From NCBI RefSeq assembly GCF_012927165.1, contig NZ_JABBGA010000018.1, positions 1 to 64,000 of the forward strand: 64,000 nt of DNA, given 5' to 3'. Under the pieces are notes generated by a model that saw nothing but the letters and a program-made list of their open reading frames with translations, was not told where the DNA came from and ran no database searches. Of the stretch, positions 1 to 64,000 are shown piece after piece. This stretch comes from Zoogloea dura. GTDB taxonomy: Bacteria; Pseudomonadota; Gammaproteobacteria; Burkholderiales; Rhodocyclaceae. Both the position numbers and the translations under genes were made by a program. Each line of letters starts with the position of its first letter. Position 1 is the stretch's first letter.

Positions 1-268
1 AGCCGGCTTCGTCCAGTGGTACAACGTCGATCATCGTCACAGCGGTATCCGCTACGTCAGTCCGGCCCAGCGCCATGCCGGTGAGGATCAGGCGATTCTG
101 GCTGCCAGGCATGCTCTTTACACCGAGGCTCGCGAACTCAACCCGGCGCGTTGGTCCGGCAATACGCGCAACTGGTCGCCCATTGGCGCAGTCACGCTCA
201 ACCCGGAACGTGAGTCCGTCATAAAGACGCATTTGCCTGACGTGAATACTCAACAGTTGGCTGCATGA
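1..268 (+). CDS. IS3-family transposase OrfB, C-terminal end (5' partial)
   Basis: Reading from base 2, 88 codons precede a TGA at 266-268. The peptide contains FVQWYNVDHRHSGIRYVSP, the characteristic C-terminal part of the rve/DDE integrase core of IS3-family OrfB proteins, and ends with the family-typical segment NWSPIGAVTLNPER. The catalytic D and E residues would lie upstream of the window. Only the tail is visible, so it cannot be said whether the element is intact. Its end abuts the interrupted hsdR gene. Confidence 0.85.
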   Translation, partial: AGFVQWYNVDHRHSGIRYVSPAQRHAGEDQAILAARHALYTEARELNPARWSGNTRNWSPIGAVTLNPERESVIKTHLPDVNTQQLAA

Positions 269-301
269 CCGAGGCGACAACTACCTTGACGCGCGCCGGC
301 A
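1..301 (+). mobile_element. Right end of an IS3-family insertion sequence (truncated by window start)
   Basis: The transposase 3' end lies here, and the hsdR reading frame resumes immediately after it. IS3-family elements end 5'-TG...CA-3', and a CA dinucleotide at 300-301 is the likely outer end; the exact terminus could be a few bases earlier because the left end and target duplication lie outside the window. The element entered hsdR and removed or displaced its 5' part. Confidence 0.7.
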
Positions 302-2526
302 TTCTGATGGTGCTGATTGCCAAGTGGCTGCTGGAGCATGACCCGGAGGCGCGCATCCTGGTCATCACGGACCGGGATGAACTGGACAAGCAGATCGTCG
401 GCGTGATGCGTAACGCCGGTGTGATCGGCGAGAACTCCCCGTCCCCCCGCATCACTTCCCGCGCCGACTTTGTCGAGAAGCTGGCAGCCACTACGCCGCG
501 CCTGTTGTGTGCGCTGATCCACAAGTTCGACGTGGCCGACCTCAAGGGCCCGGGCCCGACGGTGCACGGCCGCTTCTATGTGTTCGTCGATGAGTGCCAC
601 CGCACGCAGGGCGGCGACATGAATAAGCAGATGAAGCGCTGGCTGGAGAGCGCCATCTTCATCGGCTTCACCGGCACCCCGCTGCTGCGCAAGGACAAGC
701 CGATGACGCGGGACGTGTTCGGTACCTACATCCATACCTACAAGTTCCACGAGGCGGTGGCGGACAAGGTGGTGCTGGATCTCAAGTACGAGGCCCGCGC
801 CGTGCCCCAGCAGTTGAGGTCACGCAAGGCCATCGACACGTGGTTTGAGCAGAAGACGAAGAAGCTCAACAACTTCCAGAAGGCTGTCCTGCGCAAGGGC
901 TGGGCGACGATGGAGGCACTGATGAGCGCGGGGGAGCGCAAGCAGCGGATCATCGCCAGCATCATCGAAGACTTCAGCCTCAAACCCCGCCTCAACAACG
1001 ACCGGGGAACGGCGATCCTGGTAGCCGCCTCCATCTACGACGCCTGCCATTACTTCCGCCTGTTCCAGAACACCAACTTCGGACCCTACTGCGGGATCGT
1101 CACCTCCTTCGAGCCGAACCACAACGCGATCTCCCGCGAGCCGCCCAACAGCGACGAGCGCTACAAGTTCGACACCTACACACAGCACGTCCTCAAGAAG
1201 GACCAGACGACCAAGCAATACGAGGACGAGATCAAACGCCGCTTCATCCAGGAGCCCGCCAACCTCAAGCTGTTGATCGTGGTGAGCAAGCTGCTGACCG
1301 GCTTCGATGCGCCCAGCTGCACCTACATCTACCTCGACAACGAACTGCGCGACCATAACCTGTTCCAGGCCATCTGCCGCACCAACCGACTCGACGGTGA
1401 CGACAAGGACTATGGCTACATCGTCGATTTCAAGGAGCTCTTCGGCGACGTTCAAAACGCCATCGCAGTTTATAGCTCGGACGAACTGGACATCGACGCG
1501 GGCAACGGTGGCGACAACAACGTGCGTCTCAAGAACTGGCTGGAAGAAGGCCGGAAGCAGCTCGACGACGCCCGCCAGGCGCTGCACTACCTCTGCGAGC
1601 CGGTGCCGCAACCCGGCGAGATGGAGCAGTTCCTACATTACTTCTGCGGAGATGCGGCCAACCCCGAGGCACTGACCACGACCGAACCCCTGCGGGTGTC
1701 CTTCTACAAGGCCGTGACCTTGTTCACCCGCGCCTACGCCGACCTGGCCCAGGATATGACCGAGGCCGGATATTCCGAGGCCGCGGAGGCGGCGATCAAG
1801 CGGGACGTCGAGTTCTACGTCGAGACCCGTGCGGCCATCAAGAAACACTCCGGCGAAGAGTTCGACATCAAACCCTACGAGGCGGACATGCGCCACCTCA
1901 TCAATACCTACATCCAGGCCGACGACGCCGAGCCACTGGGCGAAATCGGCGAGATGTCGCTGACCGAACTGATCATCCAGACCGGCATCCACGACGCCAT
2001 CGCCCGGAAGCTCAATGCGAAAGGCAAGCTGTCGAAGAACGCCGTCGCCGAAGGCATCATCAACAACATCCGTAAGACCATCATCCGGGATCAACTGACC
2101 GACCCGATGTTCTACGGGCAAATGTCCAAGCTGCTCGACGACCTGATTAAGCAAAGTCGGGCCGATATCGAAGCCTATGAGGAATTCCTGCGCAAGGCCG
2201 AGGAGCTGGTCAAGAAGCTGACCGCCAAAGAGCCGGGAGACGGTATTCCGGCCCTCCTGCACGGCAAGCGGGAGGCGACGGTGCTCTTCAACAACCTGAG
2301 CACAATTCCAGCCGACGGTTTCCGCTATCCCACGACCGACGAAGATCGCGCCGCGCTGGCCTTGAAGATCGATTCTGCCATCCGGGAGCATGCACCGGCC
2401 GGCTGGTACGGCGACCAGGCCCGGGAGGCCCAGGTGCTGAACGAGTTGTTCCCGCTGCTCGACCGCGATCGCACGGCCACTCAGGCACTCTTCGAGATCA
2501 TCAAGAAGCAATCGGGATACCAGTGA
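302..2526 (+). pseudogene. hsdR: Type I restriction enzyme R subunit (HsdR), 5'-truncated by the IS element
   Basis: About 740 codons match the motor and C-terminal regions of HsdR: the conserved segment AKWLLEHDPEARILVITDRD just after motif I, the DECH helicase box (VFVDECHRTQGG, near 583-615), motif III (FIGFTGTPLL), and motif V/VI segments (VVSKLLTGFDAPSC, FQAICRTNR near 1380). An intact HsdR has an N-terminal PD-(D/E)xK nuclease domain and a Walker A (GSGKS) before AKW. Both are absent, replaced by IS sequence. An ATG at 265 would give an open frame, but it lies inside the IS, so any product would lack nuclease and ATP binding. hsdM and hsdS are not in the window. The downstream peptidase gene overlaps by 4 bases, as in the original operon. 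Confidence 0.88.
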
Positions 2527-3248
2527 CCGAGACGATCCAGGTCGGTGAGCTAGCCATTGCGGTGACGCGCAAGGCGGTCAAGCATGTGCATCTGTCGGTC
2601 CATCCACCCGCCGGCCACGTCACCCTGGTCGCGCCGACCGCCACCCGGCTGGAAGTCGCCCGCGCCTACGTGATCTCCAAGCTTGGCTGGATTCGCGACC
2701 AGCAGGCCAAGCTGCAGGCGCAAGCCCGGGAGACACCGCGGCAGTTCATCGAGCGGGAGAGCCATTACCTTTGGGGGCGACGCTATCTGCTTTCGGTGAT
2801 CGAGACGGACACGAAGCCCAGCCTGAAGCTCGACCACCGCCAGATCACGCTGTTCATCCGCCCTGGAACCCCACAGGCCAAGCGGGAAGAAGTGATGCAG
2901 GGTTGGTACAGGTCCGAGCTCCACGCTGCCGTGCCGCCGCTAATCAGGAAGTGGGAAGCCAGACTAGGCGTAAAGGTTTCCGCCTACTTCCTGCAACGCA
3001 TGAAAACCAAGTGGGGAGGCTGCACCCCATCCACCCGCACCATCCGCCTCAACACCGAGCTGGCGAAGAAGCCGAAGGACCTGCTGGAGTACATCGTCGT
3101 GCACGAGATGGTGCATCTGATCGAACCGACGCATAGCGAGAGGTTCACCGCCTTACTCGACAAGCATTACCCGACGTGGAGGGAGGCTAGGGCGGAACTC
3201 AACGAGCTACCACTCGCGGCCGAATCATGGGGCGCGGAGGAGCCATGA
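2523..3248 (+). CDS. YgjP-like (SprT/M48-type) zinc metallopeptidase domain protein
   Basis: A 241-residue protein starting with GTG overlapping the hsdR stop. It carries the zinc motif HEMVH (in VVHEMVHLIEPTHSERF) followed by a third histidine, plus the upstream KWGGC segment typical of the YgjP/DUF45 family. Such genes are commonly found directly after hsdR in type I restriction operons; what they contribute there is not established. E. coli YgjP has been reported as a nucleotide pyrophosphatase, so peptidase activity is not assured. The gene is full length although its partner hsdR is broken. Confidence 0.85.
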   Translation: MTETIQVGELAIAVTRKAVKHVHLSVHPPAGHVTLVAPTATRLEVARAYVISKLGWIRDQQAKLQAQARETPRQFIERESHYLWGRRYLLSVIETDTKPSLKLDHRQITLFIRPGTPQAKREEVMQGWYRSELHAAVPPLIRKWEARLGVKVSAYFLQRMKTKWGGCTPSTRTIRLNTELAKKPKDLLEYIVVHEMVHLIEPTHSERFTALLDKHYPTWREARAELNELPLAAESWGAEEP

Positions 3249-3307
3249 AACCCAGCAAGCTCGGCTCGCTGAAGTGCCTGAGCATGATGGAATTGGATGA
3301 CGCATAG
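3245..3307 (+). pseudogene. Possible 5' stub of a gene that followed the ygjP-like gene
   Basis: An ATG overlaps the preceding TGA as ATGA, the arrangement of translationally coupled operon genes, but the frame closes after 20 codons (MKPSKLGSLKCLSMMELDDA). The short frame and the start of unrelated, oppositely oriented sequence just after it suggest the first codons of a lost gene. It could also be chance. Confidence 0.35.
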
Positions 3308-3333
3308 GCTCCAACTTTCTCCGATATACACCC

Positions 3334-3879
3334 CTACGGCGCAAGCTGGAGCCCTACCCGCCGGCCTTCTCCCGCGCCTGCCAGCAACCTCCCCAACTCC
3401 GCCCCCGGAAACTCCGCCTGCAGCCGCTCAAACAACGCCATAACCTCCTCCGTGCGCGGCACACACCCCAACACCACCTTCTGCGACTTGGCGCTGCGCG
3501 GCTCGGCTCGGACACCTTGGTCGGATACCCCCAGATCGGTCAGCCAGCGCGCCAACGCCGGGTAGCTGTAGGTCCTGGTCAGCCCGAGGTCTTCATGGGC
3601 GTACGCCCGTAGGAAGGCGCGGCGCTGCAGATCGCTGGCGGGCATGCCCTCGCGGACGTTGAGCGTCACCTTCCCCTCGGCACAGAGCCGGTAGCGGATC
3701 AGGCCCAGCTGGATCGCCTCGTCGAGCGACCGCCAGTCCGTTATCGTCTTCAGGCAGTGCTTGCCCCGCCACGCATCGAGCGTGGCCCGGGCCGAGTCGA
3801 ATTCCTCGACGGATGCCCACGGGCGGATATTCGGGCTGGTGCGGATCGCTCCTCTGCTGCACGACGCAGAGCCGAATCA
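3334..3879 (-). pseudogene. Remnant of an unrecognised gene (open frame without an ATG)
   Basis: The minus-strand frame is open from just after a stop at 3877-3879 down to a TAG at 3334-3336, about 180 codons. It contains no ATG; the first standard alternative start is a GTG at 3669, giving 111 residues. The frame looks protein-like (ITDWRSLDEAIQLGLIRYRL, then TYSYPALARWLTDLGVSDQG) with high-GC codon use unlike the AT-rich island beside it. I do not recognise the family. Lack of a start and position between the restriction remnants and the island suggest a gene cut at its 5' end by rearrangement. Confidence 0.5.
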
Positions 3880-4144
3880 TGACGTCAGCCATGTGGTGAG
3901 CTCGCCACAGAGATTAAGCGAGTATGGGTCTCATGGGTGCATCATACGGATGATGGGCAAACTTGGCGCTATGGCATCGCTGCCCCAGGGGCGTGAGCTG
4001 TACTTGAACATTAATCGAGACAGAAGGCCTGGGGGGCGGACTCGTCCTAGATTACACGTAAGAAGTTTCCTAGCAATATACTGATATGCTTTTTAGGTTA
4101 AAAGTAGCTTCTAAGGCCAGCTCAACCATAAGGGACTGATCGAA
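3880..4144. other. Non-coding stretch before the SIR2 gene
   Basis: Composition shifts from GC-rich to AT-rich within this stretch, roughly at 4050-4090, which could mark a junction. The last part likely holds the promoter of the SIR2 gene; no clear -35/-10 pair was identified. An AAGGG element about 10 bases before 4145 is the probable ribosome binding site. Confidence 0.4.
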
Positions 4145-5698
4145 ATGGAAATTGAGACTCAGCTTGCTGAAATCTTGAAGTCACGAAACGCTGGAGCATT
4201 CCTCTTCGTCGGCTCAGGCTTTTCTAGGCGTTATCTGAATTTGGAGGACTGGGCAGGGCTTTTGGCACGCTTTGCCGTTGCCGGCAAGCATTTTGAATAC
4301 TACATGGCTGCTGCAGACGGAGATTTGCCAAAAGCTGCTAAGTTGCTTGCCATAGACTTTAATGAGCATTGGTGGTCAGCAGCCGAATATGCAGGAAGTG
4401 TTTCCAGGTACAAGTCGAAAGTATCGAATTCGACATCAGCTCTCCGCATTGAGATATCGAACTATCTGCTTGCGTTAGATTCCGCAACCGCAGGCAAGAG
4501 TAGTTACCGTGACGAAATAACTCTTTTATCCAGCCTAAATGTCGACGGAATAGTCACCACAAACTGGGACACATTCTTAGAGCATCTATTCCCAGACTAT
4601 CAGGTATTCATTGGCCAGAACGAACTACTTTTTTCCAACCCCCAAGAGATCGGGGAAATTTACAAAATTCATGGATGTGCATCCAAACCGGACTCACTCG
4701 TTCTTACATCGGATGACTACGCCACATTCCAAGATCGGAACCCTTATTTAGCGGCAAAACTAATTACAATTTTCGTTGAGCATCCGGTTGTTTTCCTTGG
4801 ATACTCAATCTCAGACCCAAATATTTGCAATCTTTTGAAAGCCATTTCCCTCTGCATCGGCAAAGACCAGACTGAGCAACTTCGCAAGAATTTGATTTTT
4901 GTACAACGCCCAAAAGACGGAGAAGAGAATGGCATATCAGACACCTACACCACCATTGATGGCGTACAAATACCACTGATTCTGGTTCGTACAAATGACT
5001 TTACAGAGGTCTACAAGGCGCTAGCCTCGATCAAAAGAAAAATTCCGGCACGTATTCTGCGCTATTGCAAAGAGCAGCTTTACGAACTGGTGACTTCATT
5101 GGAGCCAGAAAAAAAACTATGCGTTATAGATATTGACTCCATTGACAGAAAAGAAGATGTCGAATTTCTTGTCGGAGTTGGAGTGGCTTCTCGAGAGGTT
5201 GCTGACCTAGGAACACAGGGCTATGAGGCGATCGAAGTTCCGGATCTCATTTCAGATATTCTCCACGACAATCGCAAATACGATTGCCATAGAATAATTG
5301 AAGCAGTTATCCGCCGAGCCGGCAGGAACACTCCTTACGTACCTGTATTCAAATTTCTTTACGGAGCCGGCATTACCAATGAGCAAGAATACACAGAAAG
5401 TGGACTTGAGCTGGATAAGTGGGTAAAGCGTGACATCAAGCAGTTTAGGGTAAAAATGTACACCAAAGCCTTCTACAAGAGGCGCCATCAGAGCATGCAA
5501 GAGATGCTCAATGAGTTGCCCGCTGAGAACGCGGCTACGCTCATTCCGTTTCTTGCAAAGGAAAAAATTGACCTTGAACTTCTTCTGGAGTTTTTGATAA
5601 GAAACGAGGAAAAATTTGATCACAAAGTATCAAACTACGCCTCTTACTTCCGCAAGCTGGCAGCGCTCTACGACCAGCTAAAATGGGGGTGGGCTTAG
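4145..5698 (+). CDS. SIR2-domain protein, candidate anti-phage NADase
   Basis: A 517-residue protein whose first ~280 residues form a SIR2_2-type domain: GSG at 23-25 (nucleotide loop), TTNWD at 138-142, KIHG with the presumed catalytic His at 176, and GYSISDP at 219-225. Bacterial members of this family (ThsA, DSR1/DSR2 and others) act as NAD+-depleting effectors in phage defence. The C-terminal ~230 residues match nothing I recognise and would be the sensing or partner-binding part. It stands alone on the plus strand of the integrative element, converging on the rep gene, with AT-rich codon use unlike the chromosome. A role in defence is inferred from domain and context; no membrane segment or signal peptide is seen. 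Confidence 0.82.
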   Translation: MEIETQLAEILKSRNAGAFLFVGSGFSRRYLNLEDWAGLLARFAVAGKHFEYYMAAADGDLPKAAKLLAIDFNEHWWSAAEYAGSVSRYKSKVSNSTSALRIEISNYLLALDSATAGKSSYRDEITLLSSLNVDGIVTTNWDTFLEHLFPDYQVFIGQNELLFSNPQEIGEIYKIHGCASKPDSLVLTSDDYATFQDRNPYLAAKLITIFVEHPVVFLGYSISDPNICNLLKAISLCIGKDQTEQLRKNLIFVQRPKDGEENGISDTYTTIDGVQIPLILVRTNDFTEVYKALASIKRKIPARILRYCKEQLYELVTSLEPEKKLCVIDIDSIDRKEDVEFLVGVGVASREVADLGTQGYEAIEVPDLISDILHDNRKYDCHRIIEAVIRRAGRNTPYVPVFKFLYGAGITNEQEYTESGLELDKWVKRDIKQFRVKMYTKAFYKRRHQSMQEMLNELPAENAATLIPFLAKEKIDLELLLEFLIRNEEKFDHKVSNYASYFRKLAALYDQLKWGWA

Positions 5699-5715
5699 CC
5701 TCCACAAGACTCTCA

Positions 5716-5745
5716 GTTCTGTGGCGCCTTGACACGCCACAGAAC
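5716..5745. terminator. Perfect 11-bp hairpin between convergent SIR2 and rep genes
   Basis: GTTCTGTGGCG (5716-5726) pairs perfectly with CGCCACAGAAC (5735-5745) around an 8-base loop. It starts 18 bases after the SIR2 stop and sits about 50 bases beyond the rep stop, where a shared terminator is expected. No strong T tract follows on either side, so efficiency is uncertain. Confidence 0.6.
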
Positions 5746-5794
5746 TTGGTTACAGCCCTACTCCCTAGGCTGCATGTAAATGGCACGCTAGCCG

Positions 5795-7258
5795 TTATTT
5801 TCTATGGAAAATATCTCTCGGAAACAATCCAGTTACCTTCAGGGATTCAAGCACCTCATCCCAGTGTTTCTCAGGACACCACCAGTTTGGAACTGAGTCC
5901 TGAAGTAAATTCCAAAATTTGCTTCGCACCCTTTTGTCCGAAATAATTTTCAACGCTCGTTCCGCACCGACAGACCTAGCCGCGACAACAAAGAGATTGA
6001 AAACATAGTGAGAGTGCTCCGACGTAGGATAATACGTCACAACCAAAGCACTGAAGGGATTTCGAGCATTGCGGAGATCACCAACCCGCAATGTAACTCC
6101 GTTATCAGTTCTCGGGTGTAGCTTGACTTCAACTCGTGTTATCAAACCATCAGTCTCTTCCGCCTTTACCCTCCAGAGCTGTGCAGCCTTGTCGTAGCAG
6201 CGCACAAAGTAATCACTACTCTGAGAGCCTACCGTGTGAGTCTCCGTCACAAACGTTTCACGCCCAGACTTATCAAAGCTCCGTTGGAACAATCCTGACT
6301 GCCGAGCACTAGTCGAAAAAACCATCAGATCGTCGGGCCGTATTTTGAAAACGTCTACAGCTGCATCAAGTCGAGTAATGTTTCCGTCACGCAGATCATC
6401 CTTAAATCGCTCACCAAAGAGTGCCTTAAGAACACGCTTTACCTCATACACTCCACCTAAACCGATGTCACTCGGATTAAGTTCAAATCGAGAGAAGTGA
6501 TGCTCTGTGCGACGCGGATTTATTTGCAGCAATGCAATCGGACGATCATCCCCCATTTTTAGCAACTGAAATGACTGACGATAAATCCGATCGCAACTTC
6601 CTCCGAGCCTCTTTAAATAGTAGCCGCGTGCATTCGGCTCTGACAACATACTCAGCCGATCTTCCAATCGGCCACCTCCGTGAGATTTTGGAGTAAAAGT
6701 ACAAGACAACTTGTCGCAGAACCCGAGACTAGGCACTGCGCTCTCGATCTGAGACGTAAGGATCAAGTGGGGAGGCAGCGACTCAATCTCATAGTTCTCA
6801 TTTACATTATTTTTATCATTAACTGGATGACTTGATCCATTGTTTACAGTATTGATATCTACTCTTGAGGAGTAGGCAGTATCGTCTACATGCTTATTAG
6901 AGAGAAGCCGCTCAAAAATCACACTCCGAGCCCTACGCAACGTATATATCTCTTGGCGTCGCGTTTTATTGATATCTGTTGCGTTCTCTTGCGCAACTGC
7001 TTCGACGCTCTCGTCGCCCCGACTGCCACGCTTACGCTCAATGGACTTCTTTGCATTTCCATGAGCGGACAAGAAGGGCTTTCGTGACGCCCCTGTGCCA
7101 TTTTTAAAGGCGGGAGTGATTTTTCGGATAGATTGCTTGTTACGTTTACGCTCAATCGCACTACCTTCGACGCCAACCTGATTTTTCACGCTGCGACTAC
7201 GCTCGATCTTGGCGCGCTTAGGCAGGGGACGGTTTGCCGGCTTCAATTTCGTCTTCAT
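5795..7258 (-). CDS. Replication initiator-like protein (Rep_trans / rolling-circle type) with basic N-terminal tail
   Basis: About 487 residues from the ATG at 7258; a TTG at 7270 overlapping the stop of the upstream regulator as TTGA is an alternative. The C-terminal half carries features of the PF02486 replication initiation factor family: ITRLDAAVDVFKI, YFVRCYDKAAQLWRV and TRVEVKLHPR, i.e. the R-x-D...D and YDK...RVE motifs. The first ~100 residues are highly basic and contain three copies of an IER(K/S)R motif. Such proteins nick or initiate at plasmid and phage origins. It lies directly downstream of an AlpA-like gene, as in mobile elements. No Walker motif is present. Function on a chromosomally integrated element is inferred. 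Confidence 0.65.
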   Translation of the reverse strand: MKTKLKPANRPLPKRAKIERSRSVKNQVGVEGSAIERKRNKQSIRKITPAFKNGTGASRKPFLSAHGNAKKSIERKRGSRGDESVEAVAQENATDINKTRRQEIYTLRRARSVIFERLLSNKHVDDTAYSSRVDINTVNNGSSHPVNDKNNVNENYEIESLPPHLILTSQIESAVPSLGFCDKLSCTFTPKSHGGGRLEDRLSMLSEPNARGYYLKRLGGSCDRIYRQSFQLLKMGDDRPIALLQINPRRTEHHFSRFELNPSDIGLGGVYEVKRVLKALFGERFKDDLRDGNITRLDAAVDVFKIRPDDLMVFSTSARQSGLFQRSFDKSGRETFVTETHTVGSQSSDYFVRCYDKAAQLWRVKAEETDGLITRVEVKLHPRTDNGVTLRVGDLRNARNPFSALVVTYYPTSEHSHYVFNLFVVAARSVGAERALKIISDKRVRSKFWNLLQDSVPNWWCPEKHWDEVLESLKVTGLFPRDIFHRK

Positions 7259-7266
7259 GCTCAACC

Positions 7267-7479
7267 TCAACTATTCTTCCTGGACAAGGAATTCCGAAGC
7301 TCCCCAACATTCCAACAGGTCACTCTTGACGACAGCTTCCTGGGCGTTGGGATAGTTTTTCCGACACAGCGCCAAACCGTTGATCGCGAGACCCCAAACA
7401 GAATCATCACGGTTGGGAGGCGAACATATGCGCAATCCGGAAGAGAATCGAAATCAACTTCATGGGGGCTTAACTTCAT
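7267..7479 (-). CDS. AlpA-like helix-turn-helix regulator / excisionase
   Basis: A 70-residue protein from ATG 7479, chosen because AGGAG lies 9 bases upstream; a GTG at 7509 would add 10 residues. It contains a single MerR/AlpA-type HTH: YVRLPTVMILFGVSRSTVWR followed by a wing-like segment ending in a tryptophan-containing strand. Proteins of this type control excision or integrase expression in satellites such as P4 and in small integrative plasmids. It overlaps or abuts the rep start (4 bases if TTG is used), so the two are co-translated. A large palindrome lies 60-110 bases upstream and is a candidate operator. Confidence 0.7.
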   Translation of the reverse strand: MKLSPHEVDFDSLPDCAYVRLPTVMILFGVSRSTVWRCVGKTIPTPRKLSSRVTCWNVGELRNSLSRKNS

Positions 7480-7869
7480 CGTGAACACTCCTGGCTTTAA
7501 AAGAGACACGATGATTCTGAAGGAATCGATTTGAGGTTGACTTCAAGTGCCAGTACGTTTACTTCACTTGAAGTAAACGTACTTTTTTCGACAATGCGTA
7601 GAAGGGGCTAGAAGAACTGACAGTCTGCCTATCCTATTTAAGGATCAGCCAAACCTTGACTTAACGCAATAAATAGAGACAAACATCTTTAGCTTTCACT
7701 AGACTCAGAATAGGAGAAATACAAAACACAGAAGAGCGTAAAAAAAACATCAAACAACAACAGGCTTGATCGAGGCAACGCAAATAAAAATGTATCAACC
7801 TCGATCAGCCGATCATTACACATCACCAACGATGAAACTCTACAACCAAAAGATTCAGCAAGAGTACGA
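7480..7869. other. Intergenic control region of the element
   Basis: The stretch between the alpA start and the end of the unknown gene holds no convincing coding frame. It contains the alpA ribosome binding site (AGGAG), the palindrome at 7552-7583 with an overlapping second inverted repeat, and then 280 bases of AT-rich sequence without recognised signals. The alpA-rep promoter must be here; no unambiguous -35/-10 pair was found. Confidence 0.5.
7541..7588. repeat. Perfect 15-bp palindrome with nested inverted repeat and T6 tract
   Basis: AGTACGTTTACTTCA (7552-7566) and TGAAGTAAACGTACT (7569-7583) are exact inverted copies separated by two bases. A second pair, CTTCAAGTG (7541-7549) and CACTTGAAG (7565-7573), overlaps it and could form a competing hairpin. 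Six T residues (7583-7588) follow on the plus strand. No plus-strand gene ends here, so an ordinary terminator role is unlikely; an AlpA operator or Rep origin is more plausible. Confidence 0.85.
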
Positions 7870-8595
7870 CTATCGACTCTCACCTTCATCGGATTTCTCC
7901 CCTCCCCCTACAGAAGGCACTTCAATTTCCAACGCAGCATTTAGGTGTTTATAGAACGTACCCGGAGCAAAGCTAAACCCTTTGCGCTCAAGATCCTTCT
8001 TTATCTCTTCTTTGAAGCCACGGGGAACATCGGTCTTCCCGTAACTCACAGCGATCAAACCTCTTATCATTTTCAGCAACACTTGCCGCTGAGAATGGCT
8101 TATCTCTTTTTTAACCTCTGGCAAATCAGCACTTTCACTAACTTTCGGAACACCATCAACAACTCCCGCAGCAATAGGCAAAATGCGCTCCGTTTCACTC
8201 CCTAACAGACGCTGCTGAACAACATCTCCCAACCAAAAAATATCGCACAAATCTCGATCACGAAACCCCAACTTTATGTAAGTCGCCGGCCTGTGCCGCC
8301 CCTTAAGCCCAGACTTCTTCCAGACCCTCAAGAGTCGGCGATATCTCCCCCAAATCTCTTCAATTTCACCAGAGTCATCTGGGTCTTTTAACGAACGTCC
8401 ATCCAACATAATGAACTCATCGTTATTATCATTAAGACTATTGATATCGTAAAAGCCGACCAAATACGATGCCGCCTCCTCAACATCCCAGAACTTATAT
8501 CTAAAAATATCTCTGATTTTTTCATCATCAGAAAGACGACGTAGAGATCGAACTTCACCAGCACTCAGGGTTCCTAGCTTTTTATCGTCCTGCAT
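7870..8595 (-). CDS. Hypothetical protein of an integrative element
   Basis: A 241-residue acidic, soluble protein with ATG at 8595. No catalytic motif is recognised. The N-terminal part contains YKFWDVEEAASYLVGFYDIN, which resembles HTH-like or 'no known domain' regions in genes next to integrases. The C-terminal part (RQVLLKMIRGLIAVSYG ... FAPGTFYKHLNAALEIE) looks like a small helical DNA-binding or stage-specific module. It lies 56 bases downstream of the integrase gene on the same strand and is likely co-transcribed with it. Codon use is AT-rich like the rest of the element. Function unknown. Confidence 0.6.
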   Translation of the reverse strand: MQDDKKLGTLSAGEVRSLRRLSDDEKIRDIFRYKFWDVEEAASYLVGFYDINSLNDNNDEFIMLDGRSLKDPDDSGEIEEIWGRYRRLLRVWKKSGLKGRHRPATYIKLGFRDRDLCDIFWLGDVVQQRLLGSETERILPIAAGVVDGVPKVSESADLPEVKKEISHSQRQVLLKMIRGLIAVSYGKTDVPRGFKEEIKKDLERKGFSFAPGTFYKHLNAALEIEVPSVGGGEKSDEGESR

Positions 8596-8651
8596 CGCTC
8601 ACCTCAGCCAATTGAAATGATTCAAATTTTCTGCAGAGCTCTTTTCTGCAA

Positions 8652-9890
8652 CTAAGCTCCGTTACAGTTAACGACAAAATCCGCAAGAATATTTAGCGCA
8701 ACGCGACGTTCCTGAAGGTAGTCATGCTGATCGTAAATATCGACCAGCCCACCGAGCGAATGATTCAAACAACGCTCTGCAATCAACAGATCAACCCCGA
8801 GCCTGCTGAGATGACTTCTCGCAGTAGAACGCAGGTCATGCGGCGTAAACCGCTGAGTGCCTTCTGAAAGGTGGGTCTTCCAAAAATTGTTGAATGCTGC
8901 GTTGAGCGTCACCGGCTCCATATGCGTGTCGCCAATGGCCTTTTTTCGAGATCGAATCGGAAGCACATAGGCTGAACCGAAGGCGAGATCCTTGAGATCA
9001 TGGAACCAGCCGACAACAGGCTCTGAAAGCGGTATAGAGAAGCCGCGCACGTCTTCACCGTTGCGCGCCCGCCCTTTCTTGCCCTTGATGTCTGTTGGCG
9101 GGATGAACCAGACTCGCTGTTCGAGATCAACGTTCTCCCACTTCGCGCCCACCAGCTCTCCGATGCGTACAGCAGTACAGAGCAGGATCTTGGCCATAAG
9201 CGCGTTTTGGATGCCCATCTTAGGAAGCAAGGGCATGATGATCTTCAGCTCAGCTTCCGACAGCATCACCCGCGTCCTTGCGACAGGTCGCGGACCGAGA
9301 ACAGCGTTTGAGCGAAGCTGAAATGCGGGGTCAGCATCAATGATGTGCCGCCCCATGCCATGAGCGAATATCGCCTTCTGGATACCCAGCACGAGCTTTG
9401 CTACATGAAGAGACTTCTTGCTTGCTCGTTCGATGATTTTGATGAGATCAATCGGGCGCACCTCATCGGCGGGAATGTTGCCCAACACGGGATAGACGTA
9501 GTCACGCAAGCGTTGCCGATGCCCCTTGAGCGTAGACTCTTCAAGTCGTCCAATTGACTTCTGCAGGTAGTCTTCGGCGAGCTGGCGAACAGTCCAAGCG
9601 GTGGAGGCTTCACGCCTCGCTTTCTGCTTCTCAGCAGCTACGTCCACGCCCTGCTGGACTCGCGCCCTGTCTTCCAGTGCGAGCTTTCGAGCCTCGGCCA
9701 AAGAGATGTCTGGGTACTGCCCCAGCGTCTTCTCTCTTCTCTTGCCCCCGAACCTGTAGCGCAGCACCCAAGCTGCCCGCCCCGCCTTCGAGAGTGTGAA
9801 CGTCAACCCTCCCCCATCTGCCTTCGCCACTTCAGCCGCGGATTTGATCCACTGCTTGATCTGAATGTCTGTCAGCGCACCCACTCTCAC
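8652..9890 (-). CDS. int: Tyrosine site-specific integrase, P4 type
   Basis: A 412-residue protein with an N-terminal DUF4102/arm-binding domain (LSKAGRAAWVLRYRFGGKRR, LGQYPDISLAEARKLA), a core-binding domain, and a catalytic domain with Arg in CTAVRIGELVGAKW, the HDLRSTARSHLSRLG box (H-x-x-R), a second His region LNHSLGG and the nucleophile Tyr in VDIYDQHDY. All catalytic positions appear present. The start is taken as GTG 9890; a GTG six bases in is an alternative. It lies at the edge of the AT-rich element next to zapD and reads inward, with direct repeats just upstream that could be arm-type binding sites. Confidence 0.93.
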   Translation of the reverse strand: MRVGALTDIQIKQWIKSAAEVAKADGGGLTFTLSKAGRAAWVLRYRFGGKRREKTLGQYPDISLAEARKLALEDRARVQQGVDVAAEKQKARREASTAWTVRQLAEDYLQKSIGRLEESTLKGHRQRLRDYVYPVLGNIPADEVRPIDLIKIIERASKKSLHVAKLVLGIQKAIFAHGMGRHIIDADPAFQLRSNAVLGPRPVARTRVMLSEAELKIIMPLLPKMGIQNALMAKILLCTAVRIGELVGAKWENVDLEQRVWFIPPTDIKGKKGRARNGEDVRGFSIPLSEPVVGWFHDLKDLAFGSAYVLPIRSRKKAIGDTHMEPVTLNAAFNNFWKTHLSEGTQRFTPHDLRSTARSHLSRLGVDLLIAERCLNHSLGGLVDIYDQHDYLQERRVALNILADFVVNCNGA

Positions 9891-9896
9891 ACCCCT

Positions 9897-9951
9897 CAGC
9901 TACACATCATCTAGCTACCCACACCCAGCGCAGCTACACATCTAGCTACCC
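9897..9951. repeat. Imperfect direct repeats upstream of the integrase
   Basis: CAGCTACACATCATCTAGCTACCC (9897-9920; 24 bases) recurs at 9931-9951 without one ATC. The 34-base periodicity and placement next to the int start are typical of integrase arm-type sites or of the edge of an attachment region. Confidence 0.7.
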
Positions 9952-10062
9952 AGGACTACTGAGATGCAATGATATTGAGAGGTACACTCTGAGGCAACAA
10001 GTTCCTTAAAATCAAGAACTTACGATACTTTCAGATCCTACTTGAGACTAGCTGAGATGCAC

Positions 10063-10818
10063 CTAAAGATTGCAGAAAGTCAGCTCAAAGGCCACATCCA
10101 CCTCCGCCTGGCGGGGGCGGGCCACCGTTTCGGCCTGCATGAAACGGATGTTGAGGGCGTATTTGTTAGCACTGGTTTCCGGCACGCACATGGCCGTACC
10201 GGCCAGGCGGATGCGGATCATCTGGGCTGTACGCCCACCCATGGTCTGCTGGAAGGCGCCCTTCTGGGCCAGCAGCTCCTCCGGGCGGCCACTCGCGCGC
10301 AGCAGCCGCAACACAATGGCGAGGCCGTCACGGATGGGCAGCAGGGGATGCACCCAGCCACCCAGGTCACGCCGCCGGGACTCGACTTCCCGGTTGAGCC
10401 AGTGGTGGTAGGACGGGAGGTCGAACTCACAGGCACCACCGGGTATGGCGGCCCGGCTGCGGATGTTCATCAACCATTCGTTCTCGCGCAGGTACTGGCC
10501 CGTCTTGCCGGCCATGGCGAGCAGCGAGGCCGACGCCTGCTCGATTTCGTACAGGGCCCCGGACAGGGCTTCTTCGGAGATCTGCGGATTATTGCGGAAG
10601 GACAGCAGGATCTGGCGCTGGCGCTCGAGCTCCTGCACCAGGTCCACCTTGAGATCGGCCCGGCTGGCCACTTCGAGGATCTCGAACAGGGTTATCAGGG
10701 CCACGTGATGCTCGAGGGAGCCCTCTGCACGCACGAAATGCATGACCTTTTCGAAAAGGTCTTCAAGGCGTAACAGCGTGCGGATCCTCTCGTTGAGCGG
10801 ATATTCGTAAGTGATCAC
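10063..10818 (-). CDS. zapD: Cell division protein ZapD
   Basis: A 251-residue protein beginning VITYEYPLNERIRTLLRLED, the canonical ZapD N terminus, so the GTG at 10818 is preferred to a longer upstream frame. ZapD (DUF1342/YacF) is a cytosolic dimer that crosslinks FtsZ filaments at the division ring. Length matches the family. It follows coaE on the same strand, the usual betaproteobacterial order; the yacG gene often found after it is not seen because the integrative element begins just beyond its stop codon. Confidence 0.95.
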   Translation of the reverse strand: MITYEYPLNERIRTLLRLEDLFEKVMHFVRAEGSLEHHVALITLFEILEVASRADLKVDLVQELERQRQILLSFRNNPQISEEALSGALYEIEQASASLLAMAGKTGQYLRENEWLMNIRSRAAIPGGACEFDLPSYHHWLNREVESRRRDLGGWVHPLLPIRDGLAIVLRLLRASGRPEELLAQKGAFQQTMGGRTAQMIRIRLAGTAMCVPETSANKYALNIRFMQAETVARPRQAEVDVAFELTFCNL

Positions 10819-10884
10819 GCGCGCGCCTGGGCCTGGATGGAGTTGAAGTGGGAGCAAAAGCCGGAATCAGTCCTGTGAATCATA

Positions 10885-11511
10885 TCACACGGCCCCTGCG
10901 GAAGCGGCGAGACCCAGGTAGCGCCGGTGCAGCACATCAACCTGCTCCCGCAGCCCCTCCAGCGCACCACTGTTATCGATCACGTCATCAGCGGCGGCGA
11001 GACGCCGGGCCCGGGATGCCTGCACCGCCATGATGGCACGCACCTGGCTTTCCTCCAGTCCGCTTCGCTGCATGACTCGTTCAACCTGGAGATTCTCCGG
11101 GCAATCGACCACGCACAGGCGCCCCACCCGCTCCCGGTAGCTCCCCGACTCGATCAGCAGGGGTACGGCAAGAATCACGTAGGGGCTGCGCGCCTCGCGG
11201 CAGCGGCGTCCGCTCTCTTCCCGGATCATCGGATGCAGAATGGCCTCCAGGCGCTTGCGCGCATCTGCCAGCTCGAAAGCCAGGGCGCGCATCGCGGCAC
11301 GGTTGAGGGCACCGTCCGGCGCCACCACGCCGTCACCGAATGCGGCACGGATCGCCGGCATGGCCAGGCCGCCCGGAGCGGTAAGCTCGTGGGCGATCCG
11401 GTCGGTATCGACGATGCATGCGCCGTGCGCTTCAAAGAGGTCGGCCACCGCGCTCTTGCCGCTGCCTATTCCCCCGGTCAGCCCCACAACGAAAGGCTGC
11501 GCCTGCTTCAT
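10885..11511 (-). CDS. coaE: Dephospho-CoA kinase
   Basis: A 208-residue P-loop kinase catalysing the last step of coenzyme A synthesis, ATP-dependent phosphorylation of dephospho-CoA. The Walker A GLTGGIGSGKS is at residues ~9-19, with DTDRIAHEL and the lid region typical of CoaE downstream. The ATG at 11511 is chosen because it overlaps the preceding stop as TGATG. A start four codons earlier is possible. It is followed after 66 bases by zapD. Confidence 0.95.
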   Translation of the reverse strand: MKQAQPFVVGLTGGIGSGKSAVADLFEAHGACIVDTDRIAHELTAPGGLAMPAIRAAFGDGVVAPDGALNRAAMRALAFELADARKRLEAILHPMIREESGRRCREARSPYVILAVPLLIESGSYRERVGRLCVVDCPENLQVERVMQRSGLEESQVRAIMAVQASRARRLAAADDVIDNSGALEGLREQVDVLHRRYLGLAASAGAV

Positions 11512-12245
11512 CACGGGGCACACTCCAGGCGGCTGGCGCCCCGCAGGCGTTCCGACAGGTCGCTGACCAGGGTCGCCAGGCCATCGCCCGGGCCTCGGAC
11601 TTCGATACGGACGGCCCCCGCGCCACGGGTCGCGATCTGGGCGCTGCGCACGCCCTTGTCCTTGAGGCGCTCCAGGTGTCGGTTGGCCGCCGCCTCATTT
11701 TTGTAGAGCCCCAGGGAAATGGCGTATTGATTGGGCCCGGCGTCCTGCATGATGAAGAGCTCATCCACCCCCAGATGACGGAGTTCGGCGACTTTTTTGT
11801 CCGCCCCCTCCTTGCTGCCCTGGGACGGAATATGTACCCACCAGGAGGACGGCACCTCGCCACGCCGCTCACTCAACGCAAAGCCGGTACCCGCCTTCGA
11901 GATCCGGGCGGCCAGCTCGCGCGCCTGTTCGGCATTCAGCCCGGCAAACACCACGCAGGCCTGCGGCGCCTGGGCCTCGACAGCCGCTTCAGCCGGGGCT
12001 GCAGCTGGCGCCCTGGCTTCTTCCTCGACCGGCGGCGTCGGCTTGGCCGCCACCGGCGGCGCAGCCAGCGGTGCAGCCGGGGAAGGCTGCCCGGACACCA
12101 GGTGCAGGCGGTCCGGATTGAGCTGATTGCTCAGGCGCTCGGGCTCTCCATGGGAACCCGCGCCTCCCAGCCACCCTTTCCAGAGCGCCAGGGCCAGCAG
12201 ATTGGCAAAGATGAGGACGATGATCGCAATGCGCAAAGGAGCCAT
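11511..12245 (-). CDS. SPOR-domain membrane protein
   Basis: A 244-residue protein with one N-terminal membrane anchor (IAIIVLIFANLLALALWKGW, residues ~6-25), a proline/alanine-rich periplasmic linker (~55-105) and a C-terminal SPOR domain (WVHIPSQGSKEGADKK ... YAISLGLYKNEAAANRHLERLKDKG). SPOR domains bind denuded peptidoglycan glycans at the division septum. Its position next to zapD fits a role in division. The stop codon overlaps the coaE start. Confidence 0.85.
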   Translation of the reverse strand: MAPLRIAIIVLIFANLLALALWKGWLGGAGSHGEPERLSNQLNPDRLHLVSGQPSPAAPLAAPPVAAKPTPPVEEEARAPAAAPAEAAVEAQAPQACVVFAGLNAEQARELAARISKAGTGFALSERRGEVPSSWWVHIPSQGSKEGADKKVAELRHLGVDELFIMQDAGPNQYAISLGLYKNEAAANRHLERLKDKGVRSAQIATRGAGAVRIEVRGPGDGLATLVSDLSERLRGASRLECAP

Positions 12246-12313
12246 GGCCGAAGACTAACCGATCAGGCAAAACGGGAAAAGGCGCCCATCAAGCAGATAG
12301 CCCGCCAGGGGCC

Positions 12314-13033
12314 TCACCGCTCGCCCAGCATGCGGACGAGGCCTTCGAGCACAAGATTGTCCACCTGCCGCAACGGGCAACTCAGCATCGGTGCCAGCAC
12401 AGCGGCCGCCCCGCCATTCAGGAGGCACACAGCTCCGGGCTCGGCTTCGACCAGACGATACATGCGCTCGATGGCGCCCAGCTGGGCATGCAGGCAGCCA
12501 GTGAAGATGGCATCGGCCGTACGCTGCGGAAAGGCCTCGAAACGCCCGTCAGTGAACGGCAGCTGGGCCGTGTCGCGGGCCAGGGACATGCGCATCAGCT
12601 CCAGCCCCGGCAGGATCACACCGCCCTGGAAGCATCCTTGCCCATCCAGCACATCGGCCGTCGTGGCCGTGCCGGAGGTCACCACCAGAGCCGCCGCAGC
12701 GTGCAGTGCCCGGGCGCCGACCAGGGCCGCCCAGCGGTCCGCCCCCAGCCGGGACGGGTCCTGGTAGGCGTTGCGCACCCCGAAGCCCTCCCGTTCCGGA
12801 CGGATCCATTCGGCATCCAGCCCCCGGGCAGCAAGCATAGCCCCGATGCGTCCAGCCACGCTCGACCCGGCCACGTTGGCGCCGAGCACGCGCTGCACCT
12901 TGTCGAAACCCGCCAGCACCTCTCCCAGCCCATCGAGCGCCGTGAGCAACAGCGCCCCTTGCCCGCGCCATACCAGGCCATCGTGCAGCCCCCACTTCAA
13001 GCGGGTATTGCCCACATCGAGCACGAGATCCAT
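12314..13033 (-). CDS. coaX: Type III pantothenate kinase
   Basis: A 239-residue ASKHA-fold kinase that phosphorylates pantothenate at the first step of CoA synthesis. Motifs seen: DVGNTRLKWG at residues 5-14 (phosphate 1), GADRWAALVGA, the TSGTATT phosphate-2 loop and GGVILPGLELM. The ATG at 13033 overlaps the birA stop as TGATG, indicating translational coupling; birA-coaX pairing is common in betaproteobacteria. With coaE nearby, two CoA pathway enzymes are clustered here. Confidence 0.95.
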   Translation of the reverse strand: MDLVLDVGNTRLKWGLHDGLVWRGQGALLLTALDGLGEVLAGFDKVQRVLGANVAGSSVAGRIGAMLAARGLDAEWIRPEREGFGVRNAYQDPSRLGADRWAALVGARALHAAAALVVTSGTATTADVLDGQGCFQGGVILPGLELMRMSLARDTAQLPFTDGRFEAFPQRTADAIFTGCLHAQLGAIERMYRLVEAEPGAVCLLNGGAAAVLAPMLSCPLRQVDNLVLEGLVRMLGER

Positions 13034-13875
13034 CAACCCGCCACCCGCAAGGACACCTCGCCGGACAGCACCCGGCGCAGGCCTGTCTCGGTCTCCAGCA
13101 ACAAGGCGCCATCCTCGTCCACCCCGGCACAGCGGCCGCTGAGGGATTCGGCTTCGCCGAGGATGCGCACCGGCAGGTCGGCAAAGGCGTTGCGCTGCTG
13201 CCAGGCGCCGCGCAGGGCCGGAAAGCCGGCCGCCGCATAGATCTCGAACAGGGCCTGCAACTCGGCGAGCACCCGGGCCAGCAGTGCGCCGGCCCCGGGC
13301 GGAGCAGGCAGGCAGGCCGCCAGATCGGTGACGCCGGTCGGGTAATCGATGGCCGCATCGGCAGGCAGGCGCAGATTGATGCCGATGCCGACCACGGCAG
13401 CCGGGGTGCGCCCGCGGCCAGGCATCAGCTCGACGAGGATGCCGGCCAGCTTGCAGCCGTGGATCAGCACGTCGTTGGGCCACTTGAGCTGGACACCCTC
13501 GACGCCGAGCCCCTCCAGCGCCCGCGCCACGGCCAGCCCGGCCACCAGCGACAGGCCGGCGGGAACCGGCGCGCCGGGCGCAAAACGCCACAGAGCCGAG
13601 AAGGTCAGGCTGGCGCCGGGCCACGACTGCCACACCCGGCCACGTCGTCCGCGGCCGGCGGTCTGCACATCGGCGGCAAGCACATGCACCCGCCCGTCGT
13701 CGGGCGGCGGCTCGGCCATCAGGCGCGTGTTGGTGGAATCACACTCCGGCACGCACACCAGGGAAAAGGCCACGGCCTTGTCCCCCAAAGCGGCCATCAC
13801 CGCCCCCGCATCGAGGGCTTCGTATCCGATCGGTTCCAAGAATTCATTCCCGGCAGGTTGCAACAAGCCGGTCAT
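13033..13875 (-). CDS. birA: Biotin--[acetyl-CoA-carboxylase] ligase, apparently without the DNA-binding domain
   Basis: A 280-residue ligase that activates biotin with ATP and attaches it to the biotin carboxyl carrier protein. Motifs: CDSTNTRLM (residues ~46-54), the biotinyl-AMP loop GRGRRGRVWQS, LKWPNDVL and KLAGILVE. Start ATG 13875. Only ~45 residues precede CDSTN, without a recognisable winged HTH, so it is probably a monofunctional enzyme rather than a bifunctional repressor. It is coupled to coaX by a TGATG overlap. Confidence 0.92.
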   Translation of the reverse strand: MTGLLQPAGNEFLEPIGYEALDAGAVMAALGDKAVAFSLVCVPECDSTNTRLMAEPPPDDGRVHVLAADVQTAGRGRRGRVWQSWPGASLTFSALWRFAPGAPVPAGLSLVAGLAVARALEGLGVEGVQLKWPNDVLIHGCKLAGILVELMPGRGRTPAAVVGIGINLRLPADAAIDYPTGVTDLAACLPAPPGAGALLARVLAELQALFEIYAAAGFPALRGAWQQRNAFADLPVRILGEAESLSGRCAGVDEDGALLLETETGLRRVLSGEVSLRVAG

Positions 13876-13961
13876 TATGGACGAAGCAGGGAATGCAGCG
13901 AAGCCGGCCCCGTGCAGAGGGCCGGCAAGAGGGGACATGACCCCGGAATGCAGCCGGGCGC

Positions 13962-15365
13962 TCAGGCGTGATCGGGCTCTTCGAGCCCCAGCTCCTGGAT
14001 CTTGCGGGTGATCGTATTGCGGCCGATACCCAGCAGCTGGGCCGCCTCGATACGGCGGCCGCCGGTGGCCGCCAGGGCACGACGGATCAGGATGCGTTCG
14101 AAGTCCTTGTTCAGGCGGTCGAAAACCTCCCCGGGATTCTGTGCCAGGGCGCGGTCGGCCTCCACCATCAGGGCATCGCACCAGTTGGCCGGCTGCTCGC
14201 GGGTCGGCTGGTCCTTCAGCTCGGGCGGCAGGTCGGCCACCTCGACGGTCTGCCCCGGCGCCATCACGGTCAGCCAATGGCAGAGGTTCTCGAGCTGGCG
14301 CACATTGCCCGGAAAATCCAGGCTCTGCAGGTACTTGAGGGTCGCCTCCGACAGGCGCTTGGCCTCGACGCCCAGTTCCTGTGCCGACAGGGCGATGAAG
14401 TGACGGGCCAGGGGCGGGATGTCCTCACGCCGCTCGCGTAGCGGCGGCAGACGCAGGCGGATCACATTGAGGCGGTGGAACAAGTCCTCCCGGAACAAGC
14501 CCTGACGGACCCGCTCTTCCATGTTCTGGTGGGTGGCGGCGATCACCCGCACATTGGCCTTGATCGGCTGATGGCCACCAACCCGGTAGAAGTTGTTGTC
14601 GGACAGCACACGCAGCAGGCGGGTCTGCAGCTCGGCCGGCATGTCGCCGATCTCATCGAGGAACAGGGTGCCGCCCTCGGCCTGCTCGAAACGGCCCCGG
14701 CGCATGGTCTGGGCACCGGTGAAGGCACCACGCTCATGGCCAAACAGCTCGGACTCCAGCAGGTCGCGGGGGATCGCCGCAGTGTTGATCGCGATGAAGG
14801 GCGCGTCCTTGCGCGGACTGTGGCGGTGCAGGGCGCGGGCGACCAGCTCCTTGCCTGAGCCCGACTCACCATTGATCAGCACCGTGGCATGCGACTGGGA
14901 GAGCCGGCCGATGGCCCGGAACACCTCCTGCATGGCCGGCGCCTGGCCTAGGATCTCCGGGACGGCGCTGAGCACCTCCTCGGAACCCGCCTGGTGGGCG
15001 CTCTCGTCAATGGCACGACGCACCAGCTCGACCGCCTGATCGACGTCGAAGGGCTTGGGCAGGTATTCAAAGGCGCCCCCCTGGAAGGCCGCCACCGCAC
15101 TGTCCAGATCGGAGTAGGCGGTCATGATGATGACCGGCATGTGGGGGAAGCGGGTCTTGACCTTGGACAGCAGGGTCAGGCCGGACTCTCCGGGCATGCG
15201 GATGTCGGACAGCAGCACGCGGGGCGCCTGGGCCGTACTTTCCAGCGCGGCCAGCACCTCCCCCGCCGAGCCGAAGCTCTTGTATGGAATTTCCTCCCGG
15301 GCCAGGGCCTTTTCCAGCACCCAGCGGATGGAACGGTCGTCATCAACAATCCACACTGCATTCAT
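13962..15365 (-). CDS. ntrC: Nitrogen regulation response regulator NtrC
   Basis: A 467-residue sigma-54 activator: REC domain (DDD at 8-10, phosphoacceptor D54 in SDIRMPG), AAA+ domain with Walker A GESGSGKE, the GAFTGA sigma-54-contacting loop, Walker B GGTLFLDEIGD, and a Fis-type C-terminal HTH (RRIEAAQLLGIGRNTITRKIQELG). The ATG at 15365 gives the standard N terminus; a GTG five codons earlier is possible and no strong Shine-Dalgarno is seen. It lies 81 bases downstream of ntrB on the same strand. Predicted NtrC sites before glnA are its likely targets. Confidence 0.96.
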   Translation of the reverse strand: MNAVWIVDDDRSIRWVLEKALAREEIPYKSFGSAGEVLAALESTAQAPRVLLSDIRMPGESGLTLLSKVKTRFPHMPVIIMTAYSDLDSAVAAFQGGAFEYLPKPFDVDQAVELVRRAIDESAHQAGSEEVLSAVPEILGQAPAMQEVFRAIGRLSQSHATVLINGESGSGKELVARALHRHSPRKDAPFIAINTAAIPRDLLESELFGHERGAFTGAQTMRRGRFEQAEGGTLFLDEIGDMPAELQTRLLRVLSDNNFYRVGGHQPIKANVRVIAATHQNMEERVRQGLFREDLFHRLNVIRLRLPPLRERREDIPPLARHFIALSAQELGVEAKRLSEATLKYLQSLDFPGNVRQLENLCHWLTVMAPGQTVEVADLPPELKDQPTREQPANWCDALMVEADRALAQNPGEVFDRLNKDFERILIRRALAATGGRRIEAAQLLGIGRNTITRKIQELGLEEPDHA

Positions 15366-15446
15366 GTCATTCACACGCACAAGAGAGAGACAGCAAAAAA
15401 ATGAGCACCGGCATCAATGCACCATTATCGTGCATCGACGCGCACA

Positions 15447-16520
15447 TCACGCTTCCATATCCCGCGAAATCGGCAGAAAGACCGTAAAGCAGGTTCGACC
15501 GGGCCGCGACTCGACCTCGATGGCGCCCTGATGCTGCTCGATGAAACTCTGGGCCAGGGACAAGCCCAGGCCGCTGCCGTTTTCCCGCCCCGACACCAGC
15601 GGATAGAAGATCTTGTCCCGGATGGCGTCCGGAATGCCGGGCCCGTTGTCGATCACCTGGAGCTGCAGGGCCAGCTTGAAACGCCGCTTGGCCAGGGTGA
15701 CCTGCCGGGCGGCGCGGGTCCGCAGGACGATCTCGCCATTGCCATTGAGCGCCTGGGCGGCGTTGCGGGCGATGTTGAGGATGGCCTGGATGAGCTGCTC
15801 CCGGTCACCGGTGATGTAGGGCAGGCTGGTGTCGTAGTCGCGGCGCACCCCGACCGACGGAAACTCGGCGAGGATCAGGCGCCTCACCCGCTCGAGCACG
15901 TCATGCGGGTTGAGCTGCGAGGGCTGCATCATCCGGTGCGAGGTGAGCAGCCGGTTCATCAGATCCTGCAGGCGATCCACCTCGGCGATGATCACCTGGG
16001 TGTATTCCCGGAGCTGGGGGTCGTCCAGTTCCCGCTCGAGCAGCTGGGCCGAGCCGCGGATGCCCCCGAGGGGATTCTTGATTTCGTGCGCCAGATTGCG
16101 GATCAGCTCGCGGTTCGCCTGTTGCTGGTGCGCGAGCTGTTCCTCCCGCGCCACTTTCAGGTGCGCATCCATGGGCCGGAACTCCAGCAGGAGGCGCGCA
16201 TTGCCCGAATCGATGGGCGTCACCGTGCAATCCAGGTGCAGGGCTTCCATTCCGGGGCGCACCACCGTGAGGTTATGCCCGGTATAGCTCCAGTTGTCCC
16301 GCAACACGTTGTTGAGGGCGCTGGCCAGCCCGACCGGCTCGCCCAGCAGCCTCCGCAGGGAGTAGCCGACGATCTTGCGGCTGCTCGCCGCAAACAGGTT
16401 CTCCGCCCCCGGATTCAGATAACGAACGATGAATTCATCGTCCACCAGCACCACGGCAGATGAGAGGAGCTCAAGCCCGGCAAAGGGCGAAACAGCGGAT
16501 CGGGACGGGTCGTTTTGCAT
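15447..16520 (-). CDS. ntrB: Nitrogen regulation sensor kinase/phosphatase NtrB
   Basis: A 357-residue cytosolic histidine kinase with an N-terminal PAS domain (LVDDEFIVRYLNPGAENLFA), the phosphorylated His in NLAHEIKNPLGGIRGSAQLL, an N box (NIARNAAQAL), and G boxes DNGPGIP and GSGLGLSLA. The sequence around the H box is diagnostic for NtrB/GlnL. It phosphorylates or dephosphorylates NtrC under PII control. It precedes ntrC but is separated from glnA by a DUF4124 gene and a terminator, so ntrBC likely has its own promoter. Confidence 0.96.
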   Translation of the reverse strand: MQNDPSRSAVSPFAGLELLSSAVVLVDDEFIVRYLNPGAENLFAASSRKIVGYSLRRLLGEPVGLASALNNVLRDNWSYTGHNLTVVRPGMEALHLDCTVTPIDSGNARLLLEFRPMDAHLKVAREEQLAHQQQANRELIRNLAHEIKNPLGGIRGSAQLLERELDDPQLREYTQVIIAEVDRLQDLMNRLLTSHRMMQPSQLNPHDVLERVRRLILAEFPSVGVRRDYDTSLPYITGDREQLIQAILNIARNAAQALNGNGEIVLRTRAARQVTLAKRRFKLALQLQVIDNGPGIPDAIRDKIFYPLVSGRENGSGLGLSLAQSFIEQHQGAIEVESRPGRTCFTVFLPISRDMEA

Positions 16521-16590
16521 ATGGGCAGATTAATGCAAGAAGCAGACCACTTACCCCACACCCGCATGCGGAGGCGCGTCGCGGGACAAC

Positions 16591-17070
16591 CTAGCGCAGG
16601 TTGGAGATCTCCCTGCGCAGCGCCTCGATGTTGCGCTCGTGGATTTGCACCTTGTCCTTGAAGGGCTGCAGGCGGTCCAGCACCTTCTGGTAGTTGCGCT
16701 CATCGCCATAGCGGAGCGCCTCCTGGTCAACCAGCTCCTTGCGGGCCACCTCAAGGGCCCGCTGCTCGCTGGCCAGTTCATCGTCGAGAATGCGCCGGCG
16801 ATCATTGTCACGCGCCTTTTGAGTGCCCGTATCGACCCGGGGGAAGCCCGCCGACGTACCGGATGCACCGCCTTGGGGCGCAGCCGGGCGCGATGCACTG
16901 GGAACGGACGAAACGGCCTGATCCCGCGCCAGCATGCTGCACCCCTTCACGGACGACTTGCTGTTGGTATAGGTCGTGTGCCCCGCCTCATCAACGCACT
17001 TATAGATGTCGGCCCGCACAGGCAGCGCGTACAGCAGTACAGCCAGCAGAACAGGGATTCTCGAGAGCAT
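16591..17070 (-). CDS. DUF4124-domain secreted protein
   Basis: A 159-residue protein starting at ATG 17070, which gives a clean signal peptide (LLAVLLYALPVRA) ending before DIYKCVDEAGHTTYTNSK, the DUF4124 core found at the N terminus of many betaproteobacterial periplasmic proteins. After a Ser/Ala/Gly-rich linker the C-terminal ~75 residues form a charged coiled coil (RRRILDDELASEQRALEVAR...). Such proteins are frequent between glnA and ntrB in this group; their function is unknown. The protein probably sits in the periplasm. Confidence 0.85.
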   Translation of the reverse strand: MLSRIPVLLAVLLYALPVRADIYKCVDEAGHTTYTNSKSSVKGCSMLARDQAVSSVPSASRPAAPQGGASGTSAGFPRVDTGTQKARDNDRRRILDDELASEQRALEVARKELVDQEALRYGDERNYQKVLDRLQPFKDKVQIHERNIEALRREISNLR

Positions 17071-17145
17071 GGTGGGCACAGGCAGTTCCGGAAGCAGCGC
17101 TAGTTTAGGGGCCGGCCCGGGCAAACACAAACGCGGGCTGGAAAC

Positions 17146-17179
17146 AAAAAGAAAAGGGGACGAGCCTCGGCCCGTCCCC
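17146..17179 (-). terminator. Rho-independent terminator of glnA
   Basis: On the minus strand GGGGACG (17179-17173) pairs with CGTCCCC (17162-17156) and is followed by CTTTTCTTTTTG (17155-17144). It lies 48 bases after the glnA stop and would separate glnA from the ntrBC genes. Confidence 0.85.
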
Positions 17180-17226
17180 TGTAACGCATCAACCGGCCAG
17201 CAGGCTGACCGGCTCCGATCCGGAGA

Positions 17227-18636
17227 TCAGATGGCGTAGTACATCTCGAACTCGACCGGATGCACTTCAACGCGCAGACGGTTCACTTCTTCCTGCTTGA
17301 GGGCAATGAAGGAGTCGATGAAGTCGTTGCTGAAGACGCCGCCGCGGGTCAGGAACTCGCGGTCCTTGTCCAGGGCTTCCAGAGCCTGTTCGAGGCTGGA
17401 ACAGACGGTCGGGATAAGCGCATCTTCTTCCGGCGGCAGATCGTACAGGTTCTTGTCGGCGGGGTCGCCCGGGTGGATCTTGTTCTGGATGCCGTCGAGG
17501 CCGGCCATCATCAGCGCGGCGAAGCACAGGTAGGGGTTGGCACCCGGATCCGGGAAACGGGTCTCGATGCGGCGAGCCTTTTCGCTGTTCACAAACGGGA
17601 TGCGGATGGAAGCGGAACGGTTCTTGGCGGAGTAGGCCAGCTTCACCGGAGCTTCGTAATGGGGCACCAGACGCTTGTAGGAGTTGGTCAGCGGGTTGGT
17701 GATGGCGTTCAGCGCACGGGCGTGCTTGATGATGCCGCCGATGTAGTACAGGGCGGTCTCGGACAGACCGGCGTAGCCATTGCCAGCGAACAGGTTCTTG
17801 CCGTCCTTCCAGATGGACTGGTGCACGTGCATGCCGGAACCGTTGTCACCAACGATGGGCTTCGGCATGAAGGTAGCCGTCTTGCCGTACTGGTGGGCAA
17901 CGTTCTGGACGATGTACTTGGTGATCTGGGTCTGGTCGGCGCGACGCACCAGGGTGTCGAACTTGGTGCCGATTTCGTTCTGGCCGGCGGTCGCCACTTC
18001 GTGGTGGTGCACTTCAACGGGCACGCCGCAGGCTTCGAGGGCCAGACACATGGCGGCACGCATGTCGTTGAAGGAGTCGACCGGGGGAACCGGGAAGTAG
18101 CCACCCTTCACAGCGGGGCGGTAGCCGGTGTTGCCACCTTCGAACTTCTGGTCGGACGACCAGGCAGCTTCTTCGGAGAAGATCTTGTGGTAGGCGCCGG
18201 ACATGCCGACCTTCCACTCGACGGAGTCGAAGATGAAGAATTCGGGTTCCGGACCAAAGTAGGCGGTGTCGCCGATGCCGGAGGACTTGAGGTAAGCCTC
18301 GGCGCGGTTGGCGATGGAGCGCGGGTCGCGGTCGTAGCCCTTGCCGTCGGCCGGATCGATCACGTCACAGCTCAGGACCAGAGTGGTTTCGTCGAAGAAC
18401 GGATCGATGTAGGCGGTGCTGGGGTCCGGCATCAGCAGCATGTCGGAAGCCTGGATACCCTTCCAGCCGGCGATCGAGGAGCCGTCGAATGCATGACCGC
18501 TTTCGAACTTGTCTTCGTCGAAAGCGCTGACCGGCACGCCAACGTGCTGTTCCTTGCCCTTGGTATCGGTGAAACGAAAATCAACAAATTTGACTTCGTT
18601 TTCCTGGACGATCTTCATGACGTCTTGCGGGGTCAT
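17227..18636 (-). CDS. glnA: Glutamine synthetase type I
   Basis: A 469-residue GSI-beta enzyme converting glutamate and ammonia to glutamine with ATP. The start ATG 18636 has AGGAGTGAG 5 bases upstream. Motifs include FDGSSIAGW, the ATP-binding [17 protein letters not shown] and the adenylylation site Tyr398 in NLYDLPPEE, so regulation by GlnE is expected. It is a stand-alone transcript: terminator at 17146-17179, sigma-54 promoter at ~18716-18732 with two NtrC boxes farther upstream. NtrBC encoded just downstream would drive it under nitrogen limitation. Confidence 0.98.
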
Positions 18637-18715
18637 ATAACTCACTCCTAACGGGTTGAAGCTGCTGCGCAGTGGAAAAAGATATCGGTTACTACAATGA
18701 CTCAGCCGAGCAAGC

Positions 18716-18732
18716 AAGCATCAAACATGCCA
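18716..18732 (-). promoter_or_regulatory. Predicted sigma-54 promoter of glnA
   Basis: On the minus strand TGGCATGTTTGATGCTT matches the -24/-12 consensus TGGCACG-N4-TTGCW, with the invariant GG and GC exactly 10 bases apart. The start site would fall near 18705, giving a leader of about 70 bases before the glnA ATG. Confidence 0.8.
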
Positions 18733-18794
18733 GCCCGAAAAACAAAACACCTCATTGTGCCACAAGGGCAATAAGGCGCGCCCCGAAAAAATAT

Positions 18795-18811
18795 TGCACC
18801 GATATAGTGCT
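18795..18811. promoter_or_regulatory. Predicted NtrC binding site 1
   Basis: TGCACC-GATAT-AGTGCT resembles the NtrC palindrome TGCACY-N5-GGTGCA. It is centred near position -98 relative to the predicted glnA start. An additional short palindrome GTGCTCAGCAC overlaps its right half (18807-18817). Confidence 0.75.
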
Positions 18812-18825
18812 CAGCACTCACAAAT

Positions 18826-18842
18826 CGCACCGCATTGGTGCA
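18826..18842. promoter_or_regulatory. Predicted NtrC binding site 2
   Basis: CGCACC-GCATT-GGTGCA is an almost perfect NtrC palindrome, centred near -129 and 31 bp (three helical turns) from site 1. The remainder of the 18637-19001 gap is the glnA leader and about 160 bases before the rhodanese gene with no other recognised signal. Confidence 0.82.
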
Positions 18843-19001
18843 ATTTCGCAGCCATTCCCCCCACCCACCCCGAAGCATGCACCGTCAAGGCCCACCAGCC
18901 ACCGTCATCCCCGGCGCGGTGAAGACATGTCCGCACACCGCTTGCAGCCCCGGGGGGCAGCGGTATACTCGCAAACCCGTCGTTCTCATCGGACTACCGC
19001 C

Positions 19002-19454
19002 ATGGGAAAACTCAGTGACACCCTCAACCTCGCCCAGGAACGCGCCCGTGGGCTGAACCTCCCCTATGCGGGTTCCCTCACGCCCCGCGAAGCCTCGGAG
19101 ATCCTGGCACTAGCCCCCGGTGCCAAGCTGGTGGACGTGCGCACCCGGGCCGAATGGGACTGGGTCGGCCGGATTCCCGGCGCGATCGAGATCGAGTGGA
19201 TGCTCTACCCGGGCAACGAACCCAACCCCCATTTTCTCGCCCAATTCAAGCGTCAGGTGGATCCGGAAGCCCTGGTCATGTTCCTGTGTCGCAGCGGAGC
19301 GCGCTCCAATGCTGCAGCGACACTGGCCGCCAACTCGGGCTACACCAACGCCTACAACATCCTCGAAGGCTTCGAGGGCGACAAGGATGCCAGCGGCCAC
19401 CGTAACAAGGTCGGGGGCTGGCGCCATGCCGGCCTGCCGTGGAACCAGGGCTGA
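19002..19454 (+). CDS. Rhodanese-like sulfurtransferase
   Basis: A 150-residue single rhodanese domain starting at ATG 19002. LVDVRTRAEWDWVGRIPGA is the N-terminal signature; the active-site loop is FLCRSGARSN with the catalytic Cys that carries persulfide; the C-terminal FEGDKD...VGGWRHAGLPW segment is typical of the PspE/GlpE-like group seen in betaproteobacteria. It lies 19 bases before nadA and is likely co-transcribed with it. NadA has an oxygen-sensitive Fe-S cluster, so a role in sulfur supply is possible but not shown. Confidence 0.9.
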   Translation: MGKLSDTLNLAQERARGLNLPYAGSLTPREASEILALAPGAKLVDVRTRAEWDWVGRIPGAIEIEWMLYPGNEPNPHFLAQFKRQVDPEALVMFLCRSGARSNAAATLAANSGYTNAYNILEGFEGDKDASGHRNKVGGWRHAGLPWNQG

Positions 19455-19473
19455 ACAACAGGACACCCCAGAG

Positions 19474-20574
19474 ATGCAAGCCGTAGCCATCAGTTTCGAC
19501 CGTTTCAACACGCTCTCCGACCAAGACGCGCATGCCCGCATCCAGGCCGCCCGGGCCCGCCTCGGTGACCGGGCCGTGCTGCTGTGCCACCACTACCAGC
19601 GCGCGGACGTTTACAAATACGCCGACCTCACCGGCGACTCCCTCAAGCTGTCGCGCCTGGCCGCCGAAACCGACGCCGAGTTCATCGTGTTCTGCGGTGT
19701 GCATTTCATGGCCGAAGTGGCGGACATCATGTCCAAGCCCCACCAGCAGGCCATCCTGCCCGACCTGGCGGCCGGCTGTTCGATGGCCGACATGGCCAAC
19801 CTGGCCAAGGTGGAACGCTGCTGGCGGGAACTCACCGAAGTGCTCGGCACGCCGGACGAGCAGATCACCCCGGTGACCTACATCAACTCCGCCGCCGATC
19901 TCAAAGCCTTCTGCGGCGAGCATGGCGGCATCGTGTGCACCTCCACCAACGCCCCCGTGATCCTCGACTGGGCCTTCAAGCAGCGCGAGAAGGTGCTGTT
20001 CTTCCCCGACCAGCACCTCGGCCGGTGGACCGGCTTCAAGAAGAACATCCCCCTCGACGAGATGGTGGTGTGGGATCCCGACCAGGAATATGGCGGCCTC
20101 ACCCCGGAACAGATCCGCAAGGCCAAGGTGCTGCTCTGGAAGGGGCACTGCTCGGTGCACCAGATGTTCCAGCCGGCGCACATCATCAAGTTCCGCAATC
20201 AGTATCCGGACGGCTTCGTCATCTCCCATCCGGAGAGCTCACTGGAAGTGTGCCGCCAGTCCGACTACGTGGGCTCCACCGAGTACATCATCAAGGTGAT
20301 CAAGGACGCCGCCCCCGGCACCCGCTGGCTGGTCGGCACCGAGCTGAACCTGGTGAACCGCCTGGCCGAAGAAGTGAAGCCGGAAGGCAAGATCGTCCAG
20401 TTCATGGCCCCCACGGTGTGCATGTGCTCGACCATGCAGCGCATCGACCCGCAACACTTGGCCTGGACTCTCGAGAACCTCGCCGACGGCAAGGTGGTCA
20501 ACCGCATCACCGTACCCGAACACGAGGCCACGCTGGCCAAGGTTGCCCTGGAACGCATGCTCGCCGTGTCCTGA
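19474..20574 (+). CDS. nadA: Quinolinate synthase A
   Basis: A 366-residue enzyme condensing iminoaspartate with dihydroxyacetone phosphate to quinolinate for NAD synthesis. Conserved cysteines for the [4Fe-4S] cluster are in AGCSMADM, KGHCSVHQMF and PTVCMCSTMQ, with HHYQ early in the protein and VISHPESS later. The ATG at 19474 follows the rhodanese gene closely. No other nad genes are in the window. Confidence 0.97.
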   Translation: MQAVAISFDRFNTLSDQDAHARIQAARARLGDRAVLLCHHYQRADVYKYADLTGDSLKLSRLAAETDAEFIVFCGVHFMAEVADIMSKPHQQAILPDLAAGCSMADMANLAKVERCWRELTEVLGTPDEQITPVTYINSAADLKAFCGEHGGIVCTSTNAPVILDWAFKQREKVLFFPDQHLGRWTGFKKNIPLDEMVVWDPDQEYGGLTPEQIRKAKVLLWKGHCSVHQMFQPAHIIKFRNQYPDGFVISHPESSLEVCRQSDYVGSTEYIIKVIKDAAPGTRWLVGTELNLVNRLAEEVKPEGKIVQFMAPTVCMCSTMQRIDPQHLAWTLENLADGKVVNRITVPEHEATLAKVALERMLAVS

Positions 20575-20603
20575 GCGGCCAACCCGCAACTCCGCACTCA
20601 AGC

Positions 20604-20619
20604 GGCGCCTGCGGGCGCC
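20604..20619 (+). terminator. Hairpin after nadA
   Basis: GGCGCC-TGCG-GGCGCC forms a perfect 6-bp stem 29 bases after the nadA stop, followed by GTTCTTC. A weak to moderate terminator. Confidence 0.5.
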
Positions 20620-20652
20620 GTTCTTCATCGCAGGGCCGCCCCTAGATGAAAA

Positions 20653-20706
20653 GCCCCCGCGGGGGCAGCGACCCCGCGCAGCGGTGGAGCGCGGGGGGTT
20701 GTTTTT
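20653..20706 (+). terminator. GC-rich double hairpin with T5 tract
   Basis: A palindrome GCCCCCGCGGGGGC (20653-20666) is followed by CCCCGCG (20672-20678) pairing with CGCGGGG (20690-20696), then GGTTGTTTTT. This is a strong factor-independent terminator candidate for the rhodanese-nadA unit. The phrase TTCATCGCAGG occurs on both sides (about 20624 and 20706). Confidence 0.7.
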
Positions 20707-20741
20707 CATCGCAGGCCGGGTACAACCATGAAGGAGATCCG

Positions 20742-21491
20742 ATGAGCAGCCTGCGCATCTGTACCTACAACATCCACAAAGGTTTCTCCCAGTTCAACCG
20801 GCGCCTGTCCATCCACGACCTGCGCGAGCGCCTGCGCCTGCTCGGCGCCGACGTCGTCTTCCTGCAGGAAGTCCAAGGCATGCACCTGCGCCATGCGCAC
20901 CTCCGCCCCGACTGGCCGACCCAGCCCCAACACGAGTTCCTGGCCCGCGACGTGTGGCAGCAGACCGCCTACGGCGGCAACGCCGTCTACGACCACGGCC
21001 ATCACGGCAACGCCATCCTCAGCCGCCATCCCATCCTGTCCCAGGCCAACCAGGACGTCTCCGACCACCGCTTCGAAAGCCGCGGCCTGCTCCACTGCGA
21101 GATCCGGGTCGATGGCATGCGGGAGCCCGTACATTGCGTCTGCGTGCACCTCGGCCTGACCGCCGGCAGCCGGCGGCGCCAGATGGCCGCCCTGGTCAAA
21201 CGCCTCGACGAGCTGGCGCCGGCCGGTGCGCCGCTGATCATCGCCGGTGACTTCAACGACTGGCGCAACCACGCCGACGACTGCCTGACCTCGCAGCTGG
21301 GCGTGACGGAGGCCTTCGTGTCGATCCGCGGCCGGCCGGCACGGAGCTTCCCGAGCAACCTGCCCGTGCTGCGCCTGGACCGGATCTATGTGCGGGGCTT
21401 CAGCGTGGACCGGGCCGAAGTGCACTACGGCCTGCCATGGAGCCAGATCTCGGACCATGCCCCCCTCACCGCCCAGCTCAGCACCCACTGA
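20742..21491 (+). CDS. YbhP-like endonuclease/exonuclease/phosphatase family protein
   Basis: A 249-residue EEP-fold hydrolase (start ATG with AAGGAGA 4 bases before). Motifs: RICTYNIHKG (N-terminal Asn), VVFLQEVQG (Glu metal ligand), GDFNDWRNH and the terminal SDHAPLTAQL His. E. coli ybhP lies next to clsB (ybhO), and here the same pair is kept with a 12-base gap, so a link to phospholipid metabolism is likely. Substrate is not known. Confidence 0.88.
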   Translation: MSSLRICTYNIHKGFSQFNRRLSIHDLRERLRLLGADVVFLQEVQGMHLRHAHLRPDWPTQPQHEFLARDVWQQTAYGGNAVYDHGHHGNAILSRHPILSQANQDVSDHRFESRGLLHCEIRVDGMREPVHCVCVHLGLTAGSRRRQMAALVKRLDELAPAGAPLIIAGDFNDWRNHADDCLTSQLGVTEAFVSIRGRPARSFPSNLPVLRLDRIYVRGFSVDRAEVHYGLPWSQISDHAPLTAQLSTH

Positions 21492-21503
21492 AGCACGCCG
21501 CCG

Positions 21504-22664
21504 ATGACCGTCCAATGGCTGCGGGGCAATGCCCTCACCCTGCTGGAAAACGGCACCTGCTTCTTCCCCACCCTGGTGGAAGAGATCAACCGCGCCACCA
21601 CCGAGATCTTCCTCGAAACCTACATTTTTGCCTCTGACGATATCGGCCGGACAGTGTCCGAGGCCCTGCAACGGGCCGCCCGGCGCGGCGTCACCGTGCG
21701 TCTGATCGTGGATGGCTTCGGCGGACGGGATTTTGTGGCGCACCTGATGGAGCCCCTGACGGAGGCCGGCGTCCATGTGCTGATCTACCGCCGCGAGGTC
21801 GCCACCCTGTCCCTGCGTCGCCACCGCCTGCGCCGGCTGCACCGCAAGCTGGCGGTCATCGACGGCCGCGTCGCCTTTGTCGGTGGCATCAACATCATCA
21901 GCGACTACGAAGCCCCAGCCCTGGACGCCCCCCGCCAGGACTACACGGTACGCATAGAGGGCCCCCTGCTGGCCCCCATCCATTCCAGCGCCTGGCATGT
22001 CTGGGGGCTGGTCAGCTGGGCCTCCTTCCGGCGCCGCCTGCGCCTGCTCGGCAAGGTGCATCCCCAGGCCCTCCCGGTCGGCGACACGGAAGCGGCCTTC
22101 GTGATCCGCGACAACATCCGCCACCGGCGCGACATCGAGGACGCCTACCTGCTGGGCATCGCCGCCGCCCGCCGCGAGATCATCCTCGCCAACGCCTACT
22201 TCCTGCCCGGCCGGCGCTTCCGCCAGGCCCTGCTGGCCGCGGCCCGGCGAGGCGTCCGCATCACCCTGCTGGTCCAGGGGCTCGCCGACCACCCCCTACA
22301 GCAGCTAGCCACCCGGGCCATCTACGACTCCCTGCTGAGCGCCGGCATACGGATCATCGAGTACCACCGCAGCTACCTGCATGCCAAGGTCGCCGTGATC
22401 GACGAGCACTGGGCCACCGTCGGCTCCAGCAATATCGACCCCTTCAGCCTCCTTCTGGCCCGTGAGGCCAACGTGGTGATCCGTCACTCCCCCTTCGCTG
22501 CCACCTTGCGCGACAGCCTGCTGCAGGCCATCGCCCGGGGAGGCCGGGAGATCCATGCCGATGCCTGGCAACGCGCGCCCCTGTCGCAGCGCCTGATCAA
22601 CTGGACTGCATACGGGCTGGTGCGACTGATGATAGGCATCGCCGGCTACGGCAACCGCCACTGA
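21504..22664 (+). CDS. clsB: Cardiolipin synthase B (phospholipase D family)
   Basis: A 386-residue protein with two HKD motifs: HRKLAVIDGRVAFVGGIN (residues ~113-130) and HAKVAVIDEHWATVGSSNID (~293-312). ClsB in E. coli uses phosphatidylglycerol, or phosphatidylethanolamine plus PG, to make cardiolipin or PG. There is no transmembrane pair at the N terminus, in agreement with ClsB rather than ClsA. It follows the YbhP-like gene in an apparent operon. Confidence 0.92.
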   Translation: MTVQWLRGNALTLLENGTCFFPTLVEEINRATTEIFLETYIFASDDIGRTVSEALQRAARRGVTVRLIVDGFGGRDFVAHLMEPLTEAGVHVLIYRREVATLSLRRHRLRRLHRKLAVIDGRVAFVGGINIISDYEAPALDAPRQDYTVRIEGPLLAPIHSSAWHVWGLVSWASFRRRLRLLGKVHPQALPVGDTEAAFVIRDNIRHRRDIEDAYLLGIAAARREIILANAYFLPGRRFRQALLAAARRGVRITLLVQGLADHPLQQLATRAIYDSLLSAGIRIIEYHRSYLHAKVAVIDEHWATVGSSNIDPFSLLLAREANVVIRHSPFAATLRDSLLQAIARGGREIHADAWQRAPLSQRLINWTAYGLVRLMIGIAGYGNRH

Positions 22665-22727
22665 GCAAGCCTCCCCGGACATGGGAGAATGCGGGCTGCC
22701 CAAACCGCCACTGACCATTGCCACGCC

Positions 22728-23213
22728 ATGTACCCTGCCCCCGACTTCGAATCCAGGATCTGCCCCCCCGAACACCTTGCCGAACGCATCGCCACGCTGC
22801 CGCGCCCGCTGGTGTTCACCAACGGCTGCTTCGACATCCTGCACCGGGGGCACGTCACCTACCTGGCCCAGGCCCGCGCCCTGGGTGCGGCCATGGTGGT
22901 GGCGCTCAACAGCGATGACTCGGTGCGCCGCCAGGGCAAAGGCGCCGACCGACCGATCAACACACTGGCCGACCGCCTGGCGGTGATGGCCTCCCTGGCC
23001 TGCGTGGACCTGGTGACCTGGTTCGACGAGGACACACCCATCGCGCGCATCCTGGAATGCCAGCCCGACGTGCTGGTCAAGGGCGGCGACTGGGCGCCGG
23101 AGCGCATCGTGGGAGCACCGGAGACCCTCGCGCGCGGCGGCAGCGTGCACTCCATTCCCTTCGAACACCAGCGCTCGACCACCGCCCTGCTCGACAAGAT
23201 CCGCCGCCTCTAG
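22728..23213 (+). CDS. hldE: D-glycero-beta-D-manno-heptose 1-phosphate adenylyltransferase
   Basis: A 161-residue nucleotidyltransferase corresponding to the C-terminal half of E. coli HldE (also named RfaE2/HldC). Motifs: VFTNGCFDILHRGHVTYL with the HxGH signature, NSDDSVRRQGKGADRPIN, and VKGGDW. It makes ADP-heptose for the LPS inner core. The sugar kinase half is absent, as is usual in betaproteobacteria, where it is a separate gene. The symbol is for the family; rfaE2 is equally used. Confidence 0.93.
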   Translation: MYPAPDFESRICPPEHLAERIATLPRPLVFTNGCFDILHRGHVTYLAQARALGAAMVVALNSDDSVRRQGKGADRPINTLADRLAVMASLACVDLVTWFDEDTPIARILECQPDVLVKGGDWAPERIVGAPETLARGGSVHSIPFEHQRSTTALLDKIRRL

Positions 23214-23349
23214 GCAGGACAGGCGTCTGCGGGACCTTGGGCGCCACGGCAGGTTCTTTTATTATTCCTTTCATATCTAAGATCAAGGCTTTTTCAGGCC
23301 TAAAATAACTAAGAGCCACCCAACCCTTTTCCTGAGCAGGAGATCCGCC

Positions 23350-24282
23350 ATGCGCATCGCCAACAACGTCGCCGAACTGATCGGCAACACCCCCCTGGTC
23401 AAGCTCAACAAGCTGGCTCCGAAGAACGGCGCCACCCTGGCCCTCAAACTGGAGTTCTTCAACCCAGCCCACAGCGTCAAGGACCGCATCGCCGCGGCCA
23501 TGCTCGACGCTGCCGAAGCGGCCGGCCAGATCAAGCCCGACACCATCATCCTCGAGCCCACCTCCGGCAACACCGGCATCGGCCTGGCCATGGTCTGCGC
23601 GGCACGCGGCTACAAGTGTGCCTTCGTGATGCCCGAGACCATGAGCCGCGAGCGCAAGCTGCTGCTCAAAGCCTATGGCGCCGACCTGATCCTCACCCCC
23701 GGCCCCGAGGGCATGCCCGGCGCTGTGAAGAAGGCCGAGGAAATGGCCGCGGCCGACAGCCGTTACCTCATCCCCCAGCAATTCGAAAACCCCGCCAACC
23801 CGGCCATCCACCGCAAAACCACCGCAGAGGAGATCTGGGCCGACACCGACGGCCAGGTGGACATTTTTGTCTCCGGCGTGGGCACCGGCGGCACCGTCAC
23901 CGGCGTGGGTGAAGTCCTCAAGGCGCGCAAGCCCGGCGTCCAGGTCATCGCCGTCGAGCCCGCCGCCAGCCCCATCCTGTCCGGCGGCCAGCGCGGCCCC
24001 CACCCCATCCAGGGCATTGGTGCCGGCTTCGTACCGGGCATCCTCAACACCAAAATCTACGACGAGGTCGTCCAGGTGCCCAACGATGCGGCCCTCGATG
24101 TCGCCCGCCGCCTCGCCAGCGAGGAAGGCCTGCTGGTCGGGATCTCTTCGGGCGCCGCCGTATGGGCCGCCCTGCAGGTGGCCGAGCGCCCCGAAAACGC
24201 CGGCAAGCTGGTGGTTGTGATCATCCCGTCCTTCGGCGAGCGCTATTTGTCCACCGTGCTCTACCAGCATCTGGAGGTTTGA
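23350..24282 (+). CDS. cysK: Cysteine synthase A (O-acetylserine sulfhydrylase)
   Basis: A 310-residue PLP enzyme making cysteine from O-acetylserine and sulfide. The PLP lysine is in [14 protein letters not shown], with the substrate loop [12 protein letters not shown] and the glycine-rich [12 protein letters not shown] phosphate loop. The 136-base upstream gap holds an AT-rich block (23256-23310) likely containing its promoter and a GAGCAGGAGA ribosome binding site. The C terminus (LYQHLEV) lacks the usual terminal isoleucine seen in CysK proteins that bind CysE. Confidence 0.95.
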
Positions 24283-24286
24283 GCGC

Positions 24287-25441
24287 TTGACCGCCTTCGA
24301 TTTCAGCAAGGGCCCGGACCGGGCCGGCAGCGACAGCATCAAGTGGCGGCGCTACGCCGGCCGTGACGTGATCCCGATGTGGGTGGCCGACATGGACTTC
24401 GCCGCGCCGCCCCCCGTGCTCGATGCCCTCAAGGCCCGCCTCGAGCATGGTGTGTTCGGCTACGCCGACCCCTGGCCCTCCCTGCAGGAAGCCGTCATCG
24501 AAGGCATCGTCCGCGATCACGCCTGGCGCATCCAGCCCGACTGGCTGGTGTGGCTGCCCGGCGTGGTCACCGGCTTCAACGTCGCGGTACGGGCGGTCGG
24601 CCAGCCCGGCGATGGAGTTTTCACCGCCACCCCGGTCTACCCCCCTTTCCTGCACGCCCCCGCCAACTTCGGCCAGCGCTTGGTGAGCACCGCCATGGTC
24701 CGCAACGGCGCCCGCTGGGAATGGGACTGGCCGCGGACCGAAGCGGCCCTGGCCGAAGGGGTGCGCCTGTTCATGCTGTGCAACCCGCACAACCCGGTGG
24801 GCCGCGTCTTCGACCGGGAGGAGCTGACCCGCATCGCCACGCTGGCCGAGCGCCACGACCTGGTCATCTGCTCCGACGAGATCCACTGCGGGCTGGTCCT
24901 CGACCCGGCCACCCCGCACATCCCCATCGCGGCGCTCGACGAGAACATCGCCCGCCGCAGCATCACCCTGATGGCGCCCTCCAAGACCTGGAACATCCCG
25001 GCGCTGTACTGCGCCTTCGCGATCATTCCCGACGCAAGCCTGCGGGCCCGCTACAAGCGGGCGATGGCCGGCATCGTGCCGCACGTGAACGTCCTCGGCC
25101 TGACCGCCACCGAGGTGGCCTACCGGGACGGCGGCCCCTGGCGCGAGGCGCTGCTCGGCACCCTGCGCGCCAACGCGGCCCGGGTCGAGACCGTGATCGC
25201 CGAACTGCCTGGCCTCGTTACCACGCCGGTCGAGGCCACCTACCTGGCCTGGATCGACTGCCGGGACTTCCTCACCGCGCGGGGCATCGCCAACGCCGCG
25301 GCCTTCTTCGAGGGTGCCGGCGTCGGTCTCTCGGATGGCAAGGACTTCGGCCTGCCCGGCTTTGTGCGCCTCAACTTCGGCTGCCCGCCGAGCCGCCTCG
25401 AGGAAGGGCTCGGACGCATCCGCCGCGCCGTGCTCGGCTGA
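24287..25441 (+). CDS. PatB/MalY-type pyridoxal-phosphate C-S lyase
   Basis: A 384-residue fold-type I PLP enzyme; PMWVADMDF near the N terminus, NPHNPVGRVF, SDEIHCGL and the PLP lysine in APSKTWNIP are hallmarks of the MalY/PatB cystathionine beta-lyase group. It begins with TTG four bases after cysK, because the first in-frame ATG is 31 residues in, beyond conserved sequence; GGAGG lies 12 bases upstream. Adjacent to cysK it probably works in cysteine/methionine interconversion. Confidence 0.9.
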   Translation: MTAFDFSKGPDRAGSDSIKWRRYAGRDVIPMWVADMDFAAPPPVLDALKARLEHGVFGYADPWPSLQEAVIEGIVRDHAWRIQPDWLVWLPGVVTGFNVAVRAVGQPGDGVFTATPVYPPFLHAPANFGQRLVSTAMVRNGARWEWDWPRTEAALAEGVRLFMLCNPHNPVGRVFDREELTRIATLAERHDLVICSDEIHCGLVLDPATPHIPIAALDENIARRSITLMAPSKTWNIPALYCAFAIIPDASLRARYKRAMAGIVPHVNVLGLTATEVAYRDGGPWREALLGTLRANAARVETVIAELPGLVTTPVEATYLAWIDCRDFLTARGIANAAAFFEGAGVGLSDGKDFGLPGFVRLNFGCPPSRLEEGLGRIRRAVLG

Positions 25442-25448
25442 CATCCGG

Positions 25449-26690
25449 GTGAGCGCCGCGTCCGCCCCCGAGGATCGCCTACCCCGCGACTTCAGGCTCT
25501 ACCTGCTGATCAGCGTGGCCGGCGCCACGGTGCAGTTCGGCCAGGCCGTGGCGGTGGGCTGGGCGATCTACGAGCAGACCGGCACGGCCATGGCTCTCGG
25601 CCTGGTCGGGCTGGCCCAGTTCCTGCCGATCCTGTTCTTCTTCCTGCCCGCCGGGCAGGTGGCCGACCGTTTCGAGCGGCGCAGCGTGATCGTGGTCAGC
25701 CTGGTGCTGACCCTGCTCGCCACGCTGCTGCTGGCCGTCTGCGCCGGGCTGCACCTGCCCCCCGGGTGGACCTACGCCGCCCTGGTGCTCACTGGCTGCG
25801 CGCAGATCCTCAACCGGCCGGCCCGCGATGCCCTGATGCCGACCCTGGTGGCCCCCGCCCGGCTGGCCCCCAGCATCGCCCTGGCCACCTCCCTGCACCA
25901 GATCGCCTCCATGGCTGCCCCGGCCCTGGCCGGCTTTGGCCTCGCCCTGTTCCATTCGGCGCTGCCGATCCACCTGTTCAACGCCTTCATCACCCTGCTC
26001 GCCCTCGGCGCCGCCCTGGCCATCCGGCAGCGCTCCCGGGGCCATGCCGGGGTCCAGTCCGGTGGGCGTATGACGGAACTCCTGGCCGGCTTCACCCACA
26101 TCTGGCGCCAGCGCCTGCTGCTGGCCGTGATGAGCATCGACCTGTTCGCGGTGCTGTTCGGCGGCGCCGTGGCCCTGCTCCCGGTGTACGCCAAGGACAT
26201 CCTGCACGTGGGGCCGGCGGGGCTGGGGCTGCTCAGCACCGCGCCGGCCATCGGGGCGGTGGTCGCCGGGCTGTTCGTGGCGCGCCGCGGCGTGGCCCTC
26301 GACGGCCGGCTGTTCCTCGGCGCCGTTGGCGGCTTCGGGCTGATGACCGTGATCTTCGGCCTGTCCTCCGCCTTTCCCCTGTCCCTCGCCGCCCTGATCC
26401 TGCTCGGCGGCCTCGACAGCATCAGCGTGGTCCAGCGCAGCACGGTGATCCAGCAAGGCACCCCCGACACCCTGCGTGGCCGGGTCGCTGCGGTGAACCG
26501 GGTCTTCATCAGCTCCTCCAACGAACTCGGCGCCCTCGAGTCGGGCATGCTGGCCAGCCTCACCGGGCCGGTCGTCGCCGTGGTGGCCGGCGGCCTGATG
26601 ACCATCGCCATCGTGCTGCTGGCGCCACGGGTCTTTCCGGAACTGGGGGGGATGCGCCCCACCTCCCACGACCCCGACGGCATTTCCTGA
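25449..26690 (+). CDS. MFS transporter of the EntS/DHA3 group
   Basis: A 413-residue, about 12-TM permease starting at GTG 25449, seven bases after the patB stop; an open frame reaches farther upstream but overlaps patB. Features: VGWAIYEQTGTAMALGLVGLAQFLP, the MFS loop 2-3 motif GQVADRFERRSV, and repeated hydrophobic segments. Proteins of this type export siderophores, drugs or other small molecules. Co-transcription with patB is likely; the substrate is not predictable. Confidence 0.87.
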   Translation: MSAASAPEDRLPRDFRLYLLISVAGATVQFGQAVAVGWAIYEQTGTAMALGLVGLAQFLPILFFFLPAGQVADRFERRSVIVVSLVLTLLATLLLAVCAGLHLPPGWTYAALVLTGCAQILNRPARDALMPTLVAPARLAPSIALATSLHQIASMAAPALAGFGLALFHSALPIHLFNAFITLLALGAALAIRQRSRGHAGVQSGGRMTELLAGFTHIWRQRLLLAVMSIDLFAVLFGGAVALLPVYAKDILHVGPAGLGLLSTAPAIGAVVAGLFVARRGVALDGRLFLGAVGGFGLMTVIFGLSSAFPLSLAALILLGGLDSISVVQRSTVIQQGTPDTLRGRVAAVNRVFISSSNELGALESGMLASLTGPVVAVVAGGLMTIAIVLLAPRVFPELGGMRPTSHDPDGIS

Positions 26691-26759
26691 TCCAGCGCAA
26701 GAAACACGCTCCACCGGAGCGCATACTCCCCACGTCGCCATCCGTAACAGGAGGTTCTC

Positions 26760-28571
26760 GTGAGCGCGCTCCCGCCCAGCCCTGCCGCCCCCCTCGAAGC
26801 GCTCCTGCGGCGACACGGTCATGATCCATCCGCCCTGCTGCAGATCCTCATCGAAGCCCAGGACATCGACGGCTGGCTGCCCGCCCCCACCCTGACGCAG
26901 ATCGCCGCTGCCATCAAGCTGCCGCGCGCCCGCGTCGAAGGCGTCGCCGGCTTCTACAGTTTTCTGTACGACCGGCCGGTGGGGCGCTACCGGGTGCTCT
27001 TCTCCGACAACATCACCGACCGCATGCTCGGCAACCGGGCGCTGATGGACGCCCTGTGCCGCAAGCTGTGGGTGGAGCCGGACAAGGTCTCGGAGGACGG
27101 GCTGGTGAGCATTGCCACCACCTCGTGCACCGGCCTGTGCGACCAGGGCCCGGCCCTGCTGGTGAACGGCCGGGCCATCGGCCAGCTCAACCACCGGCGG
27201 ATCAACGAGATCGCCGAGCTGATCCGCCAGCAACGCCCCCTCGAGCAATGGCCGACCGAGTACTTCCAGATCGACGACAACATCCGCCGCCGGGATGCCC
27301 TGCTCCAGCTGGACATGCTGCCCGGCGCAGCTCTCGCCGCCGCCGTGGCCCGCGGCCGCGAAGGCTGGCTGGCCGAGATGCAGGCCTCCAACCTGCGCGG
27401 CCGGGGCGGCGCCGGCTTCGCCACCGCGGTGAAATGGGCCAGCGCCCGCAATGCTACAGAGGTGCGCAAGGTCGTCGTCTGCAACGCGGACGAAGGCGAA
27501 CCGGGCACCTTCAAGGACAGGGTGCTCCTCAACACCTGCGCCGACCTGGTCTTCGAGGGCATGACCCTGGCAGCCTGGGCGGTGGGCGCCGACAGCGGCT
27601 TTCTGTACCTGCGCGGCGAATACCGCTACCTGCGCCCGCAGCTCGAGGCCGTGCTGGCCCGCCGCCGGGCGGCCGGGCTGCTCGGCAAGGGCATTCTTGG
27701 CGAGGCAGGCTTCGACTTCGACATCGCCATCCACCTTGGAGCCGGCGCCTACGTCTGCGGCGAGGAGACCGCCCTGCTCGAATCCCTGGAAGGCAAGCGC
27801 GGCACACCCCGCATCCGCCCGCCATTCCCGGTGACCCACGGCTACCTGGGCCGCCCGACGGTGGTCAACAACGTGGAGACCCTGGCCAAGACCTGCCTGA
27901 TCGCCCTGGAAGGCGGCACCGCCTTTGCCGCCACCGGCACCGCCCAGTCGGCCGGCACCAAGCTGCTGTCCATCTCCGGCGACTGCGCCGCGCCAGGCAT
28001 CTACGAATACCCCTTCGGCGTCTCAATCGCCCGCATCCTCGAGGATTGCGGCGCCAGCGACACCCAGGCCGTGCAGGTCGGCGGCGCAGCCGGCATCTGC
28101 CTGGCGGCCTACGAATTCCAGCGCCGCATCGCCTATGAAGACGTGCCCACCGCCGGCGCCTTCATGATCTTCGACGGCAGCCGCGATCTCTTCGAGGTGG
28201 CGCGGGCCTTCGTGCACTTCTTCGCCCACGAGAGCTGCGGCTTCTGCACGCCCTGCCGGGTCGGCACCGCCCTGCTCAAGGGCTTCATGGACAAGCTCAA
28301 CGACGGTCACGGGGCCAAGGCCGACCTGGCCGACATCGACTGGCTCGACCGGCTGCTCAAGAACGCCAGCCACTGCGGCCTGGGCAGCGCCGCCCCCAAC
28401 CCGGTGATCGACACCCTGCAGAAGTTCCGGCCTGCCTATGAGCGGCGCCTGGTGTCGCTGGACTTCGAACCCGCCTTCGACCTGGACGCCGCCCTCGCCG
28501 AAGCGCGCCAGCTCACCGCCCGGGATGATCCGGGCGCCCACCTCCAGACCCACGAGGAGGACGGACGATGA
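26760..28571 (+). CDS. hoxF: NAD-reducing hydrogenase diaphorase subunit HoxF
   Basis: 603 residues: a NuoE-like thioredoxin-fold N-terminal domain (~1-170) fused to a NuoF-like domain with the NADH site (LRGRGGAGFATAVKW), FMN-binding CNADEGEPGTFKDR, GAGAYVCGEETAL, and the [4Fe-4S] motif ESCGFCTPCRVG plus CGLG. In the N-terminal part only one cysteine pair (SCTGLC) remains; the first pair of NuoE is missing, much as in the Cupriavidus necator protein. GTG start with AGGAGG 6 bases upstream. First gene of hoxFUYHW; it passes electrons between NAD and the hydrogenase dimer in the cytosol. Confidence 0.96.
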   Translation: MSALPPSPAAPLEALLRRHGHDPSALLQILIEAQDIDGWLPAPTLTQIAAAIKLPRARVEGVAGFYSFLYDRPVGRYRVLFSDNITDRMLGNRALMDALCRKLWVEPDKVSEDGLVSIATTSCTGLCDQGPALLVNGRAIGQLNHRRINEIAELIRQQRPLEQWPTEYFQIDDNIRRRDALLQLDMLPGAALAAAVARGREGWLAEMQASNLRGRGGAGFATAVKWASARNATEVRKVVVCNADEGEPGTFKDRVLLNTCADLVFEGMTLAAWAVGADSGFLYLRGEYRYLRPQLEAVLARRRAAGLLGKGILGEAGFDFDIAIHLGAGAYVCGEETALLESLEGKRGTPRIRPPFPVTHGYLGRPTVVNNVETLAKTCLIALEGGTAFAATGTAQSAGTKLLSISGDCAAPGIYEYPFGVSIARILEDCGASDTQAVQVGGAAGICLAAYEFQRRIAYEDVPTAGAFMIFDGSRDLFEVARAFVHFFAHESCGFCTPCRVGTALLKGFMDKLNDGHGAKADLADIDWLDRLLKNASHCGLGSAAPNPVIDTLQKFRPAYERRLVSLDFEPAFDLDAALAEARQLTARDDPGAHLQTHEEDGR

Positions 28572-29269
28572 AACAGTTTCTCCTGGACGGCCAGCCCGTC
28601 CCCTTCGAGGACGGCCAGAGCATCCTCGAGGCTGCCCGCCAAGCCGGCCATTACATTCCCAGCCTGTGCTGGCACAAGGACTTCCCGGCCCATGGCAGCT
28701 GCAAGCTGTGCATCGTCAAGGCCGCCGGGCGCCACGTCTCTGCCTGTGCCACCCCCGCCAAGGAAGGCTGGGAAGTGGAGAGTGCCACCCCCGAGATGAA
28801 CGGCGAACGCCGCGCCCTGCTGCAGATGCTGTTCGTGGAGGGCAACCACTTCTGCCCCTCTTGCGAGAAAAGCGGCAACTGCGAGCTGCAGGCCCTGGGC
28901 TACGAGTACGAGATGCTCACCTCGCGCTTCCGCCATTTCTACCCGGACCGCCCGGTGGACGCCTCCCACCCGGACGTGCTGCTGGACTTCAACCGCTGCA
29001 TCTTCTGCGAACTGTGCGTGCGGGCCAGCCGGGACGTGGATGGCAAGGCGGTTTTCGCCCTGACCGGGCGCGGCATCAACAAGCACCTGGTGGTCAATGC
29101 GGAATCCGGCCGCCTCGGTGACACGGACTTCTCGAAGAACGACCTGGCCGCACGGATCTGCCCGGTCGGGGTGATCCTGCACAAGGGCCCCGGCTTCGCC
29201 GTTCCGATCGGCGAACGCACCTACGATGGCCAGACCATCCGCGAGCAGAAGCTGAAGGAGGAGTCATGA
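28568..29269 (+). CDS. hoxU: NAD-reducing hydrogenase diaphorase subunit HoxU
   Basis: A 233-residue NuoG-like iron-sulfur protein. The N-terminal [2Fe-2S] ligands are in SLCWHKDFPAHGSCKLC and SACATP, the His-Cys3 [4Fe-4S] site in HFCPSCEKSGNC, and a ferredoxin-type cluster in RCIFCELCVRA with a distal ICPVG. Overlaps hoxF and hoxY as ATGA, so strict translational coupling is expected. Transfers electrons from HoxF to HoxY. Confidence 0.96.
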   Translation: MKQFLLDGQPVPFEDGQSILEAARQAGHYIPSLCWHKDFPAHGSCKLCIVKAAGRHVSACATPAKEGWEVESATPEMNGERRALLQMLFVEGNHFCPSCEKSGNCELQALGYEYEMLTSRFRHFYPDRPVDASHPDVLLDFNRCIFCELCVRASRDVDGKAVFALTGRGINKHLVVNAESGRLGDTDFSKNDLAARICPVGVILHKGPGFAVPIGERTYDGQTIREQKLKEES

Positions 29270-29823
29270 GCGCCGTCCCAGCCCCCACCCGCAAGCTGCG
29301 CGTCGCCACCACCTCCCTGGCCGGCTGCTTCGGCTGCCACATGTCCTTCCTGGACATCGACGAGCACCTCTTCGAACTGGTCGAGCTGATCGAGTTCGAC
29401 CGCTCGCCGCTCACCGACATCAAGGAGGTGGGGCCCTGCGACATCGGCCTGATCGAGGGCGGTGTCTGCAACGCCGAGAACGTGCATGTGCTGCGGGCCT
29501 TCCGGCGCCAGTGCAAGACCCTGATCGCCCTGGGCGCCTGCGCCGTCAATGGCGGCCTGCCCGCCCAGCGCAACCACCTGTCCCTGTCCGAGTGCCTGCG
29601 CGAGGTCTACCAGTTCCGGCCCGGCCTCGAGAACGGCCAGATCCCCAACGACCCGGAGCTGCCCCTGCCCCTCGACAAGGTGCGGCCGATCCACGAGGTG
29701 GTGCGCATCGACTACTTCCTGCCCGGCTGCCCGCCGTCCGGCCCGGCGATCTGGAAGTTCCTCACCGACCTGATCGCCGGCCGCACTCCGCGCCTGACCG
29801 GCGGCCTGCTCCACTACGACTGA
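29266..29823 (+). CDS. hoxY: NAD-reducing hydrogenase small subunit HoxY
   Basis: A 185-residue small subunit without a Tat signal, hence cytosolic. Cysteines for the proximal [4Fe-4S] cluster: CFGCHMSF near residue 20, GGVCNAENV / LGACAVNGG, and LPGCPPSGP near the C terminus. It binds HoxH and relays electrons to HoxU. ATGA overlap with hoxU. Confidence 0.96.
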   Translation: MSAVPAPTRKLRVATTSLAGCFGCHMSFLDIDEHLFELVELIEFDRSPLTDIKEVGPCDIGLIEGGVCNAENVHVLRAFRRQCKTLIALGACAVNGGLPAQRNHLSLSECLREVYQFRPGLENGQIPNDPELPLPLDKVRPIHEVVRIDYFLPGCPPSGPAIWKFLTDLIAGRTPRLTGGLLHYD

Positions 29824-29833
29824 GGTTCGCGCC

Positions 29834-31300
29834 ATGAGCTTCGAACTGGAAACCGCCGCCAACCGCGAAGGCCTGCGCCGGGTCGCCATCGACCCGGTGT
29901 CCCGGGTGGAAGGACACGGCAAGGTCACCCTGCTGCTCGACGACGCTGGCCACGTGAAGGAAGCCCGCCTGCACATCGTCGAGTTCCGCGGCTTCGAGAA
30001 ATTCATCCAGGGCCGGCCCTACTGGGAGGTGCCGGTGATGGTGCAGCGCCTGTGCGGCATCTGCCCGGTGAGCCACCACCTGGCGGCGGCCAAGGCCCTC
30101 GACCCGGTGGTCGGCGCCCTCACCGTCACCCCGACGGCCGACAAGATCCGGCGCCTGATGCACTACGGCCAGATCCTCCAGTCCCATGCCCTGCACTTCT
30201 TCCACCTGGCCTCGCCCGACCTGCTGTTCGGCTTCGACTCGCCCGTCCAGCAGCGCAACATCGTCGGTGTTGCCGGCGCCTGGCCGGAGGTCGCCAAAAA
30301 GGGGGTGCTGCTGCGCAAGTTCGGCCAGGAGGTGATCCGCATCACCACCGGCAAGCGGGTGCATGGCACGGGTGCCGTACCGGGCGGGGTCAACCGCTCC
30401 CTGACGCTCGCCGAGCGCGATGAGCTGATCGCCGAGGCCGACCGCATGATCGAATGGAGTCACGAGGCGGTGCATCTGGCCCGCCAGTTGCACGAGGCCA
30501 ACGCGGCCCTGTACGACGAGTTCGGCCTGTTCCGCAGCCACCTGCTGAGCCTGGTGCGGGCGGATGGCGCGCTCGACCTCTACGACGGCCACCTGCGCCT
30601 GCGCGATGCCCGCGGCCAGATCGTGCGGGACGCGATCCCCTGCGCCGACTACGACCAGCACATCGTCGAAGAGGTGAAGTCCTGGAGCTACATGAAGTTT
30701 CCCTTCATCAAGGAACTTGGCCCGGCCCGGGGCTGGTACAAGGTCGGCCCCCTGGCCCGGGTCCAGAACTGCGACTTCATCCCCAGCCCGCTGGCCGAGG
30801 TGGAGCGCCAGGATTTCATCGCCCGCGGTGAAGGCGAGCCCGTCCACGCCCCCCTCGCCTATCACTGGGCCCGCATGATCGAGATGCTCCACGCCGCGGA
30901 GATCATCCGTGAATTGCTGGACGACCCCGACCTGCTCTCGGACCAGCGGATGACCAGCGGCCCCCGGGGCCGCGAAGGCGTCGGCATCATCGAGGCCCCG
31001 CGGGGCACCCTGATCCACCACTACCGGGTCGGCGAGGACGACCTGGTCAGCTACTGCAACCTGATCGTGTCCACCACCCACAACAACCAGGCCATGAACG
31101 AGGCGGTACGCCAGGTGGCGCGCCGCTACCTGGACGGGCGGCAGCTCACCGAGGGCCTGCTGAACCACATCGAGGTGGCGATCCGCGCCTTCGACCCCTG
31201 CCTGTCCTGCGCCACCCACGCCCTCGGCAAGATGCCGCTGGTGGTCGAACTGCAGGGGGCGGATGGGACCCTGCTCGACAGCGCCGAACGGGGAGGCTGA
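29834..31300 (+). CDS. hoxH: NAD-reducing hydrogenase large subunit HoxH
   Basis: A 488-residue [NiFe] large subunit. The nickel ligands are C74/C77 in RLCGICPVSHH and C456/C459 in DPCLSCATH. The 26 residues after His462 are the C-terminal extension removed during maturation, so the gene encodes an immature precursor. The partner endopeptidase gene follows immediately. The CN/CO ligand assembly genes (hyp) are not in this window and must lie elsewhere. Confidence 0.97.
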   Translation: MSFELETAANREGLRRVAIDPVSRVEGHGKVTLLLDDAGHVKEARLHIVEFRGFEKFIQGRPYWEVPVMVQRLCGICPVSHHLAAAKALDPVVGALTVTPTADKIRRLMHYGQILQSHALHFFHLASPDLLFGFDSPVQQRNIVGVAGAWPEVAKKGVLLRKFGQEVIRITTGKRVHGTGAVPGGVNRSLTLAERDELIAEADRMIEWSHEAVHLARQLHEANAALYDEFGLFRSHLLSLVRADGALDLYDGHLRLRDARGQIVRDAIPCADYDQHIVEEVKSWSYMKFPFIKELGPARGWYKVGPLARVQNCDFIPSPLAEVERQDFIARGEGEPVHAPLAYHWARMIEMLHAAEIIRELLDDPDLLSDQRMTSGPRGREGVGIIEAPRGTLIHHYRVGEDDLVSYCNLIVSTTHNNQAMNEAVRQVARRYLDGRQLTEGLLNHIEVAIRAFDPCLSCATHALGKMPLVVELQGADGTLLDSAERGG

Positions 31301-31307
31301 GCGTACC

Positions 31308-31781
31308 GTGAGCCTGGTGATCCTTGCGGTCGGCAACCCGTCCCGCGGCGACGACGCCCTGGGGCCTCTGCTGATGGAGGAACTGGAGCGGCAGGCCCCG
31401 CAGGGCGTTCACCTGGTCAGTGATTTCCAGCTACAGCCCGAACACGCCCTGGACCTGCACGGCCGCACCCTGGCCCTGTTCATCGATGCCGGCACCGGCA
31501 CCCCGGCGCCCTTTGAGTTCAGGGAGCTGAAACCCGCGGCAGGACACGCGGTGAGCAGCCACGCCTTCACACCGTCGGAAGTCCTGCAGGTTTACGAAGC
31601 GCTGCACGGCCATCCTGCGCCGCCGGCCTTCCTGCTCTGTGTGCGGGGTGAGGATTTCATCCTGGGCGAGCCCCTCAGTGCCAGCGCCGGGCAGAACCTC
31701 GAGGCTGCCCGCCGCCAACTGCAGGCCTGCCTGGCAACCCCGGCGGCCGGGCACTGGCGGGAGCTGCTGTCGGCGACTTAA
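31308..31781 (+). CDS. hoxW: Hydrogenase maturation endopeptidase HoxW
   Basis: A 157-residue HyaD/HoxW-family protease that trims the C-terminal extension of HoxH after nickel insertion. Seen: VGNPSRGDDALGP with the conserved Asp, LFIDAGTG with the second nickel-sensing Asp, and SSHAFTPSEVL with the His. Start GTG 31308 with GGGAGG 11 bases upstream. Last gene of the operon; its stop overlaps a convergent unknown gene by four bases. Confidence 0.93.
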   Translation: MSLVILAVGNPSRGDDALGPLLMEELERQAPQGVHLVSDFQLQPEHALDLHGRTLALFIDAGTGTPAPFEFRELKPAAGHAVSSHAFTPSEVLQVYEALHGHPAPPAFLLCVRGEDFILGEPLSASAGQNLEAARRQLQACLATPAAGHWRELLSAT

Positions 31782-32383
31782 GGCAGGGCTGGCAGGACGG
31801 AAGCGCAACGCCGGGCGTAGGCCTCGAGCAGGATGGCGATAGCGCGGGGTGCAGCTTCCGGCAGGGGGATCACGCCCCGCAACTGGGCCAGGATGACGGG
31901 ATAGCCCCCTCCTGGCGTGCACTCCGGAGTGCGCACCAGCAACAGCTGGTCGCAGGGCAGCTCCGGCCAGGCCGGTGACAAGGGGCCGACGGGAATACCC
32001 AGGACCTGCTCGCCCGAGGCGACCCAGGCTTTCACCAGCGCAGCAAATGGTTTGAACGACACCTTCCGTTCCGATTCGCCGCAGCGGCCGAAACCGCTGG
32101 CCCAGACCAGCTCCTCGTGAATCACGCCGCCAGCCGGATCCAGGCGCCCGAGCGCGATCCGCTCTGCATCGAGGGCGCGCAACAACTGCCTCAGCGCACG
32201 CAGGGCGGCGAACCGCAAATCATCCAGATGCCGCACCAGGGCAGCACCGGTGATCGCCGCTTCCGAGACAGGATCCTTCCCGACGGACGGCTGCTTCCAG
32301 CTGTCGTCGAAGGGCCGCAGGACCAGCGTCCTTGCTTCAGGCTCGGCGTTCACGAACATGGCATCGACTCTCGGAACATGCAT
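31778..32383 (-). CDS. Hypothetical protein convergent with the hox operon
   Basis: About 201 residues from ATG 32383; a TTG at 32410 would add nine. No family is recognised. The sequence is alpha/beta-like (RFAALRALRQLLRALDAERIALGRLD; DQLLLVRTPECTPGGGYPVILAQLRG) and soluble, with features that could fit a degenerate GAF or regulatory domain. It ends inside the last codon of hoxW. Whether it belongs with the hydrogenase is unknown. Confidence 0.6.
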   Translation of the reverse strand: MHVPRVDAMFVNAEPEARTLVLRPFDDSWKQPSVGKDPVSEAAITGAALVRHLDDLRFAALRALRQLLRALDAERIALGRLDPAGGVIHEELVWASGFGRCGESERKVSFKPFAALVKAWVASGEQVLGIPVGPLSPAWPELPCDQLLLVRTPECTPGGGYPVILAQLRGVIPLPEAAPRAIAILLEAYARRCASVLPALP

Positions 32384-32788
32384 TTCCGGCCGGAGCTGGG
32401 CTTGCGACAAAATGCCGCGGAGCTCACCCCAAAAACCACCCGAAAAATGCGTTATTCAACACTTACGTAAAATTCTACGGCAAAAATCCGATTTCGCATA
32501 AATAGATATCAAATCGACATTTTTAAAACCTTGTTGTACGTCAAGAGTGTGCAGATCGGGCTTCGGCCCCTCCGTGAAAAGTCACGAGATTTTATGAATT
32601 TGCGATTTATTCAGCGGCTGCATCCCCGGAACCGGGAGCGCACGACGGCCCCATGCCGGGAAATGCGCGTGCCCCCCCTTCTCCAGGCATGAGCGAAACA
32701 CGCCTGCCCGGGGGTCAGCCGGGGCATGGCAGGGACGGAAGCGGATTGCAGCGAGAGGGGGACCAGGCAAGGGCCCCGTCGGGGTGAT
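32384..32788. other. Non-coding, locally AT-rich gap
   Basis: No convincing gene. 32430-32610 is AT-rich against the GC-rich surroundings and probably contains the promoter of the minus-strand unknown gene. A short GGGC-TTCG-GCCC hairpin lies at 32558-32569. The part 32620-32788 is GC-rich with no feature seen. Confidence 0.5.
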
Positions 32789-33412
32789 TCAGGCAGGACG
32801 CCCGCGCCGCTGGATGGCCATGATCTTGGCCTGCACGTAGCCCTTGAGCTCCCGGAAGGGGACAGGCTTGCTGTAGAAGATGACGTCGGCCGGCAGGCCG
32901 CCGTTCTCGACGATTTCATCCTCGGTCAGGCCGCTGACCACCACGATGTCGAGATCCTGCAGCTGCGGATCTGCGCGCAGGCGGCGGATCATCTCGAAGC
33001 CGTCGATGCCGGGCATGCGGAGGTCGGTGATGAGCAGATCGGGCGGTACCCGCCCGATCTCCAGCAGGCCGTCGATGCCGCTGGAGACCATGCGGGCCTG
33101 CAGGGGCAGACCCCAGGTCGAGAAGGTGTGCTCATAGAGCTTCTGGAGGATCCGGTCGTCCTCGGCGACCAGCACCTGGAGGACGCCGGCAGCGCCGCGG
33201 CTGCCGCTCTGCCCGCCCCCCGCCATGGAGCGGGCGCGGAACTCCTCGATCGACGAGACGCGGATCCGCCGATGCCCTCCGGCGGTTTTCCAACCCTCCA
33301 GCTGGCCGTTCTCGACCATCTGCTGGACGGTACCCAAAGACAGGCCCAGACGCTGGGCGGCTTCGGAAGTGCTGCAATATTCCTTTTCAGGAGATTCGGG
33401 CGTGGCGGCCAT
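32789..33412 (-). CDS. Response regulator with N-terminal MerR/excisionase-type HTH and C-terminal receiver
   Basis: A 207-residue protein. Residues ~12-55 (YCSTSEAAQRLGLSLGTVQQ ... GGHRRI) form an HTH_17/MerR-like DNA-binding domain; residues ~78-195 form a REC domain (LVAEDDRILQ, phosphoacceptor Asp in LLITDLRMPG, Lys in YSKPVPF). The order DNA-binding first, receiver last, is the reverse of classical response regulators. No kinase gene is adjacent. Target genes unknown; it stands alone between the hydrogenase region and ssb. Confidence 0.85.
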   Translation of the reverse strand: MAATPESPEKEYCSTSEAAQRLGLSLGTVQQMVENGQLEGWKTAGGHRRIRVSSIEEFRARSMAGGGQSGSRGAAGVLQVLVAEDDRILQKLYEHTFSTWGLPLQARMVSSGIDGLLEIGRVPPDLLITDLRMPGIDGFEMIRRLRADPQLQDLDIVVVSGLTEDEIVENGGLPADVIFYSKPVPFRELKGYVQAKIMAIQRRGRPA

Positions 33413-33521
33413 TTCGATCGGGCATAAAGAACAAGGTACTTAATTGATGTTACCAGCTAAGCCGACGAAATCGCGACACACACGCCGCGAAAACGAGATG
33501 CCAATGAAATAAATCCGGATC

Positions 33522-34088
33522 TCAGAACGGAATATCGTCGTCAAAATCGCCAAATCCGCCAGAAGCTGGCTTCTTGGGTGCAGGCGCACTGGAAGGTGCC
33601 GGAGCGCCGCCGCCGAAACCACCGCCACTGCCGCCGCCGTAGCCGCCATCGCGACCACCGCCATAGGCGCCGCTGTCACGGCCACCACCTGCCGGCGCAC
33701 CGCCACCGAAGTTGCCTTCGCTGCGGGACGGAGCGTCGCTGCCACCCATGCCCTGACGGTTGCCAAGCATCTTCATCTCGTCCGCACGGATCTCGGTGGT
33801 GTAACGATCCTGGCCGTCCTTGTCCTGCCACTTGCGGGTCCGCAGGGAACCCTCCACATACACCGGACTGCCCTTGCGCAGGTACTGCCCGGCGATCTCG
33901 GCCAGCTTGCCGAAGAACACCACCCGGTGCCACTCGGTGGCCTCGCGCTTCTCACCACTGGCCTTGTCGCGCCAGGTATCGGTGGTGGCGAGGGTGATGT
34001 TGCAGATTGCATCGCCGCTCGGGGCGTAACGGGTTTCCGGGTCCTTGCCCAGGTTGCCGATAAGAATCACCTTGTTGACCGAAGCCAT
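33522..34088 (-). CDS. ssb: Single-stranded DNA-binding protein
   Basis: A 188-residue SSB beginning [21 protein letters not shown] (ATG 34088, AGGAGAG 5 bases upstream). An OB fold covers ~1-110, then a glycine-rich disordered linker (~115-175), and the acidic tail DFDDDIPF that docks repair and replication proteins. An upstream open frame is longer but has no support. In related bacteria ssb is commonly next to an MFS gene and uvrA; here a dehydrogenase cassette lies between. Confidence 0.97.
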
Positions 34089-34408
34089 ATAGTCTCTCCT
34101 GAAAATGCCGCTGGCCAGGATGCTGCCCCACCCGCCGCCAAGGCGCATGTAACTGCCATCCTGGCGCAGCGCGCCCTTCCATGTAATCAATAACTTGACC
34201 TGCAAACCTCGAGTGTTTCCCGGAGCTTGCAGGTCAGCTGGAAAAGGAAGGCGGCAACATCCCGCCGCCGCTGAGGGACACGAGTATACCCGTCGCGGCA
34301 CGGGGCTACAGCTACATCATGGTCCTTCGAGCGCCGACCGGCATTCCTGCGCAGCAACCGGGCGCCCGGCCTGATCGGCCGGGCTGGATCAGCATCGGGC
34401 GATGGATG
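34089..34408. other. Gap between ssb and the dehydrogenase operon
   Basis: Holds the ssb promoter region (34089-34200) and a strong hairpin GCCCGGCC (34364-34371) / GGCCGGGC (34377-34384) 25 bases after the dehydrogenase stop, probably ending that transcript although no T tract follows. Nothing else recognised. Confidence 0.5.
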
Positions 34409-36544
<2,136 letters not shown>

Positions 36545-36560
36545 GTCAAGATCTCCCGGC

Positions 36561-37538
36561 TCAGTTGAAGGCATGGATGTAGCGCAGGGTCATGCGCTGG
36601 CCTTCCGGGCGGTTGCGGGCGGCGGTCTCCGTGTAGTGGTTGAAGACCAGGTGATCCTTGGCGCTGAAGCTGTACATGACACCCGGCCCGAAGGCGACCA
36701 CGCGCTCCTTGCTACCACTGAGGGACTCGCCATTGACCTTGGTTTCGGTGAGTTGCTGCAGCCAGTAGCCGGCCAGGCCGACACGCCACTGGGGCGTCAG
36801 CGTGTAGTCGGCCGCGAAATTCGCGTGCATGGCCTGCCCCGGCTGGAAGTTGTGGGCTTCAGTGATGCCGTACTGGGCGAAGCGGGTGGCCAGGGGGTCG
36901 CTGTTCTTGCCGTTCCACAGGTAGAACACGCGGCTGGACACGGTCCACCTGGGGCTCGCCCACCAGGTGCCCGACCAGTAGGCCTCCACCGAAGTATGGT
37001 GGGCCCCGGGGTTGAGCCCCAGCGTCCGGTCGTACTCGCCGACGGGCAGGGTCACGTCCAGTTCCACGCGATGGGAGAACAGCGGGCCCCGTTCGCCCAT
37101 GATGGGGTTCCATTGCAGGAAGGCACCCAGCACCGGGTCACCCATGCCGGTCCCGGTCTTGCCCAGGATGGCGCCATGGACGCCATCGTCCAGCGAGGCG
37201 GAGAGCACCGCCGGCAACAACAGCATGCCGCCGAGCTGCGCACCGGCCACGCTGTAATTGCTCTGATAGACAAACTGGTTGATCAGCGGGACGACACGGA
37301 CATCGCTCTTCGGGAAGGGCAGATCCTTGCCCTTGCTGTCCTTGAAGTGGTCTGCGCTATAGGGCTGCAGATAGCTCATCAGGTAAAAGCCCGGCCCGGC
37401 CGGGGGCGGCGCCCCGTCCACAAAGGTGGTCAGGCCGAGGTTGATGGAGGGCAGCTCGTAAGCGGAGGCCGCCGTGCTGGCGAGGCTGGCGCACACGCCC
37501 AGGGCAAGGGCGCGCAGGGCCGGAAAGTTCTTGGACAT
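36561..37538 (-). CDS. MetA/SphA-family outer-membrane protein
   Basis: A 325-residue secreted protein with signal peptide (LALGVCASLASTAASA) followed by beta-rich sequence with alternating aromatic residues (GPGFYLMSYLQPYSADHF, SVEAYWSGTWWASPRWTV) ending in Phe-Asn, as expected for a beta barrel of the phenol degradation MetA family (PF13557). Such proteins are thought to aid uptake of hydrophobic substrates. It forms an operon with the downstream alcohol dehydrogenase. Confidence 0.85.
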   Translation of the reverse strand: MSKNFPALRALALGVCASLASTAASAYELPSINLGLTTFVDGAPPPAGPGFYLMSYLQPYSADHFKDSKGKDLPFPKSDVRVVPLINQFVYQSNYSVAGAQLGGMLLLPAVLSASLDDGVHGAILGKTGTGMGDPVLGAFLQWNPIMGERGPLFSHRVELDVTLPVGEYDRTLGLNPGAHHTSVEAYWSGTWWASPRWTVSSRVFYLWNGKNSDPLATRFAQYGITEAHNFQPGQAMHANFAADYTLTPQWRVGLAGYWLQQLTETKVNGESLSGSKERVVAFGPGVMYSFSAKDHLVFNHYTETAARNRPEGQRMTLRYIHAFN

Positions 37539-37643
37539 GGTGTGTTCCTGCTGGAGTGAGGGGGTGCCTCCATGCTAGGAACGCCTGTCCAGCAGGTCTT
37601 GCCCGAGCGTGCCCGGACTTTGTATTGCTGTGCACAAAACCGC

Positions 37644-38570
37644 TCAGGCCTGGGTAGCCCGCAGCTGTCGCCGGGCCTGCGACGGCGACTCGCCGAACTG
37701 CCGCTTGTACGCGCGGCTGAAATGCGCCGCATCAGCAAAGCCGTATTCGTAGGCGAGATGGGTCAGATTCAGATGAGCCCCATGCTCCCCCAGCAGCATC
37801 TCGCGGCAGCGCAGCAGGCGCTGGGTGAGCTGGAATGACTGGGGAGTCTCCTTGTCCGCCTGGAAAGCCTTGTACAGCGCCCGGCGCGAGACGCCCAGGC
37901 GCTCGGCCAGTTGATCCGAGCTGAGGCGGGTATCGGTGAGATGGGCCAGCAGGCAGGCCTTCGCCTCTTCCAGCAGATGCCGGCGCCCGCCCTGCCGGGC
38001 CACGCCGGGCGTTTCGTCCTGCAGGGCCGCGTCGAGCAGGGCGCGCAAACCCAGGTTGAAGGCCATCTGGGTTCTCGCCTGCAGGTGCAGATCCTGGTTC
38101 AGCGCGGAGCTGATCATGTCGAGGGCCAGCCGAGCCGCCTCTTCGATAGGCTGCGGGCCCAGCTTGCCGGGCAGGCCGCGCTGCAGCCAGGCATCGTTGG
38201 GCGAGACGTGGCTGAACAGCACCGTGAAATGGGCACAGTCACTCATCTCGAGGCTGTAGGGCCGGGACGCCTCGTAGAGCAGCCACTGGCCCGGCTCGAG
38301 TGCCACCTTCCGGTTCCCCTGCCGGTAGGCCGCCTGCCCCTGATGCAGCCAGAGCACCTTGATGCACGGCTGGGCCAGGCGCTGGCAGGCCGCATCGGTC
38401 ATCCGCGCAACATGCTCCGAGGCCCGGATCTGGGCCATGTGGCTTCCCGCACGCACCTTGGTGGCGGACTCGACCTGGAACCTATCCGGGCGGATGACCT
38501 GCAGATCGAGGGGAAAGAAGTCTTGCTGGATGGACTCGCGCCAGCCATTCACGGAATCGGTGGGGTGCAT
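37644..38570 (-). CDS. AraC-family transcriptional regulator
   Basis: A 308-residue regulator (ATG 38570) with an AraC_binding_2-like N-terminal ligand domain and a C-terminal double HTH: SSDQLAERLGVSRRALYKAF and LNLTHLAYEYGFADAAHFSRAYKRQFGESP. The N-terminal domain resembles that of FeaR-like regulators of alcohol/amine/aldehyde use. It lies directly upstream, same strand, of the MetA-dehydrogenase pair, which it probably activates; the 37539-37643 gap would hold its operator. Confidence 0.9.
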   Translation of the reverse strand: MHPTDSVNGWRESIQQDFFPLDLQVIRPDRFQVESATKVRAGSHMAQIRASEHVARMTDAACQRLAQPCIKVLWLHQGQAAYRQGNRKVALEPGQWLLYEASRPYSLEMSDCAHFTVLFSHVSPNDAWLQRGLPGKLGPQPIEEAARLALDMISSALNQDLHLQARTQMAFNLGLRALLDAALQDETPGVARQGGRRHLLEEAKACLLAHLTDTRLSSDQLAERLGVSRRALYKAFQADKETPQSFQLTQRLLRCREMLLGEHGAHLNLTHLAYEYGFADAAHFSRAYKRQFGESPSQARRQLRATQA

Positions 38571-38796
38571 GGTAGGGACTCTGTTAGCGGATGGGCATTG
38601 CCGTAAGAGCGGCCACATCCAACAGAATCAAGCATGCAGCGTGCCATTGACCGGCGCGGCGGAGGGACAGGCTTTCGAAGCCTGGCGGGAAGATCTGGCC
38701 CACCCGGAGAGGGGCAGCCAGGCAGGGGATGCACCAGGATGCAGCGCCGGCAGCCCTGTCGGCCGCAGGAGGGCACGCCGACCCGGCGGGCAGGAA

Positions 38797-39990
38797 TCAG
38801 GCAGTCGCCACGCGACGCACCGGCGGCGGCGTCATCCCGGCGGCGAGGATCAGCCAGATCACCGCCATGCCCGCGCCGAGCAGGGGCACCGCAGAGGGGC
38901 CCACATGCTTGACCAGCCAGCCGCCCAGGGCCCCGCCGAGGAACAGCCCGATGGACTGCAGGGTGTTGTAGACCCCCAGTGCGGTGCCCTTGGCATGGGC
39001 CGGCGCCACCCGTGAAATCCACGAAGGCTGGGTCGCCTCCAGCACATTGAAGGCCACGAAGAACAGGGTCAGCAGGCAGGCCAGCGGCCACATCCCGGAG
39101 CCGGCCAGGTACAGCCCGGCCTGGACCACCAGCAGCAGCACGATGGCGGCGTTGAAGACCTGCTTCATGGCCGCCTTCTTCTCGGCCATGATCACCGCCG
39201 GCACCATCACCACGAAGGACAGCAGCACGGCCGGCAGATAGACCTTCCAGTGCTCAGCCATGGGCAGCCCCGCCGCCACCAGGCCGGCGGGCACCAGCAC
39301 CCACATGGAGGTCTGCATCAGGTGCAGGGCGAACACCCCGAAGTTCAGGCGCATCAGCTGGCCGTTGCCCAGCACTTCGGCAAAACGCCCGATGGCCCGC
39401 GGCACCGGCGGCGCGGCCGGCACGACGAAGAGCACAGTGGCGATGGCCGCCGCGGCGAGCACGGCCGTCAGCCAGAACAGCCCGGACATGCCGATCACGC
39501 TGTAAAGCAGCGGCGCCGCCACCATCGACAGGGCGAAGACCAGCCCGATGGACGAGCCGATCATGGCCATCACCTTGGTGCGATGCTGGTCGCGGGTCAG
39601 GTCGGCGGCCAGGGCCGTCACCGCCGCGGAGATGGCCCCCGCGCCCTGCAGCACCCGGCCGACCAGCACGGTCTGGACGTCGTGGGCGAGCGCCGCCACC
39701 ACGCTGCCGACGATGAACAGGATCAGCCCGAAGACGATCACCGGCTTGCGCCCGAAGCGGTCGGAGGCTGCACCGAAGGGAATCTGGAGGAAGGCCTGGG
39801 TCAGGCCGTAGGCGCCGATGGCCATGCCGACCAGGGCCACGTCGTCGCCACCCGGCATGCCCGAGGCATGCACGGCGAACACCGGAAGAATGAGGAACAG
39901 GCCCAGCATGCGCAGCGCAAAGATCGCCGCCAGCGATACGCCGGCGCGGCGCTCGGCCGGGCTCATCTTGTCGTCAATTTGGGAAGCCAT
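38797..39990 (-). CDS. MFS transporter (YajR-like)
   Basis: A 397-residue permease with about 12 TM segments. N-terminal [21 protein letters not shown] and the motif-A segment [20 protein letters not shown] are typical of the YajR-type multidrug/unknown-substrate group that is regularly divergent from uvrA in betaproteobacteria. Only 66 bases separate it from uvrA. A C-terminal YAM domain as in E. coli YajR is absent. Confidence 0.88.
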
Positions 39991-40056
39991 CAAACGTGCT
40001 GCGTGGGGAGGGGCAAGAGGCGTATATTAACAGGTTGCCCAAACCCCGAACGCCCC

Positions 40057-42891
40057 ATGGACGCCATCCGAATCCGCGGTGCCCGCACCCATAACCTCAA
40101 GAACATCGCGCTCGACCTGCCGCGCAACAAGCTCACCGTGATCACCGGCCTGTCCGGCTCCGGCAAGAGCTCCCTGGCCTTCGACACGCTCTACGCGGAA
40201 GGCCAGCGGCGTTACGTGGAGAGCCTGTCGGCCTATGCCCGGCAGTTCCTGCAGTTGATGGAGAAGCCCGACGTGGACCTCATCGAGGGCCTCTCGCCGG
40301 CCATCTCGATCGAGCAGAAGGCCACCAGCCACAACCCCCGCTCGACGGTGGGCACCGTCACCGAGATCCACGACTACCTGCGCCTGCTGTATGCCCGCGC
40401 CGGTACGCCCCACTGCCCCGACCACCCCGAGCACGCCCTGGAAGCCCAGAGCATCTCCCAGATGGTGGATGCGGTGCTGGCGCTGCCCGAGGAAACCAAG
40501 CTGATGATCGTCGCCCCGGTGATCAGCGGCCGCAAGGGCGAGCAGGCCGACCTCTTCGCCGAGCTGCGCGCCCAGGGCTTCGTGCGGGTGAGGGTGGATG
40601 GCATCGTGCATGAGCTGGACAACCTGCCCGTGCTCGACAAGAACCGCCGCCACAGCATCGAGGTGGTGGTGGACCGCCTCAAGGTGCGCCAGGACCTGCG
40701 CGGGCGCATCGCCGAATCCTTCGAAACGGCCCTGACCCACGCCGAGGGCCGGGCCATCGCAGTGGAGATGGACTCGGGCCAGGAACACCTGTTCTCGGCC
40801 AAGTTCGCCTGCCCGGTGTGCAGCTTCGCCCTGGCCGAGCTGGAGCCGCGCCTGTTCTCCTTCAACAACCCGATGGGGGCCTGCCCCAAGTGCGACGGCC
40901 TCGGCAACGTGGACTTCTTCGACCCCGAACGGGTCGTCGCCCACCCCGAGCTGTCCCTGGCCTCCGGCTGCATTCGCGGCTGGGACAGGCGCAACCAGTT
41001 CTACTTCCAGCTCCTCGCCAGCCTGGCCACCCACTACGCTTTCGACATCGAGACGCCCTGGGAAAACCTGCCCGAAGCCACCCGGGAGATCATCCTGCAC
41101 GGCTCCGGCAAGGACAAGATCGCCTTCCGCTACCTCTCCGACGGTGGCAAGGCGGTCCTCAAGGAGCACGCCTTCGAGGGCATCATCCCCAACCTGGAAC
41201 GGCGCTTCAAGGAAACCGACTCCATCGCCGTGCGCGAAGAGCTCGCCAAATACCGCGCCAACCGCCCCTGCCCGGCCTGCCACGGCACCCGCCTGCGCAC
41301 CGAGGCCCGCTACGTGCTGATCGGCGAGCGCAACCTGTCGGAAGTCAGCCGCCTGCCGCTGGCCCACTGCAAGGCCTTCTTCGACGGCCTCAGCCTGACC
41401 GGCCAGCGCGCCCAGGTGGCCGACAAGATCGTCTCCGAGATCTCCTCACGCCTGCAGTTCCTGATCAACGTCGGCCTCGACTACCTGTCCCTCGACCGTT
41501 CGGCCGACACCCTGTCCGGCGGCGAAGCCCAGCGCATCCGCCTGGCCAGCCAGATCGGCTCCGGCCTCACCGGCGTCATGTACGTGCTCGACGAACCCTC
41601 CATCGGCCTCCATCAGCGCGACAACGACCGCCTCCTGGAAACCCTGCGCCGCCTGCGCGACATGGGCAACACGGTGATCGTCGTCGAGCACGACGAAGAC
41701 GCCATCCGCATGGCCGACTACGTGGTGGACATGGGCCCCGGCGCCGGCGAGCACGGCGGCCGGGTGATCGCCGAAGGCACGCCTGAGGTGGTCGCCGCCC
41801 ATCCGGACTCCCTCACCGGCGCCTACCTGTCCGGCACCCGCAGCATTGCCGTGCCGGCCCGGCGCAATCCGGCCGATCCGGAACGGGTGCTGCGCATCGA
41901 GGGCGCCAGCGGCAACAACCTCAAGCACGTCACCATCGACATCCCGGTGGGCCTGTTCACCTGCGTCACCGGCGTGTCCGGCTCGGGCAAGAGCACCCTG
42001 ATCAACGACACCCTGTATGCCCACGTGGCCCGCCACGTGAATGGCAGCAGCATCGAGGCGGCCCCCTGCGTCAACATCGACGGCCTGGACCATTTCGACA
42101 AGGTCATCAACGTGGACCAGAGCCCCATCGGCCGCACGCCCCGCTCCAACCCGGCCACCTACACCGGCCTGCTCACCCCGATCCGCGACCTCTTCTCGGG
42201 CGTGCCGGAAGCCAAGGCCCGCGGCTACGGCCCCGGCCGCTTCAGCTTCAACGTCAAGGGCGGGCGCTGCGAGGCCTGCCAGGGCGACGGCCTGATCAAG
42301 GTCGAGATGCACTTCCTGCCCGACATGTACGTGCCCTGCGACATCTGCCACGGCAAACGCTACAACCGGGAAACCCTGGAGATCCGCTACAAGGGCAAGA
42401 CCATCTACGAAGTCCTCGAGATGACCGTCGAGCAGGCCCTGGCCTTCTTCTCCGCCGTGCCCATCGTCGCCCGCAAGCTCGAGACCCTGATGCAGGTCGG
42501 CCTCGGCTACATCCGCCTGGGCCAGAGCGCCACCACCCTGTCCGGCGGCGAGGCCCAGCGCGTCAAGCTGGCTCTCGAGCTGTCGAAGCGCGACACCGGC
42601 CGCACCCTCTACATCCTCGACGAGCCCACCACCGGCCTGCACTTCGCCGACATCGAGCTGCTCCTGTCGGTGCTCCACCGCCTGCGCGACCACGGCAACA
42701 CCGTGGTGGTCATCGAACACAACCTGGACGTCATCAAGACCGCCGACTGGCTCATCGACATGGGTCCCGAAGGCGGTGACGGCGGCGGCTCCCTGGTCGG
42801 CAGCGGCTCCCCCGAAGCCCTGGCGGCCAACCCCGCCAGCCATACCGGACGCTACCTGGCCCGCCTGCTGCCTGCGACGCCAGCCGGCTGA
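40057..42891 (+). CDS. uvrA: UvrABC excinuclease subunit A
   Basis: A 944-residue ABC-type ATPase for damage recognition in nucleotide excision repair. Start ATG 40057 ([17 protein letters not shown]). Two Walker A sites ([18 protein letters not shown]), two LSGGEAQR signatures, and zinc modules with Cys pairs [10 protein letters not shown] ... CPKCDG and CEACQGDG ... [10 protein letters not shown]. Both nucleotide-binding domains look complete. No clear LexA box (CTG-N10-CAG type) was found in the 66-base divergent promoter. Confidence 0.98.
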
Positions 42892-43050
42892 GGGCGGGGA
42901 GCCCCTCCGGGGCGCCGCTCCACGGCCATTTCAATGGAGTATCATCAAGGCTTCGGCACCGAGACTTGAACTGGCCGCGGCCAGGCCGCCCGGACATGCC
43001 GGTGACATCAACCGGCCCATTCCATCCGTCGCCCCGCCCCCGCGTCCTGG

Positions 43051-44556
43051 ATGGCATCAACAGTACGCAGGCAACACATGGGATCACGCAGTTTGGGGGC
43101 GTTTCCGCAAGCAGGAACCCCGGAGCACGCCTCCGGTGCCACCGCGCCAACCACCTCACCCACCCGCTCGCAGTGGACGACACCCTCCTTGATGCCCGGG
43201 GGGCCGACCCGCGCGCTTCTCGACATGATGATGCAGGACCGCCACTACGGCGGCCTGGTCACCGGGCCGGACGGGCGCATCCTCGAAGTCCTCGGCAATG
43301 CCGCCGGGCTGCTCAAGCAGGCCCCGATCGACCTGATCGGCTGCATGCTCGACGCCGTGGTCGACCTGGGCGCGGCTCCACCCTGCCCTGACGGCAGGGG
43401 GCAGACCCGGCCGACACCGGCGCACGGCACCGGCACACTCCTGAACTACCAGCACCTGGCCAGCGGCCAGGCCGGCACCCGGATCACCGTCCTGCAGGCA
43501 CTCCCGTCCGACGCCTGCACACTGACGACGCCGGCTGCCGAAGCCCTCTTCCATGGCATGCAGTACAGCACCCAGGCCATGCTGTGGGTCAGCGACCCGG
43601 CGCTCAAGACCTTCCTCTACGCCAGCCCCGGCTTCGCCCACCTGTGGGGCCACCCCGCGGACGTCGCTCCGGCACCGGCGATCTGGCGTGATGCCGTACT
43701 GCCCAAAGACCTGCCCCGCGTGGAGACCTTCATCGCAGCCCAGCAGGCGGGCCGGATCTCCAACACCGAAGTGCGCATCCGCCACCAGGACGGCAGCGTC
43801 CGCTGGCTGTGGGCGCACTCCTGCCCCTGGCTTGACCGCCAGCGCCAGGCCCGGGTCACCGGCTTCGTGCTCGACATCACCACCCTGCGCACCGACGGCA
43901 CGCCCCCGGACGCCTCGTGGGAAATCCTGCTGCGGGAGGGCCACCACCGCATCAAGAACAGCCTGCAGGCCCTCGCCGCCCTGCTGCGCCGGCACGCCGA
44001 CAGTGCCGGAGACCATAGGGAGATCCTCACCGAGGCCGTCGGCCAGATCCGCAGCATCGCCGCGGTACACGAGCTCTACAGCCAGGACGGCCAGCCCCGG
44101 GCCAGCCTGGACGCCCTGCTGGCCACCCTGAGCCGCAGCGCCGAGGGGCTCTACCCCGGCCGCCCGGCCATCGAGATTGCGCCCCTTCCGGTGATCGCCG
44201 CGGCCCCGCTCGCCGAGCCGGACATCCAGCCCCTGGCCGTGATGCTGAATGAGCTGCTGACCAACGCGCTCAAGCACGGCCACTCCGCCGCCACCGGCAC
44301 GATACGCATATCCATCGCCGTCGAAGGCGAGTATTACGTGCTCCGCATCGACAACCCGGGCCGCCTGCCCGCCGACTTCGATTTCGGGCAGGGCCGGGGG
44401 CTCGGCAGCGGCCTGCAACTGCTGGCCGCCCTGGCCGACCCGCCCGATATCGTCCTGGACGTTTTCCAGGGCGGCCCCGACACCGTCCGTGCCAGGCTCA
44501 GCCTGCACGCCAGGCGGATTCCCTGCCCCAAGGAGGCGCCTCCCCATGCGCGCTGA
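43051..44556 (+). CDS. Sensor histidine kinase, HisKA_2/HWE-like, with PAS domain
   Basis: Up to 501 residues. A weakly conserved N-terminal input region (~50-160), a PAS/PAC domain (~175-285: YASPGFAHLWGHPADV, RISNTEVRIRHQDGSVRWLW) and a HisKA_2 phosphoacceptor REGHHRIKNSLQALAALLRR, then an HWE/HATPase with NELLTNALKHG and GLGSGLQLL. No membrane segment. Its 3' end overlaps an ANTAR response regulator by 11 bases, the pairing known from EutW-EutV and related antitermination systems. The start is uncertain: ATG 43078 and 43192 are alternatives. Confidence 0.82.
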   Translation: MASTVRRQHMGSRSLGAFPQAGTPEHASGATAPTTSPTRSQWTTPSLMPGGPTRALLDMMMQDRHYGGLVTGPDGRILEVLGNAAGLLKQAPIDLIGCMLDAVVDLGAAPPCPDGRGQTRPTPAHGTGTLLNYQHLASGQAGTRITVLQALPSDACTLTTPAAEALFHGMQYSTQAMLWVSDPALKTFLYASPGFAHLWGHPADVAPAPAIWRDAVLPKDLPRVETFIAAQQAGRISNTEVRIRHQDGSVRWLWAHSCPWLDRQRQARVTGFVLDITTLRTDGTPPDASWEILLREGHHRIKNSLQALAALLRRHADSAGDHREILTEAVGQIRSIAAVHELYSQDGQPRASLDALLATLSRSAEGLYPGRPAIEIAPLPVIAAAPLAEPDIQPLAVMLNELLTNALKHGHSAATGTIRISIAVEGEYYVLRIDNPGRLPADFDFGQGRGLGSGLQLLAALADPPDIVLDVFQGGPDTVRARLSLHARRIPCPKEAPPHAR

Positions 44557-45163
44557 CCCCCTGTCCACCGGTCTTCCGGTCCTGCTGGTCGAAGACGACC
44601 GGCTGTTCGCCGCCACCCTGCGCCTCGGCCTCGAAGCCGCCGGGCTGCAGGTCTACCTGGCCCCCAGCGCCGAGGACGCGCTGGCCCTGCTCGACACCGT
44701 CGCGGTGCGCCTGGCGATCATCGACGAGGGGCTGCCCGGCTGCTCCGGCGTCGAATTCGCCGCGCGCCTGCGCGAACGGCACGGGCTCCCGTTCATCTTC
44801 CTCACCGCCTGCAACAGCAGCGCCTGTGTCGAGCGCGCCATCGGCGAAGGCGCCCTGGCCTTCCTGGTCAAACCCGTGGACGTGACCCAGCTGCTGCCGA
44901 TGATCTCCACCGCCCTGGCACGCAGCGCCGAACTGGCAGACCTGCGGGCCAACCGCGACCAGCTCCAGAGCGCCCTCGACCAGGAACGCGACATCAGCAT
45001 CGCCACCGGCATCGTGATGGCGCGCATGAACATCGACCACCAGGCCGCCTTCGAGCTGCTGCGCCGCGCCGCCCGCAGCAGCCGCCGCAAGCTCGCCGAG
45101 GTGGCCCGCGAGCTGGTGGTCAGCCGTGGCACGGCCCTCCAGCACGAGACCTGCATGCCCTGA
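44546..45163 (+). CDS. Response regulator with ANTAR RNA-binding domain
   Basis: 205 residues: a REC domain (LLVEDDRLF, phosphoacceptor Asp in LAIIDEGLPG, Lys in FLVKPVD) and a C-terminal ANTAR domain (LDQERDISIATGIVMARMN, AFELLRRAARSSRRKLAEVA). ANTAR regulators dimerise on phosphorylation and bind paired RNA hairpins to prevent termination. The cognate kinase is the overlapping upstream gene. Targets are unknown; leader hairpins before the next gene are candidates. Confidence 0.9.
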   Translation: MRADPLSTGLPVLLVEDDRLFAATLRLGLEAAGLQVYLAPSAEDALALLDTVAVRLAIIDEGLPGCSGVEFAARLRERHGLPFIFLTACNSSACVERAIGEGALAFLVKPVDVTQLLPMISTALARSAELADLRANRDQLQSALDQERDISIATGIVMARMNIDHQAAFELLRRAARSSRRKLAEVARELVVSRGTALQHETCMP

Positions 45164-45201
45164 CGGACGCAGCCAATCCATCCACCGCCCCCAACCTGCA
45201 A

Positions 45202-45281
45202 GGCCGGCACAGACCGGCCCCTGGCGCCCCGCCCCCGCGCCTCCCGACGCACATGCCAGCCGGCCGCAGCAGCGGTCCGGC
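45202..45281 (+). promoter_or_regulatory. Tandem leader hairpins before the GGDEF-EAL gene
   Basis: Hairpin 1: GGCCGG-CACAGA-CCGGCC (45202-45219), a perfect six-pair stem with a six-base loop. Hairpin 2: GCCGGCCGC-AGCA-GCGGTCCGGC (45259-45281), nine pairs with one bulge. ANTAR targets are paired hairpins with six-base loops carrying A at position 1 and G at position 4; neither loop fits, so the link is weak. Confidence 0.3.
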
Positions 45282-45307
45282 GGCACGACAGGAGACGCAC
45301 GCACGCC

Positions 45308-47068
45308 ATGAGCGCCACCCCGGACTCTTCCGCCCACCCTGCGCAGCCCGCGCCAGGAGACGCAGAGCACACCAGCAGCCCGGCTCCCGCCGACGCCCCC
45401 CTGCGCATCCTGCAGATGCTGGCCCTCGCCGTGGAGCACACCGACGATGCGGTGATGATCACCCGCCCCGACGGCGTCATCGAATACGTCAATCCCGGCT
45501 TCGAGCGCATCACCGGCTACCCGGCCGACCAGGCTATCGGACGCACGCCGGGCTTCCTGCGCTCCGGGGCGCCCTCGCCCGGCTTCTATGGCCAACTGTG
45601 GCAGACCATCCGCCTCGGCCGCTCCTTCAGGGCCGTGTTCACCAACCGACGCCGCAACGGGGACATCTACTTCGAAGAGAAGACCATCAGCCCGATCCGC
45701 GGCCGGGACGGCGACATCCGCCATTTCGTGGCGACCGGCAAGGATGTCACCGAGCGCATGGCCGCCACCCGCCACCTGGAGCACAAGGCCCACTACGACT
45801 CCCTCACCGGCCTGCCCAACCGCAGCCTGCTGCATGACCGGCTCCACCAGGCCATCCAGCGCGCCCAGCGCAAGGGCCGCCTGGTGGCGGTGCAGTTCGT
45901 GGACCTGGACCGCTTCAAGATCATCAACGACACCCTCGGCCATGCCACCGGCGACCGGGTCCTCATCGAGGCCGCCCGGCGGCTGCGCGATTGCCTGCGC
46001 GCCACCGACACGGTGGCCCGCCTCGGCGGCGACGAGTTCGTCCTGATCCAGGAAGACCTGGAGCACCCCGACATGGCCGAGCAGGTGGCCCGCAAGGTGC
46101 TGGACACCTTCTCCAGCCACTTCCCGATCGGCATCCACGACCTGTTCGTGAACGTCAGCATCGGCGTCGCGCTGTATCCCGGCGACGGAGCCGACCCCGA
46201 ATCCCTGCTGATGCGCGCCGACCTGGCCATGTACCAGGCCAAGGAGGCCGGCCGCAACAGCTTCCGCTTCTTCGAGGCGGCGCTGGACGCCGGCTCGATG
46301 CGCAGCCTGACCCTCGAAAGCGCCATCGGCGAGGCCCTCGAGCGGCGCGAGTTCAGCCTGGTCTATCAACCGCTGATCGACACCCGCAGCCAGGCCCCGC
46401 TGGCCGTCGAAGCCCTGCTGCGCTGGCACTCGCCCCGCCACGGCTCGATCCCGCCGGACCACTTCATCCCCCTGCTCGAGGAGAACGGCCGTATCGGCGA
46501 CGTCGCCCGCTGGGCCCTGCGCGAAGCCCTGCGGCAAGTCCGCACCCTCCAGGAAGCCGGGCATCCCCGGCTGCGGCTGGCCTTCAACCTGTCGGGCCGG
46601 CAGTTCCGCGACCCCGGCCTGGTCCAGGACATCCGGGCCGCCCTCGACGACACCGGCTTCGACCCGCGCCTGCTCGACCTGGAGCTCACCGAGCACACCC
46701 TCACCGACAACCCGGAAGCCGCCGCCGCGGCCCTCCGCGCCCTGCGCCAGCTCGGCGTGCGCCTGAGCCTGGATGATTTCGGCACTGGCTACTCGTCCAT
46801 CGCCCTGCTGGCCCATTTCCCCCTGCACAGCCTCAAGATCGACCGCAGCTTCATCCAGCACATGGAACGGGACCAGCAAGCCGCCATCATCGTCCGCAGC
46901 AGCGCCGGCCTGGCCCGCAACCTGGGCCTGGAAGTCATCGCCGAGGGCGTCGAGAACCTGGCCCAGCTGGCCCTGCTGCAGGAGCTCGGCTGCCACCTCA
47001 TCCAGGGCCAGGTGCTGGCCCGGCCCCTGGCCGCGGACGAGCTCGGCAGGGCCCTGGCGCCTGCCTGA
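45308..47068 (+). CDS. PAS-GGDEF-EAL cyclic-di-GMP turnover protein
   Basis: A 586-residue soluble protein. PAS (~35-150: VMITRPDGVIEYVNPGFERI), GGDEF domain with intact GGDEF at 240-244, and EAL domain with EAL at 368-370, followed by ELTEHTLTDN, LDDFGTGYSS and AEGVEN, which supply the usual metal and catalytic residues. Both diguanylate cyclase and phosphodiesterase sites appear competent. It lies behind the ANTAR pair, 144 bases away. The preceding RBS is AGGAGA. Confidence 0.93.
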   Translation: MSATPDSSAHPAQPAPGDAEHTSSPAPADAPLRILQMLALAVEHTDDAVMITRPDGVIEYVNPGFERITGYPADQAIGRTPGFLRSGAPSPGFYGQLWQTIRLGRSFRAVFTNRRRNGDIYFEEKTISPIRGRDGDIRHFVATGKDVTERMAATRHLEHKAHYDSLTGLPNRSLLHDRLHQAIQRAQRKGRLVAVQFVDLDRFKIINDTLGHATGDRVLIEAARRLRDCLRATDTVARLGGDEFVLIQEDLEHPDMAEQVARKVLDTFSSHFPIGIHDLFVNVSIGVALYPGDGADPESLLMRADLAMYQAKEAGRNSFRFFEAALDAGSMRSLTLESAIGEALERREFSLVYQPLIDTRSQAPLAVEALLRWHSPRHGSIPPDHFIPLLEENGRIGDVARWALREALRQVRTLQEAGHPRLRLAFNLSGRQFRDPGLVQDIRAALDDTGFDPRLLDLELTEHTLTDNPEAAAAALRALRQLGVRLSLDDFGTGYSSIALLAHFPLHSLKIDRSFIQHMERDQQAAIIVRSSAGLARNLGLEVIAEGVENLAQLALLQELGCHLIQGQVLARPLAADELGRALAPA

Positions 47069-47137
47069 CGCATCCGGCACAGGCCGTTCGCCATCCAGTA
47101 CACTGGGAGCCCGCTCCATCCCCCGCCCAGCCCGCCC

Positions 47138-48046
<909 letters not shown>

Positions 48047-48163
48047 TCCGCCCGGCCGCCCGGCCATCCGACCGCCCATTCGCCCGGCCATCCACTTTCC
48101 GCCATCAGGCCGACGCATGTCGTCGGCTATGATGGCGCCCTCGCAACACACCGGAAGCCCGCC

Positions 48164-48850
48164 ATGACCGACACCCCCGAATCCGCCCCTGACACCCCCG
48201 CCGGCTTCGACTTCGACGACTTCGAGGTGCGCGTCCTCGCGGTGCTCATCGAAAAGGCCTTCGTCACCCCGGACAGCTATCCCCTGTCGGTCAATGCCCT
48301 GGTCACCGGCTGCAACCAGCTCACCGGCCGCGAGCCGGTCATGAGCCTGTCGGAGGCCACCGTGCTGGCCACCCTCAACCGCCTCGCCGAGCGCGGCCTG
48401 GTCACCCAGCGCCACCAGGCCGGCGCCCGCGTCGTCAAGTGGGAGCACCAGATCCGCCTGCGCCACTCCCTGACCCCACCGATGCAGGCGGTGCTGGCCA
48501 TCCTGATGCTGCGCGGCGCCCAGACCGTCGGCGAGATCCGGGCCCGCTGCGAACGCATGCACGCCTTCGCCACCCCCGCCGAAGTCGAGGACGTGCTGGA
48601 ACGCCTGAGCGACAAATACCCGGCCATGGTCCTCCAGCTACCCAAGGCCCCCGGCACCAAGGAAGCCCGCTACACCCACCTGATGAGTGGCGAAGCCGCC
48701 GCCCAGCAGCATGCCTTCGAGACCTCCGGCGAAGGCGCCGCCCCCCGCGGCAGCCGGGTCGGGGAACTCGAAGAGGAAGTCCGGCGTCTGCGTCAGCAGC
48801 TCGAATGGCTCACCAACGAGTTCGAAGCCTTCCGCAACCAGTTCAAGTAA
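48164..48850 (+). CDS. DUF480 family protein (YceH)
   Basis: A 228-residue protein of two winged-helix repeats (LDFDDFEVRVLAVLIEKAF...; NPLSVNALVTGCNQ, REPVMSLSEATVLATLNRLAERGLV), ending in a coiled-coil tail (RVGELEEEVRRLRQQLEWL). It is the E. coli YceH family, of unknown molecular function. It precedes lgt by 14 bases and may be co-transcribed. Confidence 0.92.
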   Translation: MTDTPESAPDTPAGFDFDDFEVRVLAVLIEKAFVTPDSYPLSVNALVTGCNQLTGREPVMSLSEATVLATLNRLAERGLVTQRHQAGARVVKWEHQIRLRHSLTPPMQAVLAILMLRGAQTVGEIRARCERMHAFATPAEVEDVLERLSDKYPAMVLQLPKAPGTKEARYTHLMSGEAAAQQHAFETSGEGAAPRGSRVGELEEEVRRLRQQLEWLTNEFEAFRNQFK

Positions 48851-48864
48851 TCCGGTAGTCCAGC

Positions 48865-49656
48865 ATGTTCGTCCATCCCCAGTTCGATCCGATCGCGATT
48901 TCCATCGGGCCCCTCGCCGTGCGCTGGTACGGCCTGATGTACCTGATCGCCTTCATCCTCTTCGTGGTCCTCGGGCGCGTCCACGCCCGGCGGCGGCCCG
49001 AGCTGGGCTGGGACGCGCAGCAGATCGACGACCTGCTCTTCTACGGCGTGCTCGGGGTGATCCTGGGCGGGCGGCTGGGCTATGTGCTGTTCTACAAACC
49101 CGCCTACTACCTGGCCAACCCCGGCGAGATCCTGGCCGTCTGGCAGGGCGGCATGGCCTTCCACGGCGGCTTCCTGGGGGTGCTGGTGGCCATGTGGTTG
49201 TTCGGCCGCAAGACGCAGCGGCCGTGGCTGGCCGTCACCGACTTCATCGCCCCGCTGGTGCCCCTGGGCCTGGCCGCCGGGCGGCTCGGCAATTTCATCA
49301 ACGGCGAGCTGGTTGGCCGGGTCACCGACGTGCCCTGGGCCATGATCTTCCCGCAGGTGGACGGCCTGCCCCGCCATCCCTCCCAGCTCTACCAGTTTGC
49401 CCTGGAGGGGGTGAGCCTGTTCCTGATCCTGTGGTGGTTCTCGGCCAAGCCCCGCCCGCGTGGGCTGATCTCCGCCGCCTTCCTGATCGGCTACGGCGTG
49501 TTCCGCTCCATCGCCGAGTTCGGCCGCGAGCCCGACGACTTCCTGGGCCTGCTCACCTTCGGCATGTCCATGGGCCAGTGGCTGTCGCTGCCCATGATCC
49601 TGGCCGGCATCGCCATGGCCAGCTGGGCTGTTAAGCGGGACAAGGCCAGGACCTAG
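48865..49656 (+). CDS. lgt: Prolipoprotein diacylglyceryl transferase
   Basis: A 263-residue, seven-TM inner membrane enzyme transferring diacylglycerol from phosphatidylglycerol to the lipobox cysteine. Motifs: [19 protein letters not shown] (catalytic His region), and [14 protein letters not shown] (Lgt signature Arg). Length is typical. Its end overlaps the convergent azlD by four bases. Confidence 0.97.
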
Positions 49657-49964
49657 GCCAGCCCCCACAGCACGCCCATGCCGGCGATGAAGGGCAGCCA
49701 CGGATTCTTCGACAGCAGGGCCGCCGTCACCGCGGCGGCCGCCGCAGCCAGGCGCGGGCTCAGCAGGCTCAGCTCGCCGCCCGTCACGAAGATGTCCGGC
49801 GCCACGATGGCCGCCAGGGCCGCGGCGGGGGCATAGCGCAGGGCCTTCTGCAGGTTTTCCGGCAGCGCCGCCCGCTCGCCCAGCACGATGAAACTCGCCC
49901 GCGGCAGGGTCGTCACCAGGCCGAGCAGGATGAACAGCCCCCAGAGAGTCCAGTCGTAGTTCAT
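49653..49964 (-). CDS. azlD: AzlD-family branched-chain amino acid exporter subunit
   Basis: A 103-residue protein with four predicted TM segments ([32 protein letters not shown] etc.). It partners AzlC in efflux of branched-chain amino acids. ATG overlaps the azlC stop as ATGA. Confidence 0.9.
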
Positions 49965-50662
49965 GGCAGGTCCTTTCCTCTCCAGCGTTCAGCCGCAAAA
50001 CCAGCGGCAATGCCGCAGACGATCGCCACGATCACCCCCAGCCGCAGCGGCATTCCGCGCAGGGCCACCGCCAGCCCGCCGCCCACCAGGGCCGCCACCA
50101 GCATCGGCCGCAGCCGGGCCATCGGCACCAGCAGCACGATCAGGGCGATGGTCGCCATGAACTCCAGGGACCAGCCCCGCGGGATCGAGCCCGCCGCCAT
50201 CACCCCACAGAAGGCGAACACCTGCCACAGCAGCCACGACCACAGGGACGGCCCGAGGTAATAGCCCAGGCGCCAGCGCGGGTCCTCGTGGCTCAGCATC
50301 TTCTCGAGGCAGTGGGCGAAAGCCCCGTCGGTGAGCAGATGCCCCGACAGCCAGCGCGCCCCCGCCGGCACGCCGCGGAAACCCCGGGCGATGGCCGCGC
50401 TGAAGATGATGAAGCGCAGGTTCAGCACAAAGGCCGTCACCACCATCAGCCACACCGGCGCCCCCGCCGCGATCAGGGGCAGGGTGCCGAGCTGGGCCGT
50501 GCCGGCAAACACGATGACGTTCATACCCATCGCCTGCAGCGGCGTGAAGCCCACCCCGGCCATGGTCAGGCCGGTCACCAGGGCCCAGGGGATGAGGCCG
50601 ACGGACAGGGGCAGGTAGCCGAAGAAGCCCTCCCGCAGCCCGTCCCGGAAACTCGGGGACAT
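49961..50662 (-). CDS. azlC: AzlC-family branched-chain amino acid exporter subunit
   Basis: A 233-residue permease (ATG 50662, AAGGAG upstream) with LPLSVGLIPWALVTGLTMAGVG and a LDxGD-like NLRFIIFSA segment characteristic of AzlC/LIV-E. Forms a two-gene operon with azlD. The substrate is predicted from family only. Confidence 0.9.
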   Translation of the reverse strand: MSPSFRDGLREGFFGYLPLSVGLIPWALVTGLTMAGVGFTPLQAMGMNVIVFAGTAQLGTLPLIAAGAPVWLMVVTAFVLNLRFIIFSAAIARGFRGVPAGARWLSGHLLTDGAFAHCLEKMLSHEDPRWRLGYYLGPSLWSWLLWQVFAFCGVMAAGSIPRGWSLEFMATIALIVLLVPMARLRPMLVAALVGGGLAVALRGMPLRLGVIVAIVCGIAAGFAAERWRGKDLP

Positions 50663-50761
50663 GCCCACTCCTTTCAGGTTCGAGCCACCGAACTTAGCAC
50701 GGAAGGATGGCCGGGACTGTCCGGGTTAACGTGAAGGTCAACCCGCCTCGCGGCGCGGGCC

Positions 50762-51187
50762 TCAGCCGCCCAGGCCCATGAACACCGTCACCCACAGGGC
50801 CAGCAGGACAAAGTTGCTCAGCGCAAAGGCGGCCAGGCGGTGATAGACATTGTTGTAGCTCAGGTGGATCAGGCTATGCACCACGCGCAGCACCACGTAA
50901 GCCCAGGCCAGCGCCAGCTGCGGCGGCGAGGTCTGGCCGGTCACGAAGGCGATCAGCCCGACCACGTAGAACAGCACCGGCAGCTCCAGCAGGTTCATGT
51001 AGTTGCGGTTGGGCAGGCACACGTCGGGCGGCACGCCCGCGCTCTCGCCATAGCGGAAGTCCGCCGGGCGCACCCGTCCGGCCAGCCCCGCGCCAATGCG
51101 GCGGAAGGCGATGAGAAGGAGGATCAGAGCAGTCCAGCCGGCCAGGGCGAACAGCGGCAGCAGGCTGGAAACGTCGCGGGAAGGCAT
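50762..51187 (-). CDS. MAPEG-family membrane protein
   Basis: A 141-residue protein with four TM segments and the MAPEG signature [25 protein letters not shown], followed by [18 protein letters not shown]. The eukaryotic family includes glutathione-dependent enzymes in the membrane; bacterial members are mostly uncharacterised. A GTG seven codons upstream is an alternative start. Confidence 0.88.
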
Positions 51188-51345
51188 CGGCGGCACCACG
51201 GGAAGCACAGGGAGCCCGGAGCTTAGCCGCCGGCCAGGCGGATGTCATGCACCACCGGCCGGGTGGCAGCCTGGCGGGCATGCAGCCCTTGGCAGCGTCA
51301 CTGAAGTCAGTCAAAGTTCCGGTCCGGTTCTCCCTTTTTCCGCCC

Positions 51346-51561
51346 ATGGCCAATCCATCCAGCGACCCGCTCCACGGCATCACCCTTGAACGCATGCTCA
51401 CCGAACTGGTGGAGCGTCACGGCTGGGAGCGCCTCGGCGACGTGGTCAACATCCGCTGCTTCCAGATCGACCCCAGCATCAAGTCCAGCCTGACCTTCCT
51501 CCGCCGCACCCCGTGGGCACGGGCCGAGGTGGAGGCCTTCTACCTGCGCCAGCTGCGCTGA
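51346..51561 (+). CDS. VF530/DUF2132 small DNA-binding protein
   Basis: A 71-residue protein: [21 protein letters not shown] ... [27 protein letters not shown] is the full DUF2132 pattern, related to the Vibrio fischeri VF530 structure with a C-terminal helix-turn-helix. A longer upstream frame is not supported. Function unknown. Confidence 0.9.
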
Positions 51562-51574
51562 GCCTGCCTCAGCC

Positions 51575-52210
51575 ATGGCCGCCTTCCACGTCCCGGTCTA
51601 CTTCGACTACCTCGCCACCTTCAGCTGGGCCCTGTCCGGCGCCATCGTGGCCCTGCGCAAGCGTTGCGACATCGTCGGTGTGTTCGTGCTGGCCCTGCTC
51701 ACCTCGGTGGGTGGCAGCATCCTGCGGGACGGCGTGTTCCTGCAGCGCACCCCGCCGGTGCTCACCGACCCGGTCTACCTGCCCCTGATCACCGCCGCGT
51801 CCCTGCTGGTGGCGCTGTTGCACCAGCGCATCGCAGACCTGCCGGTGGTGGACAAGCTGGTCAGCACCATCGACGCGATCGGCACGCCGGCCTTTGCCGT
51901 GGTGGGCATGCAACTGGCGCTGGGCGCCGGCATCCCCCTGCCCGGCGTGGTGCTGGTGGGGGCGGTGAGCGGCGTAGGCGGCGGCGTGCTGCGCGACGTG
52001 ATCGTCCGCGAAGTGCCTTTCATCCTGCAGCCCGGGCAGTTCTTCGCGCTGGTCGTGCTGTTCGCCAGCCTGGTCTTCCTGACCCTCACCCTGGCCCTGC
52101 GGGTGGATACGGTGCTGGCCGCCTGGATCACCATCGGTGTGTTCTTCATCGCGCGCATGCTCACCATCCGCTACAACTGGCAGACCCGGCCGCTGCTGCG
52201 CGACGGCTGA
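51575..52210 (+). CDS. TRIC-family (UPF0126/YicG) membrane protein
   Basis: A 211-residue protein with seven TM segments and two internally repeated UPF0126 units (FSWALSGAIVALRKRCDIVGVFVLALLTSVGGSILRDG; GTPAFAVVGMQLALGAG ... VSGVGGGVLRDVI), the glycine-rich GG-x-LRD motif occurring in both. Bacterial TRIC homologues form trimeric cation channels; the physiological role in bacteria is unclear. Confidence 0.92.
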   Translation: MAAFHVPVYFDYLATFSWALSGAIVALRKRCDIVGVFVLALLTSVGGSILRDGVFLQRTPPVLTDPVYLPLITAASLLVALLHQRIADLPVVDKLVSTIDAIGTPAFAVVGMQLALGAGIPLPGVVLVGAVSGVGGGVLRDVIVREVPFILQPGQFFALVVLFASLVFLTLTLALRVDTVLAAWITIGVFFIARMLTIRYNWQTRPLLRDG

Positions 52211-52288
52211 GGGCCGGGCCGAACTTGCCCCGCCGCGGCCGGTCCGACAGGGTAGCCAACCCGCCCCACCCCCGAAGGGAGACACCCC

Positions 52289-52696
52289 ATGTCCGGAACG
52301 CCCGCCGTCACCGCCATCCTGCAGGAAGCCCCGTATCTCGTACTGCTCTCCGACGACCTCGGCCACACCTGGCCGGCCGATGAGCCCCTGGAGGTGGGCG
52401 GCGGCAACGTCGGCCCCGCACCCGACCGCCTGATCCTGGGCGGCCTCGGCACCTGTACGGCCATCACCATCAAGATGGTCGCCACCCGCCGCAACTGGCC
52501 CCTCACCGGCGTCCGTGTCGAACTTCAGCTCAACCCGGACGGCAAGCCCGAAAGCGGCAACGACATCGTCCGCCGGGTCTTCCTGGAGGGTGAGCTGAGC
52601 GACGAGCAGCGCGCCCAGCTCCTGAAGATCGCCAACGCCTGCCCCATGCACAAGCTGCTCACCGGCGAAGTGCGCATCCACACCGACCTTGCCTGA
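52289..52696 (+). CDS. OsmC/Ohr-family protein
   Basis: A 135-residue protein with the two reactive cysteines in LGTCTAITIKM and ANACPMHKLLTG, placed as in OsmC-type peroxiredoxins. It detoxifies organic hydroperoxides or acts as a general stress protein. No catalytic Arg/Glu loss is evident. Followed 12 bases later by the pirin gene. Confidence 0.93.
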   Translation: MSGTPAVTAILQEAPYLVLLSDDLGHTWPADEPLEVGGGNVGPAPDRLILGGLGTCTAITIKMVATRRNWPLTGVRVELQLNPDGKPESGNDIVRRVFLEGELSDEQRAQLLKIANACPMHKLLTGEVRIHTDLA

Positions 52697-52708
52697 AGGA
52701 GCCCGGCC

Positions 52709-53587
52709 ATGCACACCCTTGAACGCATCCAGCCCCGCGAGGCCGACCTGGGCGAAGGCCTGTTCGTGCGCCGCGCCCTGCCCACCCGCCAGCGCCGCAT
52801 GGTCGGCGCCTGGTGCTTTCTCGACCACGCCGGCCCGGTGGACTTCGCCCCCGGCGGCGGCATGCACGTGGGCGCCCACCCGCACACGGCCCTGCAGACC
52901 TTCACCTGGCTGATCGAAGGCGAAGTGCTGCACCGGGACAGCCTGGGCAACGAACAGGTGATCCGCCCGGGGCAGGTCAACCTGATGACCGCCGGACGCG
53001 GCATCGTGCATACCGAAGACTCCCTGCCCGAAGCCCGGCGCCTGCACGCAGCCCAGTTGTGGATCGCCCTGCCGCCGGAGCAGGCGGACTGCCCGCCGGC
53101 CTTCGAACACCATCCGGTCCTGCCCCACTGGAAGCAGGATGGATGCGCCCTGACCCTGCTCGCCGGGCGCTACGCCGGGCTGCAGGCGCCGGCCACGCTG
53201 CACACCCCGCTGGTCGGCATCGACATCCAGAGCGGCGAGGGCGGCGCCCTCAGCCTGCCCCTCGACCCGGCCTTCGAATATGCGCTCCTGCCCCTGGAGG
53301 GCAGCCTGGACATCGGCGCCGAGCATTTCGCCTGCGATGAATTCGCCTACCTCGGGCAGGGCCGGGACAACCTGGCCGTGCAGCTTGCACCGGGCAGCCG
53401 GGTCCTGCTGCTCGGTGGCGAACCCTTCGGCGAACCCGTGCTGATGTGGTGGAACTTCGTGGGGCACAGCAAGGCAGCCATCGTTCAGGCCCAGCACGAC
53501 TGGGAAGCCGGTGATGCACGCTTCGGCCCGGTGCCCGGCAGCACCCGGCGCCTCAGCCCGCCGCCGCTGCCCTGGGCCGCCGACTGA
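52709..53587 (+). CDS. Pirin-family bicupin
   Basis: A 292-residue protein with two cupin domains. Metal ligands are in HVGAHPHTALQTFTWLIEGEVLHRDS (His, His, Glu) and the pirin segment TAGRGIVHTED; the C-terminal domain ends with PFGEPVLMWWNFVG. Bacterial pirins act as quercetinases or redox-sensing partners. Its stop touches the convergent dedA-rhodanese stop. Confidence 0.92.
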   Translation: MHTLERIQPREADLGEGLFVRRALPTRQRRMVGAWCFLDHAGPVDFAPGGGMHVGAHPHTALQTFTWLIEGEVLHRDSLGNEQVIRPGQVNLMTAGRGIVHTEDSLPEARRLHAAQLWIALPPEQADCPPAFEHHPVLPHWKQDGCALTLLAGRYAGLQAPATLHTPLVGIDIQSGEGGALSLPLDPAFEYALLPLEGSLDIGAEHFACDEFAYLGQGRDNLAVQLAPGSRVLLLGGEPFGEPVLMWWNFVGHSKAAIVQAQHDWEAGDARFGPVPGSTRRLSPPPLPWAAD

Positions 53588-54520
53588 CTAGCCTGCCACG
53601 CCCTGCCGCGTCGCCTCGAGCCAGGCCTCGTAGCCGCCCTTGAGGGGGCGCACCGACCGGTAGCCCGCCTGCAGCAACTGGCGGGCCGCCTGCACCGCGC
53701 CGGCATCCTCGGGGCAAGCGCACAGGGTCACCACCGGCCCGTCCTTCGGCCAATCGCCGAGGGCATCCGCAAGGCGGTCGTGCTCGGCCACCCGGGCCCC
53801 GGCGATCGGCCCTGTCTCGGCGATCATCGACGCACCACGCAGGTCCAGCACCAGGGGCGGCGCCTCGCCGGCCAAGGCCTCCAGCAGCTCCGCCGGGGTC
53901 ACATGGGGGACGGTGCACAGCGTGCGGAAACGGTATTTCTGCCACAGCTTCCAGCCCAGCCACAGGCCCGCCAGCCCCAGCACGACCGCCACCGCCCGGC
54001 CCGCATGGGCGTCGAGGACGGCGATCACCGCCTGCACGGTGTCGCGCATCATCCAGCCGATGCCCAGCGCCAAGCCCGCCCACAAGGCCGCCCCCGCCCC
54101 GGCCGCCGCCAGAAAACCCGGCAGGGCCATGCGCAGCGCACCGGCGATCGGCGGCGCCACCGTCGAAAAACCCGGCACGAACTTGGCCACCACCAGCGAC
54201 GACAGGCCCCAGCGCACGAAGCGCGCCTCGGTCTGGCTTACGCAGGACGCGGGATTGATCGACAGCCGGCACAGGCCGGCCAGCACCCGGTAGCCGAAGC
54301 GCCGCCCCATCCCGTACCACAGCCAGTCGGCCAGCACCGAGGCCAGCGTGGCCGCCGCCAGCATCGCCCCCAGCTGGCCCGGCCCGGCCGCCAGGCTGCC
54401 CGCCAGCAGCAGGGTCGGCACCGCCGGCACCGGCAGGCCGAGCTGCTGCAGCAGCACGTTGAGGAAGACGACCGTGACAGCATCGCGCTGCAGGGTCTGC
54501 TGGAGTTGGGCAATGTCCAT
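53588..54520 (-). CDS. DedA-family membrane protein fused to a rhodanese domain
   Basis: 310 residues. The N-terminal ~200 form a DedA/SNARE-associated membrane domain (LGLPVPAVPTLLLAGSLAAG, WGLSSLVVAKFVPGFSTVAPPIAGA, the conserved arginine/proline reentrant region). After a TM segment and linker, residues ~215-305 form a rhodanese: LVLDLRGASMIAETGPIAGA and the active loop VVTLCACPEDAGAVQAA with a Cys. DedA proteins transport undecaprenyl phosphate or lipids. The fusion hints at a persulfide- or redox-linked control, which is inferred. Confidence 0.88.
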   Translation of the reverse strand: MDIAQLQQTLQRDAVTVVFLNVLLQQLGLPVPAVPTLLLAGSLAAGPGQLGAMLAAATLASVLADWLWYGMGRRFGYRVLAGLCRLSINPASCVSQTEARFVRWGLSSLVVAKFVPGFSTVAPPIAGALRMALPGFLAAAGAGAALWAGLALGIGWMMRDTVQAVIAVLDAHAGRAVAVVLGLAGLWLGWKLWQKYRFRTLCTVPHVTPAELLEALAGEAPPLVLDLRGASMIAETGPIAGARVAEHDRLADALGDWPKDGPVVTLCACPEDAGAVQAARQLLQAGYRSVRPLKGGYEAWLEATRQGVAG

Positions 54521-54695
54521 GTTCGGGAAAGGTGTCCGGTCGGGCTCGGGACACCCTCAGGGCCATCCCGCCATGCCCGGCATTCTAGGGCCTGGCCGCT
54601 GCACTGTCCCCAGTGCAGCGGCAGCCCGCACAGCACATATGCAAATGCGCTTTCAGGTGTCAGAATCCGGCGCCATCACGTCTTATGCCGATACG

Positions 54696-55583
54696 ATGAA
54701 CACCCCCACCTCACCCCGCCCGTTCTTCCTGATCCTCCTCGCCGCAGCGGTGCTTGCGCTGGGCGTGACGCTGTTCCGCGAGATTGCGGTCGACCCGTCG
54801 GCCTACCGGGTCGCGCTGTCGCTGGAGAAGCGGGGCCTGTACAAGTTCGCCCGCCCGCTCTACCTGCACGCCGCGCAGCAAGGCGACGCCCAGGCCCAGG
54901 TCCGGCTCGCCGGCCTTTATCAGGAGGGGCGGGGTGGCCGCACGGACTATCGGGCCGCACTTCACTGGTATGGACAAGCCGCGCGGCAGGACCTGCCCCA
55001 GGCGATCTTCCATCTGGGCGTGATGCACATGGATGGCCAGGGCGTGCCGGCCAGCCACCGGCGGGCAGCGGAGTTCTTTGAGCGCGCAGCCCTCAAGGGG
55101 GACCGGCTCTGCGCCCTCAACCTCGGCATCATTCTCATCGAAAGTCAGGGCGACCAGCCACGGGATACCGCCAGCGGCCTGCGCTGGCTGCAGCTTGCCG
55201 CGGAACGCGGCCATGCCTACGCGCACTATGCACTGGGGCGCTATTACGACGAGGGCAAGTACCTGCCTGCCAATCCTGGCGAAGCCATCAAGTGGTACGA
55301 CAAAGCCGCGCGCCTGGGCGAGGCGGATGCCCAGGCAGGATTGGTCCTGGTACGCATCCGCCACAAGGCGGAACAGATCGACCTGGGGGACAGCCTCAGG
55401 CTCCTCGCCCAGGCCCACCAGACCCCCGGCAGCGCGGCGGTGGCCCAGCACACGCTGGCTGCCCTGTGCGCCACCTATCCGGAGGCCGGTTGCCGCGCCA
55501 ACGGACGCTTTCCGGCACCGTCCGACAAGCCGCTGGTGGTCGCCTGGCGTCCACCGGTACGGGAGCCCGATGTGGAGCCCTGA
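54696..55583 (+). CDS. Sel1-repeat protein with N-terminal membrane anchor
   Basis: A 295-residue protein with an N-terminal TM segment (FFLILLAAAVLALGVTLF) and at least five Sel1/TPR-like repeats (AHLWYGQAARQ-, AEFFERAALKGD-, GLRWLQLAAERGHAYAHYALGRYYDEG-, AIKWYDKAARLGEADAQ-), ending in a disordered tail. It is probably periplasmic and acts as a scaffold. Partner not identifiable. Confidence 0.85.
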   Translation: MNTPTSPRPFFLILLAAAVLALGVTLFREIAVDPSAYRVALSLEKRGLYKFARPLYLHAAQQGDAQAQVRLAGLYQEGRGGRTDYRAALHWYGQAARQDLPQAIFHLGVMHMDGQGVPASHRRAAEFFERAALKGDRLCALNLGIILIESQGDQPRDTASGLRWLQLAAERGHAYAHYALGRYYDEGKYLPANPGEAIKWYDKAARLGEADAQAGLVLVRIRHKAEQIDLGDSLRLLAQAHQTPGSAAVAQHTLAALCATYPEAGCRANGRFPAPSDKPLVVAWRPPVREPDVEP

Positions 55584-55675
55584 AACGGCACAGACACGAT
55601 CCATTGCGGAACAATCCCCGCTCTGCGCGCACCAAGCACATTGACCGAATTCCCCGCCACTCACCGGAGTCCTCC

Positions 55676-56743
55676 ATGTCCGCCCTGTTCAAGCCCCTGC
55701 AAGCCGGCGCACTTACCCTGCCCAACCGCATCCTGATGGCGCCGCTGACCCGCTGCCGCGCGGAAGACGGCCATGTACCCGGCGACCTGATCGCCACCTA
55801 TTACGCCCAGCGCGCCAGCGCCGGCCTGATCATTGCCGAGGCCACCATGACGATGGCCGGCAATTCGGCCTTCTGGCATGAGCCCGGCATCCATTCCGAT
55901 GCCCAGGTGGCCGGCTGGAAGCAGGTCACCGATGCGGTCCACCAGGCCGGCGGCCGGATCGTGCTGCAGCTCTGGCACGGCGGCCGCGCCTGCCACCCCC
56001 TGCTCAACGACGGCGCCCAGCCGGTCGCCCCCAGCGCCATCGCCATCACCGGCGACGAGGTGCACACCCCCGAGGGCAAGAAGCCCTATGTCACGCCGCG
56101 TGCCCTGCACGACGACGAGCTGCCGGCCATCGTCGCCGGCTTCCGCCACGCCGCCGAGAACGCCCGCCTCGCCGGCTTCGACGGCATCGAGCTGCACGGC
56201 GCCAACGGCTACCTGCTCGACGAATTCCTGCGCGACGGCAGCAACACCCGCAGCGGCCCCTACGGCGGCCCGCTCGAGAACCGGGCGCGCCTGCTCCTGG
56301 AGGTGCTGGAGGCCTGCTGCGACGTGTGGGGTGGCGACCGGGTCGGCCTGCGCCTGTCTCCGCTCAACAGCTACAACAGCATGATCGACAGCAACCCGGT
56401 GGGCCTCATCACCTGGCTCGCCCAGCGCCTCAACCCCTTCCGTCTGGCCTACCTGCACGTGATGCGCGGCGACTTCTTCGGCCAGCAGAAGGGCGACGTG
56501 CTGACCCCGGCCCGCGAGCACTACCAGGGGGTGCTGATCGGCAACATGGGCTACACCTCGCAGGAAGCCGCCACCGCCATCGAAACCGGCCTGCTCGACG
56601 CGGTAGCCTTCGGCGTGCCCTTCCTGGCCAATCCCGACCTGCCTGCCCGTTTCAAGGTCGGCGCCGGCCTCAACCCGCCCAACCCCGCCACCTTCTACTC
56701 CCCCGGTGCCGAGGGCTACACCGACTATCCCTTCATGCAGTGA
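55676..56743 (+). CDS. Alkene reductase, Old Yellow Enzyme family (NemA-like)
   Basis: A 355-residue FMN-dependent TIM barrel. LFKPLQAGALTLPNRILMAPLTRCRA at the N terminus, LQLWHGGRACHPLL (His pair region), FDGIELHGANGYLLDEFLRDGSN and GNMGYTSQEAA are diagnostic of NemA/OYE1-type ene-reductases acting on alkenes, nitro compounds and quinones with NADPH. An upstream continuous frame is longer, but ATG 55676 with CGGAGT before it is the clear start. No TetR-type repressor (nemR) is adjacent. Confidence 0.93.
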   Translation: MSALFKPLQAGALTLPNRILMAPLTRCRAEDGHVPGDLIATYYAQRASAGLIIAEATMTMAGNSAFWHEPGIHSDAQVAGWKQVTDAVHQAGGRIVLQLWHGGRACHPLLNDGAQPVAPSAIAITGDEVHTPEGKKPYVTPRALHDDELPAIVAGFRHAAENARLAGFDGIELHGANGYLLDEFLRDGSNTRSGPYGGPLENRARLLLEVLEACCDVWGGDRVGLRLSPLNSYNSMIDSNPVGLITWLAQRLNPFRLAYLHVMRGDFFGQQKGDVLTPAREHYQGVLIGNMGYTSQEAATAIETGLLDAVAFGVPFLANPDLPARFKVGAGLNPPNPATFYSPGAEGYTDYPFMQ

Positions 56744-56761
56744 GCGCCGCCTTGCCGCCCA

Positions 56762-56789
56762 CTTGAAACCCGGCGGGCCACTCCCATAT
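56762..56789 (+). promoter_or_regulatory. Predicted sigma-32 (heat-shock) promoter
   Basis: CTTGAAA (56762-56768), a 13-base spacer, and TCCCATAT (56782-56789) match the RpoH consensus CTTGAAA-N11-16-CCCCATNT with one mismatch. It lies about 55 bases before the first hsp20 ATG. Confidence 0.8.
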
Positions 56790-56844
56790 CGGTGGGGAGG
56801 GCGGCCACTGGCCTCCCCACCCTGTCCGACAAGGAGGAGTCCGC

Positions 56845-57285
56845 ATGTTCTATCGATCCCTTTTCCCCCGCGACGTGCTGGCCGAGCTGGACCGCCTGCA
56901 GCGCGGCATGCAGCAGCAGGGCGACGTGTCGCCGAGCATCCGCGGAACCGGCCGCGGCGGCTACCCGGCCATGAACGTCGGCAGCACCGCCCAGTCTGTC
57001 GAGATCCATGCCTTTGCCCCGGGCCTCGACCCGGCCAGCCTCGACGTCCAGCTGGACAAGGGCGTGCTGACCATTGCCGGCGAACGCCCCGGCGTGCTGC
57101 CGCCCAAGGAGGCGCCGGCCACCGTGCATATCGACGAGCGCTTCTCCGGACGCTTCCGGCGGGTGGTGACCCTGCCCGACGACGTGGATCCCAACGCAGT
57201 CAGCGCCCGCTACACCGATGGTGTGCTGCATGTCAGCGTGCAGCGCCGGGCCGCCGCCCAGCCCCGCCGCATCAACGTGGTTTAA
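56845..57285 (+). CDS. Hsp20/alpha-crystallin small heat-shock protein (first of pair)
   Basis: A 146-residue holdase with a short N-terminal arm (FYRSLFPRDVLAELDRLQRGM) and an alpha-crystallin domain (VEIHAFAPGLDPASLDVQLDKGVLTIAGER, then FRRVVTLPDDVDPNAVSARYTDGVLHVSV). RBS AAGGAGGAG. It is the first gene after a predicted sigma-32 promoter and 13 bases before a second hsp20 gene. The IXI tail motif resembles IN-V. Confidence 0.92.
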   Translation: MFYRSLFPRDVLAELDRLQRGMQQQGDVSPSIRGTGRGGYPAMNVGSTAQSVEIHAFAPGLDPASLDVQLDKGVLTIAGERPGVLPPKEAPATVHIDERFSGRFRRVVTLPDDVDPNAVSARYTDGVLHVSVQRRAAAQPRRINVV

Positions 57286-57298
57286 GGAGAGCCCGACC

Positions 57299-57688
57299 AT
57301 GACCGACGTGAACTCCGTTCGCCCGCAGGCCCGGGCCGAAACCTCCGTACGCCCCGAGGAAGTGCTGCTGCCGCCGGTGGATGTCATCGAGGATGCGGCC
57401 GGCATCACCCTCTTTGCCGACCTCCCCGGCGTCTCCCGGGACAGGCTGGGTGTGCACATAGAGGGAGACAGCCTGACCATCGAAGGCCGGATCCTGCTGC
57501 CCGCGCCGGAAGGGCTCGAGCCCATCCACACCGAAGTCGGCCTGGCCGTCTACCGGCGGGTGTTCACCCTCTCCAAGGAGCTCGACCCGGACCGGGTCGC
57601 CGCGGAGTTCAACCAGGGCGTGCTGAAGCTGCGGATCCCCAAGGTCGAACACGCCCAGCCCCGCCGCATCGCCGTCCAGGTGGCCTGA
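57299..57688 (+). CDS. Hsp20/alpha-crystallin small heat-shock protein (second of pair)
   Basis: A 129-residue protein with an alpha-crystallin domain (VDVIEDAAGITLFADLPGVSRDRLGVHIEG; YRRVFTLSKELDPDRVAAEFNQGVLKLRIPK). The N-terminal arm is short and polar, unlike the first copy, suggesting it works as the partner in a hetero-oligomer. RBS AAGGAGA; same heat-shock transcript as the first copy. Converges on the hybrid kinase gene with only 12 bases between stops. Confidence 0.92.
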   Translation: MTDVNSVRPQARAETSVRPEEVLLPPVDVIEDAAGITLFADLPGVSRDRLGVHIEGDSLTIEGRILLPAPEGLEPIHTEVGLAVYRRVFTLSKELDPDRVAAEFNQGVLKLRIPKVEHAQPRRIAVQVA

Positions 57689-57700
57689 CCCAGCCTGCGC

Positions 57701-60394
<2,694 letters not shown>

Positions 60395-60497
60395 CTCGAT
60401 CCCCCCTGCGCACCCGGCCCCGGGCGGCAGTCTCCATCATTCTGGCCGGCACGCCGGCGTCCAAGGCGCGAGCATGCCAGATTCCCCACCGGCTGGT

Positions 60498-61409
60498 TCA
60501 GGCGGCGCGGCTGTCGCGGTGCCCTGGAAAGGCCACGATGGCCTCGATCAGGGCCAGCGTGAAGGCCGGCAGAGAGTCGCCGCGGCGCGTCAGCAGGTAA
60601 CGTTCGCGCAGGGCCCAGGGCTCGTCCAGGGGGCGCGTCACGATCTTCATGGTATGGCTGTGGCGGCGCGCCGCCGAGGCCGGCACGATGCCTATCCCCA
60701 CCCCGGCCTCGACCATCCGGCACACCGACTCGAAGTTGCTCACCTGCACCCGGATGTGCAGCTTGTGCCGGCTTTTCTGCATCAGCCCGTCCATGAAGGT
60801 GGCCAGCGTGCTGCCCTCGTGCAGGCCGATGTAGTCGTAGTCCATGGCCTCGGCAAAGCGCAGCCGCTCCCGCTGCGCCAGCGGATGGCCGGGCGGCAGG
60901 GCGAGGATCAGCTGGTCGGTGCTGAAGTGCAGCTTGTCCAGCCCGTCCACATCCACCGGGCCGGAGACGATGCCCAGGTCGGTAGTGCCGTCGAGCACAC
61001 CACGGATGATCTCGCCGGTCAGGCGCTCCTGCAGGTCCACGTCCACCTGGGGATGGGCGGCCAGGAAGGTGGCCAGCACCTCAGGCAGGAATTCGGTGAT
61101 CGCCGTGGTGTTGGCGAACAGGCGGATATGCCCCTGCACGCCCTCGCCGTAGCGCTGCAGGTCGCTCTTCATGTGCTCGACCTGGGCCAGGATGCTGCGC
61201 GCGTGCTGCAGCAGGGTCTGCCCGGCCGGCGTCAGGGCCACGCCCCGCGGTGCCCGGTAGAGCAGGCGCACGCCGGCCTGGGCCTCCAGCTCCTTGACCC
61301 GCGCGCTCACCGCCGGCAGCGACAGGTGGCTGCGCTCGGCGGCGCGGGTCAGGCTCTTGCTCTCGGCAATGTGGATGAACAGGCGCAGATCGCGCAGATC
61401 GATGTGCAT
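60498..61409 (-). CDS. LysR-family transcriptional regulator
   Basis: A 303-residue LTTR: N-terminal HTH (LRDLRLFIHIAESKSLTRAAERSHLSLPAVSARVKELE) and a substrate-binding domain (HIRLFANTTAITEFLPEVLATFLAAHPQ, VGIGIVPASAARR). It is on the same strand upstream of the hybrid kinase by about 100 bases and divergent from the AAA+ gene. Typical LTTRs regulate a divergent neighbour, so the AAA+ gene is the first candidate target. Confidence 0.93.
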   Translation of the reverse strand: MHIDLRDLRLFIHIAESKSLTRAAERSHLSLPAVSARVKELEAQAGVRLLYRAPRGVALTPAGQTLLQHARSILAQVEHMKSDLQRYGEGVQGHIRLFANTTAITEFLPEVLATFLAAHPQVDVDLQERLTGEIIRGVLDGTTDLGIVSGPVDVDGLDKLHFSTDQLILALPPGHPLAQRERLRFAEAMDYDYIGLHEGSTLATFMDGLMQKSRHKLHIRVQVSNFESVCRMVEAGVGIGIVPASAARRHSHTMKIVTRPLDEPWALRERYLLTRRGDSLPAFTLALIEAIVAFPGHRDSRAA

Positions 61410-61608
61410 GGCGGGCCCGCCGGGGGAGTCGGAGCGTCATGTTACAAACAACACGCCACGCCAGGTGCCGGTGATTGTCATGATCGCGACAGCGCCCCGC
61501 CGGCCCTCCCCCGCCCCGGGCCTTGCCGGACGCGGCCTGCGCCGGCTGCGGGCCGGCCAGCACGGATCTTGCATCGCAGCATCCGCCACATCCACGGAGT
61601 CAGCAGCG

Positions 61609-63306
61609 ATGAAGTTGCAGATCGAACGGCCGTTCGTCGAGGCGCTGGTGGGCGCCCATCCCCGCCTGGGCTGGCTGCAGGAGCAGATGCGTTTCGGCAA
61701 CCGGGCCGAATGCAGTTTCAATCAGCTCGAGCAGGACGAACTGCAGAGCCTGGAGCGCCTGTTCGCCAGCGGCGGGCCGGCCCTGCGCAACCGCGCCGCG
61801 CAGATCGCCACCCTGCGCAAGGCCCTCGGCGGCGAAGGGCTGCGCTTCGAGGCGGAAGACCTGGAGATGCTGGTCCCGGCGCTCGCCCGCTACCTCGCCG
61901 AGGACACCGAGCGCGGCTGGCTGTTTGCCATCGCCAGCCCCGAGCAGCCCACCGCCTGGGTCGTCACCCGGCTCGACTACACGCCGTCGTCCCAGGAGGA
62001 GACGGGCAAGGTCTTCCTCGAGCTCAAGGCCAACTCCCGCGGCAAGGTCGCCAACCAGACGCTGCGCCTGATCGCCGGCGACATTGCCGGCCGCACGCTG
62101 GGCGAGATCCTCGCCGCCAAGGGCTATGTGAAGGAAACCGCCGCCCTCGTCGCCAGCTACGACGACATGGAAGCCCGTTACTTCGACTGGCGGGCCCGCT
62201 ATGGCGAGCAGTTCTCCGGCCGCGGCACCGGCCTCTACGCCGAGAACCCCACCGCCAGCCACCGGGACACCGACTGGTCGCGCAAGGACGTGGTGATCCT
62301 CTCCTCCAGCGGCGGCGAAGCCCGCCTGGTGAACGACGAAGGCATCCTGTCCGACCGGGTGCTGACCCTCGACGCCCCCGGCGAGATCCTCGGCACCTAC
62401 CTGCGCAAGGCCGCCAAGGGCTCCCGCTACATCGACGAGGATGCCGCCGCCGACGCCCGCGAAGCCCTGCCCAAGGGGCACTTCACGCGCATGCCGGTGC
62501 ATTTCCACATCCTCATGTTCCACCTCGACCTGCACCACTACCTGTGGGTGCACGTGGCCGACCTCCATCCCTACGAATACAAGCCAGCCCTGCGCGACAA
62601 GCTGGTGCTGCCCGAAGAGCAGACCGACCTGATCGACATCCTCACCGCCGAGATGGACCTGCTGATGGACGACATCGTGGAGGGCAAGTCCGGCGGCACC
62701 ACGGTGCTGTGCGCCGGCCCCCCGGGCGTCGGCAAGACCCTCACCGCCGAAGTCTATTCGGAGATCATCCGCCGGCCGCTCTACCGGGTGCATTCCGGCC
62801 AGCTCGGCCTCAACGTGGCGGCCATGGAGACCACCCTCAAGGACGTATTGACCCGCGCCCAGCGCTGGGGCGCGGTGATGCTGATCGACGAGGCCGACGT
62901 GTACATCAAGCGCCGCGACGACAACATCACCATGAACGCGGTGGTCGGTGTCTTCCTGCGCGTGCTGGAGTACTTCAACGGCCTGCTCTTCCTCACCACC
63001 AACCGCATCGACGACATCGACGAGGCCATCGTGTCGCGCTGCATCGCCCTGATCAAGTACGCCCCGCCCGACGACGCCGGCCGCCTGCGCATCTGGCAGG
63101 TGATGGCCGAACAGTTCGGCCTGGCCCTGCCGGCCGGGCTGGCGGAGAGCCTGGTGGCGACCTTCCCCGAGGCCACCGGCCGCGACATCAAGGGCCTCGC
63201 CAAGCTGGTGGCCAAGTACTGCAAGCAGAAGCAATGCCCGGCCGACCTGGACGCCTTCAAGCGCTGCGCCACCTTCAGGGGGCTGGAGGTGGCCCACCCG
63301 GGCTGA
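61609..63306 (+). CDS. AAA+ ATPase of unknown function
   Basis: A 565-residue protein with a long N-terminal region (~1-350) without a recognised fold and a C-terminal classical AAA domain: Walker A AGPPGVGKT (~residue 370), Walker B VMLIDEADVY (~423), sensor 1 FLTTNRID (~461) and arginine finger region EAIVSRC (~475). The start ATG 61609 follows 199 bases of divergent promoter region shared with the LysR gene. It resembles metazoan-Bcs1-like or protease-independent remodelling ATPases; partner unknown. Confidence 0.85.
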   Translation: MKLQIERPFVEALVGAHPRLGWLQEQMRFGNRAECSFNQLEQDELQSLERLFASGGPALRNRAAQIATLRKALGGEGLRFEAEDLEMLVPALARYLAEDTERGWLFAIASPEQPTAWVVTRLDYTPSSQEETGKVFLELKANSRGKVANQTLRLIAGDIAGRTLGEILAAKGYVKETAALVASYDDMEARYFDWRARYGEQFSGRGTGLYAENPTASHRDTDWSRKDVVILSSSGGEARLVNDEGILSDRVLTLDAPGEILGTYLRKAAKGSRYIDEDAAADAREALPKGHFTRMPVHFHILMFHLDLHHYLWVHVADLHPYEYKPALRDKLVLPEEQTDLIDILTAEMDLLMDDIVEGKSGGTTVLCAGPPGVGKTLTAEVYSEIIRRPLYRVHSGQLGLNVAAMETTLKDVLTRAQRWGAVMLIDEADVYIKRRDDNITMNAVVGVFLRVLEYFNGLLFLTTNRIDDIDEAIVSRCIALIKYAPPDDAGRLRIWQVMAEQFGLALPAGLAESLVATFPEATGRDIKGLAKLVAKYCKQKQCPADLDAFKRCATFRGLEVAHPG

Positions 63307-63404
63307 AACGGCCCCTCGCTCACGGCACGATCGCTGTTGAATTTGCAACAAGAGCCCGAGGGCTCGGTATCCTGCACGTCCATCCGCCTCCAGAACACCT
63401 GGCA

Positions 63405-64000
63405 ATGAGCACGCGCATGCCCCCGCTGCGGCTTAACAAGCTGCTCGACCTGTTCCATACCGGGCAATTCGGCCAGCTCGAACGCGCCGCCCGCGACCTG
63501 TCCCGCCGCCACCCCGCAGAAGCCGTGGTGTGGCAGATGCTGGGCGTGTCCTACCTGGCCCGCCAGCGGGCGCATGACGCCCTGCCCCATCTGGCCCATG
63601 CGGCACGACTGGCGCCCGATGACGCCTCGATCCGCGACAACCTCGGCCTGGTCTACGCCCGCCTGGGCGAGGTTGCCGCCGCCGAGCGCCAGTTCGAGCA
63701 GGCAACCCGGCTTGCCCCCGAGGTCGTCCCGGCCTGGGTCAACCGTTCCCAGAATGCCCTGCAGGGCGGCGATGCGGAGCAGGCTGAAGCGTACGCACGC
63801 CAGGCCCTGGCCCTGGCGCCGCGTTCGGCCGAAGCCCTGCTGAACCTGGGCAACGCCCTGGCCGAGCAAAGCCGCTGGGATGAAGCCGAGGGCAGCTACC
63901 GCAAGGCGGCGCTGTGCGCCCCGCCCGACTGGATCGAGGCCACGCTGAACCTCGGCAACCTGTTCGACCGCCAGAGCCGCTTTGCCGATGCCGTCGCCTG
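63405..64000 (+). CDS. Tetratricopeptide repeat protein (3' truncated by window end)
   Basis: From ATG 63405 (a second ATG at 63417 is possible) 198 codons run off the window without a stop. The visible part consists of consecutive TPR units (HPAEAVVWQMLGVSYLARQRAHDAL, DDASIRDNLGLVYARLGEVAAAERQ, SAEALLNLGNALAEQSRWDEAEGSY). Such N-terminal TPR arrays often precede glycosyltransferase or sulfotransferase domains, which would lie beyond 64000. Confidence 0.85.
   Translation, partial: MSTRMPPLRLNKLLDLFHTGQFGQLERAARDLSRRHPAEAVVWQMLGVSYLARQRAHDALPHLAHAARLAPDDASIRDNLGLVYARLGEVAAAERQFEQATRLAPEVVPAWVNRSQNALQGGDAEQAEAYARQALALAPRSAEALLNLGNALAEQSRWDEAEGSYRKAALCAPPDWIEATLNLGNLFDRQSRFADAVA

Follow-up and report, generated by a model that had tools for sequence, protein, structure and literature searches.

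Does the glnA gene of Zoogloea dura carry the nitrogen-regulated enhancer known from enteric bacteria, and what else is written into its control region? The window considered here is a stretch of 64,000 nucleotides from contig NZ_JABBGA010000018.1, and a first-pass annotation made from its letters had proposed that the region upstream of glnA mirrors the enteric glnAp2 layout, with a sigma-54 promoter, a phased pair of NtrC palindromes and linked ntrBC genes, and that the same enhancer mechanism operates. We followed up this proposal in the window, in the rest of the genome and in the corresponding regions of relatives. The features are collected in Table 1; upstream positions are counted from the predicted start of the sigma-54 promoter, p2, except where the second candidate promoter, p1, is named.

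Table 1. Features of the glnA-ntrB-ntrC region of Z. dura, in window coordinates
Feature	Sequence	Positions	Strand	Description
ntrC (glnG), enhancer-binding protein		13962..15380	minus	TIGR01818, 705.5 bits (cut-off 558.6)
Third NtrC palindrome, candidate feedback operator	TGCACGATAATGGTGCA	15418..15434	minus	11/12; in the ntrB-ntrC gap
ntrB (glnL), NtrC kinase		15447..16520	minus	PRK11073, 358 bits (cut-off 240)
DUF4124 protein gene, between glnA and ntrB		16591..17130	minus	Pfam PF13511, E 4.2e-10
Predicted intrinsic terminator after glnA		17155..17180	minus	11-bp stem, T-rich tail
Second conserved hairpin, glnA 3' UTR		17193..17213	minus	Conserved in genus sequences
glnA, type I glutamine synthetase		17227..18636	minus	TIGR00653, 678 bits (cut-off 429); Pfam Gln-synt_C and Gln-synt_N
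Sigma-54 -24/-12 promoter p2	TGGCATGTTTGATGCT	18717..18732	minus	GG-N10-GC; predicted start 18706
-53 block	CCTTGTGGCACAATGA	18752..18767	minus	-61 to -46; candidate extended -10 of p1, predicted start ~18747
T-tract directly 3' of the proximal NtrC site		18786..18791	minus	-44 to -39 of the predicted p1 start
Proximal NtrC palindrome	AGCACTATATCGGTGCA	18795..18811	minus	Centre -97; 11/12 to TGCACYNNNNNRGTGCA
Distal NtrC palindrome	TGCACCAATGCGGTGCG	18826..18842	minus	Centre -128; 11/12 to TGCACYNNNNNRGTGCA

The predicted glnA promoter and enhancer and their regulators

The glnA reading frame begins at the ATG at 18636 on the minus strand, immediately 5' of which lies the ribosome-binding region AGGAGTGAGTTAT. 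Its product scores 825.9 bits against the narrower profile PRK09469, slightly below the cut-off of 845. A rhodanese-domain gene (window 19002-19454, plus strand) diverges from glnA, and the 365-bp intergenic region is common to both. Six GG-N10-GC arrangements occur in the 370 bases 5' of the glnA ATG, and p2 alone scores above 8 of 11; it agrees with the consensus TGGCAYRNNNNNTGCW at all 11 informative positions. The sigma-54 -24/-12 element described earlier is present as TGGCATGTTTGATGCT, and the start predicted from its C(-12) at 18718, namely 18706, falls within the interval 18700-18710 that had been given for it.

The two NtrC palindromes upstream of p2 are 31 bp apart, as the first-pass annotation had it, and its centres of -129 and -98 differ from ours only by a 1-bp convention of counting. 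Sigma-54 elements were scored against the consensus TGGCAYRNNNNNTGCW and NtrC sites against TGCACYNNNNNRGTGCA. As a positive control, the same scanner was run on E. coli K-12 glnA and returned NtrC sites at -140 and -108, in agreement with the enteric positions cited earlier. A further palindrome, AGTGCTGAGCACT, which overlaps the proximal site, was rejected because it is absent from the other 21 genus sequences.

The regulators that such a promoter calls for are encoded nearby and elsewhere in the genome. Aligned with its E. coli counterpart, NtrC shows 64% identity and retains D54, GRNTxTRK and the GAFTGA loop; it is built of a receiver, a sigma-54 activation domain and a Fis-type HTH, and its start codon is either the GTG at 15380 or the ATG at 15365. 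The sigma-54 activation domain family has 29 matches in the genome, of which three are weak, and there are one RpoN DNA-binding domain and five PII domains. The combination of an NtrC palindrome with a sigma-54 element 50-80 bp downstream is found at two places in the genome, against none in the control; one is glnA and the other lies in front of a gene for a NirB-like reductase.

This second place (L189:1528-1625, which is C3:127827-127924 of the same genome) combines an NtrC palindrome with a sigma-54 element before a NirB-like nitrite reductase gene, which has Pyr_redox_2 and Rubredoxin_C domains and is truncated by the end of the fetched stretch. Two further loci came to light. At L177:1904-2034, a 12/12 NtrC palindrome lies about 127 bp upstream of the start predicted for an ammonium transporter gene (Pfam Ammonium_transp), the start being predicted from a sigma-54-like element whose -12 region is overlapped by another NtrC-like palindrome. 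At L184:1433-1592, a sigma-54-like element and two NtrC-like palindromes stand 5' of an amidase gene, which on these motifs is likely to be another NtrC target.

Conservation and spacing among relatives

GlnA is present in 97 of the 100 genomes searched, the genome of Z. dura included. The genus set comprised 23 genomes, and since one yielded no GlnA, 22 were used for the glnA promoter. For the wider survey 150 upstream regions were fetched, of which 146 were distinct, four having been removed as duplicates or as too short; a motif search for glnA starts located all 22 genus loci and missed 61 of the 150, and fixed coordinates served for the remainder. Among the records are some labelled Klebsiella pneumoniae, Akkermansia muciniphila and Rhodospirillales (L041, L109, L102), whose glnA and ntrC are close to betaproteobacterial ones; from these genes they look like mislabelled metagenome bins.

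Within the genus the layout is fixed. In all 22 genomes with glnA, p2 scores 11/11, the distal NtrC site lies at -127 to -129 and the proximal one at -97 to -99, each site scoring at least 9/12. Across the whole set, genus included, the sigma-54 element is found in 133 of the 146 distinct regions, and an NtrC pair with a summed score of at least 20 accompanies it in 97 (21/22 genus, 25/34 family, 7/13 order and 44/77 named loci), leaving 36 of the 133 with no pair that reaches this score. The two sites of a pair are 30 or 31 bp apart in 57 of the 97. The distance from the inner site to the promoter ranges from 84 to 216 bp across relatives and has no clear 10.5-bp period; the Rayleigh value of 0.351 at 10.5 bp is exceeded by that at 12 bp (0.555), with relatedness uncontrolled, and phasing between enhancer and promoter was dropped as a candidate feature. 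The helical phasing claimed earlier fits the spacing between the sites; the distance from enhancer to promoter gives it no clear support.

Might the glnA palindromes be chance matches, with glnA outside NtrC control? Single NtrC-like palindromes are indeed frequent: the 15-mer with one mismatch has 1249 forward and 1246 reverse matches in the genome, compared with 360 and 350 for the same motif read backwards. Pairs behave differently. GCAC-N7-GTGC pairs 10-40 bp apart occur at four places in the 5.83-Mb genome and nowhere for the backward-read control; at the other three places the longest frame without a stop is 533, 535 and 771 aa, and at the glnA place 264 aa. When the bases 5' of -60 were shuffled, 20 times over, none of the 133 loci had a comparable pair, against the 97 observed. 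Given a pair conserved in both presence and position throughout the 22 genus genomes with glnA, and absent from the shuffles, we regard chance as an extremely improbable explanation.

A conserved block between enhancer and promoter

When the 22 genus sequences are aligned at p2, the most conserved stretch is a block around -53. Its mean conservation is 1.76 bits (-61 to -47); the sigma-54 element, spacer included, has 1.61, and the NtrC sites reach only 0.85 and 0.74 bits in this p2-anchored alignment because they shift by one or two bases among genomes. The core of the block (at least 10/12) is found in 22/22 genus, 28/34 family, 7/13 order and 24/77 named loci, although some of these matches are weak and two, L143 and L071, are probably false. 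Its variants can be written T[GA]TGGCA[CAGT]AAT.

The block also tends to keep its distance from the enhancer. It lies 40-46 bp from an NtrC site in 22/22 genus loci and in 40 of the 59 block-bearing loci outside the genus. Of these 59, 32 keep the distances to both the NtrC site and p2, six that to the NtrC site only, with p2 displaced, and two that to the NtrC site with no p2 called; 11 keep the p2 distance only and eight neither. The full count did not bear out a description of the block as locked to the NtrC sites, which we dropped; with the p2 distance alone kept in 11 loci, the coupling of the block to the NtrC sites is suggestive.

What might the block be? Promoters of the extended -10 type follow the pattern TRTGn-hexamer, with TG one base before the hexamer, A at -11 and T at -7, and the window sequence TTGTGGCACAAT has each of these features. 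For a view from outside the genus we took 43 loci, picked by similarity (10/15), in which the block lies 36-49 bp from an NtrC site. The A expected at -11 and the T expected at -7 are present in all 43 of these similarity-selected loci; the spacer base that separates TG from the hexamer is G in 40, 42 have G or A at position -16, and position -10 may be C, A, G or T. Upstream, the T-tract beside the proximal NtrC site falls at the position of an UP element of p1, and in the 22 genus genomes the A+T fraction is 0.95 between -45 and -41, counted from the p1 start predicted here. Loci without a called p2 are informative as well. Among the 10 inspected of 13 such loci, T[GA]TGGCAAAAT precedes glnA in four (L050, L135, L043, L038), the full block is present together with NtrC sites in L039 and L044, and four are without the block. 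L039, a glnA locus of Candidatus Accumulibacter, has an apparent sigma-54 element with 11 rather than 10 bases between GG and GC.

Other properties fit a promoter less well. A -35 hexamer is not enriched (mean best match 2.60/6, against 2.77 in shuffled sequence, over 81 loci), although extended -10 promoters do not require one; the hexamer of p1 has C at -12, where T is expected; and a simple sigma-70 scan called no promoter. The exact motif TRTGGCANAAT occurs only three times in the 5.83-Mb genome, so that the conservation of its GGC exceeds the needs of an extended -10 element. Taken together, these properties allow that the block is an operator for another protein, for example a second modulator of the NtrC loop, that recognises the near-palindrome TTGTG-G-CACAA. 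The genus consensus does contain an 11-bp near-perfect dyad, the motif is rare, and in 1.05 Mb of loci it has 27 matches, 22 of which are 5' of glnA, although the loci were selected for their glnA. Against an operator, changes at mirrored positions go uncompensated, the G/C pair being complementary in 28 of the 43 non-genus loci, and the T that follows the dyad is invariant (43/43) where its mirror base is C in only 27/43. The two invariant bases, A and T, coincide with those that a sigma-70 hexamer should have at -11 and -7, although adjacent bases vary hardly more (41-42 of 43), and the four loci named above without a called p2 retain the more -10-like form. We consider an operator unlikely on balance. 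The TGGCAC in the block also equals the -24 consensus, and a degenerate second sigma-54 -24 element might keep polymerase near the enhancer; this we judge highly improbable, given that the window has no GC at the -12 distance, that AAT is conserved instead and that the relative L036 alters the GG. Our preferred reading, held with moderate confidence, is that the -53 block is an extended -10 sigma-70 promoter, p1, the equivalent of glnAp1 placed downstream of the NtrC sites.

A palindrome between ntrB and ntrC

A third NtrC palindrome lies in the gap between ntrB and ntrC, where in the window 61 bp separate it from the ntrC ATG. The gap could be compared in 21 genus genomes (the 23 less one whose contig ends there and one without glnA), and a palindrome of at least 10/12 is found in 19 of them, reaching at least 11 in 15; it is missing in two. 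Over 1000 shuffles of the ntrB-ntrC gaps, the palindrome appeared on average in 0.27 genomes and at most in 3. The 19 sites carry 1.65 bits in the arms, 0.74 in the core and 0.38 and 0.46 in the flanks, which, going by information content, is a binding-site footprint. An NtrC-like match near 16872, in the DUF4124 gene, recurs in several relatives and was set aside as coding sequence.

Outside the genus the palindrome is rarer and differently placed. The family survey took 35 stretches and found NtrC in 31, and seven of these, from seven other genera, have a palindrome whose centre is 12-17 bases 5' of the ntrC ATG. Two further family genomes have one inside the end of ntrB. None of the four order genomes with NtrC has a gap palindrome, and among the named loci 3/69 have one within 130 bases. 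Upstream of the ntrC ATG the candidate operator was thus seen at two distances, about 60-80 bp in the genus and 12-17 bp in the seven other genera.

These two positions bear on what the site may do. The 61 bp in the window would be a workable distance for an upstream activator of a separate ntrC promoter, and 7/21 genus genomes have a sigma-54-like match (10/11) within ntrB, some 250 bp 5' of the gap palindrome. The window itself, however, has no sigma-54 element scoring at least 10 near the site, and a palindrome 12-17 bases before the ntrC ATG is too near for upstream activation of an ntrC promoter. An activating role, as opposed to a repressing operator or roadblock, therefore seems to us rather improbable. 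The simplest reading of the site is an autogenous operator or roadblock, and we lean towards a feedback operator through which NtrC limits its own synthesis. Passages of one study describe corresponding NtrC feedback in E. coli at glnAp1 and glnLp (PMC3870243).

Transcription units

The stem of the predicted intrinsic terminator after glnA is retained, with compensating changes, among 21 genus genomes, and given this terminator glnA is probably transcribed mostly alone. The first-pass annotation had called the ntrBC genes linked to glnA; ntrB and ntrC are indeed encoded nearby, but the predicted terminator and the DUF4124 gene separate them from it. In the two hairpins of the 3' UTR (window 17213-17155, minus strand), 10 of the 22 predicted pairs have both partners altered in one or more of the 21 genus sequences, and no Rfam family reaches its gathering score within the window. 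By annotation, the E. coli sRNA GlnZ is made from the same place, and an sRNA at the glnA 3' UTR is conceivable here too.

Discussion

The claim that glnA is governed by the NtrC/sigma-54 enhancer mechanism is supported at the level of DNA and protein sequence by sites fixed in 22/22 genus genomes, by the encoded regulators, with NtrC at 64% identity, and by a combined pattern that occurs twice in the genome and never in the control. The mechanism itself we infer from E. coli, with the parts for it identified here in sequence. Under nitrogen limitation, phosphorylated NtrC would bind the palindromes at -128 and -97 and oligomerise, and the oligomer, by DNA looping and with ATP, would open sigma-54 polymerase at p2, for a transcript starting at about 18706. 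We hold it very probable that p2 is activated in this way.

Under nitrogen excess, basal transcription of glnA would come from the candidate sigma-70 promoter p1, formed by TTGTGGCACAAT and the T-tract upstream of it, with a start at about 18747. A polymerase bound there would reach towards the proximal NtrC site and the -24 box of p2, so that use of p1 and p2 would probably alternate. NtrC bound between ntrB and ntrC would probably limit its own synthesis.

These elements could form a wider scheme, which we put forward tentatively and regard as somewhat doubtful. In the Rhodocyclaceae, and in some related betaproteobacteria, the same NtrC sites may have two tasks, serving p2 through sigma-54 and also acting on the sigma-70 promoter p1 from about 44 bp upstream of its extended -10 element, where NtrC would touch or block the alpha subunits of the polymerase and not cover the core promoter as in E. 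coli; the ntrB-ntrC operator would in addition set the ratio of NtrC to NtrB, as a point of autoregulation within the operon. If the -53 block and the gap operator are what they appear to be, the wiring of one regulator to its own gene and to a housekeeping promoter can differ. That NtrC controls glnA in betaproteobacteria is already established, and the enhancer reading given here is well supported and ordinary; the added elements are modest, testable variants. The classic glnA enhancer geometry, retained in this betaproteobacterial genus, also provides a calibrated site model for its NtrC regulon.

Comparison with known systems

The enteric system is a close model for the enhancer. In E. coli glnALG there is likewise a pair of strong NtrC palindromes, spaced by about three helical turns, some 100-140 bp upstream of a sigma-54 promoter, and NtrB and NtrC of the two species are homologous. 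The proximal site of Z. dura is identical to the E. coli -108 site at 16 of 17 positions, and the Z. dura sites lie 11-12 bp nearer the promoter. To this extent the locus does mirror the enteric layout, if incompletely. The p1 of E. coli, glnAp1, lies under the NtrC sites, whereas the candidate p1 here is downstream of them. A DUF4124 gene and a predicted terminator stand between glnA and ntrB, unlike in glnALG, and the candidate feedback site is between ntrB and ntrC where that of E. coli is at glnLp. E. coli glnA also has two governor NtrC sites between enhancer and promoter, as passages of one paper describe (PMC3870243). Such low-affinity sites belong to E. coli and do not define the glnAp2 type of promoter; in the window no governor-type site scoring at least 8/12 was found between -97 and p2.

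Within the Proteobacteria, the passages available from a comparative study place glnA, amtB, glnBK and ntrB/ntrC in the core NtrC regulon, and these passages describe neither a -53 block nor an ntrB-ntrC gap operator (PMC5343134). Neither element is named among the titles and abstract openings listed in searches of the open-access literature. In the betaproteobacterium Burkholderia cenocepacia, an excerpted report gives a decrease of glnA by 4.8 log2 in an ntrC mutant (PMC5491218). In Herbaspirillum seropedicae, according to the part of another report consulted, glnAntrBntrC is activated by NtrC (PMC5648810), and there glnA belongs to a glnAntrBC operon, as opposed to the glnA of Z. dura, which is probably transcribed mostly alone. 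Several named Oxalobacteraceae loci (e.g. L054, L056 and L070) have their NtrC sites near -140 and -170 and are without the TTGTGGCACAAT block. The glnAntrBC genes of H. seropedicae are reported (Schwab 2007) to have two oppositely regulated promoters, so that glnA there would be served by two promoters, as we propose for glnA of Z. dura.
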